The notes below the pieces were generated by a model, which was not told the DNA's origin, did no database searches, and saw nothing but the letters and a program-made list of their open reading frames with translations. 55,109 nt of DNA. Origin: Deltaproteobacteria bacterium. Its GTDB lineage: Bacteria > Desulfobacterota > Syntrophorhabdia > Syntrophorhabdales > Syntrophorhabdaceae. The stretch spans positions 1 to 55,109 of the forward strand of contig JAKLET010000026.1 of NCBI GenBank assembly GCA_022711595.1. The letters run 5' to 3'. Below, one piece after another: positions 1 through 55,109 of the stretch; the stretch's first letter is position 1; each line of letters starts with the position of its first letter. Position numbers and translations under genes: made by a program.

Positions 1-1
1 A

Positions 2-415
2 GTCGATACATACGGCGGCGTGGGCAGCCACGGCGGCGGCGCTTTTTCAGGAAAAGACCCCTCAAAGGTGGACCGGAGCGCCTCCTACATGGCCCGCTAT
101 ATCGCAAAGAACCTCGTGGCTGCGGGACTTGCAGACAGGCTGGAACTTCAGATCGCCTATACCATCGGCGTCGCCCGGCCCGTTTCGGTCATGATCGATA
201 CCCAGGGGACATCCAAGATCAGCCCCGACAAGATCGCCCAGATCGTCAACGACCTGTTCGACATGAGGCCGAGGAAGATCATCGAGAAACTTGACCTCCT
301 GCGGCCCATATACAAGAGTACGGCCTGCGGCGGGCACTTCGGCAGGAACGAACCCGAATTCACCTGGGAGAAGCTTGACATGGTGGAAGAGATCAGAAAA
401 GCGGCAGGGATATAG
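2..415 (+). CDS. metK: S-adenosylmethionine synthetase, C-terminal part
   Basis: Partial gene cut by the left edge; the frame is open from base 2. The visible ~137 residues start in [19 protein letters not shown], the strongly conserved glycine-rich block of MetK that carries active-site Lys and Asp residues, and continue through the C-terminal domain to a normal stop. The enzyme makes S-adenosylmethionine from methionine and ATP in the cytoplasm. It lies 33 bases upstream of ahcY, so synthesis of SAM and removal of its product S-adenosylhomocysteine are probably cotranscribed. The identification rests on the motif and length of the tail; the N-terminal two thirds are outside the window. Confidence 0.96.
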
Positions 416-448
416 ACACGAAAAACAGCAAGAACCTGGAGGAAATAA

Positions 449-1774
449 ATGGATTATGATGTAAAGGACATGAAACTGGCCGATTCAGGGCTGGAAAGGA
501 TAGAATGGGCCAGCAGAAGGATGCCCGTTCTGAAGAAGATTGGGCAGCGCTTTCTCAAACAGAAACCCTTGAAGGGCGTAAGGATCGCCTGCTGCCTTCA
601 CGTGACGACGGAGACGGCGAACCTTGTTAAGACCCTGAAGGAAGGCGGCGCGGACGTGGTGCTGTGCGCCTCGAACCCGCTGAGCACGCAGGATGATGTG
701 GCCGCGGCGATCGTGAAGCATTTCAAGATCCCGACCTATGCCATAAAGGGAGAGTCGGACCGCCAGTATTACGAACATATCATGAAGGCCCTTGCCTTCA
801 TGCCCAACATCACCATGGATGACGGGGCCGACCTTGTCGGCGCTCTCCACATGATAGCCTTCGACCGCACCGATGCCCTCCATGATGTCATCAAGAGATG
901 GGTAAAAAAGCTCGGCAAGCAGGAGAAAAAGGACCTTGTCAGCGGTGTTGTCGGTTCCATGGAAGAGACGACGACGGGCGTCATCCGTCTGAAGAGCATG
1001 GAAAAGGAAGGCGTCCTGCAGTTCCCCGTTGTGGCGGTGAACGACGCGCTCACGAAGCACATGTTCGATAACCGCTACGGCACGGGCCAGAGCACTATCG
1101 ACGGCATACTGCGCGCGACGAACATCCTTTTCGCCGGTGCGACCTTCGTGCTTGCCGGGTACGGCTGGTGTGGCAAGGGGGTCACAATGAGGGCGAAGGG
1201 CCTTGGCGCACACGTTATCGTCACCGAGGTCGATCCGCTTCGCGCCCTCGAAGCCCATATGGACGGATTTGAGGTCATGGAAATGGAAAAGGCGGCCGCC
1301 ATCGGCGATATCTTTGCCACCACGACCGGCGATATCCACGTTATCCGCGAGGAACACTTCAAGAAGATGAAGGACGGCGCCATCGTGTGTAATTCCGGTC
1401 ATTTCAACGTGGAGATAGAGATCGAGGCCCTGGAGAAGATGAAAAAGGCCAAACGCCGGATCCGCGGGTTCATCGACGAGTATACGCTCAAGAACGGCAG
1501 GAAGATATTCCTCCTCGGCGAGGGGCGGCTTGTGAACCTTGCCTGCGCCGAAGGCCATCCTTCCGATGTCATGGATATGAGCTTCGCCAACCAGTCGCTC
1601 TGTTCGGAATACATGTGGAAGAACGCCAAAAAACTCGAAACAAAGGTCTACTCCGTTCCCAAGGCCATCGATGAGCAGGTGGCCATGCTCAAGCTCGCAT
1701 CGGCGGGTATCACCATTGACAAGCTCACGCCGGAGCAGAAGACATACCTCGCATCCTGGGAGATGGGTACGTGA
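449..1774 (+). CDS. ahcY: Adenosylhomocysteinase
   Basis: Encodes 441 residues of S-adenosylhomocysteine hydrolase, which cleaves SAH to homocysteine and adenosine using bound NAD. Seen: the substrate-domain block with HVTTETANLVKTL, the EETTTGV segment, the NAD-binding glycine motif GYGWCGKG near residue 235, and the conserved NSGHFNVEI and LLGEGRLVNLACAEGHPSDVM blocks. The start has the spaced Shine-Dalgarno CTGGAGG. The C-terminus is short and lacks the Lys-Tyr tail of the longer type. It sits between metK and a PfkB-family kinase with a 4-base overlap on the latter, consistent with one SAM-cycle operon. Confidence 0.97.
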   Translation: MDYDVKDMKLADSGLERIEWASRRMPVLKKIGQRFLKQKPLKGVRIACCLHVTTETANLVKTLKEGGADVVLCASNPLSTQDDVAAAIVKHFKIPTYAIKGESDRQYYEHIMKALAFMPNITMDDGADLVGALHMIAFDRTDALHDVIKRWVKKLGKQEKKDLVSGVVGSMEETTTGVIRLKSMEKEGVLQFPVVAVNDALTKHMFDNRYGTGQSTIDGILRATNILFAGATFVLAGYGWCGKGVTMRAKGLGAHVIVTEVDPLRALEAHMDGFEVMEMEKAAAIGDIFATTTGDIHVIREEHFKKMKDGAIVCNSGHFNVEIEIEALEKMKKAKRRIRGFIDEYTLKNGRKIFLLGEGRLVNLACAEGHPSDVMDMSFANQSLCSEYMWKNAKKLETKVYSVPKAIDEQVAMLKLASAGITIDKLTPEQKTYLASWEMGT

Positions 1775-2688
1775 TCAAGCTCCTTGTCGCGGGAACGGTA
1801 GCGTATGACTCCATAGAGACCCCCTTTGGAAAGGCCGACAATGTCCTCGGGGGGTCGGCCCTGCATTTTACGAATGCCGCCAGTTTTTTCACCGATGTGG
1901 GAATCGTGGCAACCGTGGGCAGCGATTTTGACCTCGCGGGCATCTCTTTTCTCGCCGACCGCAATGTGGACATGTCAGGCATCGAGGTCGATCAGGGCAA
2001 GACGTTCCGCTGGGAGGGCAAGTACGGCTACGACCTCAACCAGGCAATAACGCTCAAGACGGAGCTCAACGTCATAGAGACATTCAAACCCAAGGTGCCC
2101 GAGGGCTACCGGGATGCCGAGTTCCTTTTCCTGGCCAATATAGATCCCGAGCTTCAGCTCCACGTCATAGACCAGGTAAAAAAACCTGTTGCCCTTGTCC
2201 TCGATACAATGAACTTCTGGATCGAGAACAAGTTCGATCATCTCATGGAAGTGATAAAACGGGTCGATATGCTTGTCATAAACGAGGCGGAGCTCAGGGA
2301 GATAACGAAGGAGCACAACCTTGTCAAGGGAGCCCGGAAGCTCATCGAGCAGGGCCCCGCCTGCATCATCGCAAAACGCGGCGAGTACGGCGTCTTCATG
2401 ATGAACCGGGACGAGGTCTTCCTTGCGCCTGCCTTTCCCCTTGAAGACGTCTTCGATCCCACCGGCGCCGGCGACACATTTGCCGGCGGCTTCATGGGAT
2501 ATCTCGCCAACGTGGGCGAGGCAACATCGGAAACGGTGAAACAGGCCATCATCATGGGTACCGTCATGGCCTCCTTCAACGTCGAGGATTTCAGCATCAA
2601 CAGGATCAAAAGGCTGACCATGGAGGAGATCAGGGAGCGCTACAGCGCATTCAAGGAATGCATGCAGTTCGGGGATATAAGCCTCTAA
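1771..2688 (+). CDS. PfkB-family kinase, possible adenosine kinase
   Basis: A 305-residue ribokinase/PfkB-fold sugar or nucleoside kinase. The C-terminal signature DPTGAGDTFAGGF (anion hole and catalytic Asp) is intact near residues 229-241, and the N-terminal GGSALHF segment fits the substrate-lid region. The GTG start overlaps the ahcY stop by 4 bases, indicating translational coupling. Substrate cannot be read from sequence; because AhcY releases adenosine and is product inhibited, phosphorylation of adenosine to AMP is a sensible inference, but carbohydrate kinase is the safe family-level name. It is the last gene of the operon, followed by a nonameric intergenic repeat array. Confidence 0.85.
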   Translation: MIKLLVAGTVAYDSIETPFGKADNVLGGSALHFTNAASFFTDVGIVATVGSDFDLAGISFLADRNVDMSGIEVDQGKTFRWEGKYGYDLNQAITLKTELNVIETFKPKVPEGYRDAEFLFLANIDPELQLHVIDQVKKPVALVLDTMNFWIENKFDHLMEVIKRVDMLVINEAELREITKEHNLVKGARKLIEQGPACIIAKRGEYGVFMMNRDEVFLAPAFPLEDVFDPTGAGDTFAGGFMGYLANVGEATSETVKQAIIMGTVMASFNVEDFSINRIKRLTMEEIRERYSAFKECMQFGDISL

Positions 2689-2690
2689 AG

Positions 2691-2726
2691 ACGGTTGCAG
2701 CCGTTTGAACCGTTCCAACGGTTTGA
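2691..2726. repeat. Nonameric degenerate tandem repeat array
   Basis: Four consecutive 9-base units (such as GCCGTTTGA, ACCGTTCCA, ACGGTTTGA) directly after the PfkB-kinase stop. Units share a YCGTTYRA core but are not identical. Same family as arrays near 14.4, 33.9, 40.8, 42.0 and 46.2 kb. Confidence 0.8.
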
Positions 2727-2826
2727 ACGATGAAGATAAAAGATATATCTCACGCCCGTGAGGGTTGTTTTTTTAATGCGGGTAGAGCCGGTGAGCTTCC
2801 TGTGACAATAACAGAGGGTAATAAAA

Positions 2827-2848
2827 AAGCGGGCCCGAGGGCCCGCTT
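2827..2848 (-). terminator. Rho-independent terminator of the HU gene
   Basis: Perfect 10-bp stem (arms 2827-2836 and 2839-2848) with a 2-base loop. Read on the minus strand it follows the HU stop by a few bases and is followed by a run of six T. Confidence 0.9.
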
Positions 2849-2856
2849 CGCTCTAT

Positions 2857-3183
2857 CTATTTCTTTTTCGCTTTGACTGCCGGTTTCTTGGCCGCTTTCG
2901 CGACTGCCTTACCGTTGACCACAGCCTTCAACGCTGCCCCTGCGGAGAACTTGGGAACCTTCTTCGCGGCTATCTTGATCTCTTTGCCGGTCTGGGGGTT
3001 TCTTCCCTTTCTGGCCGGACGGCTGGCGACGGAGAACGTGCCGAACCCTATAAGGGTAACCTTGTCGCCTTTCTTCATTGCCTGCGTGATGCTGCCAGTG
3101 ATCACGGCCAACGCCTTTGCCGCAGCCGCCTTGGAGACCTTGATCTCCCCCGCCACCTTTTCCACTATCTCTGCCTTGGTCAT
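2857..3183 (-). CDS. hup: HU-family DNA-binding protein
   Basis: A 108-residue histone-like nucleoid protein. The HU signature GRNPQTGKEIKIAAKKVPKF is intact in the DNA-binding arm region, and the N-terminal helices MTKAEIVEKVAGEIKVSK match the dimer core. Compared with ordinary HU of about 90 residues it carries an additional Lys/Ala-rich C-terminal tail of some 18 residues (ending AVKAKKK), which probably adds nonspecific DNA affinity. A good ribosome site (AAGGAGG) lies ahead of the start and a strong terminator directly behind the stop, so it is a single-gene transcript. A weak promoter candidate, TTGCAT (3314-3319) and TAATAT (3292-3297) with 16-base spacing on the minus strand, lies upstream. 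Confidence 0.96.
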   Translation of the reverse strand: MTKAEIVEKVAGEIKVSKAAAAKALAVITGSITQAMKKGDKVTLIGFGTFSVASRPARKGRNPQTGKEIKIAAKKVPKFSAGAALKAVVNGKAVAKAAKKPAVKAKKK

Positions 3184-3501
3184 ACTTGATGCCTCCTTGA
3201 GTATAATGTAGGTATATCTATGATTATCAGGCGAACATCCTGTGCCTGGCCCATGAACAATATACGCCGTGCATTGGTTTATATGGGAGAAATATTACTA
3301 CAATTTCCCGATAATGCAAGCAATTTATGTATTTTTATCTTTGTCGGGTACACCATGGGGTCAATTAGCTGCAGGCTCTGGTAAAAACGTCTCACCTGTT
3401 CAGGCAGTTTTGTTGTTATGACCTGTGACCCGTCACCCATTGCCTGTATTTTCTTTTTTCTTTATAGAGAGGGCTTTTTCCGCTACAATGATGCCAATCC
3501 T
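3184..3501. other. Gap between HU and the MscS gene
   Basis: This 318-base stretch holds the upstream region of the HU gene (minus strand), AT-rich around 3290-3340, and a heptameric repeat array at 3415-3449. No RNA gene or additional coding frame is convincing. Confidence 0.6.
3415..3449. repeat. Heptameric degenerate tandem repeat array
   Basis: Five consecutive 7-base units (for example GTTATGA, CCTGTGA, CCCGTCA, CCCATTG) of the CCYRTGA type also found at 15.8, 24.3 and 46.2-46.4 kb. An upstream in-frame ATG at 3418 of the MscS reading frame lies inside this array, which argues that the true start of that gene is downstream. Confidence 0.8.
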
Positions 3502-4518
3502 ATGGAAAACGTGCGAATTGTTCTGAACGGGTTGTTTGTCCCCTTCGTTGTGGCAGCTGTGGCGATGGCCGTGCTCTTTGTCATTCGTGGTGTGACCTTT
3601 CACGTGTTCAACAGGTGGACGAATCACACCGGCGCAAAGGTGAACGGAGTTATCGGAGATTCCCTCAGGACGCCCTCCATCTACTGGTGCATCGCCATCG
3701 GGCTCTACATTGCCCTGGAGCTGTCCGAACTGCCGAGGAAGTACGTCTTCGTTGTTGACCGGACAATATATATCCTCATTGTTTTTTCCGCCACCATCGC
3801 CTTTGCGAACCTCGCCGTAAGGGCTTTTGAGAGCTATGCCCAGCGCTCCGATATAAACATACCGGCGACGGGGATCGTCTTCGGCGTCTTCAGGGCGACC
3901 ATCATTGTCGCGGGCGTCCTTGTCATCCTCAACATCCTCGGTGTTTCCATCGCGCCCCTGCTGACGGCGCTTGGCGTCGGCGGCCTCGCCGTTGCCCTTG
4001 CCCTCAAGGACACCCTTTCCAATCTCTTCGCCGGGCTTTATATCATCGCGTCAAAACAGGTGCGCCCCGGCGATTACATCAAGCTCAACTCAGGGGAGGA
4101 AGGGGTCGTCACCGATATTACCTGGCGTTCAACGACGATCATGTCGTCGGCGAGCAACATCATAATCGTTCCCAATGCTCACGTTGCCTCGGCGACGATA
4201 ACGAATTACGAGCTTCCAGAGCGGCAGATGTACGTGAGCGTACAGGTCACCGCCCCGTACACGGGAGACCTCGGCAGGATAGAAGATATCACCTGCGAGG
4301 TTGCCCGGGCGGTCACGAACGGGCTGCCCGGTGCCGTGCCGGGACAGGAACCGTCGGTGAGGTTCCACACCTTCGGCGATATCGGTGTAGGGTTCTCTGT
4401 CAATGTGAAGATAGAGGATTCAGGTTCTCTCTTCATCGTAAGGCACCATCTCATAAAGGCCCTCCATAAAAGATATGCAGAGGAAGGGATCGCGATCCCG
4501 GCCAGGAATGTCGGATAA
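3502..4518 (+). CDS. MscS-family mechanosensitive channel
   Basis: About 338 residues: three N-terminal membrane segments, then the pore-lining helix and beta domain around ALGVGGLAVALALKDTLSN and the downstream IASKQVRPGDYIKL, which is the diagnostic MscS block. The protein releases solutes on hypo-osmotic shock through the inner membrane. The frame stays open to an ATG at 3418, but that ATG lies in an intergenic repeat array, so the Met at 3502 (MENVRIVLNGLF) is preferred; neither has a clear ribosome site. The stop overlaps the next gene by 11 bases. Confidence 0.9.
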   Translation: MENVRIVLNGLFVPFVVAAVAMAVLFVIRGVTFHVFNRWTNHTGAKVNGVIGDSLRTPSIYWCIAIGLYIALELSELPRKYVFVVDRTIYILIVFSATIAFANLAVRAFESYAQRSDINIPATGIVFGVFRATIIVAGVLVILNILGVSIAPLLTALGVGGLAVALALKDTLSNLFAGLYIIASKQVRPGDYIKLNSGEEGVVTDITWRSTTIMSSASNIIIVPNAHVASATITNYELPERQMYVSVQVTAPYTGDLGRIEDITCEVARAVTNGLPGAVPGQEPSVRFHTFGDIGVGFSVNVKIEDSGSLFIVRHHLIKALHKRYAEEGIAIPARNVG

Positions 4519-5374
4519 GGAAGAGATCCTTGTCGTCCACCTGGGCGGCCTGGGCGATGTCTGCCTGTCAGAATCGGTCTTTTTATCTCTGCGGGAACAT
4601 TTCGGGGATTGCCTTGCTGCTCTTGGCAACAGGCGTTTTCTCGACCTTTTCGGTGGATATTTCAAGAGAACACAGGGCGTGGAATCAAGGCACTGGCTGT
4701 ACCTCTTTTCCGAAAGGCTCACGGGGCCGCGCTGGAGGAGGATCGTCTTTGTCGGTAAGGACAGGCAGGGGTTGATCCGACAGCGCTGGAAGGTTTATTC
4801 GGAGGAAGAGCTCATATTCATTGAAATGTACCCGGAAGGGGCATTCGGGCCGCTGACGAGAGGCGAGACGCGCCGCGTTGATGTTGCCGCCGTGCACATC
4901 GAGGACTATCAGCTTGCACAGCTTAACGCGTTCGGAATAGCCCCGCGCTGGAAGACCATCGCCGGAGGCAGGGATGACAGGGTCATTCTCTATCCTGAAG
5001 CGGGTTTTTCAAAAGAGAAATGGCCAGTTGAGAATTTCGTCGCCCTTTTCCGCTCGCTCAAAGAGAGGGGGGTGGAAGTTGTATTGCTAAGGCCGGCGGA
5101 CCTCTCTGTTCCCCTGAAAGAGACCGTTTTTTTCGAAGACCTCCCCGAAGTGAAGAATTTTTTTGGTGAGGGGGGGCTTTTCATATCCAATGATTCCGGG
5201 ATGGCCCACCTTGCCGGTGCCTGCGGGCTTTCCACAGTCACCATCTTCACCGGCTTCGACCCCGCCATATGGCACCCGAGGGGACGCAACATTTCTCTGA
5301 AAACAGGTGTTGACAGGATAGATGTCAAGTCGATCACGAAATTGATCGGCACGATAATGACCAGTTCACAATAA
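4508..5374 (+). CDS. Glycosyltransferase family 9 (heptosyltransferase-like)
   Basis: About 288 residues with the GT9/ADP-heptose:LPS heptosyltransferase fold. Seen: N-terminal ILVVHLGGLGDVCLSESVF (acceptor-domain loop) and C-terminal SNDSGMAHLAGACGL, the donor-binding motif of the family. The protein is shorter than the usual 320-350 residues. It likely acts at the inner face of the membrane in lipopolysaccharide core or another glycan; the specific sugar is unknown. The chosen ATG at 4508 begins MSDKEEILVV; a further ATG at 4475 would add 11 non-conserved residues. It overlaps mscS and faces the M48 gene tail to tail. Confidence 0.85.
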   Translation: MSDKEEILVVHLGGLGDVCLSESVFLSLREHFGDCLAALGNRRFLDLFGGYFKRTQGVESRHWLYLFSERLTGPRWRRIVFVGKDRQGLIRQRWKVYSEEELIFIEMYPEGAFGPLTRGETRRVDVAAVHIEDYQLAQLNAFGIAPRWKTIAGGRDDRVILYPEAGFSKEKWPVENFVALFRSLKERGVEVVLLRPADLSVPLKETVFFEDLPEVKNFFGEGGLFISNDSGMAHLAGACGLSTVTIFTGFDPAIWHPRGRNISLKTGVDRIDVKSITKLIGTIMTSSQ

Positions 5375-5401
5375 CCAAATATAATGTATCGTTGTTGATT
5401 A

Positions 5402-6730
5402 TTATTTCTTGTCCTTGTCTTCGAGGCTGTCGAGAAGGCGCATGAGCTCGGCGCTTTCGCGGGAATTGATGCCGTAGCGGGAGATGGCTTTTTCAAGGTT
5501 GGTCTTTGCCAGCATTACGTTTCCTTTGTATACGTAGTAGCGGCCGAGATATGCGTGACCCGCCGCCTCGTCACCGGCCCTGCCGAGGATCATGCCGAGG
5601 CGGTGATAGATGTCAGGGTATGCCGGCGCGTATGAGGCAAGATCTTGAAAGGTCTTAACAGCGAGGTCGTTCCTCCCCATCCCCTCATATGCCCTGCCAA
5701 GGAAATAGCGCCCCACGGGGAGCCTTGTGTCCTTCAGCGCCGCGGCCGCCTCCGGGAACCTGCGGGCGGTGACATATATCTCGCCGAGAAAAAGATCTTT
5801 ATAGGGGGATGGGCTTGCGCGGGAGATCCTGATCGCTTCGTCAAAATCCCCCTTCAGCAGATAATAGAGCGAAGCGCCGTATGCCGCTACGGGGTCTTTG
5901 TTGTCGCGGGCATAGCGCCTGAGCCATTCGTTGTCGGCAAGTCCGGAAGCGCGGTGGTTCAGCATGACCTTCGTCCTTGCGATAATATAGGGAAAAAGAG
6001 ATGTGTCGACGGAAGGGGGCTTCCTTTTCCATTTTTTCTCAAGGTTGATAATACGGCTTTCATGGTACGGATGGGTGAGAAGGTACTGGGGATAAAGCTT
6101 GTCCCCTCCCGCAGCCCTCAATTTTTTCAGGAAATCGGCGATACCCAGGCCGCCGTAGCCGGACTTGTCGGCAAGGATCGAACCTTCCCTGTCTGCTTCG
6201 TCCTCATCCTCCCTGGAGTACCTCAGGGCCATTGTCTGCGCCGCACCCATGCCGGTCACCAGGACGGCGTCACGAGCAGAGTCGCCCACAAGCATGGCGG
6301 CGAGCATGGTTGCGACCATGGTGGCGTTGATGTATTTTTGTTTAGCCATTCTTTTGGCGATGTGTCTTTTCTTTATATGGGCGAACTCGTGGGCCATGAC
6401 GCCGGCCAGCTCTTCTTCGTTGTCGCAGGTGGCTATAAGGCCCATGGCGATATAAACGTAGCCCCCTATCGTGGCAAAGGCGTCGATTGTCGGAGAATCG
6501 ATGGCAGTCAACACGATGGGGAAGGGCATGACCGTGTTTGCCTCAAGACGGCCCCTGATATCGCTCATATAGAGAGATACATAAGGGTCATTGTTGATGG
6601 GCGCCGATCGTGCGACCTCGAGGAAGATCTCCTTGCCGTACCTGCGCTCCTCCTCGTTCGTAAGCGCCCACGCGCAGGTGAAAAAGGCAAGGGAAACGAG
6701 GATCGCTAAGATCGGGACGTATCTTCTCAA
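5402..6730 (-). CDS. M48-family periplasmic metalloprotease with TPR repeats (BepA-like)
   Basis: A 442-residue protein with a Sec signal peptide (about 22 residues, ending CAWA), an M48 peptidase domain with the zinc motif HEFAH at 114-118 and the downstream Glu ligand in EADREG, and a C-terminal half of tetratricopeptide repeats. This is the BepA/YfgC architecture: a periplasmic protease and chaperone that supervises outer-membrane protein assembly. Its start overlaps the stop of the upstream carboxypeptidase gene by 4 bases, so the two envelope genes form an operon. Confidence 0.92.
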   Translation of the reverse strand: MRRYVPILAILVSLAFFTCAWALTNEEERRYGKEIFLEVARSAPINNDPYVSLYMSDIRGRLEANTVMPFPIVLTAIDSPTIDAFATIGGYVYIAMGLIATCDNEEELAGVMAHEFAHIKKRHIAKRMAKQKYINATMVATMLAAMLVGDSARDAVLVTGMGAAQTMALRYSREDEDEADREGSILADKSGYGGLGIADFLKKLRAAGGDKLYPQYLLTHPYHESRIINLEKKWKRKPPSVDTSLFPYIIARTKVMLNHRASGLADNEWLRRYARDNKDPVAAYGASLYYLLKGDFDEAIRISRASPSPYKDLFLGEIYVTARRFPEAAAALKDTRLPVGRYFLGRAYEGMGRNDLAVKTFQDLASYAPAYPDIYHRLGMILGRAGDEAAGHAYLGRYYVYKGNVMLAKTNLEKAISRYGINSRESAELMRLLDSLEDKDKK

Positions 6731-7671
6731 GGTTTTTTTGCAGATTTCTTCACGGACTTGACGGTCCGGTGTTTGGCCACCTTCTTCTTTGCCGGGGATT
6801 TTTTCGTTTTCGAGGATGTCTTGACGGCACCGGGGGGAGCGGGAGAGAATGCCTTTGCCTGGCGAAGCTCCAGATCGGTGGGCACGTCGTCATAAATGGT
6901 CTTCAATATCTGGACGCTGTCACCCCAGAGGTTGCGGCTCGCGAGGAGCGCCAGGATATAGACCTTGCCGTTCTTTTCAAAGGCGCCCACATAGCAGTGT
7001 CTCGACGCGCGGGTGTAACCGGTCTTTCCGCCGATCGCCGGTTCGAAGCAGAACAGCAGTCTGTTATGGTTTTTGTATCTTATGGTGCGCGAGCTGTCCT
7101 CGAAGAGGAAGTACTTTGTGGTGACCAGTTCGAGAAAACGCTCGTTGGCGAGGGCATGCCTGAAAATCAGGGCGAGATCGTAGGCGCTTGTGTACTGGTT
7201 GTCGGCGGTCAGGCCCGAGGCGTTCTCGAAGTTCGTGTCAATGGCGCCGATATCCCTTGCGCGTTCCGTCATGAGCCTGGCAAAGGCGTCTTCAGAGCCT
7301 CCGACATGGGTCGCGAGGGTATAGGCGGCATCGTTGGCGGACTCCACCATGGTCCCCTTCATAAGGTCCATCGCCCGGTATTTTTTTCCGGGGACAAGGT
7401 TCATCTTCGAGCGGGGTATCTTCACGACGTTCTTGTCGGGGATGATGGTCTCGCTGCCGTCCAGGTGTTCGATGGCCACGAGCGTTGTCATGACCTTGGT
7501 GGTGCTTGCCGGCGCCAGCCTGCGGTGATAGTCCCTCCCGGTAATGACCCGGAATGTGTCTTTTTCGACGAGTATAAAAGACTGGGCGGTTATGCCGTTC
7601 TCATCGGCCGCTGGAAGGATGGAAGGCATAAAGAGAGAAAACAGAAGAACAAAGGTGAGGATAAAACGCAT
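6727..7671 (-). CDS. D-alanyl-D-alanine carboxypeptidase (S11 family, PBP5/6-like)
   Basis: A 314-residue penicillin-binding protein of the S11 family with a signal peptide. All three active-site motifs are visible: STTK at 56-59 with nucleophile Ser56, SAN at 111-113 and KTG at 216-218. It trims the terminal D-Ala from peptidoglycan stem peptides in the periplasm. Unlike DacA, there is little of the C-terminal beta domain and no amphipathic membrane anchor; instead the protein ends in a very basic tail of Lys-rich repeats (KKSPAKKKVAKHR), which may bind wall polymers or membranes. It is the first gene of a two-gene operon with the M48 protease. Confidence 0.94.
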   Translation of the reverse strand: MRFILTFVLLFSLFMPSILPAADENGITAQSFILVEKDTFRVITGRDYHRRLAPASTTKVMTTLVAIEHLDGSETIIPDKNVVKIPRSKMNLVPGKKYRAMDLMKGTMVESANDAAYTLATHVGGSEDAFARLMTERARDIGAIDTNFENASGLTADNQYTSAYDLALIFRHALANERFLELVTTKYFLFEDSSRTIRYKNHNRLLFCFEPAIGGKTGYTRASRHCYVGAFEKNGKVYILALLASRNLWGDSVQILKTIYDDVPTDLELRQAKAFSPAPPGAVKTSSKTKKSPAKKKVAKHRTVKSVKKSAKKP

Positions 7672-7733
7672 TCTGCCTAATCTTATACACTATTCGACCC
7701 GTTGTTACAAGACCTGTTGCGAATTTCTCAAGA

Positions 7734-7824
7734 CAGTGAAGCGTAAGGCGTGAAACCGTAAGGTGTAAATGCTTTACCTAAGTTTCTTAACGCTCAAGCG
7801 GTTCAAGCACTTAAGCATTCAAGC
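7734..7824. repeat. Heptamer array followed by 8/9-mer array
   Basis: Positions 7734-7768 hold five exact-length 7-base units (CAGTGAA, GCGTAAG, GCGTGAA and so on). Positions 7791-7824 hold four units of 8 or 9 bases ending in TYAAG (CGGTTCAAG, CATTCAAG). The block fills the gap between the carboxypeptidase start and the larA stop. Confidence 0.7.
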
Positions 7825-7830
7825 CGCCTT

Positions 7831-9045
7831 TCAGGCTATCATCTGCACCGTGCCGTCCGGGATGACCGCGGCGCGAACCTTTTTACCGCTGTACTCCCTG
7901 TCCAGTTCGGAGACGAGGCCGCGCAGATCGCTCACCCAGGCAATATCCTCTTTTTTACCGAACCAGTATGACCCGGCGTGGTCCTTGTAGCGCGATACGA
8001 TAAAAAGCTTCCTCAGGTGCTGCTGCTTCTGCCTCTCCCCCCGCGCGAGCCTGCCCCAAAGATCGTTCCCGAACCTTCCCATGAGGTAGTGGATCACCTG
8101 TCCCCTCTCTATGTCGCACATGAGGACTATGTATCCGCCGTCGGGCGAGATGAGCTGTTCCGCTATGGAGACGGCGATTATGGCCTCATTGCCTTTTCCG
8201 TAAGTGTTGGCGAAAACGATGTCAAAGGTGCCGTCGGCCTTTGTGGCGTAATGTCCGAGGGCGCCCTCGATCATGGCGGGGTAGAGTTCGTCCGGGTGGC
8301 CGGCAAAAACATTCGTGTTTCGGGCATGGCTGTTCACGAAGACGTCGATCTTGATATCGAGGCCCGCCATCCTTCCCGCTTCCCGTATATCGGACAGGAT
8401 CGCGTTGCAGGAGTAATTGCCCAGGCCGTAGCAGTTGTCAAAGTTTTCCTGCAGGAGCAGCCCGTGGTGATATTCAATGGCATCGATCCCGGCGATCCCC
8501 GGGAAGATGATCTTGTACCCGCCGCCAAACCCGCAGAACTGGTGGGGAATAAAAGAACCAATGCCTATCTTCAGATCGCAGCCGAGGTATTCCTTGTTTA
8601 TGGTAACGGGCGTGCCCAGCTTTGTCTTGCCTGTGTTCGCGCAGTTCTCGTAACAGTTGTGATTATAGACGGGAAAGCGTTCAAGGACCTCGCTGCCGAG
8701 TTTTTTGCGCAGGTCCGTGTTGTTGTGGGGAGGATGGGTTCCCAGGGCACAGAGGAAACGGACCTGTTCGTCCCTGATGCCGGCTTTTCCGAAGGCCTCG
8801 AGAAGGTAGGGGACGATCTCGTATGCGCGCGTGGGCCGGGAGAGATCGTCAAAAAGGACACAGACCTCTCTTTTACCCTTCATGACCGGCACCAGGGGCG
8901 CGATGGCGTCCCGGTATTGCCCGGGTCCAAGGACACCCTTGCTGTCGCCCTGCATGGAGAGCACCTGTGCGTCCCAGTGCGGCGGAAGCTCCAGCGTCAA
9001 TCCGCTGTCGGAGTCCCACAGGTTATGTGGCAGGTTAATTTTCAT
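7831..9045 (-). CDS. LarA-family nickel-dependent 2-hydroxyacid racemase homologue
   Basis: About 404 residues of the LarA (DUF2088) family, enzymes that use a covalently held nickel-pincer nucleotide to racemise or epimerise 2-hydroxy acids by hydride transfer. Seen: DDLSRPT at 66-72; His104; FIPHQFCGFGGGYKIIFPG with His168 and Lys178; and His194. The spacings His168-Lys178 (10) and Lys178-His194 (16) equal those of the catalytic His174, Lys184 and His200 of characterised lactate racemase. The start at 9045 (MKINLPHNLW) is preferred over an upstream one that would reach into the divergent gntR gene. Lactate need not be the substrate. Cofactor genes larB, larC and larE are not in the window. 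Confidence 0.9.
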   Translation of the reverse strand: MKINLPHNLWDSDSGLTLELPPHWDAQVLSMQGDSKGVLGPGQYRDAIAPLVPVMKGKREVCVLFDDLSRPTRAYEIVPYLLEAFGKAGIRDEQVRFLCALGTHPPHNNTDLRKKLGSEVLERFPVYNHNCYENCANTGKTKLGTPVTINKEYLGCDLKIGIGSFIPHQFCGFGGGYKIIFPGIAGIDAIEYHHGLLLQENFDNCYGLGNYSCNAILSDIREAGRMAGLDIKIDVFVNSHARNTNVFAGHPDELYPAMIEGALGHYATKADGTFDIVFANTYGKGNEAIIAVSIAEQLISPDGGYIVLMCDIERGQVIHYLMGRFGNDLWGRLARGERQKQQHLRKLFIVSRYKDHAGSYWFGKKEDIAWVSDLRGLVSELDREYSGKKVRAAVIPDGTVQMIA

Positions 9046-9097
9046 GATAAAAAAACTTGAATCGCCAATGCATCTGGGATACAGTGTACAATAATCA

Positions 9098-9802
9098 ATG
9101 AAAAAACTGGTAATAAAAAAAGACAAGACCATCCGTCAAAAGGTCTATCACCACATCCGCGAGGAGATCCTGAGCGGTACCATAGCGCCTAAAGAGCGTC
9201 TCATAGAGGCGAAAATAGCGGAAGAGATCGGCACGTCCCGGACACCCGTGCGCGAAGCGCTCCACAACCTTGAGCTGGAAAAACTTGTTGCGTGTATCCC
9301 GCGGGTCGGATATGTGGTGCGGGGGATGGACAGGGAAGAGGTTGAGCAGATATGCGAGATCAGGGTGGCCATTGAAAGCCTGGCCATAACCTGGGCCGTT
9401 GCGAAGGCACGCAGCAAGCTCGTCAATGACCTGAAAAAGAACATAGAGAACCAGAAAAAACAGATAGCCCTGGGGAACCTTAAGGCCTACGTTGAGCTTG
9501 ACGCGCTTTTCCACGATATAATAGCGCGCCACTCGGGCAGCGACCGCCTGCTGGAGCTGTCCCAGACTCTCCGCAGGCACATGCTGCGGTACCGGGTCCA
9601 GTGCATCTACATGACGGAGACCGCGGAAAGGTCCATGAAGGGTCACGAGAGGATACTCGACGCAATCGACAAGGGCGACGCGCAGGAGATAACAGCGGCC
9701 TTGAAATATCATCTCATCCAGGCCAGGGACGACATACTCTATTTCGTTTTCCATGAAACGGAAGCGGAGAAGGACCGGCAAGGAAACGGGCTCAATCGAT
9801 GA
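9098..9802 (+). CDS. GntR-family transcriptional regulator, FadR/FCD type
   Basis: A 234-residue regulator: winged helix-turn-helix at about 10-75 (the segment KIAEEIGTSRTPVREALHNLE is the classic GntR recognition helix) and an all-helical FCD effector domain at about 80-215 with acidic and His residues expected to bind a metal and a carboxylic acid ligand. It is transcribed away from larA across a 52-base gap and lies 69 bases ahead of the liv importer, so it probably controls one or both in response to the transported or racemised acid. The palindrome TGTACA near 9085 in the divergent gap is a possible half of an operator. Confidence 0.93.
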   Translation: MKKLVIKKDKTIRQKVYHHIREEILSGTIAPKERLIEAKIAEEIGTSRTPVREALHNLELEKLVACIPRVGYVVRGMDREEVEQICEIRVAIESLAITWAVAKARSKLVNDLKKNIENQKKQIALGNLKAYVELDALFHDIIARHSGSDRLLELSQTLRRHMLRYRVQCIYMTETAERSMKGHERILDAIDKGDAQEITAALKYHLIQARDDILYFVFHETEAEKDRQGNGLNR

Positions 9803-9810
9803 TGTTGACA

Positions 9811-9844
9811 AAAAGTGGCTTGATGTTTTAAAAGTCACATTGAT
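9811..9844 (+). promoter_or_regulatory. Direct repeat in the gntR-livK gap
   Basis: Two near copies of a 14-15 base word (AAAAGTGGCTTGAT at 9811-9824 and AAAAGTCACATTGAT at 9830-9844) about 19-20 bases apart, directly behind a TTGACA (9804-9809) that could be a -35 element. This is a plausible regulator site for the importer operon; the binding protein is unknown. Confidence 0.4.
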
Positions 9845-9871
9845 ACAAAAAAATTTAATGGGGGTGCTGGT

Positions 9872-11089
9872 ATGAAGAAGCTTTCCGTGCTTTTTTTCTG
9901 TTCCGTCCTCTTCCTTTCTCTTCTGTGTGTTTTTTCCCTTTCACACGCTGCAAACACGATCAAGGTGGGCATCATAGACACCTACACGGGGCCGGCAACG
10001 ACCTTTACCAATGACGTCCTTGACGGGTTCAAGCTTGCCGTGGAGAAGATCAACGCCAGGGGCGGCATCCTTGGCAAAAAGGTCGAATTCACCACCAGGG
10101 ACGAGAAGTTCAAACCCGATATCGGCCTCAACATGGCCAAGGAGCTCGTCCTCAAGGAGAAGGTCGATATCATCGTGGGCACCATCAACAGCGCAACGGC
10201 GCTCGCCATCTCCGACTTTGTCAAAAAGGAGAAGATCCCCTTCTTCGTCACATTCTCTAAAAGTGACAAGATCATCGGCGAGAAGGGCCACCGCTACATC
10301 TTCAATATGAACGAGAACACCGAGATGGCAGGCAGGGCGGCAGCCATAGCGCTCTCGAAGAAGCCTTACGTCAAGTACTGGATAGCGGGTGACGACTATG
10401 AATACGGCCACGCCATCGCCGACGGCGTCTGGAACAATCTGAAGAAGCTCAAACCGTCGGTGCAGAAGGTCGGTGAGACCTGGTGGAAGGTCGGCGAGGC
10501 TGACTTCACACCGTATATCACCCAGATCCTCGCGGCCAAACCCGATTTCATCATCGTGGCAACGGGCGGTTCCGGAATGGTCAACTTCCAGAAGGCTGCA
10601 AAGGCCACGGGCCTCTCCCAGAAGATCCCCTTCTATCAGCATACGGCCACCGAGCTTTCCGTTCTTGCACCTCAGGGAAAGAACGCGCCCGAAGGTGTCT
10701 TCGGAACGGCGAACTACTTCTTCTATTATCCCGATACGGCAGAGAACAGGGCATTCGTGGCGGATTTCAAGAAGGCATATAACCGTAATCCCCGGATCGG
10801 CGCCCTCTACGGCTTCATGACGGCGCAGTTCATCGCCGAGGGTTTCAAGAAGGCTGGCAAGATAGATAAGGAAAAACTGGTAACGGCCCTTGAGGGTATG
10901 GCGCTGGACAGCCCCGTCGGCAAGCTGGAGATCCGCAAATGCGATCACCAGCTGCTTCTGCCCATGTACTTCGGTGTTACCAAAAAAGACCCGAAACAGG
11001 ATTTTCTCATTGCCGGCAGCATAGAGACCATCCAGGGCAAGGACTATGTCCCCTCCTGCGAGGAGGTTCTGAAGCACCGCAAGAAGTAG
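9872..11089 (+). CDS. Branched-chain-type ABC transporter substrate-binding protein
   Basis: A 405-residue type-1 periplasmic binding protein (LivK/Peripla_BP_6) with a Sec signal peptide of about 27 residues ending SHAA and then NTIKVGIIDTYTGPATTF, the usual first strand and ligand loop. The two-lobe fold is complete. A ribosome site GGGGGTG lies ahead of the ATG. It is the first gene of a five-gene importer with two permeases and two ATPases in canonical order. Ligand is probably an amino acid or an aromatic or hydroxy carboxylic acid; proximity of LarA and a FadR-type regulator favours an organic acid, as an inference. Confidence 0.94.
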   Translation: MKKLSVLFFCSVLFLSLLCVFSLSHAANTIKVGIIDTYTGPATTFTNDVLDGFKLAVEKINARGGILGKKVEFTTRDEKFKPDIGLNMAKELVLKEKVDIIVGTINSATALAISDFVKKEKIPFFVTFSKSDKIIGEKGHRYIFNMNENTEMAGRAAAIALSKKPYVKYWIAGDDYEYGHAIADGVWNNLKKLKPSVQKVGETWWKVGEADFTPYITQILAAKPDFIIVATGGSGMVNFQKAAKATGLSQKIPFYQHTATELSVLAPQGKNAPEGVFGTANYFFYYPDTAENRAFVADFKKAYNRNPRIGALYGFMTAQFIAEGFKKAGKIDKEKLVTALEGMALDSPVGKLEIRKCDHQLLLPMYFGVTKKDPKQDFLIAGSIETIQGKDYVPSCEEVLKHRKK

Positions 11090-11105
11090 CGGACCGGAGG
11101 GAGCA

Positions 11106-12005
11106 ATGGACAGCATACTGGCCTTCGTGAGCCCGGGGATACTCAGCCAGATACTGGTGGGCCTTTCCCGCACCGTCATCCTCTTCATCGTGGCCTCGGG
11201 TCTGTCGCTCATACTGGGGGTGCTGCGCATCCCCAACGTGGCCCACGGCTCCCTGTATATGATAGGGGCCTTCATGGCCTACACGGTTTCTCACCTCTTC
11301 GGAGGCGGCACGGCAGGTTTCTGGGCGGCCCTCGTCATTGCGCCGCTGGGAGTGGCCGCGGTCAGTTTCGTTGCCGAGAGGTCGCTCTTCCAGTTCCTCT
11401 ACGAGAGGGAGCACCTCATGCTCCTTCTGCTCACATTCGCGATGTCCCTCGTTTTCGGGGACCTTGTAAAGCTCATATGGGGGGCCGAGTACCGCTCGGT
11501 CCCCGTTCCGGCCCACTTTCAGGGGTATATTAACCTCTTCGGCGGGCTTCCCTTTCCGATCTACAGCTTTTTCCTCCTTGTCATGGGGCCGGTCATAGCC
11601 GTCCTGTTGTGGCTTTTAACGAACAAGACGAAGATAGGGAAGATATCCAGGGCCGCCGCCGTCGACAGAGAGATGGTGGGCGCTGTCGGTATCAACGTGA
11701 GCTGGGTCTTTGCGATCGTTTTTGTGATCGGCTGCCTGCTCGCGGGTCTCGGCGGTGTGCTGGTGGCCCCCACGGTCAGCGTCACCCTCGGCATGGACCA
11801 CACCCTCATCATAGAGGCTTTCCTCATAGTCATCATAGGCGGTCTCGGCAATGTGTGGGGGGCCCTGCTTGGCGCATTGATATTCGGTCTTACCCAGTCC
11901 CTGGGGATCCTGATATGGCCGCAGTTCGGCATAGTTTTCCCCTACATGGCGGTCGTGATCGTTCTGGTATTCAGGCCCACGGGGCTTTTGAAATCAACGT
12001 GGTAA
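11106..12005 (+). CDS. livH: Branched-chain-type ABC transporter permease (LivH family)
   Basis: A 299-residue inner-membrane permease with about eight hydrophobic segments and the LivH hallmarks: SLILGVLRIPNVAHGSLYMI near the N-terminus and GGLGNVWGALLGALIFGL near the C-terminus, which contacts the ATPases. It pairs with the LivM homologue 10 bases downstream. The symbol indicates the family, not a proven leucine transporter. Confidence 0.94.
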   Translation: MDSILAFVSPGILSQILVGLSRTVILFIVASGLSLILGVLRIPNVAHGSLYMIGAFMAYTVSHLFGGGTAGFWAALVIAPLGVAAVSFVAERSLFQFLYEREHLMLLLLTFAMSLVFGDLVKLIWGAEYRSVPVPAHFQGYINLFGGLPFPIYSFFLLVMGPVIAVLLWLLTNKTKIGKISRAAAVDREMVGAVGINVSWVFAIVFVIGCLLAGLGGVLVAPTVSVTLGMDHTLIIEAFLIVIIGGLGNVWGALLGALIFGLTQSLGILIWPQFGIVFPYMAVVIVLVFRPTGLLKSTW

Positions 12006-12015
12006 GGGGTACTCT

Positions 12016-12957
12016 ATGAAGAAGTCTCTTTTGGGCAGCAAGCTCTTGTGGGTCATAGCCGGGGTGATCGTACTCTTTCTCTTCCCTCTTTTTCTCGAAA
12101 GGTTCTATGTATACCTGGCGGCGATCATCCTCCTGACCGGCCTGTGCGCGACGAGCCTCAACTTCGTCCTGGGGTACGGGGGGGTGTTCCAGTTCCACCA
12201 TGCGGTGTTTTACGGCGTGGGGGCCTACGGCACGGCGCTCATGATCCTGAAGTCAGGGCTCAACCCCTGGCTGGGCTTCATAGTCGGTCCCCTTGTTGCG
12301 GCGATACTGGGGCTCATCATCGGTCTCATCTGCGTCCGCCTCTCCAAGCTCTACTTCGGGATGCTCCAGATATCGCTGGGCTCCCTGGTCTGGGCCATCG
12401 TCTACCGCTGGTATTCATTCACGGGAGGTGACGATGGCATCCACGGCGTCCCCCTTCCCGACATCATCTCCTCCCCCAACGGGGCCTACTACTTTACCCT
12501 TATCATTACCGGCATCTCCATGCTCATTCTCTACAGGATGATCAAGTCCCCCTTTGGAAGCGCTCTTCAGGGTATCCGCGACAACCCGGTACGCTCCGAG
12601 ATGATCGGTGTCAACGTAAGGTTCCAGCAACTCCTGGCGCTGACCATCGCCGGCTTTTTCGGGGGCGTAGCGGGTTCTCTCTTCGTCGTTGTCGATAATA
12701 CCGTTTTCCCCGATATGATGTTCTGGACACTCTCCATGGAGCTTGTCATCATGTGCCTGCTGGGCGGCTGGTTCAGCTACCTCGGCCCCATGATGGGGGC
12801 GGCCGTGATCGTCCTCCTCAGGACGTACGTGAGCGGCATCACCGTCTACTGGGCGCTTGTCCTCGGGGTTATCATGATGCTCGTTATCTTTTTCCTGCCC
12901 AACGGAGTTCTGGGGTATGTTGATGAGATAATGAGGAAAAAGGCCAGAAATACATGA
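12016..12957 (+). CDS. livM: Branched-chain-type ABC transporter permease (LivM family)
   Basis: A 313-residue polytopic permease. Recognisable LivM features are the segment ATSLNFVLGYGGVFQFHHAV in the first third, the coupling segment with ALQGIRDNPVRSEMIGVN, and the C-terminal LLGGWFSYLGPMMGAAV. It forms the heterodimeric channel with LivH. It lacks the extended N-terminus of the enterobacterial protein, as is normal in this group. Confidence 0.94.
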   Translation: MKKSLLGSKLLWVIAGVIVLFLFPLFLERFYVYLAAIILLTGLCATSLNFVLGYGGVFQFHHAVFYGVGAYGTALMILKSGLNPWLGFIVGPLVAAILGLIIGLICVRLSKLYFGMLQISLGSLVWAIVYRWYSFTGGDDGIHGVPLPDIISSPNGAYYFTLIITGISMLILYRMIKSPFGSALQGIRDNPVRSEMIGVNVRFQQLLALTIAGFFGGVAGSLFVVVDNTVFPDMMFWTLSMELVIMCLLGGWFSYLGPMMGAAVIVLLRTYVSGITVYWALVLGVIMMLVIFFLPNGVLGYVDEIMRKKARNT

Positions 12958-12976
12958 TGTACAAAAGGAGTCGTCA

Positions 12977-13726
12977 GTGTTAGAGGTCACATCACTATCA
13001 AAATCGTTCGACGGGTTCAAGGCGGTGAACGGGGCCGGTCTGAGCGTAAAAGAGGGAGAGGTTGTCGCCGTTATCGGGCCCAACGGGGCAGGCAAGACGA
13101 CGCTTTTCAACCTTATTACCGGTGTCATCAAGCCGGATGCCGGCAAGGTATTGTTCAAAGGACAGGATATAACGGGGCTCCACCCTTACCAGGTGTGCCG
13201 AAAGGGCATATCGAGGTCATTCCAGGTGGTGAATGTTTTCCAGAGGCGGACGGTATTTGAGAATGTTCAGGTATCCATCCTGTCGCGGGAGAAAAAGACC
13301 TGGAACCTCTTTACCCCGGCGTCGAAAATGGCCATTGAGGAGACGGACAGGATCCTTCAGAACGTCGGCCTTATAGACGTCAGGGACAAAACCAGCGCCG
13401 CCCTTTCCCACGGGGAGCGCAAGGTCCTGGAGATCGCCATCGCGCTCGGCGGCAATCCGGAGTTCCTCATCCTCGACGAGCCCACGGCGGGAATGTCCCC
13501 CGAGGAGACGACGCGCTGCATCGGCCTCATAAAGGAACTGAGGGAGAAGCTGGGTCTTACCATCCTTTTCTGCGAGCACGACATGGAGATCGTCTTCTCC
13601 ATATCCGACCGCATCATGGTCATGGTGAGGGGCTCCACGATCATCCAGGGCACCTGCGAGGACGTAAGGTGCTGCCAGGAAGTCCAGGACGCATATCTTG
13701 GCGGGAGTGACACATGCTTGATGTGA
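12977..13726 (+). CDS. livG: Branched-chain-type ABC transporter ATPase (LivG family)
   Basis: A 249-residue ATP-binding subunit. Walker A GPNGAGKTT is at about 36-44, the family-typical Q-loop region ISRSFQVVNVFQRRTVFENV follows, then signature ALSHGERKVLEIA, Walker B FLILDEPTAGM and the switch His in CEHDME. The start is GTG at 12977 with the ribosome site AAAGGAG. It overlaps livF by 13 bases. Confidence 0.95.
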   Translation: MLEVTSLSKSFDGFKAVNGAGLSVKEGEVVAVIGPNGAGKTTLFNLITGVIKPDAGKVLFKGQDITGLHPYQVCRKGISRSFQVVNVFQRRTVFENVQVSILSREKKTWNLFTPASKMAIEETDRILQNVGLIDVRDKTSAALSHGERKVLEIAIALGGNPEFLILDEPTAGMSPEETTRCIGLIKELREKLGLTILFCEHDMEIVFSISDRIMVMVRGSTIIQGTCEDVRCCQEVQDAYLGGSDTCLM

Positions 13727-14403
13727 AAGGTATAGATACATACTACGGACTGAGCCACATCCTTTTCGACGTGACCCTGAAGGTCGGTGCCGGCGAGGTT
13801 GTGGGACTGCTCGGCCGCAACGGCGCGGGCAAGAGCACCACCATGAAGAGTATCATGGGCATTGTGCCGCCCAGGAAGGGAACTGTTACCTTTAATGGAG
13901 AAAACGTCACCGGCGGGAAACCTTTTATGCTTTTCAGGAAGGGTATCGGCTATGTCCCCGACGACCGCAGGGTTTTTGCCGACCTCTGCGTTGACGACAA
14001 CCTCGACATAGTCCACCAGCGCAGCAAGGAATGGGACAAGGAGAGGGTCTATGACCTCTTCCCGGCCCTGCGGGAGATAAAGGCGCGCCGCGCCGGGCAC
14101 TTAAGCGGAGGGGAGCAGCAGATGCTCACCATAGCGAGGGCCCTCATGGGAAGCCCGGACCTCCTTCTGCTTGACGAGCCAACGGAGGGTCTCGCACCGC
14201 TTATCGTGCGCGATCTGGAACAGCAGATATCGAAACTCAGGGACGCCGGCATAAGCATCCTGCTCTCCGAGCAGAACGTCCGCTCCGCCCTTAAAATGAT
14301 AAGCAGGGCCTACGTCATAGACAACGGCAGGATCCGCTTCGAGGGGACCGTTGAGGAACTCGAGGCCAACGAGGAAGTGAAAAAGAAGTATTTGATGGTA
14401 TAA
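13714..14403 (+). CDS. livF: Branched-chain-type ABC transporter ATPase (LivF family)
   Basis: A 229-residue second ATPase of the importer: Walker A GRNGAGKSTT, LivF-type GIGYVPDDRRVFADL, signature HLSGGEQQMLTIARAL, Walker B LLLLDEPTEGLAP. LivF proteins heterodimerise with LivG at the membrane permeases. It is the last gene of the operon and is followed by a short nonamer array and a hairpin terminator. Confidence 0.95.
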   Translation: MLDVKGIDTYYGLSHILFDVTLKVGAGEVVGLLGRNGAGKSTTMKSIMGIVPPRKGTVTFNGENVTGGKPFMLFRKGIGYVPDDRRVFADLCVDDNLDIVHQRSKEWDKERVYDLFPALREIKARRAGHLSGGEQQMLTIARALMGSPDLLLLDEPTEGLAPLIVRDLEQQISKLRDAGISILLSEQNVRSALKMISRAYVIDNGRIRFEGTVEELEANEEVKKKYLMV

Positions 14404-14407
14404 GAGC

Positions 14408-14434
14408 AGTTTCGACCTGTTCAATGGTTGAAGA
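14408..14434. repeat. Short nonameric repeat array
   Basis: Three 9-base units (AGTTTCGAC, CTGTTCAAT, GGTTGAAGA) between the livF stop and its terminator. Degenerate relative of the other nonamer arrays. Confidence 0.5.
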
Positions 14435-14435
14435 T

Positions 14436-14470
14436 TGACCCCTGATGTCCATTATTGACATCGGGGGTCA
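14436..14470 (+). terminator. Hairpin terminator of the liv operon
   Basis: Arms 14436-14449 and 14457-14470 form a 14-bp stem with a single G-T wobble and a 7-base loop, followed by GTTAGTTTTG. The T tract is weak but position and stem strength fit termination 33 bases after livF. Confidence 0.75.
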
Positions 14471-14578
14471 GTTAGTTTTGTCTGATCTGTTTGCGCATGC
14501 ACGGACAGCCGTGTTATCGGTGCTGTCATAATGGGATTGGCTGTGGGCCCCGGTCTTTGCCGGAATGAGGCCGGACGA

Positions 14579-15046
14579 TCATTCATCTCCGGTTATCTTC
14601 CGGTTCCGGTACACATCGTAATCAGGTACAAGGCGATCATAATCGCCATCCATCAAGGGAGAGGAGATCATAAAATCCGCAGAAGAACGGTTGCAGGCAA
14701 TGGGTATGTTCCAAACGACAGCCATGCGCAGGAGCGCCTTGACATCCGGATCGTGCGGCTGCGGTTCGAGGGGGTCCCAGAAAAAAATGAGGAAATCGAT
14801 CTTACTGTCCGCTATCCTGGCGCCTATTTGCTGATCTCCGCCCAAAGGCCCGCTCTGGAGCTTATTGATTTTAAATCCGAATTCCCGTTCCAAAATCTCG
14901 CCGGTAGTCCCCGTTGCGTATATCTTGTGATGAGCCAGGAGCACCCGGTTGAATTTTGCCCATTCAATAAGATCGCGCTTCTTGTTGTCATGCGCAACAA
15001 GAGCGATCTTCTTGTCGTGCCCCATAGCGATTTTTTTGTGAGCCAT
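14579..15046 (-). CDS. mgsA: Methylglyoxal synthase
   Basis: A 155-residue cytoplasmic enzyme that converts dihydroxyacetone phosphate to methylglyoxal and phosphate, a bypass used when phosphate is scarce. Family motifs seen: [17 protein letters not shown] at the N-terminus, [23 protein letters not shown] with the catalytic Asp, and [20 protein letters not shown]. The ATG at 15046 has the ribosome site GGGAG; an internal Met eight residues in is possible. Single-gene unit convergent with liv. Confidence 0.96.
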
Positions 15047-15141
15047 ATAAATACATCTCCCGTTGTTTGAACAGGGAACTCCATAGGGATCAACACACCC
15101 GGAGCAACGGGGCGTCCAAATGAAGTTCCAGGACTGATTGC

Positions 15142-15468
15142 TTACTTCTGTATGTCGCTGTGGATACTCGAAGAAACCCGGTCCGCCTTCGGCTGCTTCT
15201 TTTTTACAACCGTTTTTCTCACGGGCATTTTTGCTTCCATTTTTTCGACCTTTGTTCCAAGGCCTGCAAGCTGCCTGGAGAGACGGCTGTCAACAATTAC
15301 CTGCGTATCGTTGGAAACCATGGTCTTGAGCACTTCCAGCTGGCGGTTCGCCTTATCAAGATGTTTCCTTGAATCCTGGACCGCTTTTCGCTCGACAAAC
15401 AGCGTGATCTGCGTGGCGAGCTTCTCGATACTCTCTCTTGCTTTGATGAACTCTGCAATGCTTGTCAT
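15142..15468 (-). CDS. Small coiled-coil protein of unknown function
   Basis: A 108-residue, highly charged, helix-rich protein with no family recognised. The first 80 residues contain heptad-like hydrophobic spacing ([18 protein letters not shown]), suggesting a coiled coil, and residues 80-95 are a basic patch ([12 protein letters not shown]). No signal peptide or membrane segment, so probably cytoplasmic. A ribosome site (AAAGGGAG) precedes the ATG, and codon use resembles neighbours, supporting a real gene. Its neighbours, mgsA downstream and an exported protein divergently upstream, say little about its role. Confidence 0.7.
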
Positions 15469-15721
15469 CTTTTTACTCCCTTTATATTTGTTCGCTGGTG
15501 ATCTACAAGGAATCGAAAGGTGATTGTATTCCGTATCGGCCGACCCCGTGAGCAGCTGCGGAGCAAAGAAGGTTAGATCGACCGTGCCTATAGCATACTC
15601 TTTTCTGAGGGAAATGACACCAAAGATCTCTTTTAAAAGGTTTGGCAGTGTGAACTTCCTTGCATTAATTGATCAAAAGATGACAAAAAGAATGTGCCTC
15701 CTGATTTCTTTGATCATTATT

Positions 15722-15784
15722 AAACCAGACGAACCAAACGAACGCGAGAAACCAAAAAAACAGGAGAAATCGGAAAAACCATTG
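15722..15784. repeat. Nonameric array, AAACCRRAN type
   Basis: Seven consecutive units of exactly 9 bases (for example AAACCAGAC, GAACCAAAC, AAACCAAAA, AAACCATTG). The same subtype recurs at 34488-34532, 19 kb away, again beside a gene end. Confidence 0.8.
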
Positions 15785-15796
15785 TCTTTCCCAAAA

Positions 15797-15824
15797 CCCG
15801 TGACGGATTGCCTGTCACCCGATT
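15797..15824. repeat. Heptameric array
   Basis: Four 7-base units (CCCGTGA, CGGATTG, CCTGTCA, CCCGATT), close to the units at 3415-3449. Confidence 0.65.
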
Positions 15825-15871
15825 TTTTCTTTTTCACTTCCTTTTATGCGATTTTTCTTATAAAATTAATC

Positions 15872-16453
15872 ATGCTTTTACAACTTACAAAACGGTCGAA
15901 GCTGTTCTTTGTGTTCCTTTTCGTCGTTGCCATGGTCGTTGTCTTTGATGCTCAGCCGCTTTATTCCTTCGGAGACGTTGGAGTTGTCGTGGAGCAGCTC
16001 AAAGAAGCGGACAGGGCCAACACATGTCCCTATTGCGGAAGGCCCATCAACACCGGCACCATCCACACGGATGCGTCGAACATCGTCAGGGAAAGGTTGA
16101 AAACAGCCCTCACCGATCGAAACGTCGGATATTCAGAGGGCAAAAGGAAGGGTCAGCCTTACATCAACGTCCTTATCTATCGTTTTCAGGAAAGAAAAGG
16201 CGGCAACTACTCGGTTGAGAAACCTGCCTCCGTCGCTTTCCACATGCACCTGATGAAGGACAACGTTGTCGGCAAGGTCTTTGAGTACAAGGAAGACCAG
16301 AAGGCCCTTTCGCAGAACCTTTTCACAATGGGGAAATTCTTTCAGCGCGGTGGACGCTGGGTTACAGCCGAAGCGTTGGCCACGGAAGGCATCAATGCCG
16401 GGCTCGACTATCTCCTCGTCGAGCCGGAAGGGGCGGCGGAGACACAGAATTGA
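15872..16453 (+). CDS. Exported CxxC protein of unknown function
   Basis: About 193 residues. An N-terminal hydrophobic segment (SKLFFVFLFVVAMVVVF) acts as signal peptide or anchor; shortly after comes NTCPYCGRPINTG, a CxxC pair that could bind zinc or form a disulfide, then a mixed alpha/beta domain of about 130 residues with no recognised family. The start at 15872 is chosen because it places Met directly before the hydrophobic segment; longer versions read through repeat arrays. The stop overlaps the TTG start of hisA by 4 bases, so it is cotranscribed with the histidine genes, but the compartment mismatch makes a role in histidine synthesis unlikely. Confidence 0.65.
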   Translation: MLLQLTKRSKLFFVFLFVVAMVVVFDAQPLYSFGDVGVVVEQLKEADRANTCPYCGRPINTGTIHTDASNIVRERLKTALTDRNVGYSEGKRKGQPYINVLIYRFQERKGGNYSVEKPASVAFHMHLMKDNVVGKVFEYKEDQKALSQNLFTMGKFFQRGGRWVTAEALATEGINAGLDYLLVEPEGAAETQN

Positions 16454-17157
16454 AAGCGCTCTTCGCCATGGACCTCATGGGCGGAAAGGCTGTCCGACTC
16501 AAAAAAGGCGACTTTGAAAAGGTAACAGTCTACAGCGACGACCCTGTTGCGAAGATCGAAGAGATGGTCAGGCTCGGCGCGAGGGATTTCCACATCATCG
16601 ATCTTGACGGGGCCAGGACGGGAGAGCCCGTCCATGGCGGGATCATCAAAGAGATCCGGGAAAAGGTCGACGGTTACATGGAGGTCGGCGGGGGGATCCG
16701 CGACGAAGAAACCATCAAGTTCTACAGCGAACGCGGCATTGACGGCATCATCGTCGGCACGCGGGCCCTCGAGGACGAGGTGTTTTTCGAGGGGCTCTCC
16801 AAATTCCGCAATGTTGTCCTCGGCCTTGACCTGCTTGCCGGCAAGCCCATGTCGCGGGGATGGAAGAGTGCCGTGGACAGGGATGTAGGCGCCATCCTGG
16901 AGACAGCCGGCCGGATCGGGATCATGGCCGTTCTCTGTACGAGCATCGAGCGTGACGGGATGCTCACGGGGCCGGACTTCGAGGGACTGAGAAAGATATC
17001 GGAGATGACCACGCTCCCCGTTATAGCAAGCGGCGGCGTATCGAATATCGATGACATCAGGCGATTAAAGGAAACGGATGTCTGGGCGGCTATCATAGGA
17101 AAGGCCTTTTACGAGGGATTCATCGGGATCGGGGAGGCCATGGAATATGCTGACTAA
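16450..17157 (+). CDS. hisA: ProFAR isomerase
   Basis: A 235-residue TIM-barrel isomerase of histidine biosynthesis that opens the sugar ring of ProFAR to PRFAR. The two catalytic Asp are visible: Asp8 in [12 protein letters not shown] and the second in GLDLLAG near residue 125. Phosphate-binding loops VGGGIRD and VIASGGVS are intact. Start TTG at 16450, coupled to the preceding gene; stop overlaps hisF by 11 bases. Confidence 0.96.
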
Positions 17158-17917
17158 AAGGATAATACCCTGTCTCGATGTCATGGAGGGCAGGGTCGTG
17201 AAGGGGACCAATTTTCTCGAACTCAGGGACGCCGGCGATCCCGTCGAGAATGCCAGGGCCTACGAAGAGCAGACAGCCGACGAACTGTGCTTTCTCGATA
17301 TCACGGCATCCCATGAAAAGAGAAGGACCATCATCGACGTCGTCGAAAAGGTTTCCCATGCGGTGTTCATGCCGCTTACCGTCGGGGGAGGCATACGCAC
17401 CATCGACGATATCAGGGACATCCTCCGTGCCGGGGCCGACAAGGTTACGGTCAACACCACGGCCGTGGAGAACCCCGGGTTCGTCAGGCGCTCGAGCGAG
17501 ATCTTCGGGAGTCAGTGCATCTGTGTAGCCATCGACGCCAAGGACCGCGGCGACGGCACCTTCGAGGTATACACATACGGCGGCAGGAAGCCGACCGGCG
17601 TGGATGCTGTGAAGTGGGCGAAGACGGTGGAGGAGGCCGGTGCCGGAGAGATACTTCTCACCAGCATGGACAGGGACGGGACCAGGATCGGTTTTAACAT
17701 CGAACTGACGCGGGCCATCGCGGATTCGGTGAACATTCCCGTCATAGCATCAGGCGGTGTGGGCACACTTGAACACCTCTACGACGGCCTTGTCCTCGCG
17801 AAGGCCGACGCTGTCCTCGCGGCTTCCATATTCCATTACCGCGAATTCACCGTTGTCGACGCGAAGCGCTACCTCAGGGGGCGCGGCGTCAACGTCAGGC
17901 TGGCGCCGGACGCCTGA
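17147..17917 (+). CDS. hisF: Imidazole glycerol phosphate synthase, cyclase subunit
   Basis: A 256-residue TIM-barrel cyclase. Catalytic Asp11 lies in [14 protein letters not shown] and Asp130 in [11 protein letters not shown]; both half-barrel phosphate loops (VGGGIRT and ASGGVGT) are present. With the HisH amidotransferase, not in this window, it forms imidazole glycerol phosphate and AICAR. Follows hisA with overlap, as in most bacteria. Confidence 0.97.
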
Positions 17918-18001
17918 AATTTAAAGACCGAAGATCATAAATATATAATTTAGAAAAAATGCGGAAACGAAAAGTAATATAACAAGAAACAAGGAGCTAT
18001 C

Positions 18002-18382
18002 ATGGATGATCTGAAATGGGATGAAAAAGGCCTTGTGCCCGCCGTGGTGCAGGATGCGGCCTCCAAGGATGTCCTCATGGTTGCATACATGAACCGTGAG
18101 GCCCTGGACCTGACGATAAAGACCAGAAAGGCCCATTACTATTCAAGGTCCAGGCAGCAGCTCTGGCTCAAAGGGGAAACCTCGGGCCACACCCAGGACG
18201 TGAAAGAGATCCTCATAGACTGCGATAACGATACGGTCCTTCTCTTTGTCGACCAGAAGGTTGCCGCATGCCACACCGGTTTCTGGAGCTGTTTCTACCG
18301 CGCCTGGGACAACGGGTGGAAGGTCGTGGGGAAAAAGATATTCGACAAAGATGATGTTTATGGTCAAAAGAAGGCTGATTGA
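18002..18382 (+). CDS. hisI: Phosphoribosyl-AMP cyclohydrolase
   Basis: A 126-residue metalloenzyme opening the adenine ring of PR-AMP in histidine synthesis. Seen: [16 protein letters not shown], the metal-binding [11 protein letters not shown] where Asp residues bind Mg, and the zinc Cys in [13 protein letters not shown]. It is the stand-alone HisI form without the fused HisE pyrophosphohydrolase. A clear ribosome site AAGGAG precedes the ATG. The gap after hisF is 84 bases and AT-rich. Confidence 0.96.
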
Positions 18383-18812
18383 CAGCATCCTCAACTTTAT
18401 CAACACCTGCTGTTTCGCCGGCTACGTTCCCTTTGCGCCGGGTACCTTTGCTTCGCTTCTGGCCGCAGCGCTGATCTTTCTTTTTCCGGCGGTTTTTACA
18501 AACGTTCTCTTTACCGTCCTTTTAGTGGTCTTTGCCGTGGTTTGCGTGAACATGCACAGGTATGAAGGAGAGGACCCCGGCTATGTCGTCATAGACGAGT
18601 TCGCGGGGATGTGCGTCACCATGGCCGGGCACAGGGCGAACCTCGTTGATTGCGCCATGGGGTTTGTTCTTTTCCGCGTTTTTGACATCCTCAAGCCCTT
18701 TCCCATCAAGCGCGTCGAGAGATTGAAAAAGGGCTGCGGGGTTGTGGGAGATGATGTCCTTGCGGGAATATTCGCGAGCGCCATCCTTTTTCTGCTGGGA
18801 AGGTTCATATGA
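18360..18812 (+). CDS. pgpA: Phosphatidylglycerophosphatase A
   Basis: About 150 residues, an integral membrane phosphatase making phosphatidylglycerol. Conserved motifs are [12 protein letters not shown] near residue 22 and [10 protein letters not shown], the acidic catalytic block, plus [11 protein letters not shown]. The ATG at 18360 sits inside the end of hisI (overlap 23 bases); upstream in-frame starts would only add frame-shifted hisI sequence. Its stop overlaps pncC by 4 bases. This mixed operon (hisI, pgpA, pncC, thpR, recA) links lipid, NAD recycling and DNA repair genes only by position. Confidence 0.93.
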
Positions 18813-19294
18813 CCCTGGAAGAAAAGATAGGCAGGATCCTTGCGGGGCGATCGCTCACCCTCGGGACCGCAGAATCATGCACGGGCGGGCTCATCGCCGG
18901 CAGGATAACGAACGCCGCAGGCTCTTCGGAATATTTTGAAGGGGGTTTTGTCACTTACAGCAACAGGGTGAAGACGCTCTTCCTCGGTGTTCCCGAAGAG
19001 ACCATCGAAACCCGCGGCGCCGTGAGCGCCGCCACTGCCGTAGCCATGGCCCGGGGCGCCGGGGAAAGGCTGGGTGTCGATCTTGCCGTTGCGGTCACCG
19101 GGATAGCCGGTCCCGGCGGCGGAACACCGGACAAACCGGTGGGTACCGTCTTCATCGGGCTCGCGGCGGGCGGCGAGACGTACGTGAGGGAGTATCATTT
19201 TTCCGGCACGAGACGAAAGATCAGGCGGCAGACCTCGGAGAAGGCGCTTGAGTTCGTCCTTGACTACCTGGAAGGGAGGGTATGCCGGACATGA
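18809..19294 (+). CDS. pncC: Nicotinamide-nucleotide amidohydrolase (CinA C-terminal domain)
   Basis: A 161-residue stand-alone PncC domain that deamidates NMN to nicotinate mononucleotide. Motifs: TAESCTGGLIAGRITNAAG with the catalytic Ser, EGGFVTYSNRVK and AVTGIAGPGGGTPDKPVGTV. The N-terminal CinA pyrophosphatase domain is absent. It overlaps pgpA and thpR, in the common cinA-thpR-recA order, in which competence and recombination genes travel together. Confidence 0.95.
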   Translation: MTLEEKIGRILAGRSLTLGTAESCTGGLIAGRITNAAGSSEYFEGGFVTYSNRVKTLFLGVPEETIETRGAVSAATAVAMARGAGERLGVDLAVAVTGIAGPGGGTPDKPVGTVFIGLAAGGETYVREYHFSGTRRKIRRQTSEKALEFVLDYLEGRVCRT

Positions 19295-19839
19295 GGTCTT
19301 TTCTTGCCTTCGAGATCCCCCGGGATATAAAAAACTACCTGTCTCAAGTCTCGTCCGCTATGGCAAGGACCGTCCGCGGCGTGAGGTGGGTAAAACCGGA
19401 GGGACAGCACATCACCATAAAGTTCTTCGGGGAGATAAACGACGTCAGAGCCCAGGAGATAAAGGACATGCTTGCCTCCTGCGGGCCCTACGGATCCGTC
19501 TTGACATCGCTGAAAAACATCGACGCATTCCCGGGCAGGCGAAAGCCCAGGGTCATCGTCGCCACCATCGAGGAAGGAGTTGACATCATACGCTCGATAT
19601 ACCATGATATAGAGGACCGTCTCACGGTCCTGGGCTTTGACAGGGAGAAAAGGGATTTCACCCCCCACATCACCTTCGGGAGGATGAAAGTGCCTGCACC
19701 CCTGCTGGAGCGGGACATCGCGATCCTGGAGAAAAGAATATTTACCATAGAGAATATCGTTCTGTACCAGAGCATCCTTGCGAGAGAAGGCGCCGCATAT
19801 GTGCCGCTCTTCGAAAAGAAAATGGATGGGAAGGCCTGA
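19282..19839 (+). CDS. thpR: RNA 2',3'-cyclic phosphodiesterase (LigT family)
   Basis: A 185-residue 2H phosphoesterase. Both catalytic HxTx motifs are visible: HITIKF near residue 43 and HITFGR near residue 130. Known family members open 2',3'-cyclic phosphates on RNA ends. Overlaps pncC by 13 bases; recA follows after 64 bases. Confidence 0.95.
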   Translation: MPDMRSFLAFEIPRDIKNYLSQVSSAMARTVRGVRWVKPEGQHITIKFFGEINDVRAQEIKDMLASCGPYGSVLTSLKNIDAFPGRRKPRVIVATIEEGVDIIRSIYHDIEDRLTVLGFDREKRDFTPHITFGRMKVPAPLLERDIAILEKRIFTIENIVLYQSILAREGAAYVPLFEKKMDGKA

Positions 19840-19903
19840 TGTTTACCGGCCTGCGGGGGGCGCGATCGGGGTTTGGAGAATATTTTGAGAGGGAGGCAGT
19901 GAC

Positions 19904-20907
19904 GTGAAAGAAGAAAACAGCAAAGGCAAAGCCATCGATATGGCGGTATCGCAGATAGAAAGGCTCTTTGGCAAGGGCGCCATCATGAAGCTGGGAGAAA
20001 AGGCCTTGGAGGCCGTACCTGTAGTATCCACCGGGTCCATAGCCCTCGATATCGCCCTCGGTATCGGCGGGTTGCCGAGGGGAAGGGTCATCGAGATCTT
20101 CGGGCCCGAGGCCTCGGGCAAGACCACGCTTGCCCTCCAGGTTGTAAGCGAGATCCAGAAGACCGGGGGTACTGCGGCATTCATCGACGCAGAGCACGCG
20201 CTTGATGTTTCCTATGCGAAAAGGATCGGCGTCAATACCGACGACCTGCTCATATCGCAGCCGGATACGGGGGAGCAGGCCCTGGAGATCGGAGAGATAC
20301 TTGTGCGCAGCGGCGCCGTCGATGTCGTTGTCGTCGATTCCGTGGCCGCCCTGGTGCCGCGCGCGGAGATCGAAGGCGAGATGGGAGACTCCCACATGGG
20401 CCTCCAGGCGCGCCTCATGTCCCAGGCCCTGCGCAAGCTCACCGCCATCACCAGCAAGTCCATGACGACGGTCATATTTATCAATCAGATCCGCCAGAAG
20501 ATCGGCATCATGTTCGGCAACCCCGAAACGACAACGGGCGGCAACGCACTCAAATTCTACTCGTCGGTGCGTCTTGACATCAGGAGGATCGCGGCGATAA
20601 AGGACGGTCAGGAGATCGTCGGGAACAGGACGCGGGTGAAGATCGTAAAGAACAAGCTTGCACCGCCGTTCAAAGAGGTCGAGTTTGACATCATATTCGG
20701 TGAAGGCATATCCCGTGAGGGCGATGTCATCGATCTCGGTGTTGAGATGGGCATTGTTGAAAAGGCCGGGACCTGGTATTCCTACGGTGATACACGGATC
20801 GGTCAGGGCCGCGAGAACGCGAAGGAGTACCTGAAGACCCACCCCGACATCCTGAAGGAGGTCGAAGGGAAGATCATTGCACAGGTGGAACTGAAGAAGG
20901 GAGAGAC

Positions 20908-20911
<4 letters not shown>
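19904..20911 (+). CDS. recA: Recombinase RecA
   Basis: A 335-residue RecA. Walker [10 protein letters not shown] at 67-75; the MAW-type block with [15 protein letters not shown] (Walker B); DNA loop L1 around [20 protein letters not shown] and L2 with [17 protein letters not shown]. The C-terminus is short and lacks the long acidic tail of enterobacterial RecA. Start GTG at 19904 behind the ribosome site GGGAGG. No obvious SOS box was found in the 64-base gap, and the gene is likely read from upstream as well. Stop overlaps alaS by 4 bases; no recX between. Confidence 0.98.
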
Positions 20912-23538
<2,627 letters not shown>

Positions 23539-23568
23539 TATCATGTGCCAAGGAGGTACCGGGCCGGC

Positions 23569-24240
23569 TTGAAAAGATATGCCGACAACCTGAGAAACGT
23601 AAACATTTTTGAAACATTGAAGGATGCGGATATTGAGAAGATCTCCCGGATCCTCTATGTCAACACATACTACAGGGGTCAGCTCATCTTTCAGGAAGGG
23701 GAGAACGGTGACGCCCTTTTTGTCGTACTCAAGGGAAGGGTCAAAGTCTGCCTCTATGACGAGGAAGGGCGTGAATATGTCCTCGATATAATCGGAAAGG
23801 ACGGGTTCTTTGGTGAGCTTGCGCTAATTGACGATCTGCCCCGTTCCGCAAACGCCATCGCGATGGAGAGCAGTGAGATCCTGATCGTGAGGCGAAATGA
23901 CTTCCTGAAGCTTCTCATGGAAAGCCCCTCCATATCCGTGAACATCCTTAAGGTAATGGCAAGCAGGCTGCGCGCGGCCGATGAACGGATAAAATGGCTG
24001 GCCTTCCTGAACGTCGAAGGGCGCATCCTTAAATACCTCCTCGAAGTCGGCGCAAGGGCCGGGGTCAGGATGAAAGACTATGTCATCATCGAAAAGGGCC
24101 CTTCCCAAATAGAGATAGCCAATTCCTGCGGCTGCTCGCGGGAGACCGTTTCCCGCATGATGGCGTCACTGGTTAAAAAGGGTGTTTTAAGCATGCGCAG
24201 GAAGCAGTATACGCTATATCCCGGCACCCGGACCTTCTAA
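23569..24240 (+). CDS. Crp/Fnr-family transcriptional regulator
   Basis: About 223 residues: cyclic-nucleotide-type beta roll at about 15-130 (GQLIFQEGENGDALFVVLKGRVKV, then GKDGFFGELALIDDLPRSANA) and a C-terminal winged helix with SQIEIANSCGCSRETVSRMM as recognition helix. The GELALxxxxPRSA block resembles the Crp phosphate-binding cassette, so a cyclic nucleotide or another small ligand is likely; the four Cys of an Fnr Fe-S cluster are absent. The TTG start at 23569 is chosen because AAGGAGG at 23550-23556 would otherwise lie inside the gene; a GTG at 23545 is the alternative. Its targets are unknown. Confidence 0.9.
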   Translation: MKRYADNLRNVNIFETLKDADIEKISRILYVNTYYRGQLIFQEGENGDALFVVLKGRVKVCLYDEEGREYVLDIIGKDGFFGELALIDDLPRSANAIAMESSEILIVRRNDFLKLLMESPSISVNILKVMASRLRAADERIKWLAFLNVEGRILKYLLEVGARAGVRMKDYVIIEKGPSQIEIANSCGCSRETVSRMMASLVKKGVLSMRRKQYTLYPGTRTF

Positions 24241-24346
24241 AGGCAGGTGAGGGGTCATAGGTCATGGGTTACAGGAAAGACCCGTCATCACATCACCCCC
24301 CCCATGCTTTTCCCATAACCCATAACCCCTCACCTATGACCTGCCT
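24241..24346. repeat. Inverted pair of heptameric arrays
   Basis: Left arm 24241-24275 has five 7-base units starting AGGCAGG; right arm 24312-24346 has five units which, on the other strand, also start AGGCAGG. Units two and three occur in swapped order in the two arms (TGAGGGG then TCATAGG on the left; TCATAGG then TGAGGGG on the right). The element lies between the Crp stop and the promoter of the ANTAR gene and may also fold as a terminator. Confidence 0.85.
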
Positions 24347-24352
24347 CTTTTA

Positions 24353-24381
24353 TTGACAAACCGGTGCTTCTCCTCTAAGAT
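24353..24381 (+). promoter_or_regulatory. Promoter candidate for the ANTAR gene
   Basis: TTGACA at 24353-24358 and TAAGAT at 24376-24381 separated by 17 bases, 35 bases ahead of the start codon of the GAF-ANTAR gene and just outside the heptamer element. Confidence 0.6.
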
Positions 24382-24415
24382 GTATCTTTGATTATAATAA
24401 AGGGGTTGCGGATAC

Positions 24416-25648
24416 ATGGCAGTTTCTACGGCACGCCAGAAGCTTGAGGCAAAAGAACAGGAGCTCAAGATCCTCCATGAGGTGGCAAAGGACATAAGCG
24501 ACAACCTCGACCTGTCGGAGCTTCTAAACCGCATCGTGGCCACGGTGATGCGTTTCGTCAAGGCCGATTCCTGTTTCGTTTATCTCTATGACGAGGATGT
24601 CAACGAACTTGTCCTTTCCGCGGCCAGTGATCCCAGGGTACAGTCGCTGGGGGCGATAAGCCTCAGGCTGGGCGAGGGGCTCACCGGCTGGGCCGCAAAG
24701 GAGAAACAGCCCGTCGTATTGACGAAAGAGGCATACCGCGACAAGAGGTTCAAGGCCTTCACATCCCTGAAAGAGGACAAATACGAGGCCTTCCTGTCGG
24801 TCCCCATAATGTCCAAGAACAAGGTGATCGGCGTGATCAACCTGCAGAACAAAAAGGAATACGAGTACCCTGAGCCGCAGATAAAGCTCCTCTTCACCAT
24901 AGGCAGGTACCTGGGCAGTGCCATACAGAACGCGATCACCTACGATGAGGTCGTAAAGAAGGCAAAACAGCTTGACCTTCTCTCGGAGGTGTCCCGGACC
25001 ATTGTTTCCGATCACTACATCAAAGAGATCCTCCACCTCATCGTGACGATGACCGCGAAGGTGATGGATTCGAAGATCTGCTCCGTCATGCTCCTCGACG
25101 AGAAGAAAGAGGAGCTGGTCATCGCCGCAACGCAAAGCCTGAGCAACGAATACGTGAACAAGCCGAACCTCAAGGTAGGACAGTCCATAAGCGGCAGGGT
25201 TGTCCTCGAGAAAAAACCGCTCAAGGTCCTTGATGTGACGAAAGAGCCCGGCTACATGTTCCCCGATGTTGCGAAAAAGGAAGGGTTCGTGTCCCTCCTG
25301 TCCGTTCCCATGATGATCAAGGACCAGGTCGTCGGCGTCATCAACAGCTACACGATGAGCGAGCACGTTTTTACCAAGGAAGAGATCGATATCCTCCAGG
25401 CGGTTGCGAACCAGGCGGCCGTTGCCATAGAGAACACGAACTTAAGTCATGAGATCCTTGCCGCGAAAGAGGCGCTGGAGTCGAGAAAGATAGTCGAGCG
25501 CGCCAAGGGCATACTCATGAAGGAACTGGGTCTCAACGAGGACGAGGCCTACCGGAAGATCCACCGGAAAAGCATGGATACCCGCAAAACCATGAAAGAG
25601 GTATCGGAGGCGGTCATCCTGGCATTCGATATCCAGAAAAGAACTTGA
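24416..25648 (+). CDS. GAF-GAF-ANTAR antitermination regulator
   Basis: A 410-residue soluble protein: short N-terminal coiled coil (residues 5-20), GAF domain at about 20-165, second GAF at about 185-335, a linker helix, and a C-terminal ANTAR domain at about 350-405 with KIVERAKGILMKELGLNEDE followed by AYRKIHRKSM and VSEAVILAF. ANTAR domains bind nascent RNA hairpins and prevent transcription termination; GAF domains sense small molecules or bind partners. There is no receiver domain, so activation would be by ligand rather than by phosphorylation. The next gene, nadE, has a leader with two hexaloop hairpins and an overlapping terminator, making it the likely direct target. The chosen start has AAAGGGG upstream. 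Confidence 0.92.
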   Translation: MAVSTARQKLEAKEQELKILHEVAKDISDNLDLSELLNRIVATVMRFVKADSCFVYLYDEDVNELVLSAASDPRVQSLGAISLRLGEGLTGWAAKEKQPVVLTKEAYRDKRFKAFTSLKEDKYEAFLSVPIMSKNKVIGVINLQNKKEYEYPEPQIKLLFTIGRYLGSAIQNAITYDEVVKKAKQLDLLSEVSRTIVSDHYIKEILHLIVTMTAKVMDSKICSVMLLDEKKEELVIAATQSLSNEYVNKPNLKVGQSISGRVVLEKKPLKVLDVTKEPGYMFPDVAKKEGFVSLLSVPMMIKDQVVGVINSYTMSEHVFTKEEIDILQAVANQAAVAIENTNLSHEILAAKEALESRKIVERAKGILMKELGLNEDEAYRKIHRKSMDTRKTMKEVSEAVILAFDIQKRT

Positions 25649-25690
25649 CAACAATGTGTGGAAACAATATTATATTGGCAGTTTATATGG

Positions 25691-25776
25691 TTTTTTAGCA
25701 AGGCTGCTAAAAAATGACCTGCGAGGACAAGGGCGTCCAGAGCGCTTAATAATGCTTTGGACGCCCTTCTTGTTAT
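25691..25776 (+). promoter_or_regulatory. Putative ANTAR-responsive antiterminator leader of nadE
   Basis: Hairpin P1: 9-bp stem 25691-25699 with 25706-25714 and hexaloop AAGGCT, A at loop position 1 and G at position 4. Hairpin P2: 4-bp stem GGAC/GTCC (25725-25728, 25735-25738) with hexaloop AAGGGC, again A1 and G4. P2 shares bases with the 5' arm of a 15-bp terminator hairpin (25729-25743 with 25754-25768), so P2 and the terminator exclude each other. This matches the known two-hexaloop ANTAR target layout. The T tract after the terminator is weak (CTTGTTAT). Confidence 0.75.
25729..25776 (+). terminator. Conditional terminator in the nadE leader
   Basis: Stem of 15 pairs including one G-T wobble, loop of 10 bases, then CTTGTTAT. 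Its 5' arm overlaps hairpin P2 of the antiterminator. It may also end transcripts of the upstream ANTAR gene. Confidence 0.7.
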
Positions 25777-25794
25777 CGCACGGAAGGTGGACGA

Positions 25795-27501
25795 ATGAGA
25801 ATGCTGCGAATAGGGTTGGCACAGATAAACGCGACAGTCGGTGATCTCGGGCGCAACGGCGAAAGGATCATCGAGTGTGCGGAAAAGGCATCGGCAATGG
25901 ATGTGGACATCCTTGCCCTGCCCGAGCTCGCTATCACAGGGTATCCGCCGGAAGACCTCCTCCTGAAAAAGGGTTTTGTGGATGCAAATCTTGAAGCCCT
26001 TCATGTTGTGGCCTCCCGTATTAAGGGGCCCGTCACTATCGCCGGTTTTGTGGACCGTTCCCCTTCCGGCATCTACAATGCGGCAGCGGTCATCCACAAA
26101 GGAAAGGTAAGAGGCGTTTACCGCAAGGAGCTTCTCCCCAACTACGGTGTTTTCGATGAGAAGCGCTACTTTATACCCGGCGAGAGACCCGTCATTTTCC
26201 GTTTGGGAGAGGTGGTGTTCGGCATCGGGATCTGTGAGGACATATGGTGCAGGAACGGCCCCATATCTGCAATGGCCAGCTCCGGCGCCGGGCTTATCTT
26301 CAACATCAATGCGTCCCCTTACCATGCGGGAAAGATCTCCATGCGCGAAGAAGTGGCAAGGAGCAGGATAAAGGAACACCGTGTATGGCTTGCGTATACG
26401 AACCTCGTGGGCGGTCAGGATGAGCTTGTCTTCGACGGCCAGAGCTTTGTCATGGACAAAAAAGGCAGTGTTGTCGCCCGCGCTGAAGCGTTTAAGGAGG
26501 ACCTCCTCACCGTGGACATCCCCGCCAGGTCCCTCGTAAAGAGAACGGCCGCGGCCGCCGCGGCCGCCCGTATCGTGACCGTTTCAGCAAAGCCTGCCCG
26601 CGGCGGTGAAAAGGAGAAGAAAAGGCAGGCTGGCGCGCCGGCAACGCGCCTCGGGCCGGTGGAAGAGATTTACGAGGCGCTCAAGCTCGGCCTTCATGAT
26701 TACGTGGTCAAGAACGGGTTCAAGGGGACCGTCATAGGGCTCTCGGGCGGGATCGACTCGGCCCTCGTTGCGGCGCTCGCGGCCGACGCCCTCGGAAAAG
26801 AGAACGTTGTCTGTGTCTTCATGCCCTCGCGATACACGTCCGCGGAGTCCAGGGAAGATGCGGAAGGGCTCGCGAAAGAGCTGGGGACGAGGATCATCGA
26901 GGTCCCCATAGACACTGTCTTCGCGGCCTATCACGACACGATGAAAGGGCTTTTTGCCGGGCTGAAGGAAGACATAACCGAAGAGAACATCCAGGCCCGC
27001 ATCAGGGGAAACATCCTCATGGCGCTGTCGAACAAGTTCGGATGGCTCGTCCTCACCACCGGGAACAAATCGGAGATGAGCGTTGGATATGCCACGCTCT
27101 ATGGAGACATGGCAGGAGGCTTTGCGGTCATCAAGGATGTACCGAAAACACTGGTTTACAAGCTGTGCGGATTCAGGAACTCCCTCGGTCATGTCATACC
27201 TGACCGGATACTCACGAAAGAGCCAACTGCGGAATTGAAACCCGATCAGCTCGACAGGGACACGCTGCCGCCGTATGATATTCTTGACCGCGTGCTCAGG
27301 CATTATGTGGAAGAGGACAGGGACCTGGCAGGCATCGAACATCCCCATATGACGAAGAAAGAGATCGCCAGGGTGCTGAGAATGGTCGACCTCAGTGAAT
27401 ACAAACGCCGTCAGTCGCCCCCGGGGATAAAGATCACACCCAGATCGTTCGGCAGGGACAGAAGGATGCCCATAACAAACAAATACAAGGGTTCGCAATG
27501 A
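25795..27501 (+). CDS. nadE: Glutamine-dependent NAD+ synthetase
   Basis: A 568-residue two-domain enzyme that amidates nicotinate adenine dinucleotide to NAD using glutamine-derived ammonia. N-terminal nitrilase-type glutaminase with the triad Glu44 (ALPELAITGY), Lys111 (YRKELLPNYG) and Cys147 (GIGICEDIW); C-terminal synthetase with ATP-loop SGGIDS at 317-322 and the later TTGNKSEMSVGYATLYGD. A basic, Ala-rich linker lies between (residues 250-285). Strong ribosome site GGAAGGTGG. Expression is probably controlled by the ANTAR-type leader just upstream, which would tie NAD synthesis to a nitrogen or redox signal. The stop overlaps the next gene by 4 bases. Confidence 0.97.
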   Translation: MRMLRIGLAQINATVGDLGRNGERIIECAEKASAMDVDILALPELAITGYPPEDLLLKKGFVDANLEALHVVASRIKGPVTIAGFVDRSPSGIYNAAAVIHKGKVRGVYRKELLPNYGVFDEKRYFIPGERPVIFRLGEVVFGIGICEDIWCRNGPISAMASSGAGLIFNINASPYHAGKISMREEVARSRIKEHRVWLAYTNLVGGQDELVFDGQSFVMDKKGSVVARAEAFKEDLLTVDIPARSLVKRTAAAAAAARIVTVSAKPARGGEKEKKRQAGAPATRLGPVEEIYEALKLGLHDYVVKNGFKGTVIGLSGGIDSALVAALAADALGKENVVCVFMPSRYTSAESREDAEGLAKELGTRIIEVPIDTVFAAYHDTMKGLFAGLKEDITEENIQARIRGNILMALSNKFGWLVLTTGNKSEMSVGYATLYGDMAGGFAVIKDVPKTLVYKLCGFRNSLGHVIPDRILTKEPTAELKPDQLDRDTLPPYDILDRVLRHYVEEDRDLAGIEHPHMTKKEIARVLRMVDLSEYKRRQSPPGIKITPRSFGRDRRMPITNKYKGSQ

Positions 27502-28019
27502 AGTTCGAATTCATGGTAAGGCGCCTTTCGCCGGTGCTCAAACGGATCACGAAGAGGCTCAACGGCCACCATTCCTATTTTGATGAGGAGGACCTCTACC
27601 AGGAGGCGCTGGTCCATCTCTGGAGAGCTCACGGCAAAGGGTCCATCGAGGACAAGACCGACAGCTACATTCTGCAGGGTTGTTACTATCACCTGAAAAA
27701 CCATCTGCGCAAGGTCCGCGAGAACGTGATCTTTGTGAGCTTCAATGAGCCGGCCGGGGACGACGGCACTTCGTGGGAGGAGATGATCGCTTCCGATGAG
27801 TCGTCGGCCTTCGCGATCCTTGAAGGAAAGCTCCGGTTGCAGGCCATATACGACGCGTGTTCATCGGAGAGGGACCACCAGGTAGTGAACCTGCTCGTGG
27901 ACGGCATGTCCGTGCGGGAGATCGGCTCCAGGCTCGGCATCTCGCATGTCATGGTCCTGAAGATCAGGAACAGGATCCGCGATAAATACCTCAATCTCAC
28001 CGCTGAAAGAACAGTCTGA
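27498..28019 (+). CDS. Sigma-70-like (ECF-type) protein
   Basis: A 173-residue protein with a sigma region 2-like N-terminus (YFDEEDLYQEALVHLWRA at about 27-44) and a C-terminal helix-turn-helix (MSVREIGSRLGISHVMVLKI at about 136-155) as in sigma region 4. Length fits an ECF sigma factor, but region 2.3-2.4 is poorly conserved, so it could instead be a sigma-like regulator. No anti-sigma gene is adjacent. Start overlaps the nadE stop by 4 bases, so it shares the nadE transcript and its presumed antitermination control. Confidence 0.75.
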   Translation: MKFEFMVRRLSPVLKRITKRLNGHHSYFDEEDLYQEALVHLWRAHGKGSIEDKTDSYILQGCYYHLKNHLRKVRENVIFVSFNEPAGDDGTSWEEMIASDESSAFAILEGKLRLQAIYDACSSERDHQVVNLLVDGMSVREIGSRLGISHVMVLKIRNRIRDKYLNLTAERTV

Positions 28020-28114
28020 AAAAAGCTTCAGTTCCACTGTTTCATTGCCTGCCGTTACCGGTGGCCTCATCTTGTTACTTGTAGATTCATAACAGTCTCC
28101 CGGTGTCCGGGATA

Positions 28115-28168
28115 AACACAATGATGTGTTAAGTACGATGGCGTTCGAAAAGCGAACGCCATTTTTTT
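28115..28168 (+). terminator. Hexaloop hairpin and strong terminator after the sigma-like gene
   Basis: A 5-bp hairpin (28115-28119 with 28126-28130) with hexaloop AATGAT precedes a perfect 10-bp terminator stem (28138-28147 with 28153-28162), loop AAAAG, followed by seven T. The terminator itself is clear; the hexaloop has A1 and G4 but does not overlap it. Confidence 0.85.
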
Positions 28169-28196
28169 ACCGCGAAGCGGCTTAAAGCAGTCCGAC

Positions 28197-28251
28197 AAAG
28201 GTGTCTTATTGTTCGCTCTTAAACGGCGATAAGACACCTTTTTTGTTTTTT
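28197..28251 (+). terminator. Second terminator or attenuator ahead of the porin-like gene
   Basis: A 12-bp stem (28198-28209 with 28229-28240) with a 19-base loop and a long T-rich tract (28239-28251). It lies 30 bases behind the first terminator and 71 bases before the next start codon. A 3-bp hairpin with hexaloop AAAGGT (28194-28205) overlaps its 5' arm. Gap 28020-28322 holds nothing else recognised. Confidence 0.8.
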
Positions 28252-28322
28252 GAAGCAGTGAACGAGGCCCGAAGAAGAGAGAGAACGGACTTGTCGGGGC
28301 AAAAACGAGAAAGGAGGCAGAA

Positions 28323-29189
28323 ATGAAAAGATCGGTCGTGATGGCGGTTATGTTGTTTTTCATCCTCTTTATACCCGTTCTGAGTTTTGCGGACGGTGAA
28401 GAGAAGAAGGCGGAAGAGAAAAAGGTTGAGGAGGCAAAGGTAACGGGGAGCGCCTCCATAGGTGTGTTCAGCAAGTACATCTTCAGGGGCTACGAGCTCA
28501 GCAGGGACAGCGCCGTTATCCAGCCGTCCCTGAGCGCGTCCTATAAAGGCTTTACGGTCTCCTTCTGGGGGAACATCGATACCAGCCAGCATATGACCCA
28601 GTCGTTCAACCCCGGCACTGCCGAGGGCCAAAAAGGCTATAACGAGACGGACATCACCCTCTCCTACACCCATTCTTTCAGCAAGCTTTCCCTGACGGGC
28701 GGGTATGTCTATTACGGGACAAAGTATGCCAGCGAAACGGAAGAGTTCTTCCTCGGCATTTCATACGACACATACGGAAAACCGACGCTGACGGTATACC
28801 GCGACGTCAACGCGTTTCCGGGTACATACATAAACCTGTCGTTTGCGCATTCCTTTAAGCTCTATAAGGAAATGACCCTTGATCTTGGCGCGTCCTTCGG
28901 CTATTTCGCGGGCAGCGGCAACTACTGGAAGACCTATGAAACGGGTACGGGTGATTATACCGGGAGCGAATACAGCGGTTTTCACGACGGCATGGTGAAG
29001 GCGGGACTCACCATACCGGTGACAAAGAGCGTTTCCGTCCAACCCACGCTTCAGTACTGGTTCCCGCTCTCAGGGGACGCGAAAAGAACGATGGGGACCG
29101 ACGCGGCAGGCGGCAAGATCTCCTGCAATCCCAACGGCTACCTTGATAACAACCTTGTGGGGGGGTTGACGGTGGTGTTCAATTTTTAG
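28323..29189 (+). CDS. Outer-membrane beta-barrel protein, TorF-like porin
   Basis: A 288-residue exported protein: Sec signal peptide of about 23 residues (ending LSFA), a short charged Glu/Lys stretch, then alternating amphipathic strands rich in Tyr, Gly and Ser, ending in the aromatic residue Phe as outer-membrane barrels do. The segment GVFSKYIFRGYELSRDSAV resembles the first strands of the TorF/TIGR02001 putative porin family. A ribosome site AGGAGG precedes the ATG. The gene sits behind two terminator hairpins, suggesting attenuation. Substrate unknown. Confidence 0.8.
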   Translation: MKRSVVMAVMLFFILFIPVLSFADGEEKKAEEKKVEEAKVTGSASIGVFSKYIFRGYELSRDSAVIQPSLSASYKGFTVSFWGNIDTSQHMTQSFNPGTAEGQKGYNETDITLSYTHSFSKLSLTGGYVYYGTKYASETEEFFLGISYDTYGKPTLTVYRDVNAFPGTYINLSFAHSFKLYKEMTLDLGASFGYFAGSGNYWKTYETGTGDYTGSEYSGFHDGMVKAGLTIPVTKSVSVQPTLQYWFPLSGDAKRTMGTDAAGGKISCNPNGYLDNNLVGGLTVVFNF

Positions 29190-29265
29190 TTTTTTTCTAT
29201 CTTTTATTTCCTCTCTGGTTTATAAATGGGTAGATCCCATTTAAAAACGAAAGGAGGTGAAAAAT

Positions 29266-29505
29266 ATGAAAAAAGCATTGGTGTTATTTATCGCCGTCGT
29301 GATCGGTATCGCCTTTACAGTTACCGGCTTCGCGCAGGAGAAAGTCCAGCCGGCACCGAAGGTGGAGCAGCAGGTGCAGACAGACAAGCCTGTTGACAAA
29401 CCGGCAAAGACGAAGAAGGCGAAAAAGAAAGTAAAGAAACCAAAGAAAGTAAAGAAGACCAAAGCCGCGCCTCCTGCCGAGGAGAAACCGGCGGAAACAA
29501 AGTAG
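29266..29505 (+). CDS. Small exported Lys/Pro-rich protein
   Basis: A 79-residue protein with a clean signal peptide (MKKALVLFIAVVIG and cleavage near GFAQ) and a mature part of about 55 residues that is almost only Lys, Pro, Ala and Thr (KKAKKKVKKPKKVKK). No family recognised; similar basic low-complexity periplasmic peptides are common and may bind the wall or anionic polymers. The ATG at 29266 is fixed by the ribosome site AAGGAGG at 29251-29257. A hairpin (29224-29242) precedes it and a two-way terminator follows. Confidence 0.75.
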   Translation: MKKALVLFIAVVIGIAFTVTGFAQEKVQPAPKVEQQVQTDKPVDKPAKTKKAKKKVKKPKKVKKTKAAPPAEEKPAETK

Positions 29506-29540
29506 GCAAGCCAACGGAAACCCGAAAATTCGTTACAAAG

Positions 29541-29566
29541 AATGGGGAAGAGCGATCTTCCCCATT
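29541..29566. terminator. Bidirectional hairpin terminator
   Basis: An 11-bp perfect stem (29541-29551 with 29556-29566) with tetraloop GCGA between two convergent genes. Flanking tracts are only moderately T-rich on either strand. Confidence 0.75.
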
Positions 29567-29569
29567 TCT

Positions 29570-31993
29570 TCAATGGTTCTTTGATTTTTCTATCACTTCC
29601 CTTATCTTCCGGGAGAGGGTTTCGAAAGAGAATGGTTTCTGGATCGCATCTATTCCCTGTTCGAGGATATAGTTGACGTGTATCCCATCAAGACTGTAGC
29701 CTGAAACGAAAAGGGAGGCAATGTTCGGACGGATCTTTCGCATCTCTTCCAGCGTTTCGCGGCCGCTCATTCTGGGCATGACGACATCGAGTATAACGAG
29801 ATCTATCTCCCCGTGTTTTTCGCGGAACACGTTGACGCCTTCGATGCCGTCTGCCGCCATGTGTACCCGGTAGCCGAGCTTTTTCAGCAATTCAGCCTCA
29901 ACCCTGCGGAAATCTTCGTCGTCTTCGACAACAAGAATAGTCTCGCTGCCGGCCTGCAAAGAGGCGGAATTTTCGCCTGGCTCGGCTGCGGCCTCGTTTG
30001 CCCGGGGGATATAGACCTTGAAGGTCGTTCCCCGGCCGTACTCACTTATCACATCAACAAAGCCGCCATGCTGTTTGATGATCCCGTACACCACGGAGAG
30101 GCCGAGCCCGCTGCCGCCGATCTTTGTGGTGAAAAAAGGCTCGAACATTTTTTCTGCTACGCTCTTTTCCATGCCCACGCCTGTGTCCGAGACCGACAGG
30201 ACGACATAGCTTCCGGGCGATGCATCGGGATGTGTCTGCATATATTTTTTATCGATCTCCGCGAACCCGGTGGAAACCGTTAATATGCCGCCATCAGGCA
30301 TTGCGTCGCGTGCGTTCACCACGAGGTTGAGCAGGACCTGGTTGATCTGTCCTTCATCGGCCCTGATCGCGGGCAGACCGGGGGCAGGGACGATGCTCAT
30401 TTCTATGCTCTCTCCGATGACACGCTGGACCATGTTCTCGAAGACCCCGAGAAGGCTGTTCAGATCGCAGACCTTCAACTCAAGGAGCTGCCGCCTGCTG
30501 AAGGCCAGAAGCTGTTTAACGAAATCGGCGGCCCGCGTCGTCGCCTTTTCGATGGACTGACAGAACTCGAAGGCCTTCGCATCGGGAGAAAGGTTTATCT
30601 TCGCAAGCTGGACATTGCCGAGAATGACGCCGAGCATGTTGTTGAAGTCATGTGCGATACCTCCGGCGAGCCTTCCGACAGTTTCGAGTTTTTGCGACTG
30701 GAGGAGCTGTTCTTCGAGGACCTTTTCCTTGCTCACGTCAAGGATCGTCCCGATCACGGCAAAGCGCCTCCTGTAGAGGATGGAGCTTCCGATGGCCTTG
30801 ATAATGCGGACCTCGCCGTCTTTGCGCCTGATCCTGTAGTTCAGCTCGGCCGTTTTGATCTCGCTGGAAAGACGCTTCTTCAGACTTTCCCTGACAATGG
30901 AGAAATCTTCGGGCAGCACGAAATCGCGGGGCCCCATCTTGCCCACGATCTCATCATAGGTGTATCCGTGGATCGTGCAGAACATGGGATTGACGAAAGT
31001 GAAGACGTTGTCCTGAATGATATAGACACCGACATGAGACTCTTCAATGATGCTCCGGTATTTTTCTTCAGACTCGAAGAGTGCCTCTTCGGCGCGTTTC
31101 TTGTCGGTGATGTTCTCTATTGTCCCTTCATAGAAGGCGATCTCCCCCTTTTTGTCCCTGACGGCGCGGGCATTGATCGATATCCATATTATGCCTCTAT
31201 CCTTGCGGTATACCTGTGTTTCAAATCCTTTCAATATTCCGTGTTTTTCAATGAGTTCTCTGAAGCGGATGCGGTCTTCGGGCACAACATAATGTTGTTT
31301 CACGTCGGTGAGGGTCCGCAGCATGTCTTCCGTGGAATTATATCCAAACATGCTGGAAAGGGCCGGATTCACATTGACATAACTGCCTTCCCTGGTCGTC
31401 TGGAAGATCCCTTCAACTGAATTCTCGAATATGCTCCTGTACTTTTCCTCACTTTCCCTGAGCGCCATTTCCGCGCGGTGCCGTTTGGTCACATTCCTTA
31501 CGATGATCATGGTCTGGCCGTTCATGAAAGGGAGGAACCGTGCCTCGTAGGACCGTTCCGAACCATCGATATCAAGTGAATATTCAATACTGACAAAAGA
31601 ACCTGTTCTTCTTACCTTATCGATGGCCTCCTTGAAGCGTTTGCCTGTGGCTGCAACGGGGATTTCCTGGATCTTGCGGTTGAGGAGCTTCTCGCGCGCA
31701 ATGAACAGATCGGAAGTGTTGCCCGTTTTGCAGTCGAGAATGACGCCGTCCGCATCAACTCTGAAAAGCAGGTCCGGTATTGCCTCAAAGATCGCCCGCA
31801 TCTCCGAATTTGCCTGGAAAAGCTCCTGCGAGCTCAGCTCCAGGGAACGCTCCAGCATGCGCCTGTCCGTGTCGGCTTCATCATAGGCGTCATTGACCAT
31901 CTCGATGAATTTCTTCCACTGGTCGGTGATGACAAAATCATCGCCAAAGGCCTTTTTCATCTGACGTTTGAGCAGGCTGTGTGTTTTCTTCAA
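29570..31993 (-). CDS. PAS-containing hybrid sensor histidine kinase
   Basis: An 807-residue cytoplasmic kinase with no membrane segment: coiled coil (about 20-65), three PAS domains (about 65-175, 185-300, 310-430), HisKA with the phospho-His in GGIAHDFNNMLG (about 447), HATPase with NLVVNARDAMP, DTGVGM and GGSGLGLSVVYG boxes, and a C-terminal receiver with phospho-Asp in LVILDVVMPRMSG. The phosphorelay therefore ends in its own receiver, with no DNA-binding output visible here. The FIST-domain gene ends 3 bases upstream, so the pair forms an operon and FIST may provide the signal. Confidence 0.95.
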   Translation of the reverse strand: MKKTHSLLKRQMKKAFGDDFVITDQWKKFIEMVNDAYDEADTDRRMLERSLELSSQELFQANSEMRAIFEAIPDLLFRVDADGVILDCKTGNTSDLFIAREKLLNRKIQEIPVAATGKRFKEAIDKVRRTGSFVSIEYSLDIDGSERSYEARFLPFMNGQTMIIVRNVTKRHRAEMALRESEEKYRSIFENSVEGIFQTTREGSYVNVNPALSSMFGYNSTEDMLRTLTDVKQHYVVPEDRIRFRELIEKHGILKGFETQVYRKDRGIIWISINARAVRDKKGEIAFYEGTIENITDKKRAEEALFESEEKYRSIIEESHVGVYIIQDNVFTFVNPMFCTIHGYTYDEIVGKMGPRDFVLPEDFSIVRESLKKRLSSEIKTAELNYRIRRKDGEVRIIKAIGSSILYRRRFAVIGTILDVSKEKVLEEQLLQSQKLETVGRLAGGIAHDFNNMLGVILGNVQLAKINLSPDAKAFEFCQSIEKATTRAADFVKQLLAFSRRQLLELKVCDLNSLLGVFENMVQRVIGESIEMSIVPAPGLPAIRADEGQINQVLLNLVVNARDAMPDGGILTVSTGFAEIDKKYMQTHPDASPGSYVVLSVSDTGVGMEKSVAEKMFEPFFTTKIGGSGLGLSVVYGIIKQHGGFVDVISEYGRGTTFKVYIPRANEAAAEPGENSASLQAGSETILVVEDDEDFRRVEAELLKKLGYRVHMAADGIEGVNVFREKHGEIDLVILDVVMPRMSGRETLEEMRKIRPNIASLFVSGYSLDGIHVNYILEQGIDAIQKPFSFETLSRKIREVIEKSKNH

Positions 31994-31996
31994 AGC

Positions 31997-33136
31997 TCAC
32001 CCTTCCGACATTGTTGTAACGGTCATGGTTTGATTGTGGAGCGCGCACTTTGCCCCCGGGACAAAGGGTGATATCTCCCCGTAGGAGTAGAATCCTGTCA
32101 GTATGGTCCCGGGGCCCAGGACTTCCCGGGCAGTCTCTATCTCTTCTTCCACTCTTTGCTTTAATACAAGCTTTCTTCCCACGCAGCTGATCAGTATGGC
32201 CAGTTCGGCGGGTGTTGGATCGATCGCTTTGCTGCTCGTGACCGCGGCCCCGTGCGCCCCGTCGATGAGTCTCTCGAAGTTTGCCTTCATCAGCCGGGCG
32301 TATGAGCCTTCAGGGATATCCCCGGCAAAGGTCATTGAGCTCTCCTGTTCACTGACGGCGAGGATCGTCCGCACGGTTGCCTCCTCGCCATCCCCGGTGC
32401 GTATGGAAAGGGGGAAAAGAAGTCCCGCCGCGGGAAGCTGCTTCGCGTGGTCGCCGAGATAATTTTTATAAAGCTCAAGCGCTGACTTACCGTCAAGCTC
32501 GAAAAGCACGTTCCCCGACGATCTCGTGACAACGCGTTCCGGGCCGAAAGGGTCCCAGCCGCCCATTGAGCCGCAGCCGACCTTAAGACGGTTCCCGTAA
32601 AAACCGACGATGGCCAGGGTGTTCTGTGCGGGGGGTTTGTCCCAGAACACATAGGTTTCTTCAAAACGGTCGGCGTTGCCGGCAAGGCCCCCGGTGACCG
32701 TGACTCCATCGGGCAGGCTTTCGGTCAGGCCCCGGGCGAGTTCGCTTCCGTTCACGTTGAGTCCGTCAGACAGGACGAAGACGTGGACAAGCCGGTCCAT
32801 ATCGATGGATCGGGCGAGGAGAGCCCCCGCCTCGTAGCTGCTCGACACGGCGTTAAGGGTAATGGATGCGCCCATAACGCCGGTATGCTCAAAAGAAACG
32901 GCCGTTGCTACAAGGGTATCGTCGAAGACACCGGCGTTGTATATTTCGCCGGATGTCGAACATCCGCACAGGTGCGCCGAAGGGTATTGACCGCGCAGGG
33001 CCTCAAAGACCTCCCTGTCCTTTAACAGCTCGGTCGCGGCGAAGACGAGAACAAGGCTGGCATTCATGTCGGTGCCCACGGAGCTTCCCAGCGAGAAACC
33101 CGCCCCGCCGGTAAAATATTTTTGAGATATTTTCAT
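31997..33136 (-). CDS. FIST-domain signal protein
   Basis: About 379 residues with FIST N (about 25-215) and FIST C (about 225-360) domains, a sensory module found alone or fused to kinases and thought to bind small ligands such as amino acids. Seen: GCSTSGEIYNAGVFDDTLVA in the N-domain and FYSYGEISPF near the C-terminus, both typical. The ATG at 33136 has the ribosome site AGGAG at a good distance; the open frame runs a further 270 codons upstream but only as the antisense of the HAD gene. Next gene is a hybrid kinase 3 bases downstream. Confidence 0.9.
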   Translation of the reverse strand: MKISQKYFTGGAGFSLGSSVGTDMNASLVLVFAATELLKDREVFEALRGQYPSAHLCGCSTSGEIYNAGVFDDTLVATAVSFEHTGVMGASITLNAVSSSYEAGALLARSIDMDRLVHVFVLSDGLNVNGSELARGLTESLPDGVTVTGGLAGNADRFEETYVFWDKPPAQNTLAIVGFYGNRLKVGCGSMGGWDPFGPERVVTRSSGNVLFELDGKSALELYKNYLGDHAKQLPAAGLLFPLSIRTGDGEEATVRTILAVSEQESSMTFAGDIPEGSYARLMKANFERLIDGAHGAAVTSSKAIDPTPAELAILISCVGRKLVLKQRVEEEIETAREVLGPGTILTGFYSYGEISPFVPGAKCALHNQTMTVTTMSEG

Positions 33137-33343
33137 TCTTTCTCCTGATAAATGTGTGCCTCGGTCTGCTTTTACGGGAAAGACCACGGCAATTTCTTTG
33201 ACACTTCTTTCGGGTTTTTCGTCAATAAGATGAAGATACTTAAATCGCAGCAACCACGGGGCAACCAGGCGTGTCAATTGCAGCATTCTACCATTTTGCG
33301 CCCTGTTTTTCAAAACCCGAAATTTATGGTAAAATAACGGGCC

Positions 33344-33895
33344 GTGAGAAAGATTATTATAGACATCGACAATACCCTGTGGGACCTCGCGCCCATCCTC
33401 TACGTAAAGCTTCTCGAAGAGAACCCCCATATGCCCCACCATAGCGAGTGGAGATCGTGGAATTTCTGGAAGGGGTTGATATCCGCGGAGCGCCTCTATG
33501 GCATAATCAAGGATGTCCACATGGAGCAGGATACCTTCGCACCCTACGAACAATCGCGCGATTTCCTGCGCCTTCTGAGGGAGAAGGGTTTTTACATCGT
33601 CATCGCCAGCCACCGGGAGAAGGAGACCTATGGACCCACCAGGAGGTGGCTCGAAAAAAATGGTCTTCCTTTCGACGAGATCCACCTGAGCTACGACAAG
33701 TCGGTCCTCTTCGACGCGTGCTGGGCGGTTGTCGACGACAGCCCCATAACCCTCGAAAAAGCAAGGCAGGCGGGGATCGTCCGCGTGGGGCTCAAAAACC
33801 CATGGAACGAGGCAGAAGACCACCCCCTGTTTACGGACCTTGGCGAGGTCTATGAGTATCTGCAAGGTCAGTGCAGGGAAGTGGGCAGAGGGTAA
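33344..33895 (+). CDS. HAD-superfamily phosphatase (5'-nucleotidase-like)
   Basis: A 183-residue HAD hydrolase. Motif I is IDIDNTLWD (nucleophile Asp and acid Asp), the motif III Lys is in SYDKSVLF, and motif IV is VVDDSP. Length and the small helical cap fit the NT5C/5'(3')-deoxyribonucleotidase-like group. Start GTG at 33344. No close partner; a weak hairpin with a T tract follows. Substrate cannot be told. Confidence 0.82.
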   Translation: MRKIIIDIDNTLWDLAPILYVKLLEENPHMPHHSEWRSWNFWKGLISAERLYGIIKDVHMEQDTFAPYEQSRDFLRLLREKGFYIVIASHREKETYGPTRRWLEKNGLPFDEIHLSYDKSVLFDACWAVVDDSPITLEKARQAGIVRVGLKNPWNEAEDHPLFTDLGEVYEYLQGQCREVGRG

Positions 33896-33900
33896 GGAAG

Positions 33901-33931
33901 ACCGGCGGAAGTTGCAGGTCCCGGTTTTTTT
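33901..33931 (+). terminator. Weak hairpin terminator after the HAD gene
   Basis: Arms ACCGG (33901-33905) and CCGGT (33921-33925) with a run of seven T. Short stem and large loop, so only moderately convincing. Confidence 0.5.
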
Positions 33932-33937
33932 ACTCTT

Positions 33938-33973
33938 GACGTTGAAGCTGTTCAAACGGCTGCAGCCGTCTTG
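33938..33973. repeat. Nonameric array
   Basis: Four exact 9-base units (GACGTTGAA, GCTGTTCAA, ACGGCTGCA, GCCGTCTTG) directly ahead of the ribosome site of the YjbQ gene. Confidence 0.65.
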
Positions 33974-33989
33974 ATCCTGGAGGTGATTC

Positions 33990-34406
33990 TTGAAGAGCTA
34001 TAGAAAGGAGTTGTGGTTCAATGTCCCTTCGAGACGGGGGTTTATAAATATCACGCCGCAGGTTGAAGAATGCCTGCGTGAAAGCGGCATCACCGAGGGA
34101 CTTGTTCTGGTGAATGCCATGCACATCACGGCATCTGTCTTCATAAATGACGACGAATCGGGGCTCCACCATGATTTCGATACGTGGCTCGAAAAACTTG
34201 CTCCCCACGAACCCATCTCGCAGTACCGGCACAACACGGGGGAGGACAATGCAGACGGCCACCTGAAGCGCCAGGTCATGGGCAGGGAGACGGTTGTTGC
34301 CATAACTAAAGGGAAGCTCGACTTCGGCCCCTGGGAACAGATTTTCTACGGTGAGTTCGACGGAAGAAGAAGAAAACGGGTGCTCGTCAAGATCATCGGA
34401 GAATGA
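33990..34406 (+). CDS. YjbQ family protein (UPF0047, thiamine phosphate synthase-like)
   Basis: A 138-residue single-domain protein of the YjbQ/UPF0047 family, small trimeric proteins with weak thiamine-phosphate synthase activity reported for some members. Conserved blocks seen: [17 protein letters not shown] with the metal-binding His, the [18 protein letters not shown] segment and [21 protein letters not shown] start at 33990 follows a strong ribosome site TGGAGGTG. Physiological role unknown. Confidence 0.9.
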
Positions 34407-34413
34407 GAAGACA

Positions 34414-34532
34414 GCTTGAGTTGCTTGAATGCTTGAGCCGCTTGAGCGCTAAAACCTTCACGCCTCGATTCACATTTAAAAATCTTTTAACCAGAGAAAC
34501 CAAACAAACTGAACTAACCGGATAAACCGCTA
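34414..34532. repeat. Composite array: nonamers, heptamers, nonamers
   Basis: 34414-34448 has GCTTGAGYN-type units (9, 8, 9, 9 bases); 34456-34476 has three heptamers (CTTCACG, CCTCGAT, TCACATT); 34488-34532 has five exact nonamers of AAACCRRAC type. The block fills the gap between YjbQ and the carB stop. Confidence 0.75.
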
Positions 34533-34547
34533 TCTGTTTTTATCAGA

Positions 34548-37500
34548 TCACTCAATTGCCTTGTGGTATGACTGGAGCGATTTTACCTTTATGGCGACCT
34601 TGCTGGCAAGAGACGCCTTGATGCCTTCCGCCGTTGCTTTAGCGGCCGCCGTTGTCGTGATGTAGGGTATCTTGTACTTTATGGCGGCTTTCCTGATATA
34701 GGAATCGTCGTACATGCTGTTCTTGCCCGAGGGCGTGTTGATGATGAGGTTTATCTCCTTGTTGTGAATGGCATCGACGATATTGGGCCTGCCTTCGTGC
34801 ACCTTCTTGATTTGGGTTGTTTTGACACCCTTCCCGCTCAAGAACCTGTGCGTCCCGTCGGTCGAGAGAATACTGAAACCCAGCTTGACGAGCACCTTTG
34901 CGACATCGACGATGTCATCCTTGTCGCGGTCGACCACAGTGAGGAGCACGTTGCCCGAGAGGGGAAGCTTCTGCCCGGCGGCCTCCTGGGATTTGGCGAA
35001 CGCCAGTCCAAAGGAGCTTGACATGCCGAGCACTTCACCGGTCGATTTCATCTCGGGTCCCAGGGTCGGGTCGACCTCGGGGAACATGTTGAAGGGGAAG
35101 ACGGACTCCTTGACACCTACGTGGGGATATTTTTTCTGTTTAAGCTTCATGCCCTTAAGCTTTTTTCCGAGCATCATCTTTGTCGCAATCCTTGCCATCT
35201 GCACGCCGGTCACCTTTGAAACAAGGGGCACGGTCCTGCTTGCCCGCGGATTTGCCTCGAGGATAAAGACTTTATCATCGGCGATAGCGTACTGGATGTT
35301 CATGAGGCCGACGACCTTCAGTTCGATGGCGAGTTTTTTCGTATATTCATTGATGGTCTTTATGTGCTTTTCCGGGAGCGTCCGGGGAGGTATTGCGCAC
35401 GCGCTGTCGCCCGAGTGGACCCCGGCGAGCTCGATGTGCTCCATTATTGAGGGGACAAAGGCGTCCTCGCCGTCGGCAATGGCATCCGCCTCGACCTCTA
35501 TGGCGTTTTCGAGGAACTTGTCGATGAGTATGGGCCTGCCGGGGCTGATATCGACAGCGGCGTTCACATAGGCCCTGAGCATCTCGTCGTCATAGACGAT
35601 CTCCATGCCCCTTCCTCCGAGAACATACGACGGCCGGACCATCAGGGGGTACCCGATCTTCCCTGCAACGGCCAGTGCCTCTTCGAGGACGACAGCGGTG
35701 CCGGACTGGGGCTGGGGAATGCCGATCTTCTTTATGATATGGCTGAAGCGCTTGCGGTCCTCCGCGATATCGATGCTTTCCGGCGATGTGCCCAGTATGG
35801 TGACACCGGCCTCCTCCAGCTCTCTGGCAAGATTGAGGGGCGTCTGACCGCCGAACTGAACTATGGCACCGATGGGTTTTTCCTTTTCGTAGATGCTCAG
35901 GACGTCCTCCACCGTCAGCGGTTCGAAGTAGAGCTTGTCAGAGGTGTCGTAATCCGTGGAGACGGTTTCGGGATTGCAGTTGACCATGATCGATTCGTAC
36001 CCTTCATCGCGCAGGGTGAAGGCCGCGTGCACACATGTATAATCGAATTCGATGCCCTGCCCGATCCGGTTGGGGCCTCCGCCGAGGATCATGACCTTCT
36101 TGCGGTTGCTCACCGGAACCTCATCGGGGGCATTGTAGGTCGAATAGTAGTAGGCCGCGTCCGCGCCGCTGACGGGCACCGCGCACCAGGCCTCGCGCTT
36201 GCCGAGGGCTATCCTTTTCTGCCTGATCTGCGTTTCTTTGACGCCAAGCAGCATGGCGAGGTATTTATCAGAGAAACCATCCTCTTTGGCCTTGACGAGG
36301 AGTTTGTCCGGGAGTTTTCTGCCTTTGTAGCCGATGATCTCTTCCTCGAGGTCGAGGATCTCTTTCATCTGTCCGATAAACCATCGCTTGATCTTCGTCT
36401 TTTCATAAAGATCGTCGATCGTGGCCCCTTTGCGAAGGGCTTCATACATGATGAATTGCCTCTCAGACGACGGTTCGTTCAAAAGGCGCATAAGATCGTC
36501 GAGCGGCAGTTCATTGAAATTCTTCGCGTACCCGAGGCCGTAACGTTTTGTTTCCAGCGAGCGGATCGCTTTCTGGAAGGCCTCTTTGTATGTCTTGCCG
36601 ATGCTCATGGCCTCTCCGACGGCCTTCATCTGTGTACCCAGTCTGTCCTGCGCCTCGCTGAACTTTTCGAAGGCCCACCGTGCGAACTTGATGACGACGT
36701 ACTCCCCGGACGGGGTGTAGTTGTCAAGACCGCCGCCGCGGTAATAGGGGATGTCTTTTAGTGTGTAGCCTCCGGCCAGCTTCGCTGAGATAAAGGCGAT
36801 GGGAAATCCCGTCGCCTTTGAAGCCAGCGCCGATGATCGGGAGGTCCTGGGATTTATCTCGATGACGACGATCCGTCCGTCATCGGGGTTGTGCGCGAAT
36901 TGGATGTTGGTGCCGCCGATGACCTGGATGGCCTCAACGATGCGGTATGAGTAATCCTGGAGTTTCTTCTGCACCTCTTCCGAGATGGTGAGCATCGGGG
37001 CTGAGCAGAAGGAATCGCCGGTGTGGACACCCATGGGATCGATGTTTTCAATGAAACATACGGTGATCATTTTGTTATCGGCGTCACGGACAACCTCCAG
37101 CTCCAGTTCTTCCCAGCCGACCACCGCCTCTTCAATAAGGATCTGTCCTATGAGACTCGCCGAGATACCCCTGCCCGCTATGGTCCTCAACTCTTCTTTA
37201 TTGTAAGCGATGCCGCCGCCGGTTCCTCCCATCGTGTAGGCCGGACGGATGACAACGGGGTATCCCCCCATTTTATCGGCGATCTCGAGGGCCTCGTCGA
37301 CGGAATAGGCCAGCGCGCTCTCGGGCATGGGTATGCCCAGTTTTTTCATGGTCTTTTTGAATTCGTCGCGGTCTTCGCCGCGTTCTATCGCGTCTGCCTG
37401 AACGCCGATGATGCGGACGCCGTACTTTTCAAGTATGCCCTTGCGGGAAAGCTCCGCGGCAAGGTTGAGACCGGTCTGGCCGCCGAGATTTGGAAGCAGC

Positions 37501-37763
37501 CCCTGGGGCTTTTCCTTCTCAATGATCTTCTCTATTACGTCGATGGTGAGAGGTTCAACGTATGTCCTGTCTGCCATGCCGGGATCGGTCATGATGGTCG
37601 CGGGGTTGGAGTTCACAAGAACGATCTTGTAGCCGGCCGCCCTGAGCGCCTTGCACGCCTGAGTGCCGGAATAATCGAACTCGCAAGCCTGTCCTATGAT
37701 AATCGGGCCGGAACCAATGATGAGCACCTTATCGATGCCTTTTATCTTTGCGGGTCTTTTCAT
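34548..37763 (-). CDS. carB: Carbamoyl phosphate synthase, large subunit
   Basis: A 1071-residue protein with the duplicated ATP-grasp synthetase halves (the first starting [21 protein letters not shown]-like at residue 10, the second starting [20 protein letters not shown] near residue 560) and a C-terminal methylglyoxal-synthase-like allosteric domain (about 930-1071). It makes carbamoyl phosphate for pyrimidines and arginine from bicarbonate, ATP and ammonia supplied by CarA, which is not in the window. The ATG at 37763 (MKRPAKIKG) has AAGGA at good spacing; the 21 extra residues of the longer frame are not conserved. lgt lies upstream on the same strand. Confidence 0.97.
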   Translation of the reverse strand: [1071 protein letters not shown]

Positions 37764-37853
37764 TTCAGTGTGTTCCTTTCGGCGGGATTTGCTCTGCATC
37801 GTAACAGAACAATGGTGGGTAGTCAAGTCTTTTCAATACCTTGTGAAGCGTTG

Positions 37854-38816
37854 TTATATACCGTTGCGCGCGATAAGATCATGAAGCCACTGCTGGCTCC
37901 AGCCGCTTGGAATGGTCAGGCAAAAGGCGAGTATGACAAAGAACAGTATTGCCCGGAAAAAGACGGCAGAATTCACGCCGGAGGGGAGCCTGGCGATGAG
38001 CGCGGCCGGCGCGAACCTTAAAGTGTTCAGATCGGTCTTTTTCTTTGGATCTTTTCTTGCTGACCGTGCGATAAGGAGGAGTCCGACGACAGCCATGAGG
38101 GCATTGTAGTACTGGCCGGTGCCGACACCGAGGAAAAGGGACCCGTAGTCCCGGTAATAGTCAACGATTATCCTCAGGAGGCCGTACCAGAATATGAAGT
38201 TGCCCAGCATCCTTCCCTGCCCGGGTATTGAGTTTTTTCCCACGGAGACGAGGATGGGAATTAGAAAGAGGTTTTTCAGGGCATCATAAAGGGCTACGGG
38301 ATGACGGAAACCCTCCGCATAGGGGAACTTCACCGCCCACCAGACACCGGTCACATAACCGTAGACCTCGCCGTTTATATGGTTGCCTATGCGCCCCAGT
38401 GCCAGAAAGAGGGCCGCGGGTATGACTATATCGTCAGCTATGACGAGAAATCTTTTTTTGTGGATGACGCAAAAGAGCACTATGCCGCAAAGGGCGCCCA
38501 GAATGACGCCGTGCGATGCCATGCCGCCGTGCCAGAAGGCCAGGGCCTCGAGAGGGTCCGGCCGGAAAAGGCCCCATTCATAGACAATGATCTCAAAGAC
38601 ACGGCCGCCGATGAGGGACGACAGGGAAAAAATTATGGAAAAATCCCAGACCTGACCGGTCGAAAGGCCAAGCGATCTGCGGCGGAGCATCACCCACAGG
38701 AACATGCCGAAAAAACCGAGGGCATAGGCAAGCCCGTAGTACCAGAGCTTTACACCCCAGACCTCGGCGAAAGCGGGATCGATATTCAGGACGAAGGGAC
38801 CTTTATTGAAAATCAC
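37854..38816 (-). CDS. lgt: Prolipoprotein diacylglyceryl transferase
   Basis: A 320-residue polytopic membrane enzyme that attaches diacylglycerol from phosphatidylglycerol to lipobox Cys. Seen: WHGGMASHG with the essential His, the Lgt signature GRIGNHINGEVYG, and HPVALYDALKN. Typical length is 260-290; this one has about 55 extra C-terminal residues including an additional hydrophobic helix (AILFFVILAFCL). Lipoprotein substrates are present in the window (patatin gene and the 48985 binding protein). Confidence 0.94.
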   Translation of the reverse strand: MIFNKGPFVLNIDPAFAEVWGVKLWYYGLAYALGFFGMFLWVMLRRRSLGLSTGQVWDFSIIFSLSSLIGGRVFEIIVYEWGLFRPDPLEALAFWHGGMASHGVILGALCGIVLFCVIHKKRFLVIADDIVIPAALFLALGRIGNHINGEVYGYVTGVWWAVKFPYAEGFRHPVALYDALKNLFLIPILVSVGKNSIPGQGRMLGNFIFWYGLLRIIVDYYRDYGSLFLGVGTGQYYNALMAVVGLLLIARSARKDPKKKTDLNTLRFAPAALIARLPSGVNSAVFFRAILFFVILAFCLTIPSGWSQQWLHDLIARNGI

Positions 38817-38922
38817 AACCCCCCATGCAAAATAAGTTGCTATAATATGCTGTGATTTTTTAAGGTTTTACTATCTAAAACGCGCGATTGTCAATGAAAT
38901 TGTTCCTCTATGCTGACATCTG

Positions 38923-38953
38923 CCCAATTCCCCCCGTTGCGGAGGGAATTGGG
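38923..38953. terminator. Strong hairpin after the rubredoxin gene
   Basis: Arms 38923-38935 and 38941-38953 pair at 12 of 13 positions with loop GTTGC. It lacks a T tract on either strand, so it may be a factor-dependent terminator or mRNA end stabiliser between the perR-rubredoxin pair and lgt. Confidence 0.55.
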
Positions 38954-38988
38954 TACTGCGGGGAAAATGGGGTGGGAGATTATGGGGG

Positions 38989-39126
38989 TTATGAATCAGA
39001 CTTCTCAAAGGCCTCCTTCGGCGCGTTGCAGATGGGACATTTCCAGTCGTTGTCCAGCTGCTCGAAGGGGACCTTTTCAACTTTTTCATCATATTGATAT
39101 CCACACACTGAACATGTCCAGACCAT
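38989..39126 (-). CDS. Rubredoxin-like protein
   Basis: A 45-residue gene: CSVCGYQYDE near the N-terminus and WKCPICNAPKEAFE near the C-terminus supply the two CxxC pairs that bind one iron. It is shorter than typical rubredoxin (52-54 residues) and resembles the rubredoxin-like domain of rubrerythrins. Very good ribosome site AAAGGAGG ahead of the ATG. It starts 13 bases behind perR, so is probably under PerR control, and may pass electrons to the di-iron protein encoded upstream (39632-40156) or to other peroxide or oxygen reductases. Confidence 0.9.
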   Translation of the reverse strand: MVWTCSVCGYQYDEKVEKVPFEQLDNDWKCPICNAPKEAFEKSDS

Positions 39127-39139
39127 ATTAAACCTCCTT

Positions 39140-39562
39140 TTATTGTTTTGTTTGTGTTGTTTTTACTTGTTTTTCCCGGCATATGCCGCAAATCCCGTAA
39201 AAATCGACATGATTTCCGATTATCTCAAAGCCGCCTGTTCTTTCAGGGGAGAGCTCAAGGGGGAAATCTACAAAGATGTCCACTATTTTCCTGCAGCGGA
39301 CGCATATGAGGTGGTGGTGCGGCTTCGGGTTCGGGTCGAAACGCTTTTTCCCGGCGTCTATTGAAAGCTCCACGACAGATCCCTGCTGCTTCAAGGTTTC
39401 CATCGTGTTATAGACTGTGGCGAGAGACATGGTCGGGAACTGCTCCTGCAGGGCCTCATAGATATCAGAGGCGCTTGGATGTGAGGTGTTCCCGTCAAGG
39501 TATTTCATTATAGCCATCCTCTGGGGGGTCATTTTCATACTGCTATTTGTATTTATTTCCAT
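39140..39562 (-). CDS. perR: Fur-family regulator, PerR-like
   Basis: A 140-residue Fur-fold repressor: winged helix with MTPQRMAIMKYLDG and ATVYNTMETLKQQGSVVEL, regulatory metal His residues in PNPKPHHHLICVRC, and two CxxC pairs (CVRC and CGIC) forming the structural zinc site typical of PerR. PerR senses peroxide by iron-catalysed His oxidation in known members. Cotranscribed with rubredoxin; a Fur-type operator overlaps its own transcription start region, implying autoregulation. Fur or Zur function cannot be excluded, but context with rubredoxin and a di-iron protein supports PerR. Confidence 0.9.
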   Translation of the reverse strand: MEINTNSSMKMTPQRMAIMKYLDGNTSHPSASDIYEALQEQFPTMSLATVYNTMETLKQQGSVVELSIDAGKKRFDPNPKPHHHLICVRCRKIVDIFVDFPLELSPERTGGFEIIGNHVDFYGICGICREKQVKTTQTKQ

Positions 39563-39563
39563 A

Positions 39564-39616
39564 TAAGAATAATTATCAGTAAAGATAAATTACAACATAA
39601 GAATGAATATTGTCAA
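39564..39616 (-). promoter_or_regulatory. perR promoter with Fur/PerR box
   Basis: Minus strand TTGACA (39611-39616), 16-base spacer, TGTAAT (39589-39594). Downstream, 39564-39578 reads TGATAATTATTCTTA on the minus strand and matches the 7-1-7 Fur/PerR box at 12 of 14 defined positions, just behind the expected start point. Confidence 0.7.
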
Positions 39617-39631
39617 GTTAATAATTCTTTT

Positions 39632-40156
39632 TCAGCCCCCGTCGAGTGTGTGGTGTTCTTTTTGGAGGAACCACGAGGCGGGATCGGTGAAGTACTCCTC
39701 GGCATCCCGCAGGGACATGTAATGTTCGTACTCGATCATGGAAAGAAGAGTGAAGAATTCTTTTTCCCTTGTATCTGCGGATGCCGCGGCAAGGTCCTTG
39801 TAGAACCTGACACCTTTTTCTTCGAAATCGACGGCGGTCCTTATGGCCTCGAGATCTCCGGCATCGCTTTTTGCCGATCTGTCAATGTCCTTCAGAGTGT
39901 TAACGAGGATATCCCTGATATTGGTGTTCTTTACGGTGAGAGGGACCGTTTCCGGCCATTTTCCCTCGGCCTTCCAAGTATCGCTGAGCTGTTGGAGGCG
40001 TTCGTAATGTTCCTGCTCGTCCTTTGCGATCCTTTCGAACATGGCCTTGCCAAGGGGGTTTGCCGTTCTTTCTGCGTTTTTCAGATAAAAGTCGCGCTCT
40101 TTCATCTCGTTGCCGAGTGCAACTTCCAGCGCGCTGAGCCGTTCTTTTGCGTCCAT
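39632..40156 (-). CDS. Rubrerythrin-like di-iron protein
   Basis: About 174 residues of a four-helix ferritin-like bundle. The repeated iron ligands are visible: Glu in GNEMKERDFYL, ExxH in KDEQEHYERL, Glu in VDFEEKGVRFY, and ExxH in MIEYEHYMSL. No rubredoxin domain is fused, unlike classical rubrerythrin, but a rubredoxin-like gene lies just downstream beyond perR. Likely reduces peroxide. ATG at 40156 is preferred because of AGGAG eight bases ahead; a longer version starts at 40180. Confidence 0.85.
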   Translation of the reverse strand: MDAKERLSALEVALGNEMKERDFYLKNAERTANPLGKAMFERIAKDEQEHYERLQQLSDTWKAEGKWPETVPLTVKNTNIRDILVNTLKDIDRSAKSDAGDLEAIRTAVDFEEKGVRFYKDLAAASADTREKEFFTLLSMIEYEHYMSLRDAEEYFTDPASWFLQKEHHTLDGG

Positions 40157-40176
40157 GGCGTCACTCCTTTTTTTGT

Positions 40177-40704
40177 TCATTCGATAAGGACAATGCCGTA
40201 TGCATCCCGCTCCTGTTCATGATTGCGGACAACTTCGATGGGAAGGCCATGCGCGCGAGCCGTCTGGTAGACGTCGATCCCGCAGGATTCCATGGATGGC
40301 CTCATGCGCTGCGGGTGTGAGCAGTTTTTCGTGGTGTCGCATTTTTTGCATAGGGAACAGGGGCCGCTGCCCATTCCGAACGCCTTGTAAAACCCGTCAA
40401 GGAAGAGGGCGGTCTCCAGATCGACGATAAGGTCGTTGAACTCGCCCACCGCGTTGTATCCTTTTGCCCAGTGGCGATGGAGGAGAATGGCCCGGCTGTA
40501 TGAATCAAGCATCGACCGCGTTCTGTCGTGGTCCGGGGTGTGGGGCGGGCAGGACAGACTGATGCCGTACCCGCGGCATCCGAACTGGCATTTCAGGCGT
40601 ACCCATGGGGCCGTGCGGACCGTTGACGGGTCTATGACGATGGCATGGCCAGCGCCCCTTTGCCTCGCGAAACCGGTGTATTTTTTCAGATCCGCCTTGC
40701 GCAT
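40177..40704 (-). CDS. DUF2284 Cys-rich metal-binding protein
   Basis: A 175-residue soluble protein with at least ten Cys: LKCQFGCRGYG and SLSCPPHTP in the N-half and CSLCKKCDTTKNCSHP in the C-half, the pattern of the DUF2284 predicted metal-binding family common in anaerobes. The Cys arrangement suggests Fe-S clusters. ATG at 40704. Biochemical role unknown; it lies directly upstream of the di-iron protein gene with 20 bases between, so could be an electron carrier in that operon. Confidence 0.88.
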   Translation of the reverse strand: MRKADLKKYTGFARQRGAGHAIVIDPSTVRTAPWVRLKCQFGCRGYGISLSCPPHTPDHDRTRSMLDSYSRAILLHRHWAKGYNAVGEFNDLIVDLETALFLDGFYKAFGMGSGPCSLCKKCDTTKNCSHPQRMRPSMESCGIDVYQTARAHGLPIEVVRNHEQERDAYGIVLIE

Positions 40705-40756
40705 CAATAACTACACTATAGGATGTTGCCGAAAATTGGTCAAGCCTGAGACAGAA

Positions 40757-40827
40757 GGTTTGAGCCGTTTCAACCGGGAAATCCGGGAAAACTTAAAAAA
40801 GGTTGCAGCCGCTCAAGCATTCAAGCT
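40757..40827. repeat. Nonameric arrays beside epmA
   Basis: Units GGTTTGAGC, CGTTTCAAC, CGGGAAATC, CGGGAAAAC (40757-40792), an 8-base A-rich unit, then GGTTGCAGC, CGCTCAAGC, ATTCAAGCT (40801-40827). The array reaches to within five bases of the epmA stop codon. Confidence 0.7.
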
Positions 40828-40831
40828 GTCT

Positions 40832-41791
40832 TTAGATGATAAGCCTGTCGACCATGACATCGCCGATGGTCTTCTTTCCAAGAACAGCCATGAGGAGCCT
40901 GTCGAGACCGACGGAGACACCCGCGCAGGGATAGCCTATCGTTCCAAGGGCGCCGAGGAAGGCCTCATCGATGGCGAAGCTCCTCTTCCCGAGCGCCTCC
41001 CGGTGCGAGTTGTCCTCCAGAAAACGCTCCCTCTGCTGCGGCGCGTCGGTGAGCTCGGAATAGCCGTTGGCGATCTCCAGGCCGTCGATGTAAAGTTCGA
41101 AACGCTCCACCATGCGGTCGTTATCATCACGCCTTTTCGCCATTGTCGATATAGAGCCGGGCCAGCCGGTGATAATGTATGGCTTCCTGCCTTTGACCGA
41201 TCCCTCTATCTCCTGTATGAGCACCTTGAAAAAAAGACTGTTCCAGTCATCCTTGTCGTCTATCCCGAAAAATCCCTTTTGCTTGAGGGCATCGAAGAAG
41301 CCCTCCCGATCAAGGCGGAATGGATCGAATCCCATGATCTCCTGAAATAGCATATCAAGTTCGTGAACGGGGTAGGGTTTCATGAAATTGTCCGGTACCC
41401 GGCCAAGGAGTCTGCCCGTGACGAACTCCACGAGGTTCCCCGTTTCTTCCATCGCCTCCCGGTATGAGCCTTCACGGTACCACTCGAGCATAGTGAATTC
41501 CGTGTTGTGAAGTTCATAATGGTCTTCCACGCGCCAGACCTTGCATATCTGGAAGATCCTTTTGTGACCAGCCCGGAGGAGTTTTTTCATGCCCATCTCG
41601 GGCGAGGTGTGGAGGAAGAATGGGCCCTTTTCCCCGACGCGGACCCCCAGGGGGTCGATGTGCGGATCAGGGGGTGCGGTTGCCATGAGGTTCGGCGTTT
41701 CTACCTCGATATATTCCCGTTCGCAGAAGAAATCCCGCACGGTCCGAAGCAGTTCGTGGCGTGCCTTCAAAACGTCGCGTATCTGCTGCAT
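40832..41791 (-). CDS. epmA: EF-P lysine lysyltransferase / GenX-type synthetase
   Basis: A 319-residue class II lysyl-tRNA-synthetase-like catalytic core without the N-terminal anticodon-binding domain. Seen: FFCEREYIEVETPNL, LHTSPEMGMKKLL (motif 2 region), FQICKVWRVEDH and C-terminal ANGYSELTDAPQQRERF with GVSVGLDRLLMAVLG (motif 3). EpmA attaches beta-lysine to elongation factor P. Partner genes epmB and efp are not in the window. Confidence 0.94.
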   Translation of the reverse strand: MQQIRDVLKARHELLRTVRDFFCEREYIEVETPNLMATAPPDPHIDPLGVRVGEKGPFFLHTSPEMGMKKLLRAGHKRIFQICKVWRVEDHYELHNTEFTMLEWYREGSYREAMEETGNLVEFVTGRLLGRVPDNFMKPYPVHELDMLFQEIMGFDPFRLDREGFFDALKQKGFFGIDDKDDWNSLFFKVLIQEIEGSVKGRKPYIITGWPGSISTMAKRRDDNDRMVERFELYIDGLEIANGYSELTDAPQQRERFLEDNSHREALGKRSFAIDEAFLGALGTIGYPCAGVSVGLDRLLMAVLGKKTIGDVMVDRLII

Positions 41792-41829
41792 GTCCTTTGT
41801 CCCCGTTGTCTTTTCAAGTGAGAGCGTTA

Positions 41830-41858
41830 TTGCATTTTATACAGCAAACAAGTATACT
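41830..41858 (+). promoter_or_regulatory. Promoter candidate for tRNA-Ser
   Basis: TTGCAT (41830-41835), 17-base spacer, TATACT (41853-41858), 21 bases ahead of the tRNA 5' end. Confidence 0.6.
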
Positions 41859-41879
41859 TTGTCCATCTTAAGGCCCTGC

Positions 41880-41972
41880 GGAGAGGTGACCGAGTAGGCC
41901 GAAGGTGCTCGCCTGCTAAGCGAGTGTACGGTGAAAGCTGTACCCAGGGTTCAAATCCCTGCCTCTCCGCCA
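41880..41972 (+). tRNA. tRNA-Ser (GCT anticodon)
   Basis: Acceptor GGAGAGG (41880-41886) pairs with CCTCTCC (41962-41968), discriminator G and encoded CCA (41970-41972). Anticodon arm CTCGC/GCGAG with loop holding GCT at 41915-41917, reading AGY serine codons. The long variable arm is typical of class II serine tRNA; TTCAAAT forms the T loop. Confidence 0.97.
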
Positions 41973-41981
41973 TTCTAAAGA

Positions 41982-42172
41982 CAGTTCCAACCGTTTGAAC
42001 CGTTCAATCCGTTCCAATGTTAATAAAACCTTAAATCATAAGATGTTGACCATTTAAAACCAATCGATCAACTTGAATTGTTTAAACCGCTTGAGCGTTA
42101 AGAAAAACCCTATAAAATGAGGTTCATGGTCTTTAAACGTTCAAACGGCTCGAGCGGCTCAAACGGTTGAAA
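41982..42172. repeat. Nonameric arrays between tRNA-Ser and the patatin gene
   Basis: Three blocks of exact 9-base units: 41982-42017 (CCGTTTGAA, CCGTTCAAT, CCGTTCCAA), 42071-42097 (GTTTAAACC, GCTTGAGCG) and 42137-42172 (CGGCTCGAG, CGGCTCAAA, CGGTTGAAA). The rest of this 206-base gap is AT-rich without other features. Confidence 0.8.
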
Positions 42173-42178
42173 CTGTTT

Positions 42179-43039
42179 TTAAGGTTTTCCGATAAGGGCT
42201 TTGATTTTCGGCAGTGCTTTTTCCGTCGCCTTTATGCCTTCTTCCATAAGGACCTTTTTCCGGGAAAAATCGAACATCGAAACACCCTTCGTGTCGGGTT
42301 CGATGACGACGTCGGCGTAGCGCAGCTTTGACTTCGCGTTCTCGTGCATCATGATCGATATGGATTGGGCTATGACATCGATAACGGAGCCTATGTCATT
42401 CTCTTTGATGTCCTTTTGCAGGTTCACCGCAATGACGATATCGGCGCCCTTTGAACGTGCGATGTCGCAGGCGATATTGCTTGTCACGCCGCCATCGACA
42501 AGGGTCCTGCCTCCGAAATTTACAGGGACGAACACCCCGGGGATGGCCGATGATGCGTGTATGGCCCGGGCGAGAGAACCTTTTTCAAGCGTTAAGGTTT
42601 CGCCGGAGTTGAGGTCGGTGGCAACAGGATAAAAGGGGATCTTTGTTGCCTCGACAAGCTTGACCTTCGCGTTCTGTTCCACGAAGGCTTCGATCCTGGT
42701 CCCCTGAACCGGTCCCATCTTTGATGAGGCAATCGAAAAGTCGAGGATATCTCCCTTGTTTATCTTGAATGCCGCCCATTCGAGCTGAAAACTGTCGGGG
42801 TTTGAGGCATATATGCCGCCGATAAGGCTTCCGACGCTTGTGCCCACGATCATGTGGATGGGTATCTTTTCCTTTTCCAGGACCCTCAGCACACCGACGT
42901 GTGCGAAGCCTTTGGCCGATCCTCCTCCGAGGACAAGGGCGACCCTGGGCTCAGATTTTTTTGCCCACGGTGCGCTCTGGCATGAACATAACAGGAAGAC
43001 GAGTGAAACCGCAAAAAGTATTGAGCGTTTAATAACCAC
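42179..43039 (-). CDS. Patatin-family phospholipase lipoprotein
   Basis: A 286-residue patatin-like acyl hydrolase. A type II signal peptide ends in the lipobox LLCSC with Cys20. Oxyanion loop LVLGGGSAKGFAHVG, nucleophile elbow GTSVGS with Ser68 and catalytic DGG with Asp182 are all present, so it should be active. RssA-like in size; probably acts on lipids at the periplasmic face of a membrane. Start GTG overlaps the MBL stop by 11 bases. Confidence 0.93.
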   Translation of the reverse strand: MVIKRSILFAVSLVFLLCSCQSAPWAKKSEPRVALVLGGGSAKGFAHVGVLRVLEKEKIPIHMIVGTSVGSLIGGIYASNPDSFQLEWAAFKINKGDILDFSIASSKMGPVQGTRIEAFVEQNAKVKLVEATKIPFYPVATDLNSGETLTLEKGSLARAIHASSAIPGVFVPVNFGGRTLVDGGVTSNIACDIARSKGADIVIAVNLQKDIKENDIGSVIDVIAQSISIMMHENAKSKLRYADVVIEPDTKGVSMFDFSRKKVLMEEGIKATEKALPKIKALIGKP

Positions 43040-43673
43040 CTCTCTTCCCGACGAAGGGGTTGTAGATCTTTTCGTGCCCTATGGTGCTGCGCGTCGAATC
43101 ACCGTAATTGTGCCCCGGTGCCACGATGGTATCGTCCGGGAGCGCGAAGAGCTTCTGATGGACGGAAGTGACAAGCGTTTGTGTCGAGCCCCCGTCAAGA
43201 TCCGTTCTGCCCACGCTTCCTACGAAGAGGGTGTCGCCGGTGAAGACCATTCCGTTGTGATAGAGGCATATGCTGCCCGGGGAATGGCCCGGTGTATGGA
43301 GCACCTTCAGGGATGACTCGCCGATGGTAATGACATCGCCGTCACGGACCGCTATATCCGCCGGTGGTGAAGGTTCCCCGCCGAACATGCGGAAGGAGTG
43401 TTCCGACTGGTGGGTGAGAGCCGGTGCCTCTATCTCGTGTATGATGATCTGCGCGCCGGTCAGGTCTTTCATCCTTTTGTTTCCCATGATGTGGTCTATG
43501 TGGCAATGGGTGTTGACGATGTACTTGATGGTGTAGCCCCTGCTTTGCGTCTCGCCGAGGATGCGTTCGCAGTCAGCGGCGGGATCGATGACGAGGGCCT
43601 CCTTCGTTGTTTTGCATGCCACGATATATGCGAAAATGGCAAAGCTCCCTACTTCCATTTGCTTGACGAACAT
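43029..43673 (-). CDS. MBL-fold metallo-hydrolase (glyoxalase II-like)
   Basis: A 214-residue hydrolase with the dinuclear metal motif THCHIDH near residue 56, GHSPGSICLYH and FTGDTLFVGSVGRTDL. This short type is common in anaerobes and is often annotated as hydroxyacylglutathione hydrolase-like; glutathione is doubtful in this organism, so the thioester substrate is unknown. Given mgsA in the same window, methylglyoxal detoxification is possible but unproven. First gene of a pair with the patatin lipoprotein. Confidence 0.92.
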   Translation of the reverse strand: MFVKQMEVGSFAIFAYIVACKTTKEALVIDPAADCERILGETQSRGYTIKYIVNTHCHIDHIMGNKRMKDLTGAQIIIHEIEAPALTHQSEHSFRMFGGEPSPPADIAVRDGDVITIGESSLKVLHTPGHSPGSICLYHNGMVFTGDTLFVGSVGRTDLDGGSTQTLVTSVHQKLFALPDDTIVAPGHNYGDSTRSTIGHEKIYNPFVGKRGGY

Positions 43674-43783
43674 TGAGACCTCCTTTGAACGTATTCTAAA
43701 TCTAATACTTTTTGGTGCTGTTTTTCAAATTATTTGGTAATATCTTGGACTGCCGGGTCAACTTAAAAGGAAAGGGAGGGACG

Positions 43784-44494
43784 ATGAAACCGGTCTTCAT
43801 TGAGGCGCGCGATCTGCCCGATGCATGGTTCCAGTGTATTTACCGGATCTTTGAGGATGATGGCGTACACGAATATGTCATCGACAGGGGTTCCTTCGAG
43901 GGCAACAAGCGCAGGGAATTCGATCTTGTCATGGTCCACATCAAGTATCCCGGTACGCAGCCGCTTATCCCGGACATTCCGGCGGAACTCGGCATCCCTG
44001 CCCCGACATCAATGGACTACGTCGAGGAATACCTGCAGTACCTCATGACCGACAAGAAGGCTGAAAATGAGCTCTATACCTATGGGGAAAGGCTCACGAA
44101 TCCCAAAGTGTTCGTTGATGGACGGGAATGCGCCTGCGGGATCAATCCGGTCATGGAGGTCATCGACATATACAAAAAGGGGAATTTCGGGACCAATCAG
44201 GCCATCATGGAGATAGGCATGCCCTCGGACATAACCCTCGAGGACCCGCCCTGCCTGAGGCTTATCGATACCAGGGTCACTGACGGCAAACTCCACTTCG
44301 TTCTGTATTTCCGCAGCTGGGACCTCTGGGCGGGTTTTCCTTCCAACCTTGCCGCAATACAGCTTCTCAAGGAATACATGTGCCAGGAGATCGGCATTGA
44401 AGACGGCACGATCACTGCCGTCAGCAAGGGGCTCCATTTGTATGAATACACCTTCGGGTTTGCCCTCCAGAGGCTTCGCAGGGACGCAAAATAA
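43784..44494 (+). CDS. Thymidylate synthase-like protein, methanogen type
   Basis: A 236-residue protein whose C-terminal half carries the ThyA signature: DPPCL with the candidate nucleophile Cys near residue 158, DGKLHFVLYFRSWDLWAGFP (the dUMP phosphate and base region) and a final GLHLYEY in place of the HIY block. The N-terminal half is short and unlike E. coli ThyA, as in the methanogen-type family. It should make dTMP from dUMP with a methylene-pterin donor. The ATG at 43784 has the ribosome site AAAGGGAGG. It faces the next gene convergently. Confidence 0.8.
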   Translation: MKPVFIEARDLPDAWFQCIYRIFEDDGVHEYVIDRGSFEGNKRREFDLVMVHIKYPGTQPLIPDIPAELGIPAPTSMDYVEEYLQYLMTDKKAENELYTYGERLTNPKVFVDGRECACGINPVMEVIDIYKKGNFGTNQAIMEIGMPSDITLEDPPCLRLIDTRVTDGKLHFVLYFRSWDLWAGFPSNLAAIQLLKEYMCQEIGIEDGTITAVSKGLHLYEYTFGFALQRLRRDAK

Positions 44495-44524
44495 GCGCGG
44501 CGCCCATGTTTTTCCGTATGGCCT

Positions 44525-45409
44525 TCAGGCGTGTATGGTCATTACCCCGTAATGATGGCGTATCTTTTTCTGGATCTCTTCGAGATTTGTTTCTCTCGTT
44601 ACCCCCATCGTATCGTACCGGTTGGTTTCCGGGTCGAGGATCGACAGGGTAAGGGTGCCGTCCTGCGACGGGATCAGCTCGATAAAGACCCTTCGCTGGT
44701 AAAGGAAGACGATGCCGTAATGGCACGGAACGATGAGCGTGTCCCTGCAGGAATAGGCGGCAAAACTGAGCAGGTCGTTGAGTATGCCGGCAAGCTCCGG
44801 TGAGGAAAGCCTCTCCATGTGCTTTTTGACCGACGGTTCATTGAGGCAGACGGCCATGTCCTTTTCTATGTGATAGGCATCGGCCGGCCCTCTCATTTCA
44901 GGGAACCTTTCTTCCAGGTGATAGGAAAAATCGATGATCTCCGGATAGGTGAAGGTCTCTTTCGACCAGAGCGCGTTGAATATTTCCCCCGCCTCCTTCC
45001 ATCCAAAGCCCCTTTCAAGATCGATAAAAAGGTTTTGTCTCAGTGTCCTGTCGAAGAAGCTTTCCATCGCGCGCCGCTCCATTCTGCTGTCAACGTAGAG
45101 GCTCCATATCTGGTTGTAGCGGTCGCGGATGTGGGGCTCTTTCTCTTCGTCGGGCGTGATGCGCGGATCGTACTGGAAAGCTGGATCGAGGACGTCCGCT
45201 ATGTAAAGGAAAAGACGAAAGATGCGCCCGTAAAGGAAGGCATCGTCGTTCCAGACGAACGTCTTGACGTCGAGTGATCCCTTTTTGCGTTTTATGAGCG
45301 CCTTTTCCTGCCAGGGCGAGTCGATCTCTTCGATGACGATATTGTTGATCGACTGTGTGATGCCGAGATGATCAATGCTGGAGAGTGCGATCGACCTTTT
45401 GTCTTCCAC
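44525..45409 (-). CDS. Hypothetical protein
   Basis: A 294-residue soluble protein, rich in Asp, Glu and aromatic residues, with no family recognised, no signal peptide and no membrane segment. Helical N-terminal two thirds (FLYGRIFRLFLYIADVLDPAF) and a more beta-rich end (FIELIPSQDGTLTLSILDPE). Start is GTG at 45409, overlapping the upstream TPR-gene stop by one base, so the two are translationally coupled. Similar orphan proteins in this group are undescribed as far as the sequence shows. Confidence 0.7.
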   Translation of the reverse strand: MEDKRSIALSSIDHLGITQSINNIVIEEIDSPWQEKALIKRKKGSLDVKTFVWNDDAFLYGRIFRLFLYIADVLDPAFQYDPRITPDEEKEPHIRDRYNQIWSLYVDSRMERRAMESFFDRTLRQNLFIDLERGFGWKEAGEIFNALWSKETFTYPEIIDFSYHLEERFPEMRGPADAYHIEKDMAVCLNEPSVKKHMERLSSPELAGILNDLLSFAAYSCRDTLIVPCHYGIVFLYQRRVFIELIPSQDGTLTLSILDPETNRYDTMGVTRETNLEEIQKKIRHHYGVMTIHA

Positions 45410-46026
45410 TAAAATTCGCCTTCAAGGCTGTAAAGCTCAAGAAGGAGAGTTTTCGCTTTCATCCATTTCGAATCGCGGCTGGTGGAGAACGGCGCTGTCT
45501 GAAGATATTCCGAAAGGTACTTGCGTGCCCGTTCCGGTTCACCGCGTTTCGCGTAGATGTAACCGAGGTTGTAGAGAGAGGTTTCATACGCCGCGGTGTA
45601 TTTCGGAGTGAGCTGCCCCAGGCTCTTCAGTTTCAGATAGAGCTGTTCTTTGTCTTTCATGGGGACGGCGGGGTCATTGACGGCTTTTTCATACTGACCC
45701 TTGATAAATTTTACAGTCGTGAGAACCTCTTTTGTATAGTCGTGTATCTTGAGCGAGATCCTCAATGACGTGTCGTGTTCGTTCTTTTTCAGGAGATCAT
45801 CGACGCGTTTCTGGTTCGCCTGCAGGTTGGCATCGTTGATAGAGCCGCTTTCTTTGGGGGCCGCGGGCGGTTTGGCCTTTTTTTCCGGTGCTGCCAGAAC
45901 CGTGGCGGTGGAGAAAAGGGCTGAAAAGAGAAGGGCAATGACGGCAAGGACAGCGGTGGTAAGCGCTTGCGGATTCTTCCGGGCCTTTTTGTTCCCGTCG
46001 GCTTTGGTCGTTCCCTGGTTTTTCAT
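45409..46026 (-). CDS. Exported TPR-type protein
   Basis: A 205-residue protein with a basic N-terminus, an uncleaved or cleaved hydrophobic segment (residues 22-45, TAVLAVIALLFSALFSTATV), a Pro/Lys linker and a C-terminal helical part with one clear tetratricopeptide unit (SLYNLGYIYAKRGEPERARKYL). Likely anchored in the inner membrane with the TPR domain outside, acting as a scaffold. Coupled with the unknown gene downstream; function unknown. Confidence 0.75.
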   Translation of the reverse strand: MKNQGTTKADGNKKARKNPQALTTAVLAVIALLFSALFSTATVLAAPEKKAKPPAAPKESGSINDANLQANQKRVDDLLKKNEHDTSLRISLKIHDYTKEVLTTVKFIKGQYEKAVNDPAVPMKDKEQLYLKLKSLGQLTPKYTAAYETSLYNLGYIYAKRGEPERARKYLSEYLQTAPFSTSRDSKWMKAKTLLLELYSLEGEF

Positions 46027-46062
46027 CCGAATCTGTACCCCCCTTGTTCAATTGATAAATAA

Positions 46063-46136
46063 TGGCGGTGCAGGGATTTGAACCCCGGACACTGCGGATA
46101 TGAGCCGCATGCTCTGACCACCTGAGCTACACCGCC
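46063..46136 (-). tRNA. tRNA-Met (CAT anticodon)
   Basis: Seventy-four bases on the minus strand: acceptor GGCGGTG with CACCGCC, D-arm AGCTCAGGTGGTCAGAGC, anticodon stem TGCGG/CCGCA with loop CTCATAT, T loop TTCAAAT. CCA is not encoded. CAT could also be a tRNA-Ile2 modified to lysidine, but elongator tRNA-Met is the simpler reading; the first acceptor pair is matched, so it is not the initiator. Confidence 0.93.
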
Positions 46137-46146
46137 GAGATGTTTT

Positions 46147-46176
46147 GATATAAGCTATAATAGCCTGTATTGTCAA
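46147..46176 (-). promoter_or_regulatory. Promoter candidate for tRNA-Met
   Basis: Minus strand TTGACA (46171-46176), 18-base spacer, TATATC (46147-46152), 10 bases ahead of the tRNA. Confidence 0.6.
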
Positions 46177-46186
46177 TAAAAAACGG

Positions 46187-46395
46187 GTCATAGGTGATAG
46201 GCCATAGGTTATAAAAACAGCTTCAATGTTTAAAGATTTGCGAAACGTTTCAATGTTAAAAAAAAGCGGCTAACTTGACCAAGATGTTTATAGTGTGCCT
46301 TACGCCTCAAGGTTTTTGAAATTTGAAACTTTGGAACATTGAAACTCTGAAACCGTCCTTCCCATCGCCTATAACCCATTACCCATGACCTGTTT
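46187..46395. repeat. Composite heptamer/nonamer element with inverted ends
   Basis: Left end: four 7-base units 46187-46214 (GTCATAG, GTGATAG, GCCATAG). Then five exact 9-base units 46219-46263. Inner right: two heptamers at 46298-46311, five nonamers 46312-46356, and five heptamers 46361-46395 (CCTATAA, CCCATTA, CCCATGA) that are the inverted counterpart of the left end. It fills the gap between tRNA-Met and queE. Confidence 0.8.
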
Positions 46396-46397
46396 TT

Positions 46398-47039
46398 TTA
46401 CTTTATCCCCAGGATCTTGTGCATCTGGAGACCGAGGCGCCATTTGGGGTGGGCGAGGCAGTATTCGAGCGCGGACAGGGTGTTCTCCCGTGTAGCGGGT
46501 CCGTGAACAGGCTGAAGAATGAAATGCGGGAAGTGGAGTCCTTCGAAGGATGCGGGATCGATGGTGCCCTGGGGGAAAAGCAGCTTGAGCTCGTTGCCGG
46601 TGCGGATGGCGATCTTTGTGCCTGCCTTGGGGCTCACGGTGATCCAGTCGATGCCGGGCGGGACCGGCAGGGTCCCGTTCGTTTCTATGGCGATCTCCCA
46701 ATCCCGTTCATGGAGCGCCTCGATGAGGGCATCATCGACCTGGAGCGCGGGCTCTCCGCCGGTGAGTATGACATATGGCCGGTACATCCCCTGGCCGGAT
46801 GAGGGCAGGCGAGCATGGATCACGGCGGCCAGGTCGCGGGTGCTTTCGTACGTTCCCCCGCCGGGGCCGTCGGTGCCGACAAAGTCTGTGTCGCACAGCG
46901 GGCAGAATGTTTTGTGGCGGTCCTCTTCCCTGCCCGACCAGAGGTTGCAGCCCGAGAACCTGACAAAGACCGCGGGCCTGCCGGCCTGAACACCTTCGCC
47001 CTGGAGGGAGTAGAAGATCTCTTTAACAAGATATGCCAT
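46398..47039 (-). CDS. queE: 7-carboxy-7-deazaguanine synthase
   Basis: A 213-residue radical SAM enzyme converting CPH4 to CDG in queuosine synthesis. The start FYSLQGEGVQAGRPAVFVRF is the QueE signature; the cluster Cys are in SGCNLWS and FCPLCDTDF with the widened spacing between first and second Cys typical for QueE. SAM-binding GGEPAL follows. Last gene of the queH-DUF2905-queC-queE operon. Confidence 0.96.
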   Translation of the reverse strand: MAYLVKEIFYSLQGEGVQAGRPAVFVRFSGCNLWSGREEDRHKTFCPLCDTDFVGTDGPGGGTYESTRDLAAVIHARLPSSGQGMYRPYVILTGGEPALQVDDALIEALHERDWEIAIETNGTLPVPPGIDWITVSPKAGTKIAIRTGNELKLLFPQGTIDPASFEGLHFPHFILQPVHGPATRENTLSALEYCLAHPKWRLGLQMHKILGIK

Positions 47040-47044
47040 TGGAA

Positions 47045-47758
47045 TTAACCATTATATATATAAGAAACGGGATCATCAACCCCCGCCTCACTGAAGCCGT
47101 GCAGGCGAAGAAGGCAGGCGTCGCACCTGCCGCAGGCCTTCCCGTCCGGTGACGGGTCGTAGCAGGAAGTGGTCAGCGAATAGTCGACGCCAAGTTCAAG
47201 GCCCTTTCGGATGATCTGCCCTTTTGTCATGGCGATGAGCGGTGTATGGATCTCAAAGGATCTCCCCTCGACGCCGGACTTTGTGGCAAGATTGGCCATG
47301 CGCTCGAAAGCGGCTATGTACTCGGGCCTGCAGTCCGGGTAGCCGCTGTAGTCAAGGACGTTGACGCCGATAAAGATGTCCTGTGCCCCGAGCACCTCGG
47401 CAAAGGCGAGGGCGAAGGAGAGAAAGATGGTGTTTCGCGCGGGGACATAGGTGACGGGAATGTCATGGGACATGTCCGGAAGACTGCGCCCCTTTGGTAC
47501 CGCGATGTCGTCCGTAAGGGCCGAGCCTCCGAAGCAGCGCAGGTCGACATCGAGAATGATCTGTTTTACCGCCCCGAGCAGCCGGGCGACCCTGGACGCG
47601 GCCTCAATTTCCAGCGTGTGGCGTTGTCCGTAGCGGAAAGTCAGCGCGTATGTTTCATACCCCTCGTCCCTGGCGATCGCGAGTGTCGTTGTTGAATCAA
47701 GGCCGCCGCTGAGAAGCACCACCGCTTTTTTTACCGTCTCGTTCATATCTTCATTCAC
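47045..47758 (-). CDS. queC: 7-cyano-7-deazaguanine synthase
   Basis: A 237-residue PP-loop ATPase making preQ0 from CDG and ammonia. Seen: [16 protein letters not shown], the ATP-binding loop, and near the C-terminus the four zinc Cys in [20 protein letters not shown]. Directly followed by queE and preceded with one base gap by the small membrane protein. Confidence 0.96.
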
Positions 47759-47759
47759 C

Positions 47760-47975
47760 CTACTTTTTGAAGATGGAAAATAGTATGGTCAGGATGACGC
47801 TTATTATAATGCTTGTAGTTATGGGGAAGTAGAAGCTGAAATTGTCCTTTTTAATGGATATATCACCGGGGAGTTTGCCCGGCCAGGGTATCTTCGGCCC
47901 GTATGTGAAGGCGAGGCCGATGACAACAAGGATGATCCCCAGGGCAATGAGCATCTTTCCCGTTGAAGGCATCAT
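47760..47975 (-). CDS. DUF2905 small membrane protein
   Basis: A 71-residue protein with two transmembrane helices ([19 protein letters not shown] and the C-terminal [16 protein letters not shown]) separated by [22 protein letters not shown], which is the diagnostic DUF2905 loop. The start ATG at 47975 overlaps the queH stop (ATGA). Function unknown; the family is often found with ruv or que genes. Confidence 0.88.
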
Positions 47976-48541
47976 TTGCCTCTGTAGCGCTCCTTTTCGC
48001 TGAAAATGCACCCGCAATACTGCTGGCGGTACATGTTGAGCCCTTTCGATTCATTGATCCCTTCCTGCCAGCCGCTGCGGAGATCACGGTAGATGAAAGG
48101 GATGCCGTGGGCTGCCGAAAGCTCCTCGCCTGTTCTCTTTATGTCGTCGTGACGCTGATGCCTGCTGTAGAGAAGCGTCGTCGTGAGCGCGTCGAAGCCG
48201 CTTTCGGCCGCCCTTTGAAAAGCCCTCTCAAGACGCATACGGTAGCAGAAGAGGCAGCGGTCCCTGCCGAGGGCCATCGCCCCGGCAAGGAAGGGATCGA
48301 GCTCGTAGGAGGTATCGACATCGAGGGGAAGAAGGATGATCTTCGCGTACTGTTCGAGAGTGGTGAGGCGCTTTGTGAATTCCGTATAGGGATGGATGTT
48401 GGGATTATAGAAATACCCCGACACATGCGCACCCTCGCCGCGCAGCGTTTTCACCGTATAGATGCTGCACGGCGCGCAGCAGATGTGAAGGAGTATCTTC
48501 CTGTCCGCGATGTCCGCCGTGTTGCCCGTCTGTTCGCTCAT
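47972..48541 (-). CDS. queH: Epoxyqueuosine reductase QueH
   Basis: A 189-residue DUF208/QueH protein that reduces epoxyqueuosine in tRNA to queuosine, the oxygen-independent alternative to QueG. Conserved Cys motifs: LLHICCAPCS near residue 17 and GRDRCLFCYRMRLERA; GYFYNPNIHPYTEF is also typical. First gene of the operon. No preQ1 riboswitch was recognised upstream. Confidence 0.94.
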   Translation of the reverse strand: MSEQTGNTADIADRKILLHICCAPCSIYTVKTLRGEGAHVSGYFYNPNIHPYTEFTKRLTTLEQYAKIILLPLDVDTSYELDPFLAGAMALGRDRCLFCYRMRLERAFQRAAESGFDALTTTLLYSRHQRHDDIKRTGEELSAAHGIPFIYRDLRSGWQEGINESKGLNMYRQQYCGCIFSEKERYRGK

Positions 48542-48984
48542 GATGCATATACTTTACCACTGCCCGCCCTCTTTTTCCATGGATTCGAACCATCCCCGGT
48601 CTTCCACTGGTCCCGTCTCCCCCTCGGTGTTGTATATTTCCCTGCCCGTGATATCCCGGGACGTCCTTTCTCATGCCCTTTTATAACGTTTCTTAAGCCC
48701 TGGGACCTTGGAACCGCCTTTTAGTTTTGGCCTGGTGTCCGGAACAATAGACGGGTCAAGAAGGCCTCCGGATTTAAGGACAGAGCCGGGGGTGACGATA
48801 AATTTTCAGAGATTATCAACAGTATATCGGGCGGGGACCGCCCGGTAGCGGGCAAAGGGAGCGGAAAAGAGGTATTCTTGACATATATTCAAAGGATGCT
48901 ACCATTATTGGTAACAAGTTACGGCAGGCAGTCGGGCTCAAAGAGGCGTAAACAGGAGGCCGCAGTAAAAGGAAGGTGCCGCCG
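48542..48984. other. Gap between the queuosine operon and the sensor cluster
   Basis: A 443-base divergent gap. It contains a GC-rich hairpin (48828-48844, 7-bp stem, loop GGA) and the promoter and palindrome described at 48878-48913. No further gene is convincing; a T-arm-like string near 48576-48598 has no tRNA around it. Confidence 0.6.
48878..48913 (+). promoter_or_regulatory. Promoter with overlapping inverted repeat
   Basis: TTGACA (48878-48883), 16-base spacer, TACCAT (48900-48905). The -10 is part of the inverted repeat TACCATTATTGGTA (48900-48913), arms TACCA and TGGTA, a likely operator for the downstream sensor operon. Confidence 0.5.
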
Positions 48985-50067
48985 GTGAAACTGCTTTCAA
49001 CGAAGACCCTGATCATCTGCGCAGTGCTTCTCATTTCCGCATCGGGCATCACCGCGTGTGGTGAAAAAGAAAAGGTCACCGTTGCGATCATGACCAAGCT
49101 GGAGGCCGGGTCCATTGTGGGTTCCAGCGAGATAAACGCCGCAAGACTTTTCATTGAAGACCACGGGATCAAGGACATAGAGATATTTCCCATCGACGAC
49201 GCGTGGGAGCCCAAAAAAGCGAAAGCCGCATATGAAGAGGTGAAAAAGCGGGGGATAAAGCTGCTCATCACTTCGCATATATCCACGTGCGCCGTTGCGA
49301 TAAGCGATGCCATAAACCGGGACCGTACGCTCACATTTGTGGCCGGGGCCGCAACGGATAAGCTTTCCCGCAAAGACGACTACATACTGCGTAATATACA
49401 GGATGTGGAGGGCGAGCAGGAGAGCATCGCGGGTTATATCAGCGCCATGCCGCAAAAGAAGCTCCTTGTCATCCGGGATCTGGACAATGACGGGTATACC
49501 GTTCCCGCGCTGGAGCATTTCCTTAAATTCATGAAAGGACAGCCGCGGGTGATCGATATATCGATAAGAAAGCTCGATCTTGGTGACCTGGAAGCAAAAA
49601 TGAAGAAGGAGAACTTCGATGTCCTCTACCTTCTCATAGGCGGGTACAAAAGCACCTCCGGGAGCATTGCCCAGCTGGCGGTGAAGATCCGGCCGAACTG
49701 CGCCATAGTGTTCACCCCCTGGATGAAAACGCCGGCGCTCCTCGAGACCACAGGGGGTGCCGTAAAGAACTCCATCGTCCCCTCGCACTATCCGCCGCGG
49801 GCAAAAAGCCCGGCGGTAAACAATTATATCGAACGATTCAAAAAGAAATTCGGCTATCCCCCGACCTTCATCAGCCTCAATGTCTATTCCGCACTCCAGA
49901 TCATTTCGGAGGCCGTTTCAGCGGGAAAACGCACACCCGACGAGATAAGGGACTACGTCCTGAAAAAGAAGCACTTCACGACCGATTTCGGTGCCATCGC
50001 CTTCGATGATTTCGGTGACGTCCGCATGCCCCTCTATTTCATAACCGATCTCACCGTGGAATTCTGA
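48985..50067 (+). CDS. Substrate-binding lipoprotein of a sensor system
   Basis: About 360 residues, a type-1 periplasmic binding (Leu/Ile/Val) fold with a lipoprotein signal (GITAC, Cys25). The GTG at 48985 is placed eight bases behind AGGAAGG; an earlier GTG at 48976 is possible. Unlike a transport component it is followed at once, with a one-base overlap, by a membrane sensor kinase, and no permease or ATPase is near. The likely role is to capture an external ligand and present it to the kinase. Confidence 0.88.
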   Translation: MKLLSTKTLIICAVLLISASGITACGEKEKVTVAIMTKLEAGSIVGSSEINAARLFIEDHGIKDIEIFPIDDAWEPKKAKAAYEEVKKRGIKLLITSHISTCAVAISDAINRDRTLTFVAGAATDKLSRKDDYILRNIQDVEGEQESIAGYISAMPQKKLLVIRDLDNDGYTVPALEHFLKFMKGQPRVIDISIRKLDLGDLEAKMKKENFDVLYLLIGGYKSTSGSIAQLAVKIRPNCAIVFTPWMKTPALLETTGGAVKNSIVPSHYPPRAKSPAVNNYIERFKKKFGYPPTFISLNVYSALQIISEAVSAGKRTPDEIRDYVLKKKHFTTDFGAIAFDDFGDVRMPLYFITDLTVEF

Positions 50068-52232
50068 TGAGGTCGATACGCAAGATCTACGTGACGATCG
50101 AATCGGTGACGCTGATTGTCGCGCTCTGTTTTGTTCTCATCCTGATAGTCCTTCTGAGGGACCACGTAAGGGACGGGTATATAAACGCCCTCACCTCCGA
50201 TATCAGCAAGATAGACATTTTAATAGAAGGGTTTGTGGGAGACAGTGTGGTTGCCTTCAAGGAGCACATCAAGCTCAAGGACAGGGACGCCGCCCTCAGG
50301 ACCCTGTCAAATTTTTCAGATATATACCATGTTAACGACCGGCTCGGCATCGACCGGATCATCAAAAAAGATGAAGGGAGCCAGATATTCAGGGGATATG
50401 ACACGTCAGGCAGCAATCTCGGCTCATTCCTGAGGAAGATAAGGGGGGCGGGGTTTGCATATTCTCCTGTTTACCGTTCTTCGGAGAACGAAAAGCTTGG
50501 TTTCTACATCGCGGCAAGGGACAAAGACGGGTTTATTGTAGGAAGGATCGGGCTCGACAAGCTGCTCGACAGTCTTTCCCGTGTTGCCGAATACAGCAGG
50601 AGTGTCATCATGATCGCGACCAGTGACGGGTATGTGATCTCCAGCTCCAACAAGCGGTTTCCCGTGAGCGTTCTGCCCCGGGCGATGCAGGAAGAGATCG
50701 GGGTCGACGGCAATCAGTACCTGCTCTCGAGGGTCCCGAGCAAGGTCTTTGACAACGATATTGTCATGTTTGCCCCGTTGTCGAACGTTTACGGCATACT
50801 TACCTCGATGACCAGATACTATGTATTTTTTGCGGTCTTCATCACAGCTGCCTTTTTGGTGAAGGTATTCCTGCAGACAAAGCTTTTTATACGGCCCCTT
50901 GCCGACTTCGGCGCGATGCTCCAGCGTTGGGATGTCGAGAAGGGCGCGCAGAAGGTCTCCCACGCGTTCCTCGAATACGAAGAGATTAGCACCCTGTATG
51001 ACCTGTTTCTTCAAAAGAGCAGTGCGATAAGAGATGCCATCGAATCGATCAGGCTCAGCGAGCAGGAGGTGGACCGTATAAGACTTTATCTGAAGAACAT
51101 CATAGACTCCATGCCCTCTTTGCTTGTAGGGGTGGACAAGGACGGGAACGTGACCCAGTGGAACATGGCCGCGCAGAAGGCGACAGGGGTCGGCCCCGAC
51201 GAAGCGAGGGGGCAACCGCTTGACAGGGTGCTGCCCGCGCTGAGCCGCAAGCTTGAGAGCGTGCACAGGGCGATGGGGAAGCGCGCGGTGGAAACGGAGG
51301 TCAAGATGGCGCGCACGGTCGAGGGAGAAACCCGTTACGAAGACGTGACCATCTATCCTCTCGTGAGCAACGGCGTGGAAGGGGCGGTCATCCGGGTGGA
51401 TGACGTGACTGACCGGGTGCGTATAGAGGAGATGATGATCCAGTCGGAGAAGATGCTTTCGGTGGGGGGGCTGGCCGCAGGCATGGCCCACGAGATCAAT
51501 AATCCGCTGGGCGTGATCATGCAGGCATCGCAGAACGTGCTTCGCCGTGTCTCTCCCGATCTGCCCGCAAACGAGCAGGCGGCAAGGGATTGCGGCACCA
51601 CGCTTTCGGCGTTGAGAAGCTACCTCGAGCGCCGGGAAGTTCTGACCTTTCTCGAGGATATCCGGCAGAGCGGTCAGCGCTCGGCGCAGATCGTGTCCAA
51701 TATGTTGAGCTTCAGCCGCAAGGCGGACGGATCAGGTACTCCCGTGGATATGGCGGAACTGCTGGACCGGACGGTATCGCTTGCCGAGAGCGATTACGAT
51801 CTGAAGAAAAGCTATGATTTCCGGCAGATCGAAATGGTGCGGGAGTATGAACAGGGCATGCCCATGGCAGTTTGCCAGCCGAGCAAGATCCAGCAGGTAT
51901 TCCTGAATATCCTGCGAAACGGGGCCGAGGCGATGAGGGCGGACAGCAGCGCGGACCGCGGGCCCAGGTTCACCCTGCGGATACGCAGGGATGGGGTCAT
52001 GGTGCGTGTGGAGATTGAAGACAACGGCCCGGGCATGGACGAAGCCACCAGAAAGAGGGTCTTTGAACCGTTCTTTACGACAAAATCTCCCGGGTCAGGC
52101 ACCGGCCTCGGGCTGTCGGTCTCATATTTTATCATCACAGAGGACCACGGCGGCACCATGTACGTGGAATCGAGCCCGGGGGCAGGGACCAACTTTATCA
52201 TCAGATTACCCTTGATGGAGACGGCGCCGTGA
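50067..52232 (+). CDS. Membrane sensor histidine kinase with PAS domain
   Basis: A 721-residue kinase: transmembrane helix at about 10-35, a periplasmic sensor of about 220 residues (dCache-like by size and by segments such as GFYIAARDKDGFIVGRIG), second helix at about 256-280, a HAMP-like linker, PAS (about 350-460), HisKA with phospho-His in GMAHEINNPLGV, and HATPase with NILRNGAEAM, DNGPGMD and GSGTGLGLSVSY boxes. Within HisKA there is an insert of about 40 residues before the second helix. Coupled to the binding lipoprotein before and the receiver gene after (4-base overlap). Confidence 0.94.
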   Translation: MRSIRKIYVTIESVTLIVALCFVLILIVLLRDHVRDGYINALTSDISKIDILIEGFVGDSVVAFKEHIKLKDRDAALRTLSNFSDIYHVNDRLGIDRIIKKDEGSQIFRGYDTSGSNLGSFLRKIRGAGFAYSPVYRSSENEKLGFYIAARDKDGFIVGRIGLDKLLDSLSRVAEYSRSVIMIATSDGYVISSSNKRFPVSVLPRAMQEEIGVDGNQYLLSRVPSKVFDNDIVMFAPLSNVYGILTSMTRYYVFFAVFITAAFLVKVFLQTKLFIRPLADFGAMLQRWDVEKGAQKVSHAFLEYEEISTLYDLFLQKSSAIRDAIESIRLSEQEVDRIRLYLKNIIDSMPSLLVGVDKDGNVTQWNMAAQKATGVGPDEARGQPLDRVLPALSRKLESVHRAMGKRAVETEVKMARTVEGETRYEDVTIYPLVSNGVEGAVIRVDDVTDRVRIEEMMIQSEKMLSVGGLAAGMAHEINNPLGVIMQASQNVLRRVSPDLPANEQAARDCGTTLSALRSYLERREVLTFLEDIRQSGQRSAQIVSNMLSFSRKADGSGTPVDMAELLDRTVSLAESDYDLKKSYDFRQIEMVREYEQGMPMAVCQPSKIQQVFLNILRNGAEAMRADSSADRGPRFTLRIRRDGVMVRVEIEDNGPGMDEATRKRVFEPFFTTKSPGSGTGLGLSVSYFIITEDHGGTMYVESSPGAGTNFIIRLPLMETAP

Positions 52233-52630
52233 CGGAAATGAAGTGGCGAATACTCGTTGTAGATGATGAAGAGAGCATAAGGCGAAACATTAAGGCCTAC
52301 CTGGAGGACGAAGGTTTTACCGTGACCGCGGCGGCATCGGGAGAGGATGGCCTGGAGGCGCTGCTGCGTGAGGTTGTCCATGGGGCCATAGTGGACATAC
52401 GCCTTCCCGGGATGGACGGCAACCGGTTCATGGAACTGGCCCACGACCTGCGGCCGGACCTCGTGTTTCTCGTTTACACAGGCTCCGTTGATTATAAGCC
52501 ACCAGCCGCCATCGGGAGTTTCGGCATAGGGGAGAGGCATGTTTTCAAGAAACCCCTTGGAGATATGTCCGTGCTGGGTGTGGCAATGCTCGATCTGCTC
52601 AAAATGAAGACCGGAGGAGAAAATGGCTGA
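52229..52630 (+). CDS. Single-domain response regulator
   Basis: A 133-residue stand-alone receiver domain. Acid pocket VVDDEES, phospho-Asp in AIVDIRLPGMDG, Thr in VYTGS and Lys in VFKKPLGD are all in place, so it should accept phosphate. It has no output domain; it can pass phosphate on or act by protein contact. GTG start overlaps the kinase stop by 4 bases and its stop overlaps the hybrid kinase start by 8. Confidence 0.93.
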   Translation: MTEMKWRILVVDDEESIRRNIKAYLEDEGFTVTAAASGEDGLEALLREVVHGAIVDIRLPGMDGNRFMELAHDLRPDLVFLVYTGSVDYKPPAAIGSFGIGERHVFKKPLGDMSVLGVAMLDLLKMKTGGENG

Positions 52631-54584
52631 GACCCACATGATCCTGACCATTGATGACGAAGAGCCTATCCGAAGGAGCATACGTGTTTTCTTTGAGGAT
52701 TCCGGTTTCGAGGTTGTGGAAGCTGCGGACGGGCAAAAGGGGCTTGACCTTTTTCGGTCGAGGCACCCCTCAGTCGTACTTGTAGACCTGAGAATGCCGG
52801 GCATAAGCGGGGCGGAGGTCATTGACACGTTAAAAAGAGAGGCCCCCGAGGTCCCGGTGATCGTGCTTTCGGGGACCGGCCTGATAGCAGATGCGATCGA
52901 TGCCATGCGAAGGGGTGCGTGGGACTATGTGACGAAGCCCATTACGGACATGTCCGAACTCGAACATGTGGTCAGGATCGCCCTGGAGCGGTCGAGGCTC
53001 ATGGAGGAGAACAGGCGTTACCGAGAACACCTTGAAGAGGAGGTGGAGCGGAGGACGAAAGAGCTAAAGCAGGAGATAGATGAGCGAAAGAGAACAGAGG
53101 AGAGACTGCTCCTTTCGGAGCAATCTCTGAGAGACATCCTCCAGGCATCTCCCATCGGCATCGGCAAGGCAAAAAACAGGATCTTCGATTGGGTCAATGA
53201 GACGATGTGCAAGATCACAGGATATAACCTGGAAGAGATACAGGGAAAGACCGCCCGGCTTCTGTACGAGAACGGCCAGGAATACGGGCGCGTGGGCGAG
53301 ACCCTCAATAAAGAAAAAGCGGTCGAGACAAAATGGGTGCGCAAAGACGGTGATGTGAGGGACATCCTGCTTCACGTGACACATACATCGGACGAAGCAT
53401 ACATATTCACCGCAATAGACTTCACCGAACAGAAGAACCTCGAGGGCCGGCTCCGGCAGGCGCAAAAGATGGAGGCAATCGGCACCCTGGCGGGCGGTAT
53501 CGCCCACGACTTCAATAATATCCTCACGGCAATGATGGGATACGCCACCCTCGTACAGATGAAGGTGGACACTTCAAGCCCCTTGCGGCCGTATGTAGAC
53601 CAGCTCATCCTTGCTTCACGGAAGGCGGCCAATCTGACACAGAGCCTTCTCGCGTTCAGCAGGCAGCAGCCTGCCCAGCTTGCCCCGCTGGACATAAATG
53701 AGACGATCAGGGCGACAGGGAAATTACTTAAAAGACTCCTCACTGAGGACATCGAATTGCACACACTCTTCAGCGAGGAAAATACAACCGTAATGGCCGA
53801 TAAGACACAGATGGACCAGATCCTCTTCAATCTTGTTACCAATGCAAGAGATTCAATGCCCCGGGGCGGGACGCTCACTGTAGAAACAGATCTTGTCGAG
53901 ATATACGACAGCACTTTCATAGGTGATCATGGTTTTGAAAGGCCCGGGAGATACGTCCAGATAAAGGTTTCCGATACAGGAATCGGCATGGACGAGGCAA
54001 CGAGGGAGAAGATATTCGACCCCTTCTTTACCACGAAAGAGACCGGGAAAGGTACCGGGCTCGGCCTTGCCACCGTGTACGGCATCGTGAAGCAATGCAG
54101 CGGGTACATCACCGTGGAAAGCAAGCTGGGACAGGGCTCGATCTTCCGAATATATCTTCCGTCGGTGAGGCGGCGGGCAGACAAGGAACACGTCGCGCCG
54201 GTAACCGTCAAAACAGGCAGCGAGACGATCCTTGTTGCCGAAGACAATGAAGAGGTGAGGTCCTTTATGCGGGAGGCGCTCAAAGGGTGCGGCTACAGGA
54301 TAATAGAAGCCATGGACGGTGAGGATGCGGTAGAGACATTCAAACAGCACCAGGATGTGGACCTCATCATCGTGGATTCGGTGATGCCTAAAAAGAACGG
54401 CCGTGAGGTCTACGAGGAGATACACAGGATAAAACCCGGGATCAAGGCCCTTTTCACCAGCGGGTACACCAGGGACATCATCCTCGATAAAGGCATTGAG
54501 GACAAAGAGTTCAACTTCATTGCCAAACCGCTTATATTGAATGATTTCCTTCAAAAGGTCCGTGATATTCTGGACGGGCGGTAA
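52623..54584 (+). CDS. Receiver-PAS-kinase-receiver hybrid
   Basis: A 653-residue soluble protein: N-terminal receiver (about 5-120, phospho-Asp in VVLVDLRMPGISG), coiled coil (about 125-165), PAS (about 170-275), HisKA with the phospho-His in GGIAHDFNNILT, HATPase (NLVTNARDSMP, DTGIGMD, KGTGLGLATVYG) and a second receiver (about 530-645, Asp in LIIVDSVMPKKNG). It can take phosphate from the membrane kinase or the lone receiver and forward it, but no DNA-binding output is found in the cluster, so the final target lies elsewhere or outside the window. Confidence 0.94.
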   Translation: MAETHMILTIDDEEPIRRSIRVFFEDSGFEVVEAADGQKGLDLFRSRHPSVVLVDLRMPGISGAEVIDTLKREAPEVPVIVLSGTGLIADAIDAMRRGAWDYVTKPITDMSELEHVVRIALERSRLMEENRRYREHLEEEVERRTKELKQEIDERKRTEERLLLSEQSLRDILQASPIGIGKAKNRIFDWVNETMCKITGYNLEEIQGKTARLLYENGQEYGRVGETLNKEKAVETKWVRKDGDVRDILLHVTHTSDEAYIFTAIDFTEQKNLEGRLRQAQKMEAIGTLAGGIAHDFNNILTAMMGYATLVQMKVDTSSPLRPYVDQLILASRKAANLTQSLLAFSRQQPAQLAPLDINETIRATGKLLKRLLTEDIELHTLFSEENTTVMADKTQMDQILFNLVTNARDSMPRGGTLTVETDLVEIYDSTFIGDHGFERPGRYVQIKVSDTGIGMDEATREKIFDPFFTTKETGKGTGLGLATVYGIVKQCSGYITVESKLGQGSIFRIYLPSVRRRADKEHVAPVTVKTGSETILVAEDNEEVRSFMREALKGCGYRIIEAMDGEDAVETFKQHQDVDLIIVDSVMPKKNGREVYEEIHRIKPGIKALFTSGYTRDIILDKGIEDKEFNFIAKPLILNDFLQKVRDILDGR

Positions 54585-55075
54585 GTGCCGCCGGCCTCCC
54601 TCGGACAGCGTTTCCTTTCTTCAGTGCCGCATTGAGCTGTGACATATCATGCATTATGTCTGTACTATCAGGAAGATATTTTTTTTGCCAGAGAGTTCCA
54701 GACGGCATATTGTGAAAAAAAATCATATAATCACAAATTTTTAGCTTGACATTATTTTCTTCTCTTAGTAATAATTAGTACGTATTAGTCAGTATTGGTT
54801 ATTGCTGGTTAGAACTGGCGTTATTAAATTATTGTGTAGCTTGTGAAAGATTTCTTTTCATCTCTTGACAGGCGCTGATCAAATTGTTATTTTATGAGCA
54901 CTTTGAAAAGCGTCATCAGGAGAGTTATGCATTTATCATTCTTTGAATTTCCCTCCCGCCATAAACTAAATTTATCCCGAAAAAATGAATCTTTCCCCGG
55001 TGTGATCCGGGATCAAATCGTTTACAACCAAGGATGTAAAAATATGAAAAACCTTATAAACAGAGGTGACAAAAA
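54585..55075. other. AT-rich upstream region of the last gene
   Basis: This 491-base stretch is clearly more AT-rich than the rest. It has two TTGACA elements (54746-54751 and 54865-54870), the second followed after 17 bases by TATTTT (54888-54893), and a decameric repeat array at 54766-54825. A 61-codon open frame at 54894 has no ribosome site and is not called. Confidence 0.6.
54766..54825. repeat. Decameric direct repeat array
   Basis: Six consecutive 10-base units, each starting TRG: TAGTAATAAT, TAGTACGTAT, TAGTCAGTAT, then three TGG-type units. Ten bases is close to one helical turn, so identical faces of DNA would be presented; it lies between two candidate promoters. Confidence 0.65.
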
Positions 55076-55109
55076 ATGAGGTACGGAGAGACAGGATATT
55101 ACTTAGAGA
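55076..55109 (+). CDS. Start of a further gene (partial)
   Basis: ATG at 55076 behind the ribosome site AGAGGTG, followed by eleven codons (MRYGETGYYLE) to the right edge. Too short to identify. The start recalls, weakly, that of aldehyde ferredoxin oxidoreductase-like proteins such as BamB; this is only a hint. Confidence 0.45.
   Translation, partial: MRYGETGYYLE

Follow-up and report, generated by a model that had tools for sequence, protein, structure and literature searches.

The gap between a tRNA-Ser gene and a patatin-like phospholipase gene in a deltaproteobacterium of the Syntrophorhabdaceae contains runs of short, degenerate tandem repeats, and the question raised by this locus is what such arrays are and what they might do at the end of a gene. 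The window, by which we mean the whole stretch of 55,109 nucleotides that was analysed, is contig C19 of a host genome of 3.55 Mb in 58 contigs. A sequence-only reading had described the repeats in it as a family of strictly 9-base arrays confined to gaps between genes. The focus module, at 41976-42182, and its neighbours are laid out as follows.

41880-41972, + strand: tRNA-Ser(GCT), upstream of the focus module (ARAGORN, Rfam)
41976-42018, + strand: outer left arm, four degenerate nonamers (GTTNNAACN), directly after tRNA-Ser (lag-9 array)
42019-42134, no strand: spacer with inner hairpin 42087-42103/42130-42148 (RNA fold)
42135-42178, - strand: outer right arm, four nonamers, abutting the stop of the patatin-like gene (lag-9 array)
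42179-43039, - strand: patatin-like phospholipase gene, with the module at its stop (Pfam PF01734, E 2.2e-29)

In the RNA fold, the outer arms pair to give a 28-bp helix (41976-42005 with 42152-42181), and the fold z of the element is -7.07 for the + strand and -8.38 for the - strand. The plasmid records searched with the focus array returned no match.

Array census

The census is based on 849 kb of the host genome, including 89 kb of gaps, and seven related genomes were sampled at 86-370 kb apiece. Genes were called with a simple hexamer-based caller, and both coding DNA and shuffled versions of the gaps served as references for the gaps between them. The stretches of G000 come mostly from long contigs; those of G002 were partly picked for nonamer matches, so its array rates are biased upward.

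Arrays with a lag of 9 number 58 in the host gaps (0.4 in shuffles), those with a lag of 7 number 50 (0.8 in shuffles) and those with a lag of 8 number 12 (0.1 in shuffles); there is little above background at lags 5, 10, 11, 12 and 13, and the signals at lags 14 and 18 are the multiples to be expected. The lag-9 signal anticipated by the earlier reading is thus present in intergenic DNA, at z = 16 over shuffles, but 9 is only one of three periods, since lag-7 and lag-8 arrays are also far above shuffles. Coding DNA does not carry the arrays at equal frequency: the density of lag-9 arrays is 0.65 per kb in intergenic and 0.033 per kb in coding sequence. Over the whole genome, a two-unit nonamer pattern has 170 matches, compared with 5 for the reversed control. 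Real arrays thus occur across the whole genome, yet they do not form a single 9-base family.

Nine array sites had been listed in the window. Degenerate 9-mers are found at 2692-2731, 34487-34530, 40757-40801, 41978-42019 and 42135-42178, but four of the nine sites are weak or have another period. The array at 14408 is too weak to call, and the sites at 33938 and 46219 are each one single weak arm. Nor is the unit strictly 9 bases long, since 46312-46357 has period 8 and the genome holds about as many period-7 as period-9 arrays. Arrays are almost absent from coding sequences; of the listed sites, 15722 falls inside an ORF of the simple caller, one without a Pfam hit and with an uncertain start codon. 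Two further features can be seen in the window. A 17-bp hairpin at 14433-14473, shortly 3' of the stop of an ABC-transporter gene, adjoins the weak 14408 site and resembles an ordinary terminator; and a AAAGAAAGT period-9 repeat at 29424-29464, in a predicted ORF (lysine-rich tail), is unrelated to the gap arrays.

Position and polarity

The contact with stop codons that had been noticed for several arrays turns out to be strong: an array lies at most 5 nt from the stop in 44 of 112 tandem gaps, and at most 5 nt from the start in 3 of the 112. Arrays occur in 41% of convergent, 22% of tandem and 11% of divergent gaps (Fisher p = 2e-10), and in 38%, 15% and 10%, respectively, when G000 is taken alone. 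Behind stops, the polarity is 55:1 for GCTTGAACC, 31:0 for RGGTNAT and 15:0 for TTYCAGG; family A2 is evenly split.

Unit families and module architecture

When clustered, the 401 arms collected from seven genomes fall into about ten unit families with periods of 7, 8 and 9, where one family and one unit length had been claimed. The 9-mer families include GCTTGAACC, AAACCRRAN and TAKGTCCTA, the 8-mer families include TTGAACYC, and the 7-mer families include YATNACC, CCTGRAA, TCRCARG and RARGCGT; 9-mers and 8-mers together account for over half of the arms. How well a base is conserved depends strongly on its position in the unit, and at least one position is nearly free.

These ten or so families share one common architecture. 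Whatever the unit length, an arm is made of about four degenerate units and spans 30-36 nt. Heptamer arms have 4-5 units (mean 30 nt) and nonamer arms 3-4 units (mean 33 nt); longer arms are very rare for both, and only this absence of a long tail is informative because arms of fewer than about three units are hidden by the detection threshold. Arrays of the same family within one gap are inverted in 77 cases and direct in 11, and the family matches in 71 of the 86 two-arm gaps (17% by chance). The spacer between arms is mostly 20-110 nt. A module of one family can sit inside that of another, and where a gap has several families their order is mirrored (CAC, ADA, CBC; for example, heptamer-nonamer-heptamer; permutation p < 0.001). 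The arrays first reported are real, but most of them are the two arms of hairpins, which had gone unnoticed along with the inversion of same-family arms, the fixed polarity, the four or so units per arm, the nesting and the swapping of units between species.

The window contains several further examples.

2689-2731, + strand: single nonamer arm from the stop of a pfkB-type gene (lag-9 array, orthologues)
7748-7828, no strand: gap with heptamer-like (GGCGTAA) and nonamer/octamer (TTCAAGCGG) arrays (sequence, weak array call, TRF 7802-7824)
24241-24347, no strand: heptamer module directly 3' of a stop, left arm 24243-24275, right arm 24306-24347 (lag-7 array)
34410-34446, + strand: nonamer arm 3' of the stop of a UPF0047 gene (TRF; gene Pfam PF01894)
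34487-34530, - strand: nonamer arm of the AAACCRRAN family in the gap of the 34410-34446 arm (lag-9 array)
40757-40829, no strand: small module, nonamer arm 40757-40780 and inverted arm 40801-40829 (helix 40758-40775/40801-40818)
46179-46215, + strand: heptamer arm of the GGTNATR family, outer level of a nested module (27-bp helix 46179-46209/46367-46397)
46216-46250, no strand: weak partner arm of the inner module (fold of 46137-46397)
46312-46357, no strand: period-8 arm of the inner module, previously called 9-base (TRF period 8, lag-8 array)
46360-46397, - strand: partner heptamer arm, abutting the stop of the gene at 46398-47039 (lag-7 array, fold)

The region 46137-46397 is a heptamer hairpin around an inner octamer/nonamer hairpin, with a fold z of -4.67; one congener is without a module at the gap of the 46360-46397 arm. 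Both its heptamer arms (46182-46215 with 46360-46395) and the heptamer module at 24241-24347 are missing from the earlier list. The heptamer family of the latter module is kept at the orthologous gene end in G011, and an arm of identical family is kept in G005 at the gene end of 2689-2731. The arms at 34410-34446 and 34487-34530 belong to different families in one gap. The 40801-40829 arm abuts the stop of an EpmA-like gene, and the fold z of its gap is only -1.4; no strong fold was found for 7748-7828 (z 0.0).

Distribution differs between units. The GGTNATR heptamers are present in all 12 genomes of the genus that were searched (16-327 matches each). In the phylum, 34 of 297 genomes have exact matches, patchily among other families and in some cases about 200, with the reversed control almost always zero. 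The nonamer GTTTGAAC is mostly limited to about half of the genus. GGTNATR arrays are abundant in scattered distant families (for example, in G054, G091, G126, G099, G288 and G174).

Turnover between species

The unit found behind the patatin-like gene depends on the genome: nonamers in the host, CCTTGAAC octamers in G005 and G006, and heptamers in G010 (GACCTGC) and G002 (GACTTGT). In all five genomes the array starts within a few nucleotides of the stop. The corresponding gap in G011 is without a module and retains the neighbouring tRNA-Ser. Since congeners have another unit here, the repeats look like elements of a rapidly changing RNA hairpin located at message ends. The congener loci L076, L078, L073 and L074 at this gap contain near-perfect long arrays, such as (GACCTGC)x14, (GACTTGT)x10 and (CCTTGAAC)x9, which sit on the stop-adjacent arm; the far arm, where readable, is shorter and degenerate.

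Other gaps can be compared in the same way. The tRNA-Met gap of the window contains a composite module in the host, one of heptamers in G005 and one of nonamers in G002, and none in G006 (TAA-AAGGCGGCTTTTCTG-TTGACA). In one gap of G002, G006 and G010, the homologous spacer and the downstream terminator are kept and both arms differ, being of the GACCTGYGA type or the AAACCTGA type. Of 181 orthologous gaps, 37 have arrays in both species, compared with 26.8 +/- 2.5 after permutation stratified by gap type and length, and only 11 of these 37 have a family in common. When the family has changed, the arrays are 63% identical and the remaining gap 75%; when the family is shared, the arrays are 77% identical. 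Among 20 syntenic gaps with an array in one species only, the gap with the array is the longer one in 15 (median +70 nt). The best reading of these comparisons is that modules are gained and lost whole next to stops, and that the unit family is quick to change between species. Turnover and presence or absence are observed, as are the anatomy, position, polarity and folding potential of the modules.

How modules might arise

Adjacent units have a similarity of 0.775 in one and 0.710 in the other of the two largest families, and units from other loci 0.763 and 0.702, respectively; families B, D and H show modest local similarity of neighbouring units. Recent slippage is rejected for the main families A and C, in which neighbouring units are hardly closer than units from other loci. 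Since neighbours are hardly more alike and the unit number is sharply peaked, simple selfish expansion through slippage is disfavoured; slippage also happens, as the existence of perfect expansions in congeners indicates. Cognate arms pair no better than same-family arms elsewhere (31/53, p = 0.27), so base pairs at degenerate positions are not maintained individually. Specific co-evolution of both arms, tested in two ways, is unsupported overall. The data on unit similarity, on conservation within the unit and on arm pairing speak for constraint or copying that operates unit by unit.

One alternative is that the arrays are a mutational by-product under little selection, with strand slippage of 7-9 nt making the arrays and template switching copying one arm to the other. 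Template switching can give rise to hairpins and repair them (PMC8794818), the perfect expansions at the patatin gap agree with such an origin, and so does the joint change of family in both arms over a homologous spacer. We nevertheless think it quite unlikely, given that adjacent units in the main families are no closer than those from other loci, that the unit number peaks sharply at 4 with few long arrays, that conservation inside the unit is so position-specific, and that cognate arms are no closer than foreign ones. Another idea, which we consider doubtful enough to be called a long shot, is a dedicated, undescribed machinery that writes modules at gene ends with about four degenerate units per arm, the position-specific variability being there from the moment an array is made, and that can rewrite the word of both arms. 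Such machinery would explain why neighbours are as unlike as units from other loci despite the fast turnover of arrays.

Alternatively, the modules could be selfish miniature mobile elements of a REP- or MITE-like kind, with no host function, gene ends as tolerated sites and a transposase as the putative mover. Whole-module presence or absence, nesting, and the patchy spread within the genus and over the phylum are all in keeping with this, as are the boundary A(A/G)AC(A/G)G (at 29% of array ends versus 5% of others) and a small number of long near-copies at scattered sites, among them C1:181925 and C1:205838 (92% over 181 bp). Of the traits of MITEs, inverted ends and whole-module presence or absence are seen; near-copies are few, with most modules sharing only unit families, and target duplication is not evident by eye. 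A search for a RAYT link was negative: GTAG REPs flank a RAYT gene, whereas none of ten PF01797 tyrosine transposase loci (host and nine congeners) is directly flanked by a module, and a PF01797 search of the array-rich G002 gave no match. Co-occupancy of orthologous gaps above chance speaks against selfish elements as well, and we regard this explanation as possible but on the whole unlikely.

Longer repeated elements were seen at a few places. Near-copies (86-92% over 120-180 bp) of composite modules with GGCGTAA heptamers and nonamers are found in the host at C1:181925-182119, C1:205838-206064 and C45:8695-8892. A different element of about 100-150 bp (GCTCCCTTCGTTGCCTTCGTCG...CCTCCTCGTCGCCTCGGTATC) is found in G011 C50 (L235-L236) and G003 C1 (L230), in the gap after gene C50|27; it has up to three tandem copies in G003, and a similar stretch lies in host C1 163843-164048.

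Function

The median fold z of gaps with arrays is -2.6, -4.3 and -3.7 in three genomes, compared with about -0.5 for gaps without arrays. Where the arrays lie and how they are oriented, how strongly they fold as RNA and how they are enriched in convergent gaps all suggest the mRNA 3' end as the site of action. Our preferred reading, in which we place about even confidence, is that the arrays are the arms of a superfamily of stop-proximal hairpin modules, REP/BIME-like in where they lie and how they behave, that are gained and lost whole and act on RNA as terminators and/or exonuclease barriers. Transcription, the function in termination or stability and the means of movement are what we infer.

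In a module, a spacer of some 20-110 nt separates an arm of about four degenerate 7-, 8- or 9-mers from an inverted arm belonging to that family; the polarity is fixed, and a new module may nest in the loop of an older one. Immediately past the stop, the mRNA would end in or run into an extended, imperfect stem-loop, and this stem-loop would act as a transcription terminator, in both directions in convergent gaps, and/or as a barrier to 3' exonucleases. As a conjecture, the regular mismatches, one every 7-9 bp, could prevent the palindrome from forming a perfect DNA hairpin, which would be lethal or unstable, and protect the DNA from hairpin cleavage.

The case for termination proper is weak. 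An intrinsic terminator is a short GC-rich hairpin with a U-run behind it; the hairpin of the modules is strong, and a U-run of four or more follows only 21% of last arms, compared with 7% of random 12-mers. Separate canonical terminators are found at 5% of convergent array ends versus 14% (p = 0.03), and G-U exceeds A-C among mismatches in tandem gaps (56:44, p = 0.0495; 51:49 in convergent gaps); both of these differences are borderline and would fail multiple-test correction. In some gaps a canonical terminator lies beyond the module, which is therefore not always the terminator, and an exonuclease barrier fits equally well as termination. Termination, mRNA stability, nucleoid binding and selfish expansion had all been suggested at the outset; a role of the RNA at the 3' end fits best, and selfish expansion of the slippage type does not fare well.

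Neither the genome-wide sharing of unit consensuses nor the polarity is explained by a hairpin function alone. If each unit were bound by a sequence-specific protein (of the nucleoid, condensin or RNA-binding kind), with the paired four-site arrays as a platform, one could account for the position-specific conservation of units with free positions, the fixed polarity and the preference for four units irrespective of their length. Because many unrelated families with three periods, all different from the helical repeat, take one another's place at given gene ends within one architecture, it is unlikely that one protein reads all arrays, and we consider the platform improbable. Four units close to a stop, with the G-rich strand behind it in heptamer families, also recall the G-quadruplexes from four G-tracts by which the GGGNATC heptamers of Xanthomonas and Nostoc were explained. 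A three-tetrad motif is present in only 13 of the 401 arms, however, and nonamer families without G-tracts obey identical rules. Quadruplexes were rejected as a general cause, and we find it very hard to credit them with the arrays.

Comparison with known repeats

The STRR heptamers of heterocystous cyanobacteria form several intergenic heptamer families per genome. The earlier comparison with them is apt in form, both being intergenic tandem arrays of several families, but the heptamer is not the exclusive length here; the present modules mix periods of 7, 8 and 9, form hairpin arms and occur in another lineage.

Among published systems, the nearest are the GTAG- and CGTC-tagged REPs/BIMEs and the GGGNATC heptamers. 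The REPs/BIMEs are intergenic inverted hairpins, less than 20 bp from ORF 3' ends in convergent pairs (Di Nocera 2013, PMC3733652). REPs lie mainly in convergent and tandem gaps, with many families per genome and a patchy taxonomy; each is a single palindrome of 20-40 bp, and the CGTC type has stems of 8-9 bp and no dedicated transposase (PMC3733652). The modules are likewise inverted, near ORF 3' ends, more frequent in convergent and tandem than in divergent gaps, divided into many families and patchy, and their boundary GAC(G/A)G/C(C/T)GTC recalls the CGTC/TGTC tag. A REP has an unpaired GTAG or CGTC tag at one end; the A(A/G)AC(A/G)G boundary of the arrays can pair with its partner end. The modules differ from REPs in that the arms are arrays of about four units and 30-36 nt, giving a 28-bp helix at the focus module rather than a single short palindrome; and in that the units change between species at one site. 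Classical CGTC REPs (GTCATTCCGGC...GCCGGAATCCAGG) also occur in the loops of host array modules, at L033 (C1 82859-83132), L039 (C1 205098-205402) and L045 (C12 99418-99637).

The GGGNATC heptamers of Xanthomonas and Nostoc have one free position and prefer four units; they lie within 50 bp of stops or overlap them, on the sense strand, and are avoided in divergent gaps, with inverted pairs noted (Rehm 2015, PMC4692102). They were treated as one family and explained by G-quadruplexes (PMC4692102). Our modules share the preference for four units, the proximity to stops and the fixed strand, but a 7-nt unit with one free position fits only their heptamer families; the modules have periods of 7, 8 and 9 and many families, mostly lack a quadruplex motif, and have systematically inverted and nested arms. 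The TAACTGA direct repeats of Beggiatoaceae are abundant intergenic heptamer arrays with a patchy phylogeny, but consist of one exact heptamer, mostly just upstream of starts and not inverted (MacGregor 2015, PMC4679880). The modules are also abundant in intergenic DNA and patchy in phylogeny; in contrast, they are built of degenerate 7-, 8- and 9-mers, inverted and placed behind stops.

In the open literature searched, we found no description of mixed 7-, 8- and 9-mer arms or of unit swapping. The modules link two sets of observations that were kept apart in the literature consulted, the REP hairpins at gene ends and the heptamer tandem repeats at stop codons, and they suggest that G-quadruplexes may not be needed to explain why the latter prefer four units. 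Orthologous gene ends that differ only in the word of the hairpin are a natural experiment, through which both the function and the origin of the modules become directly testable.
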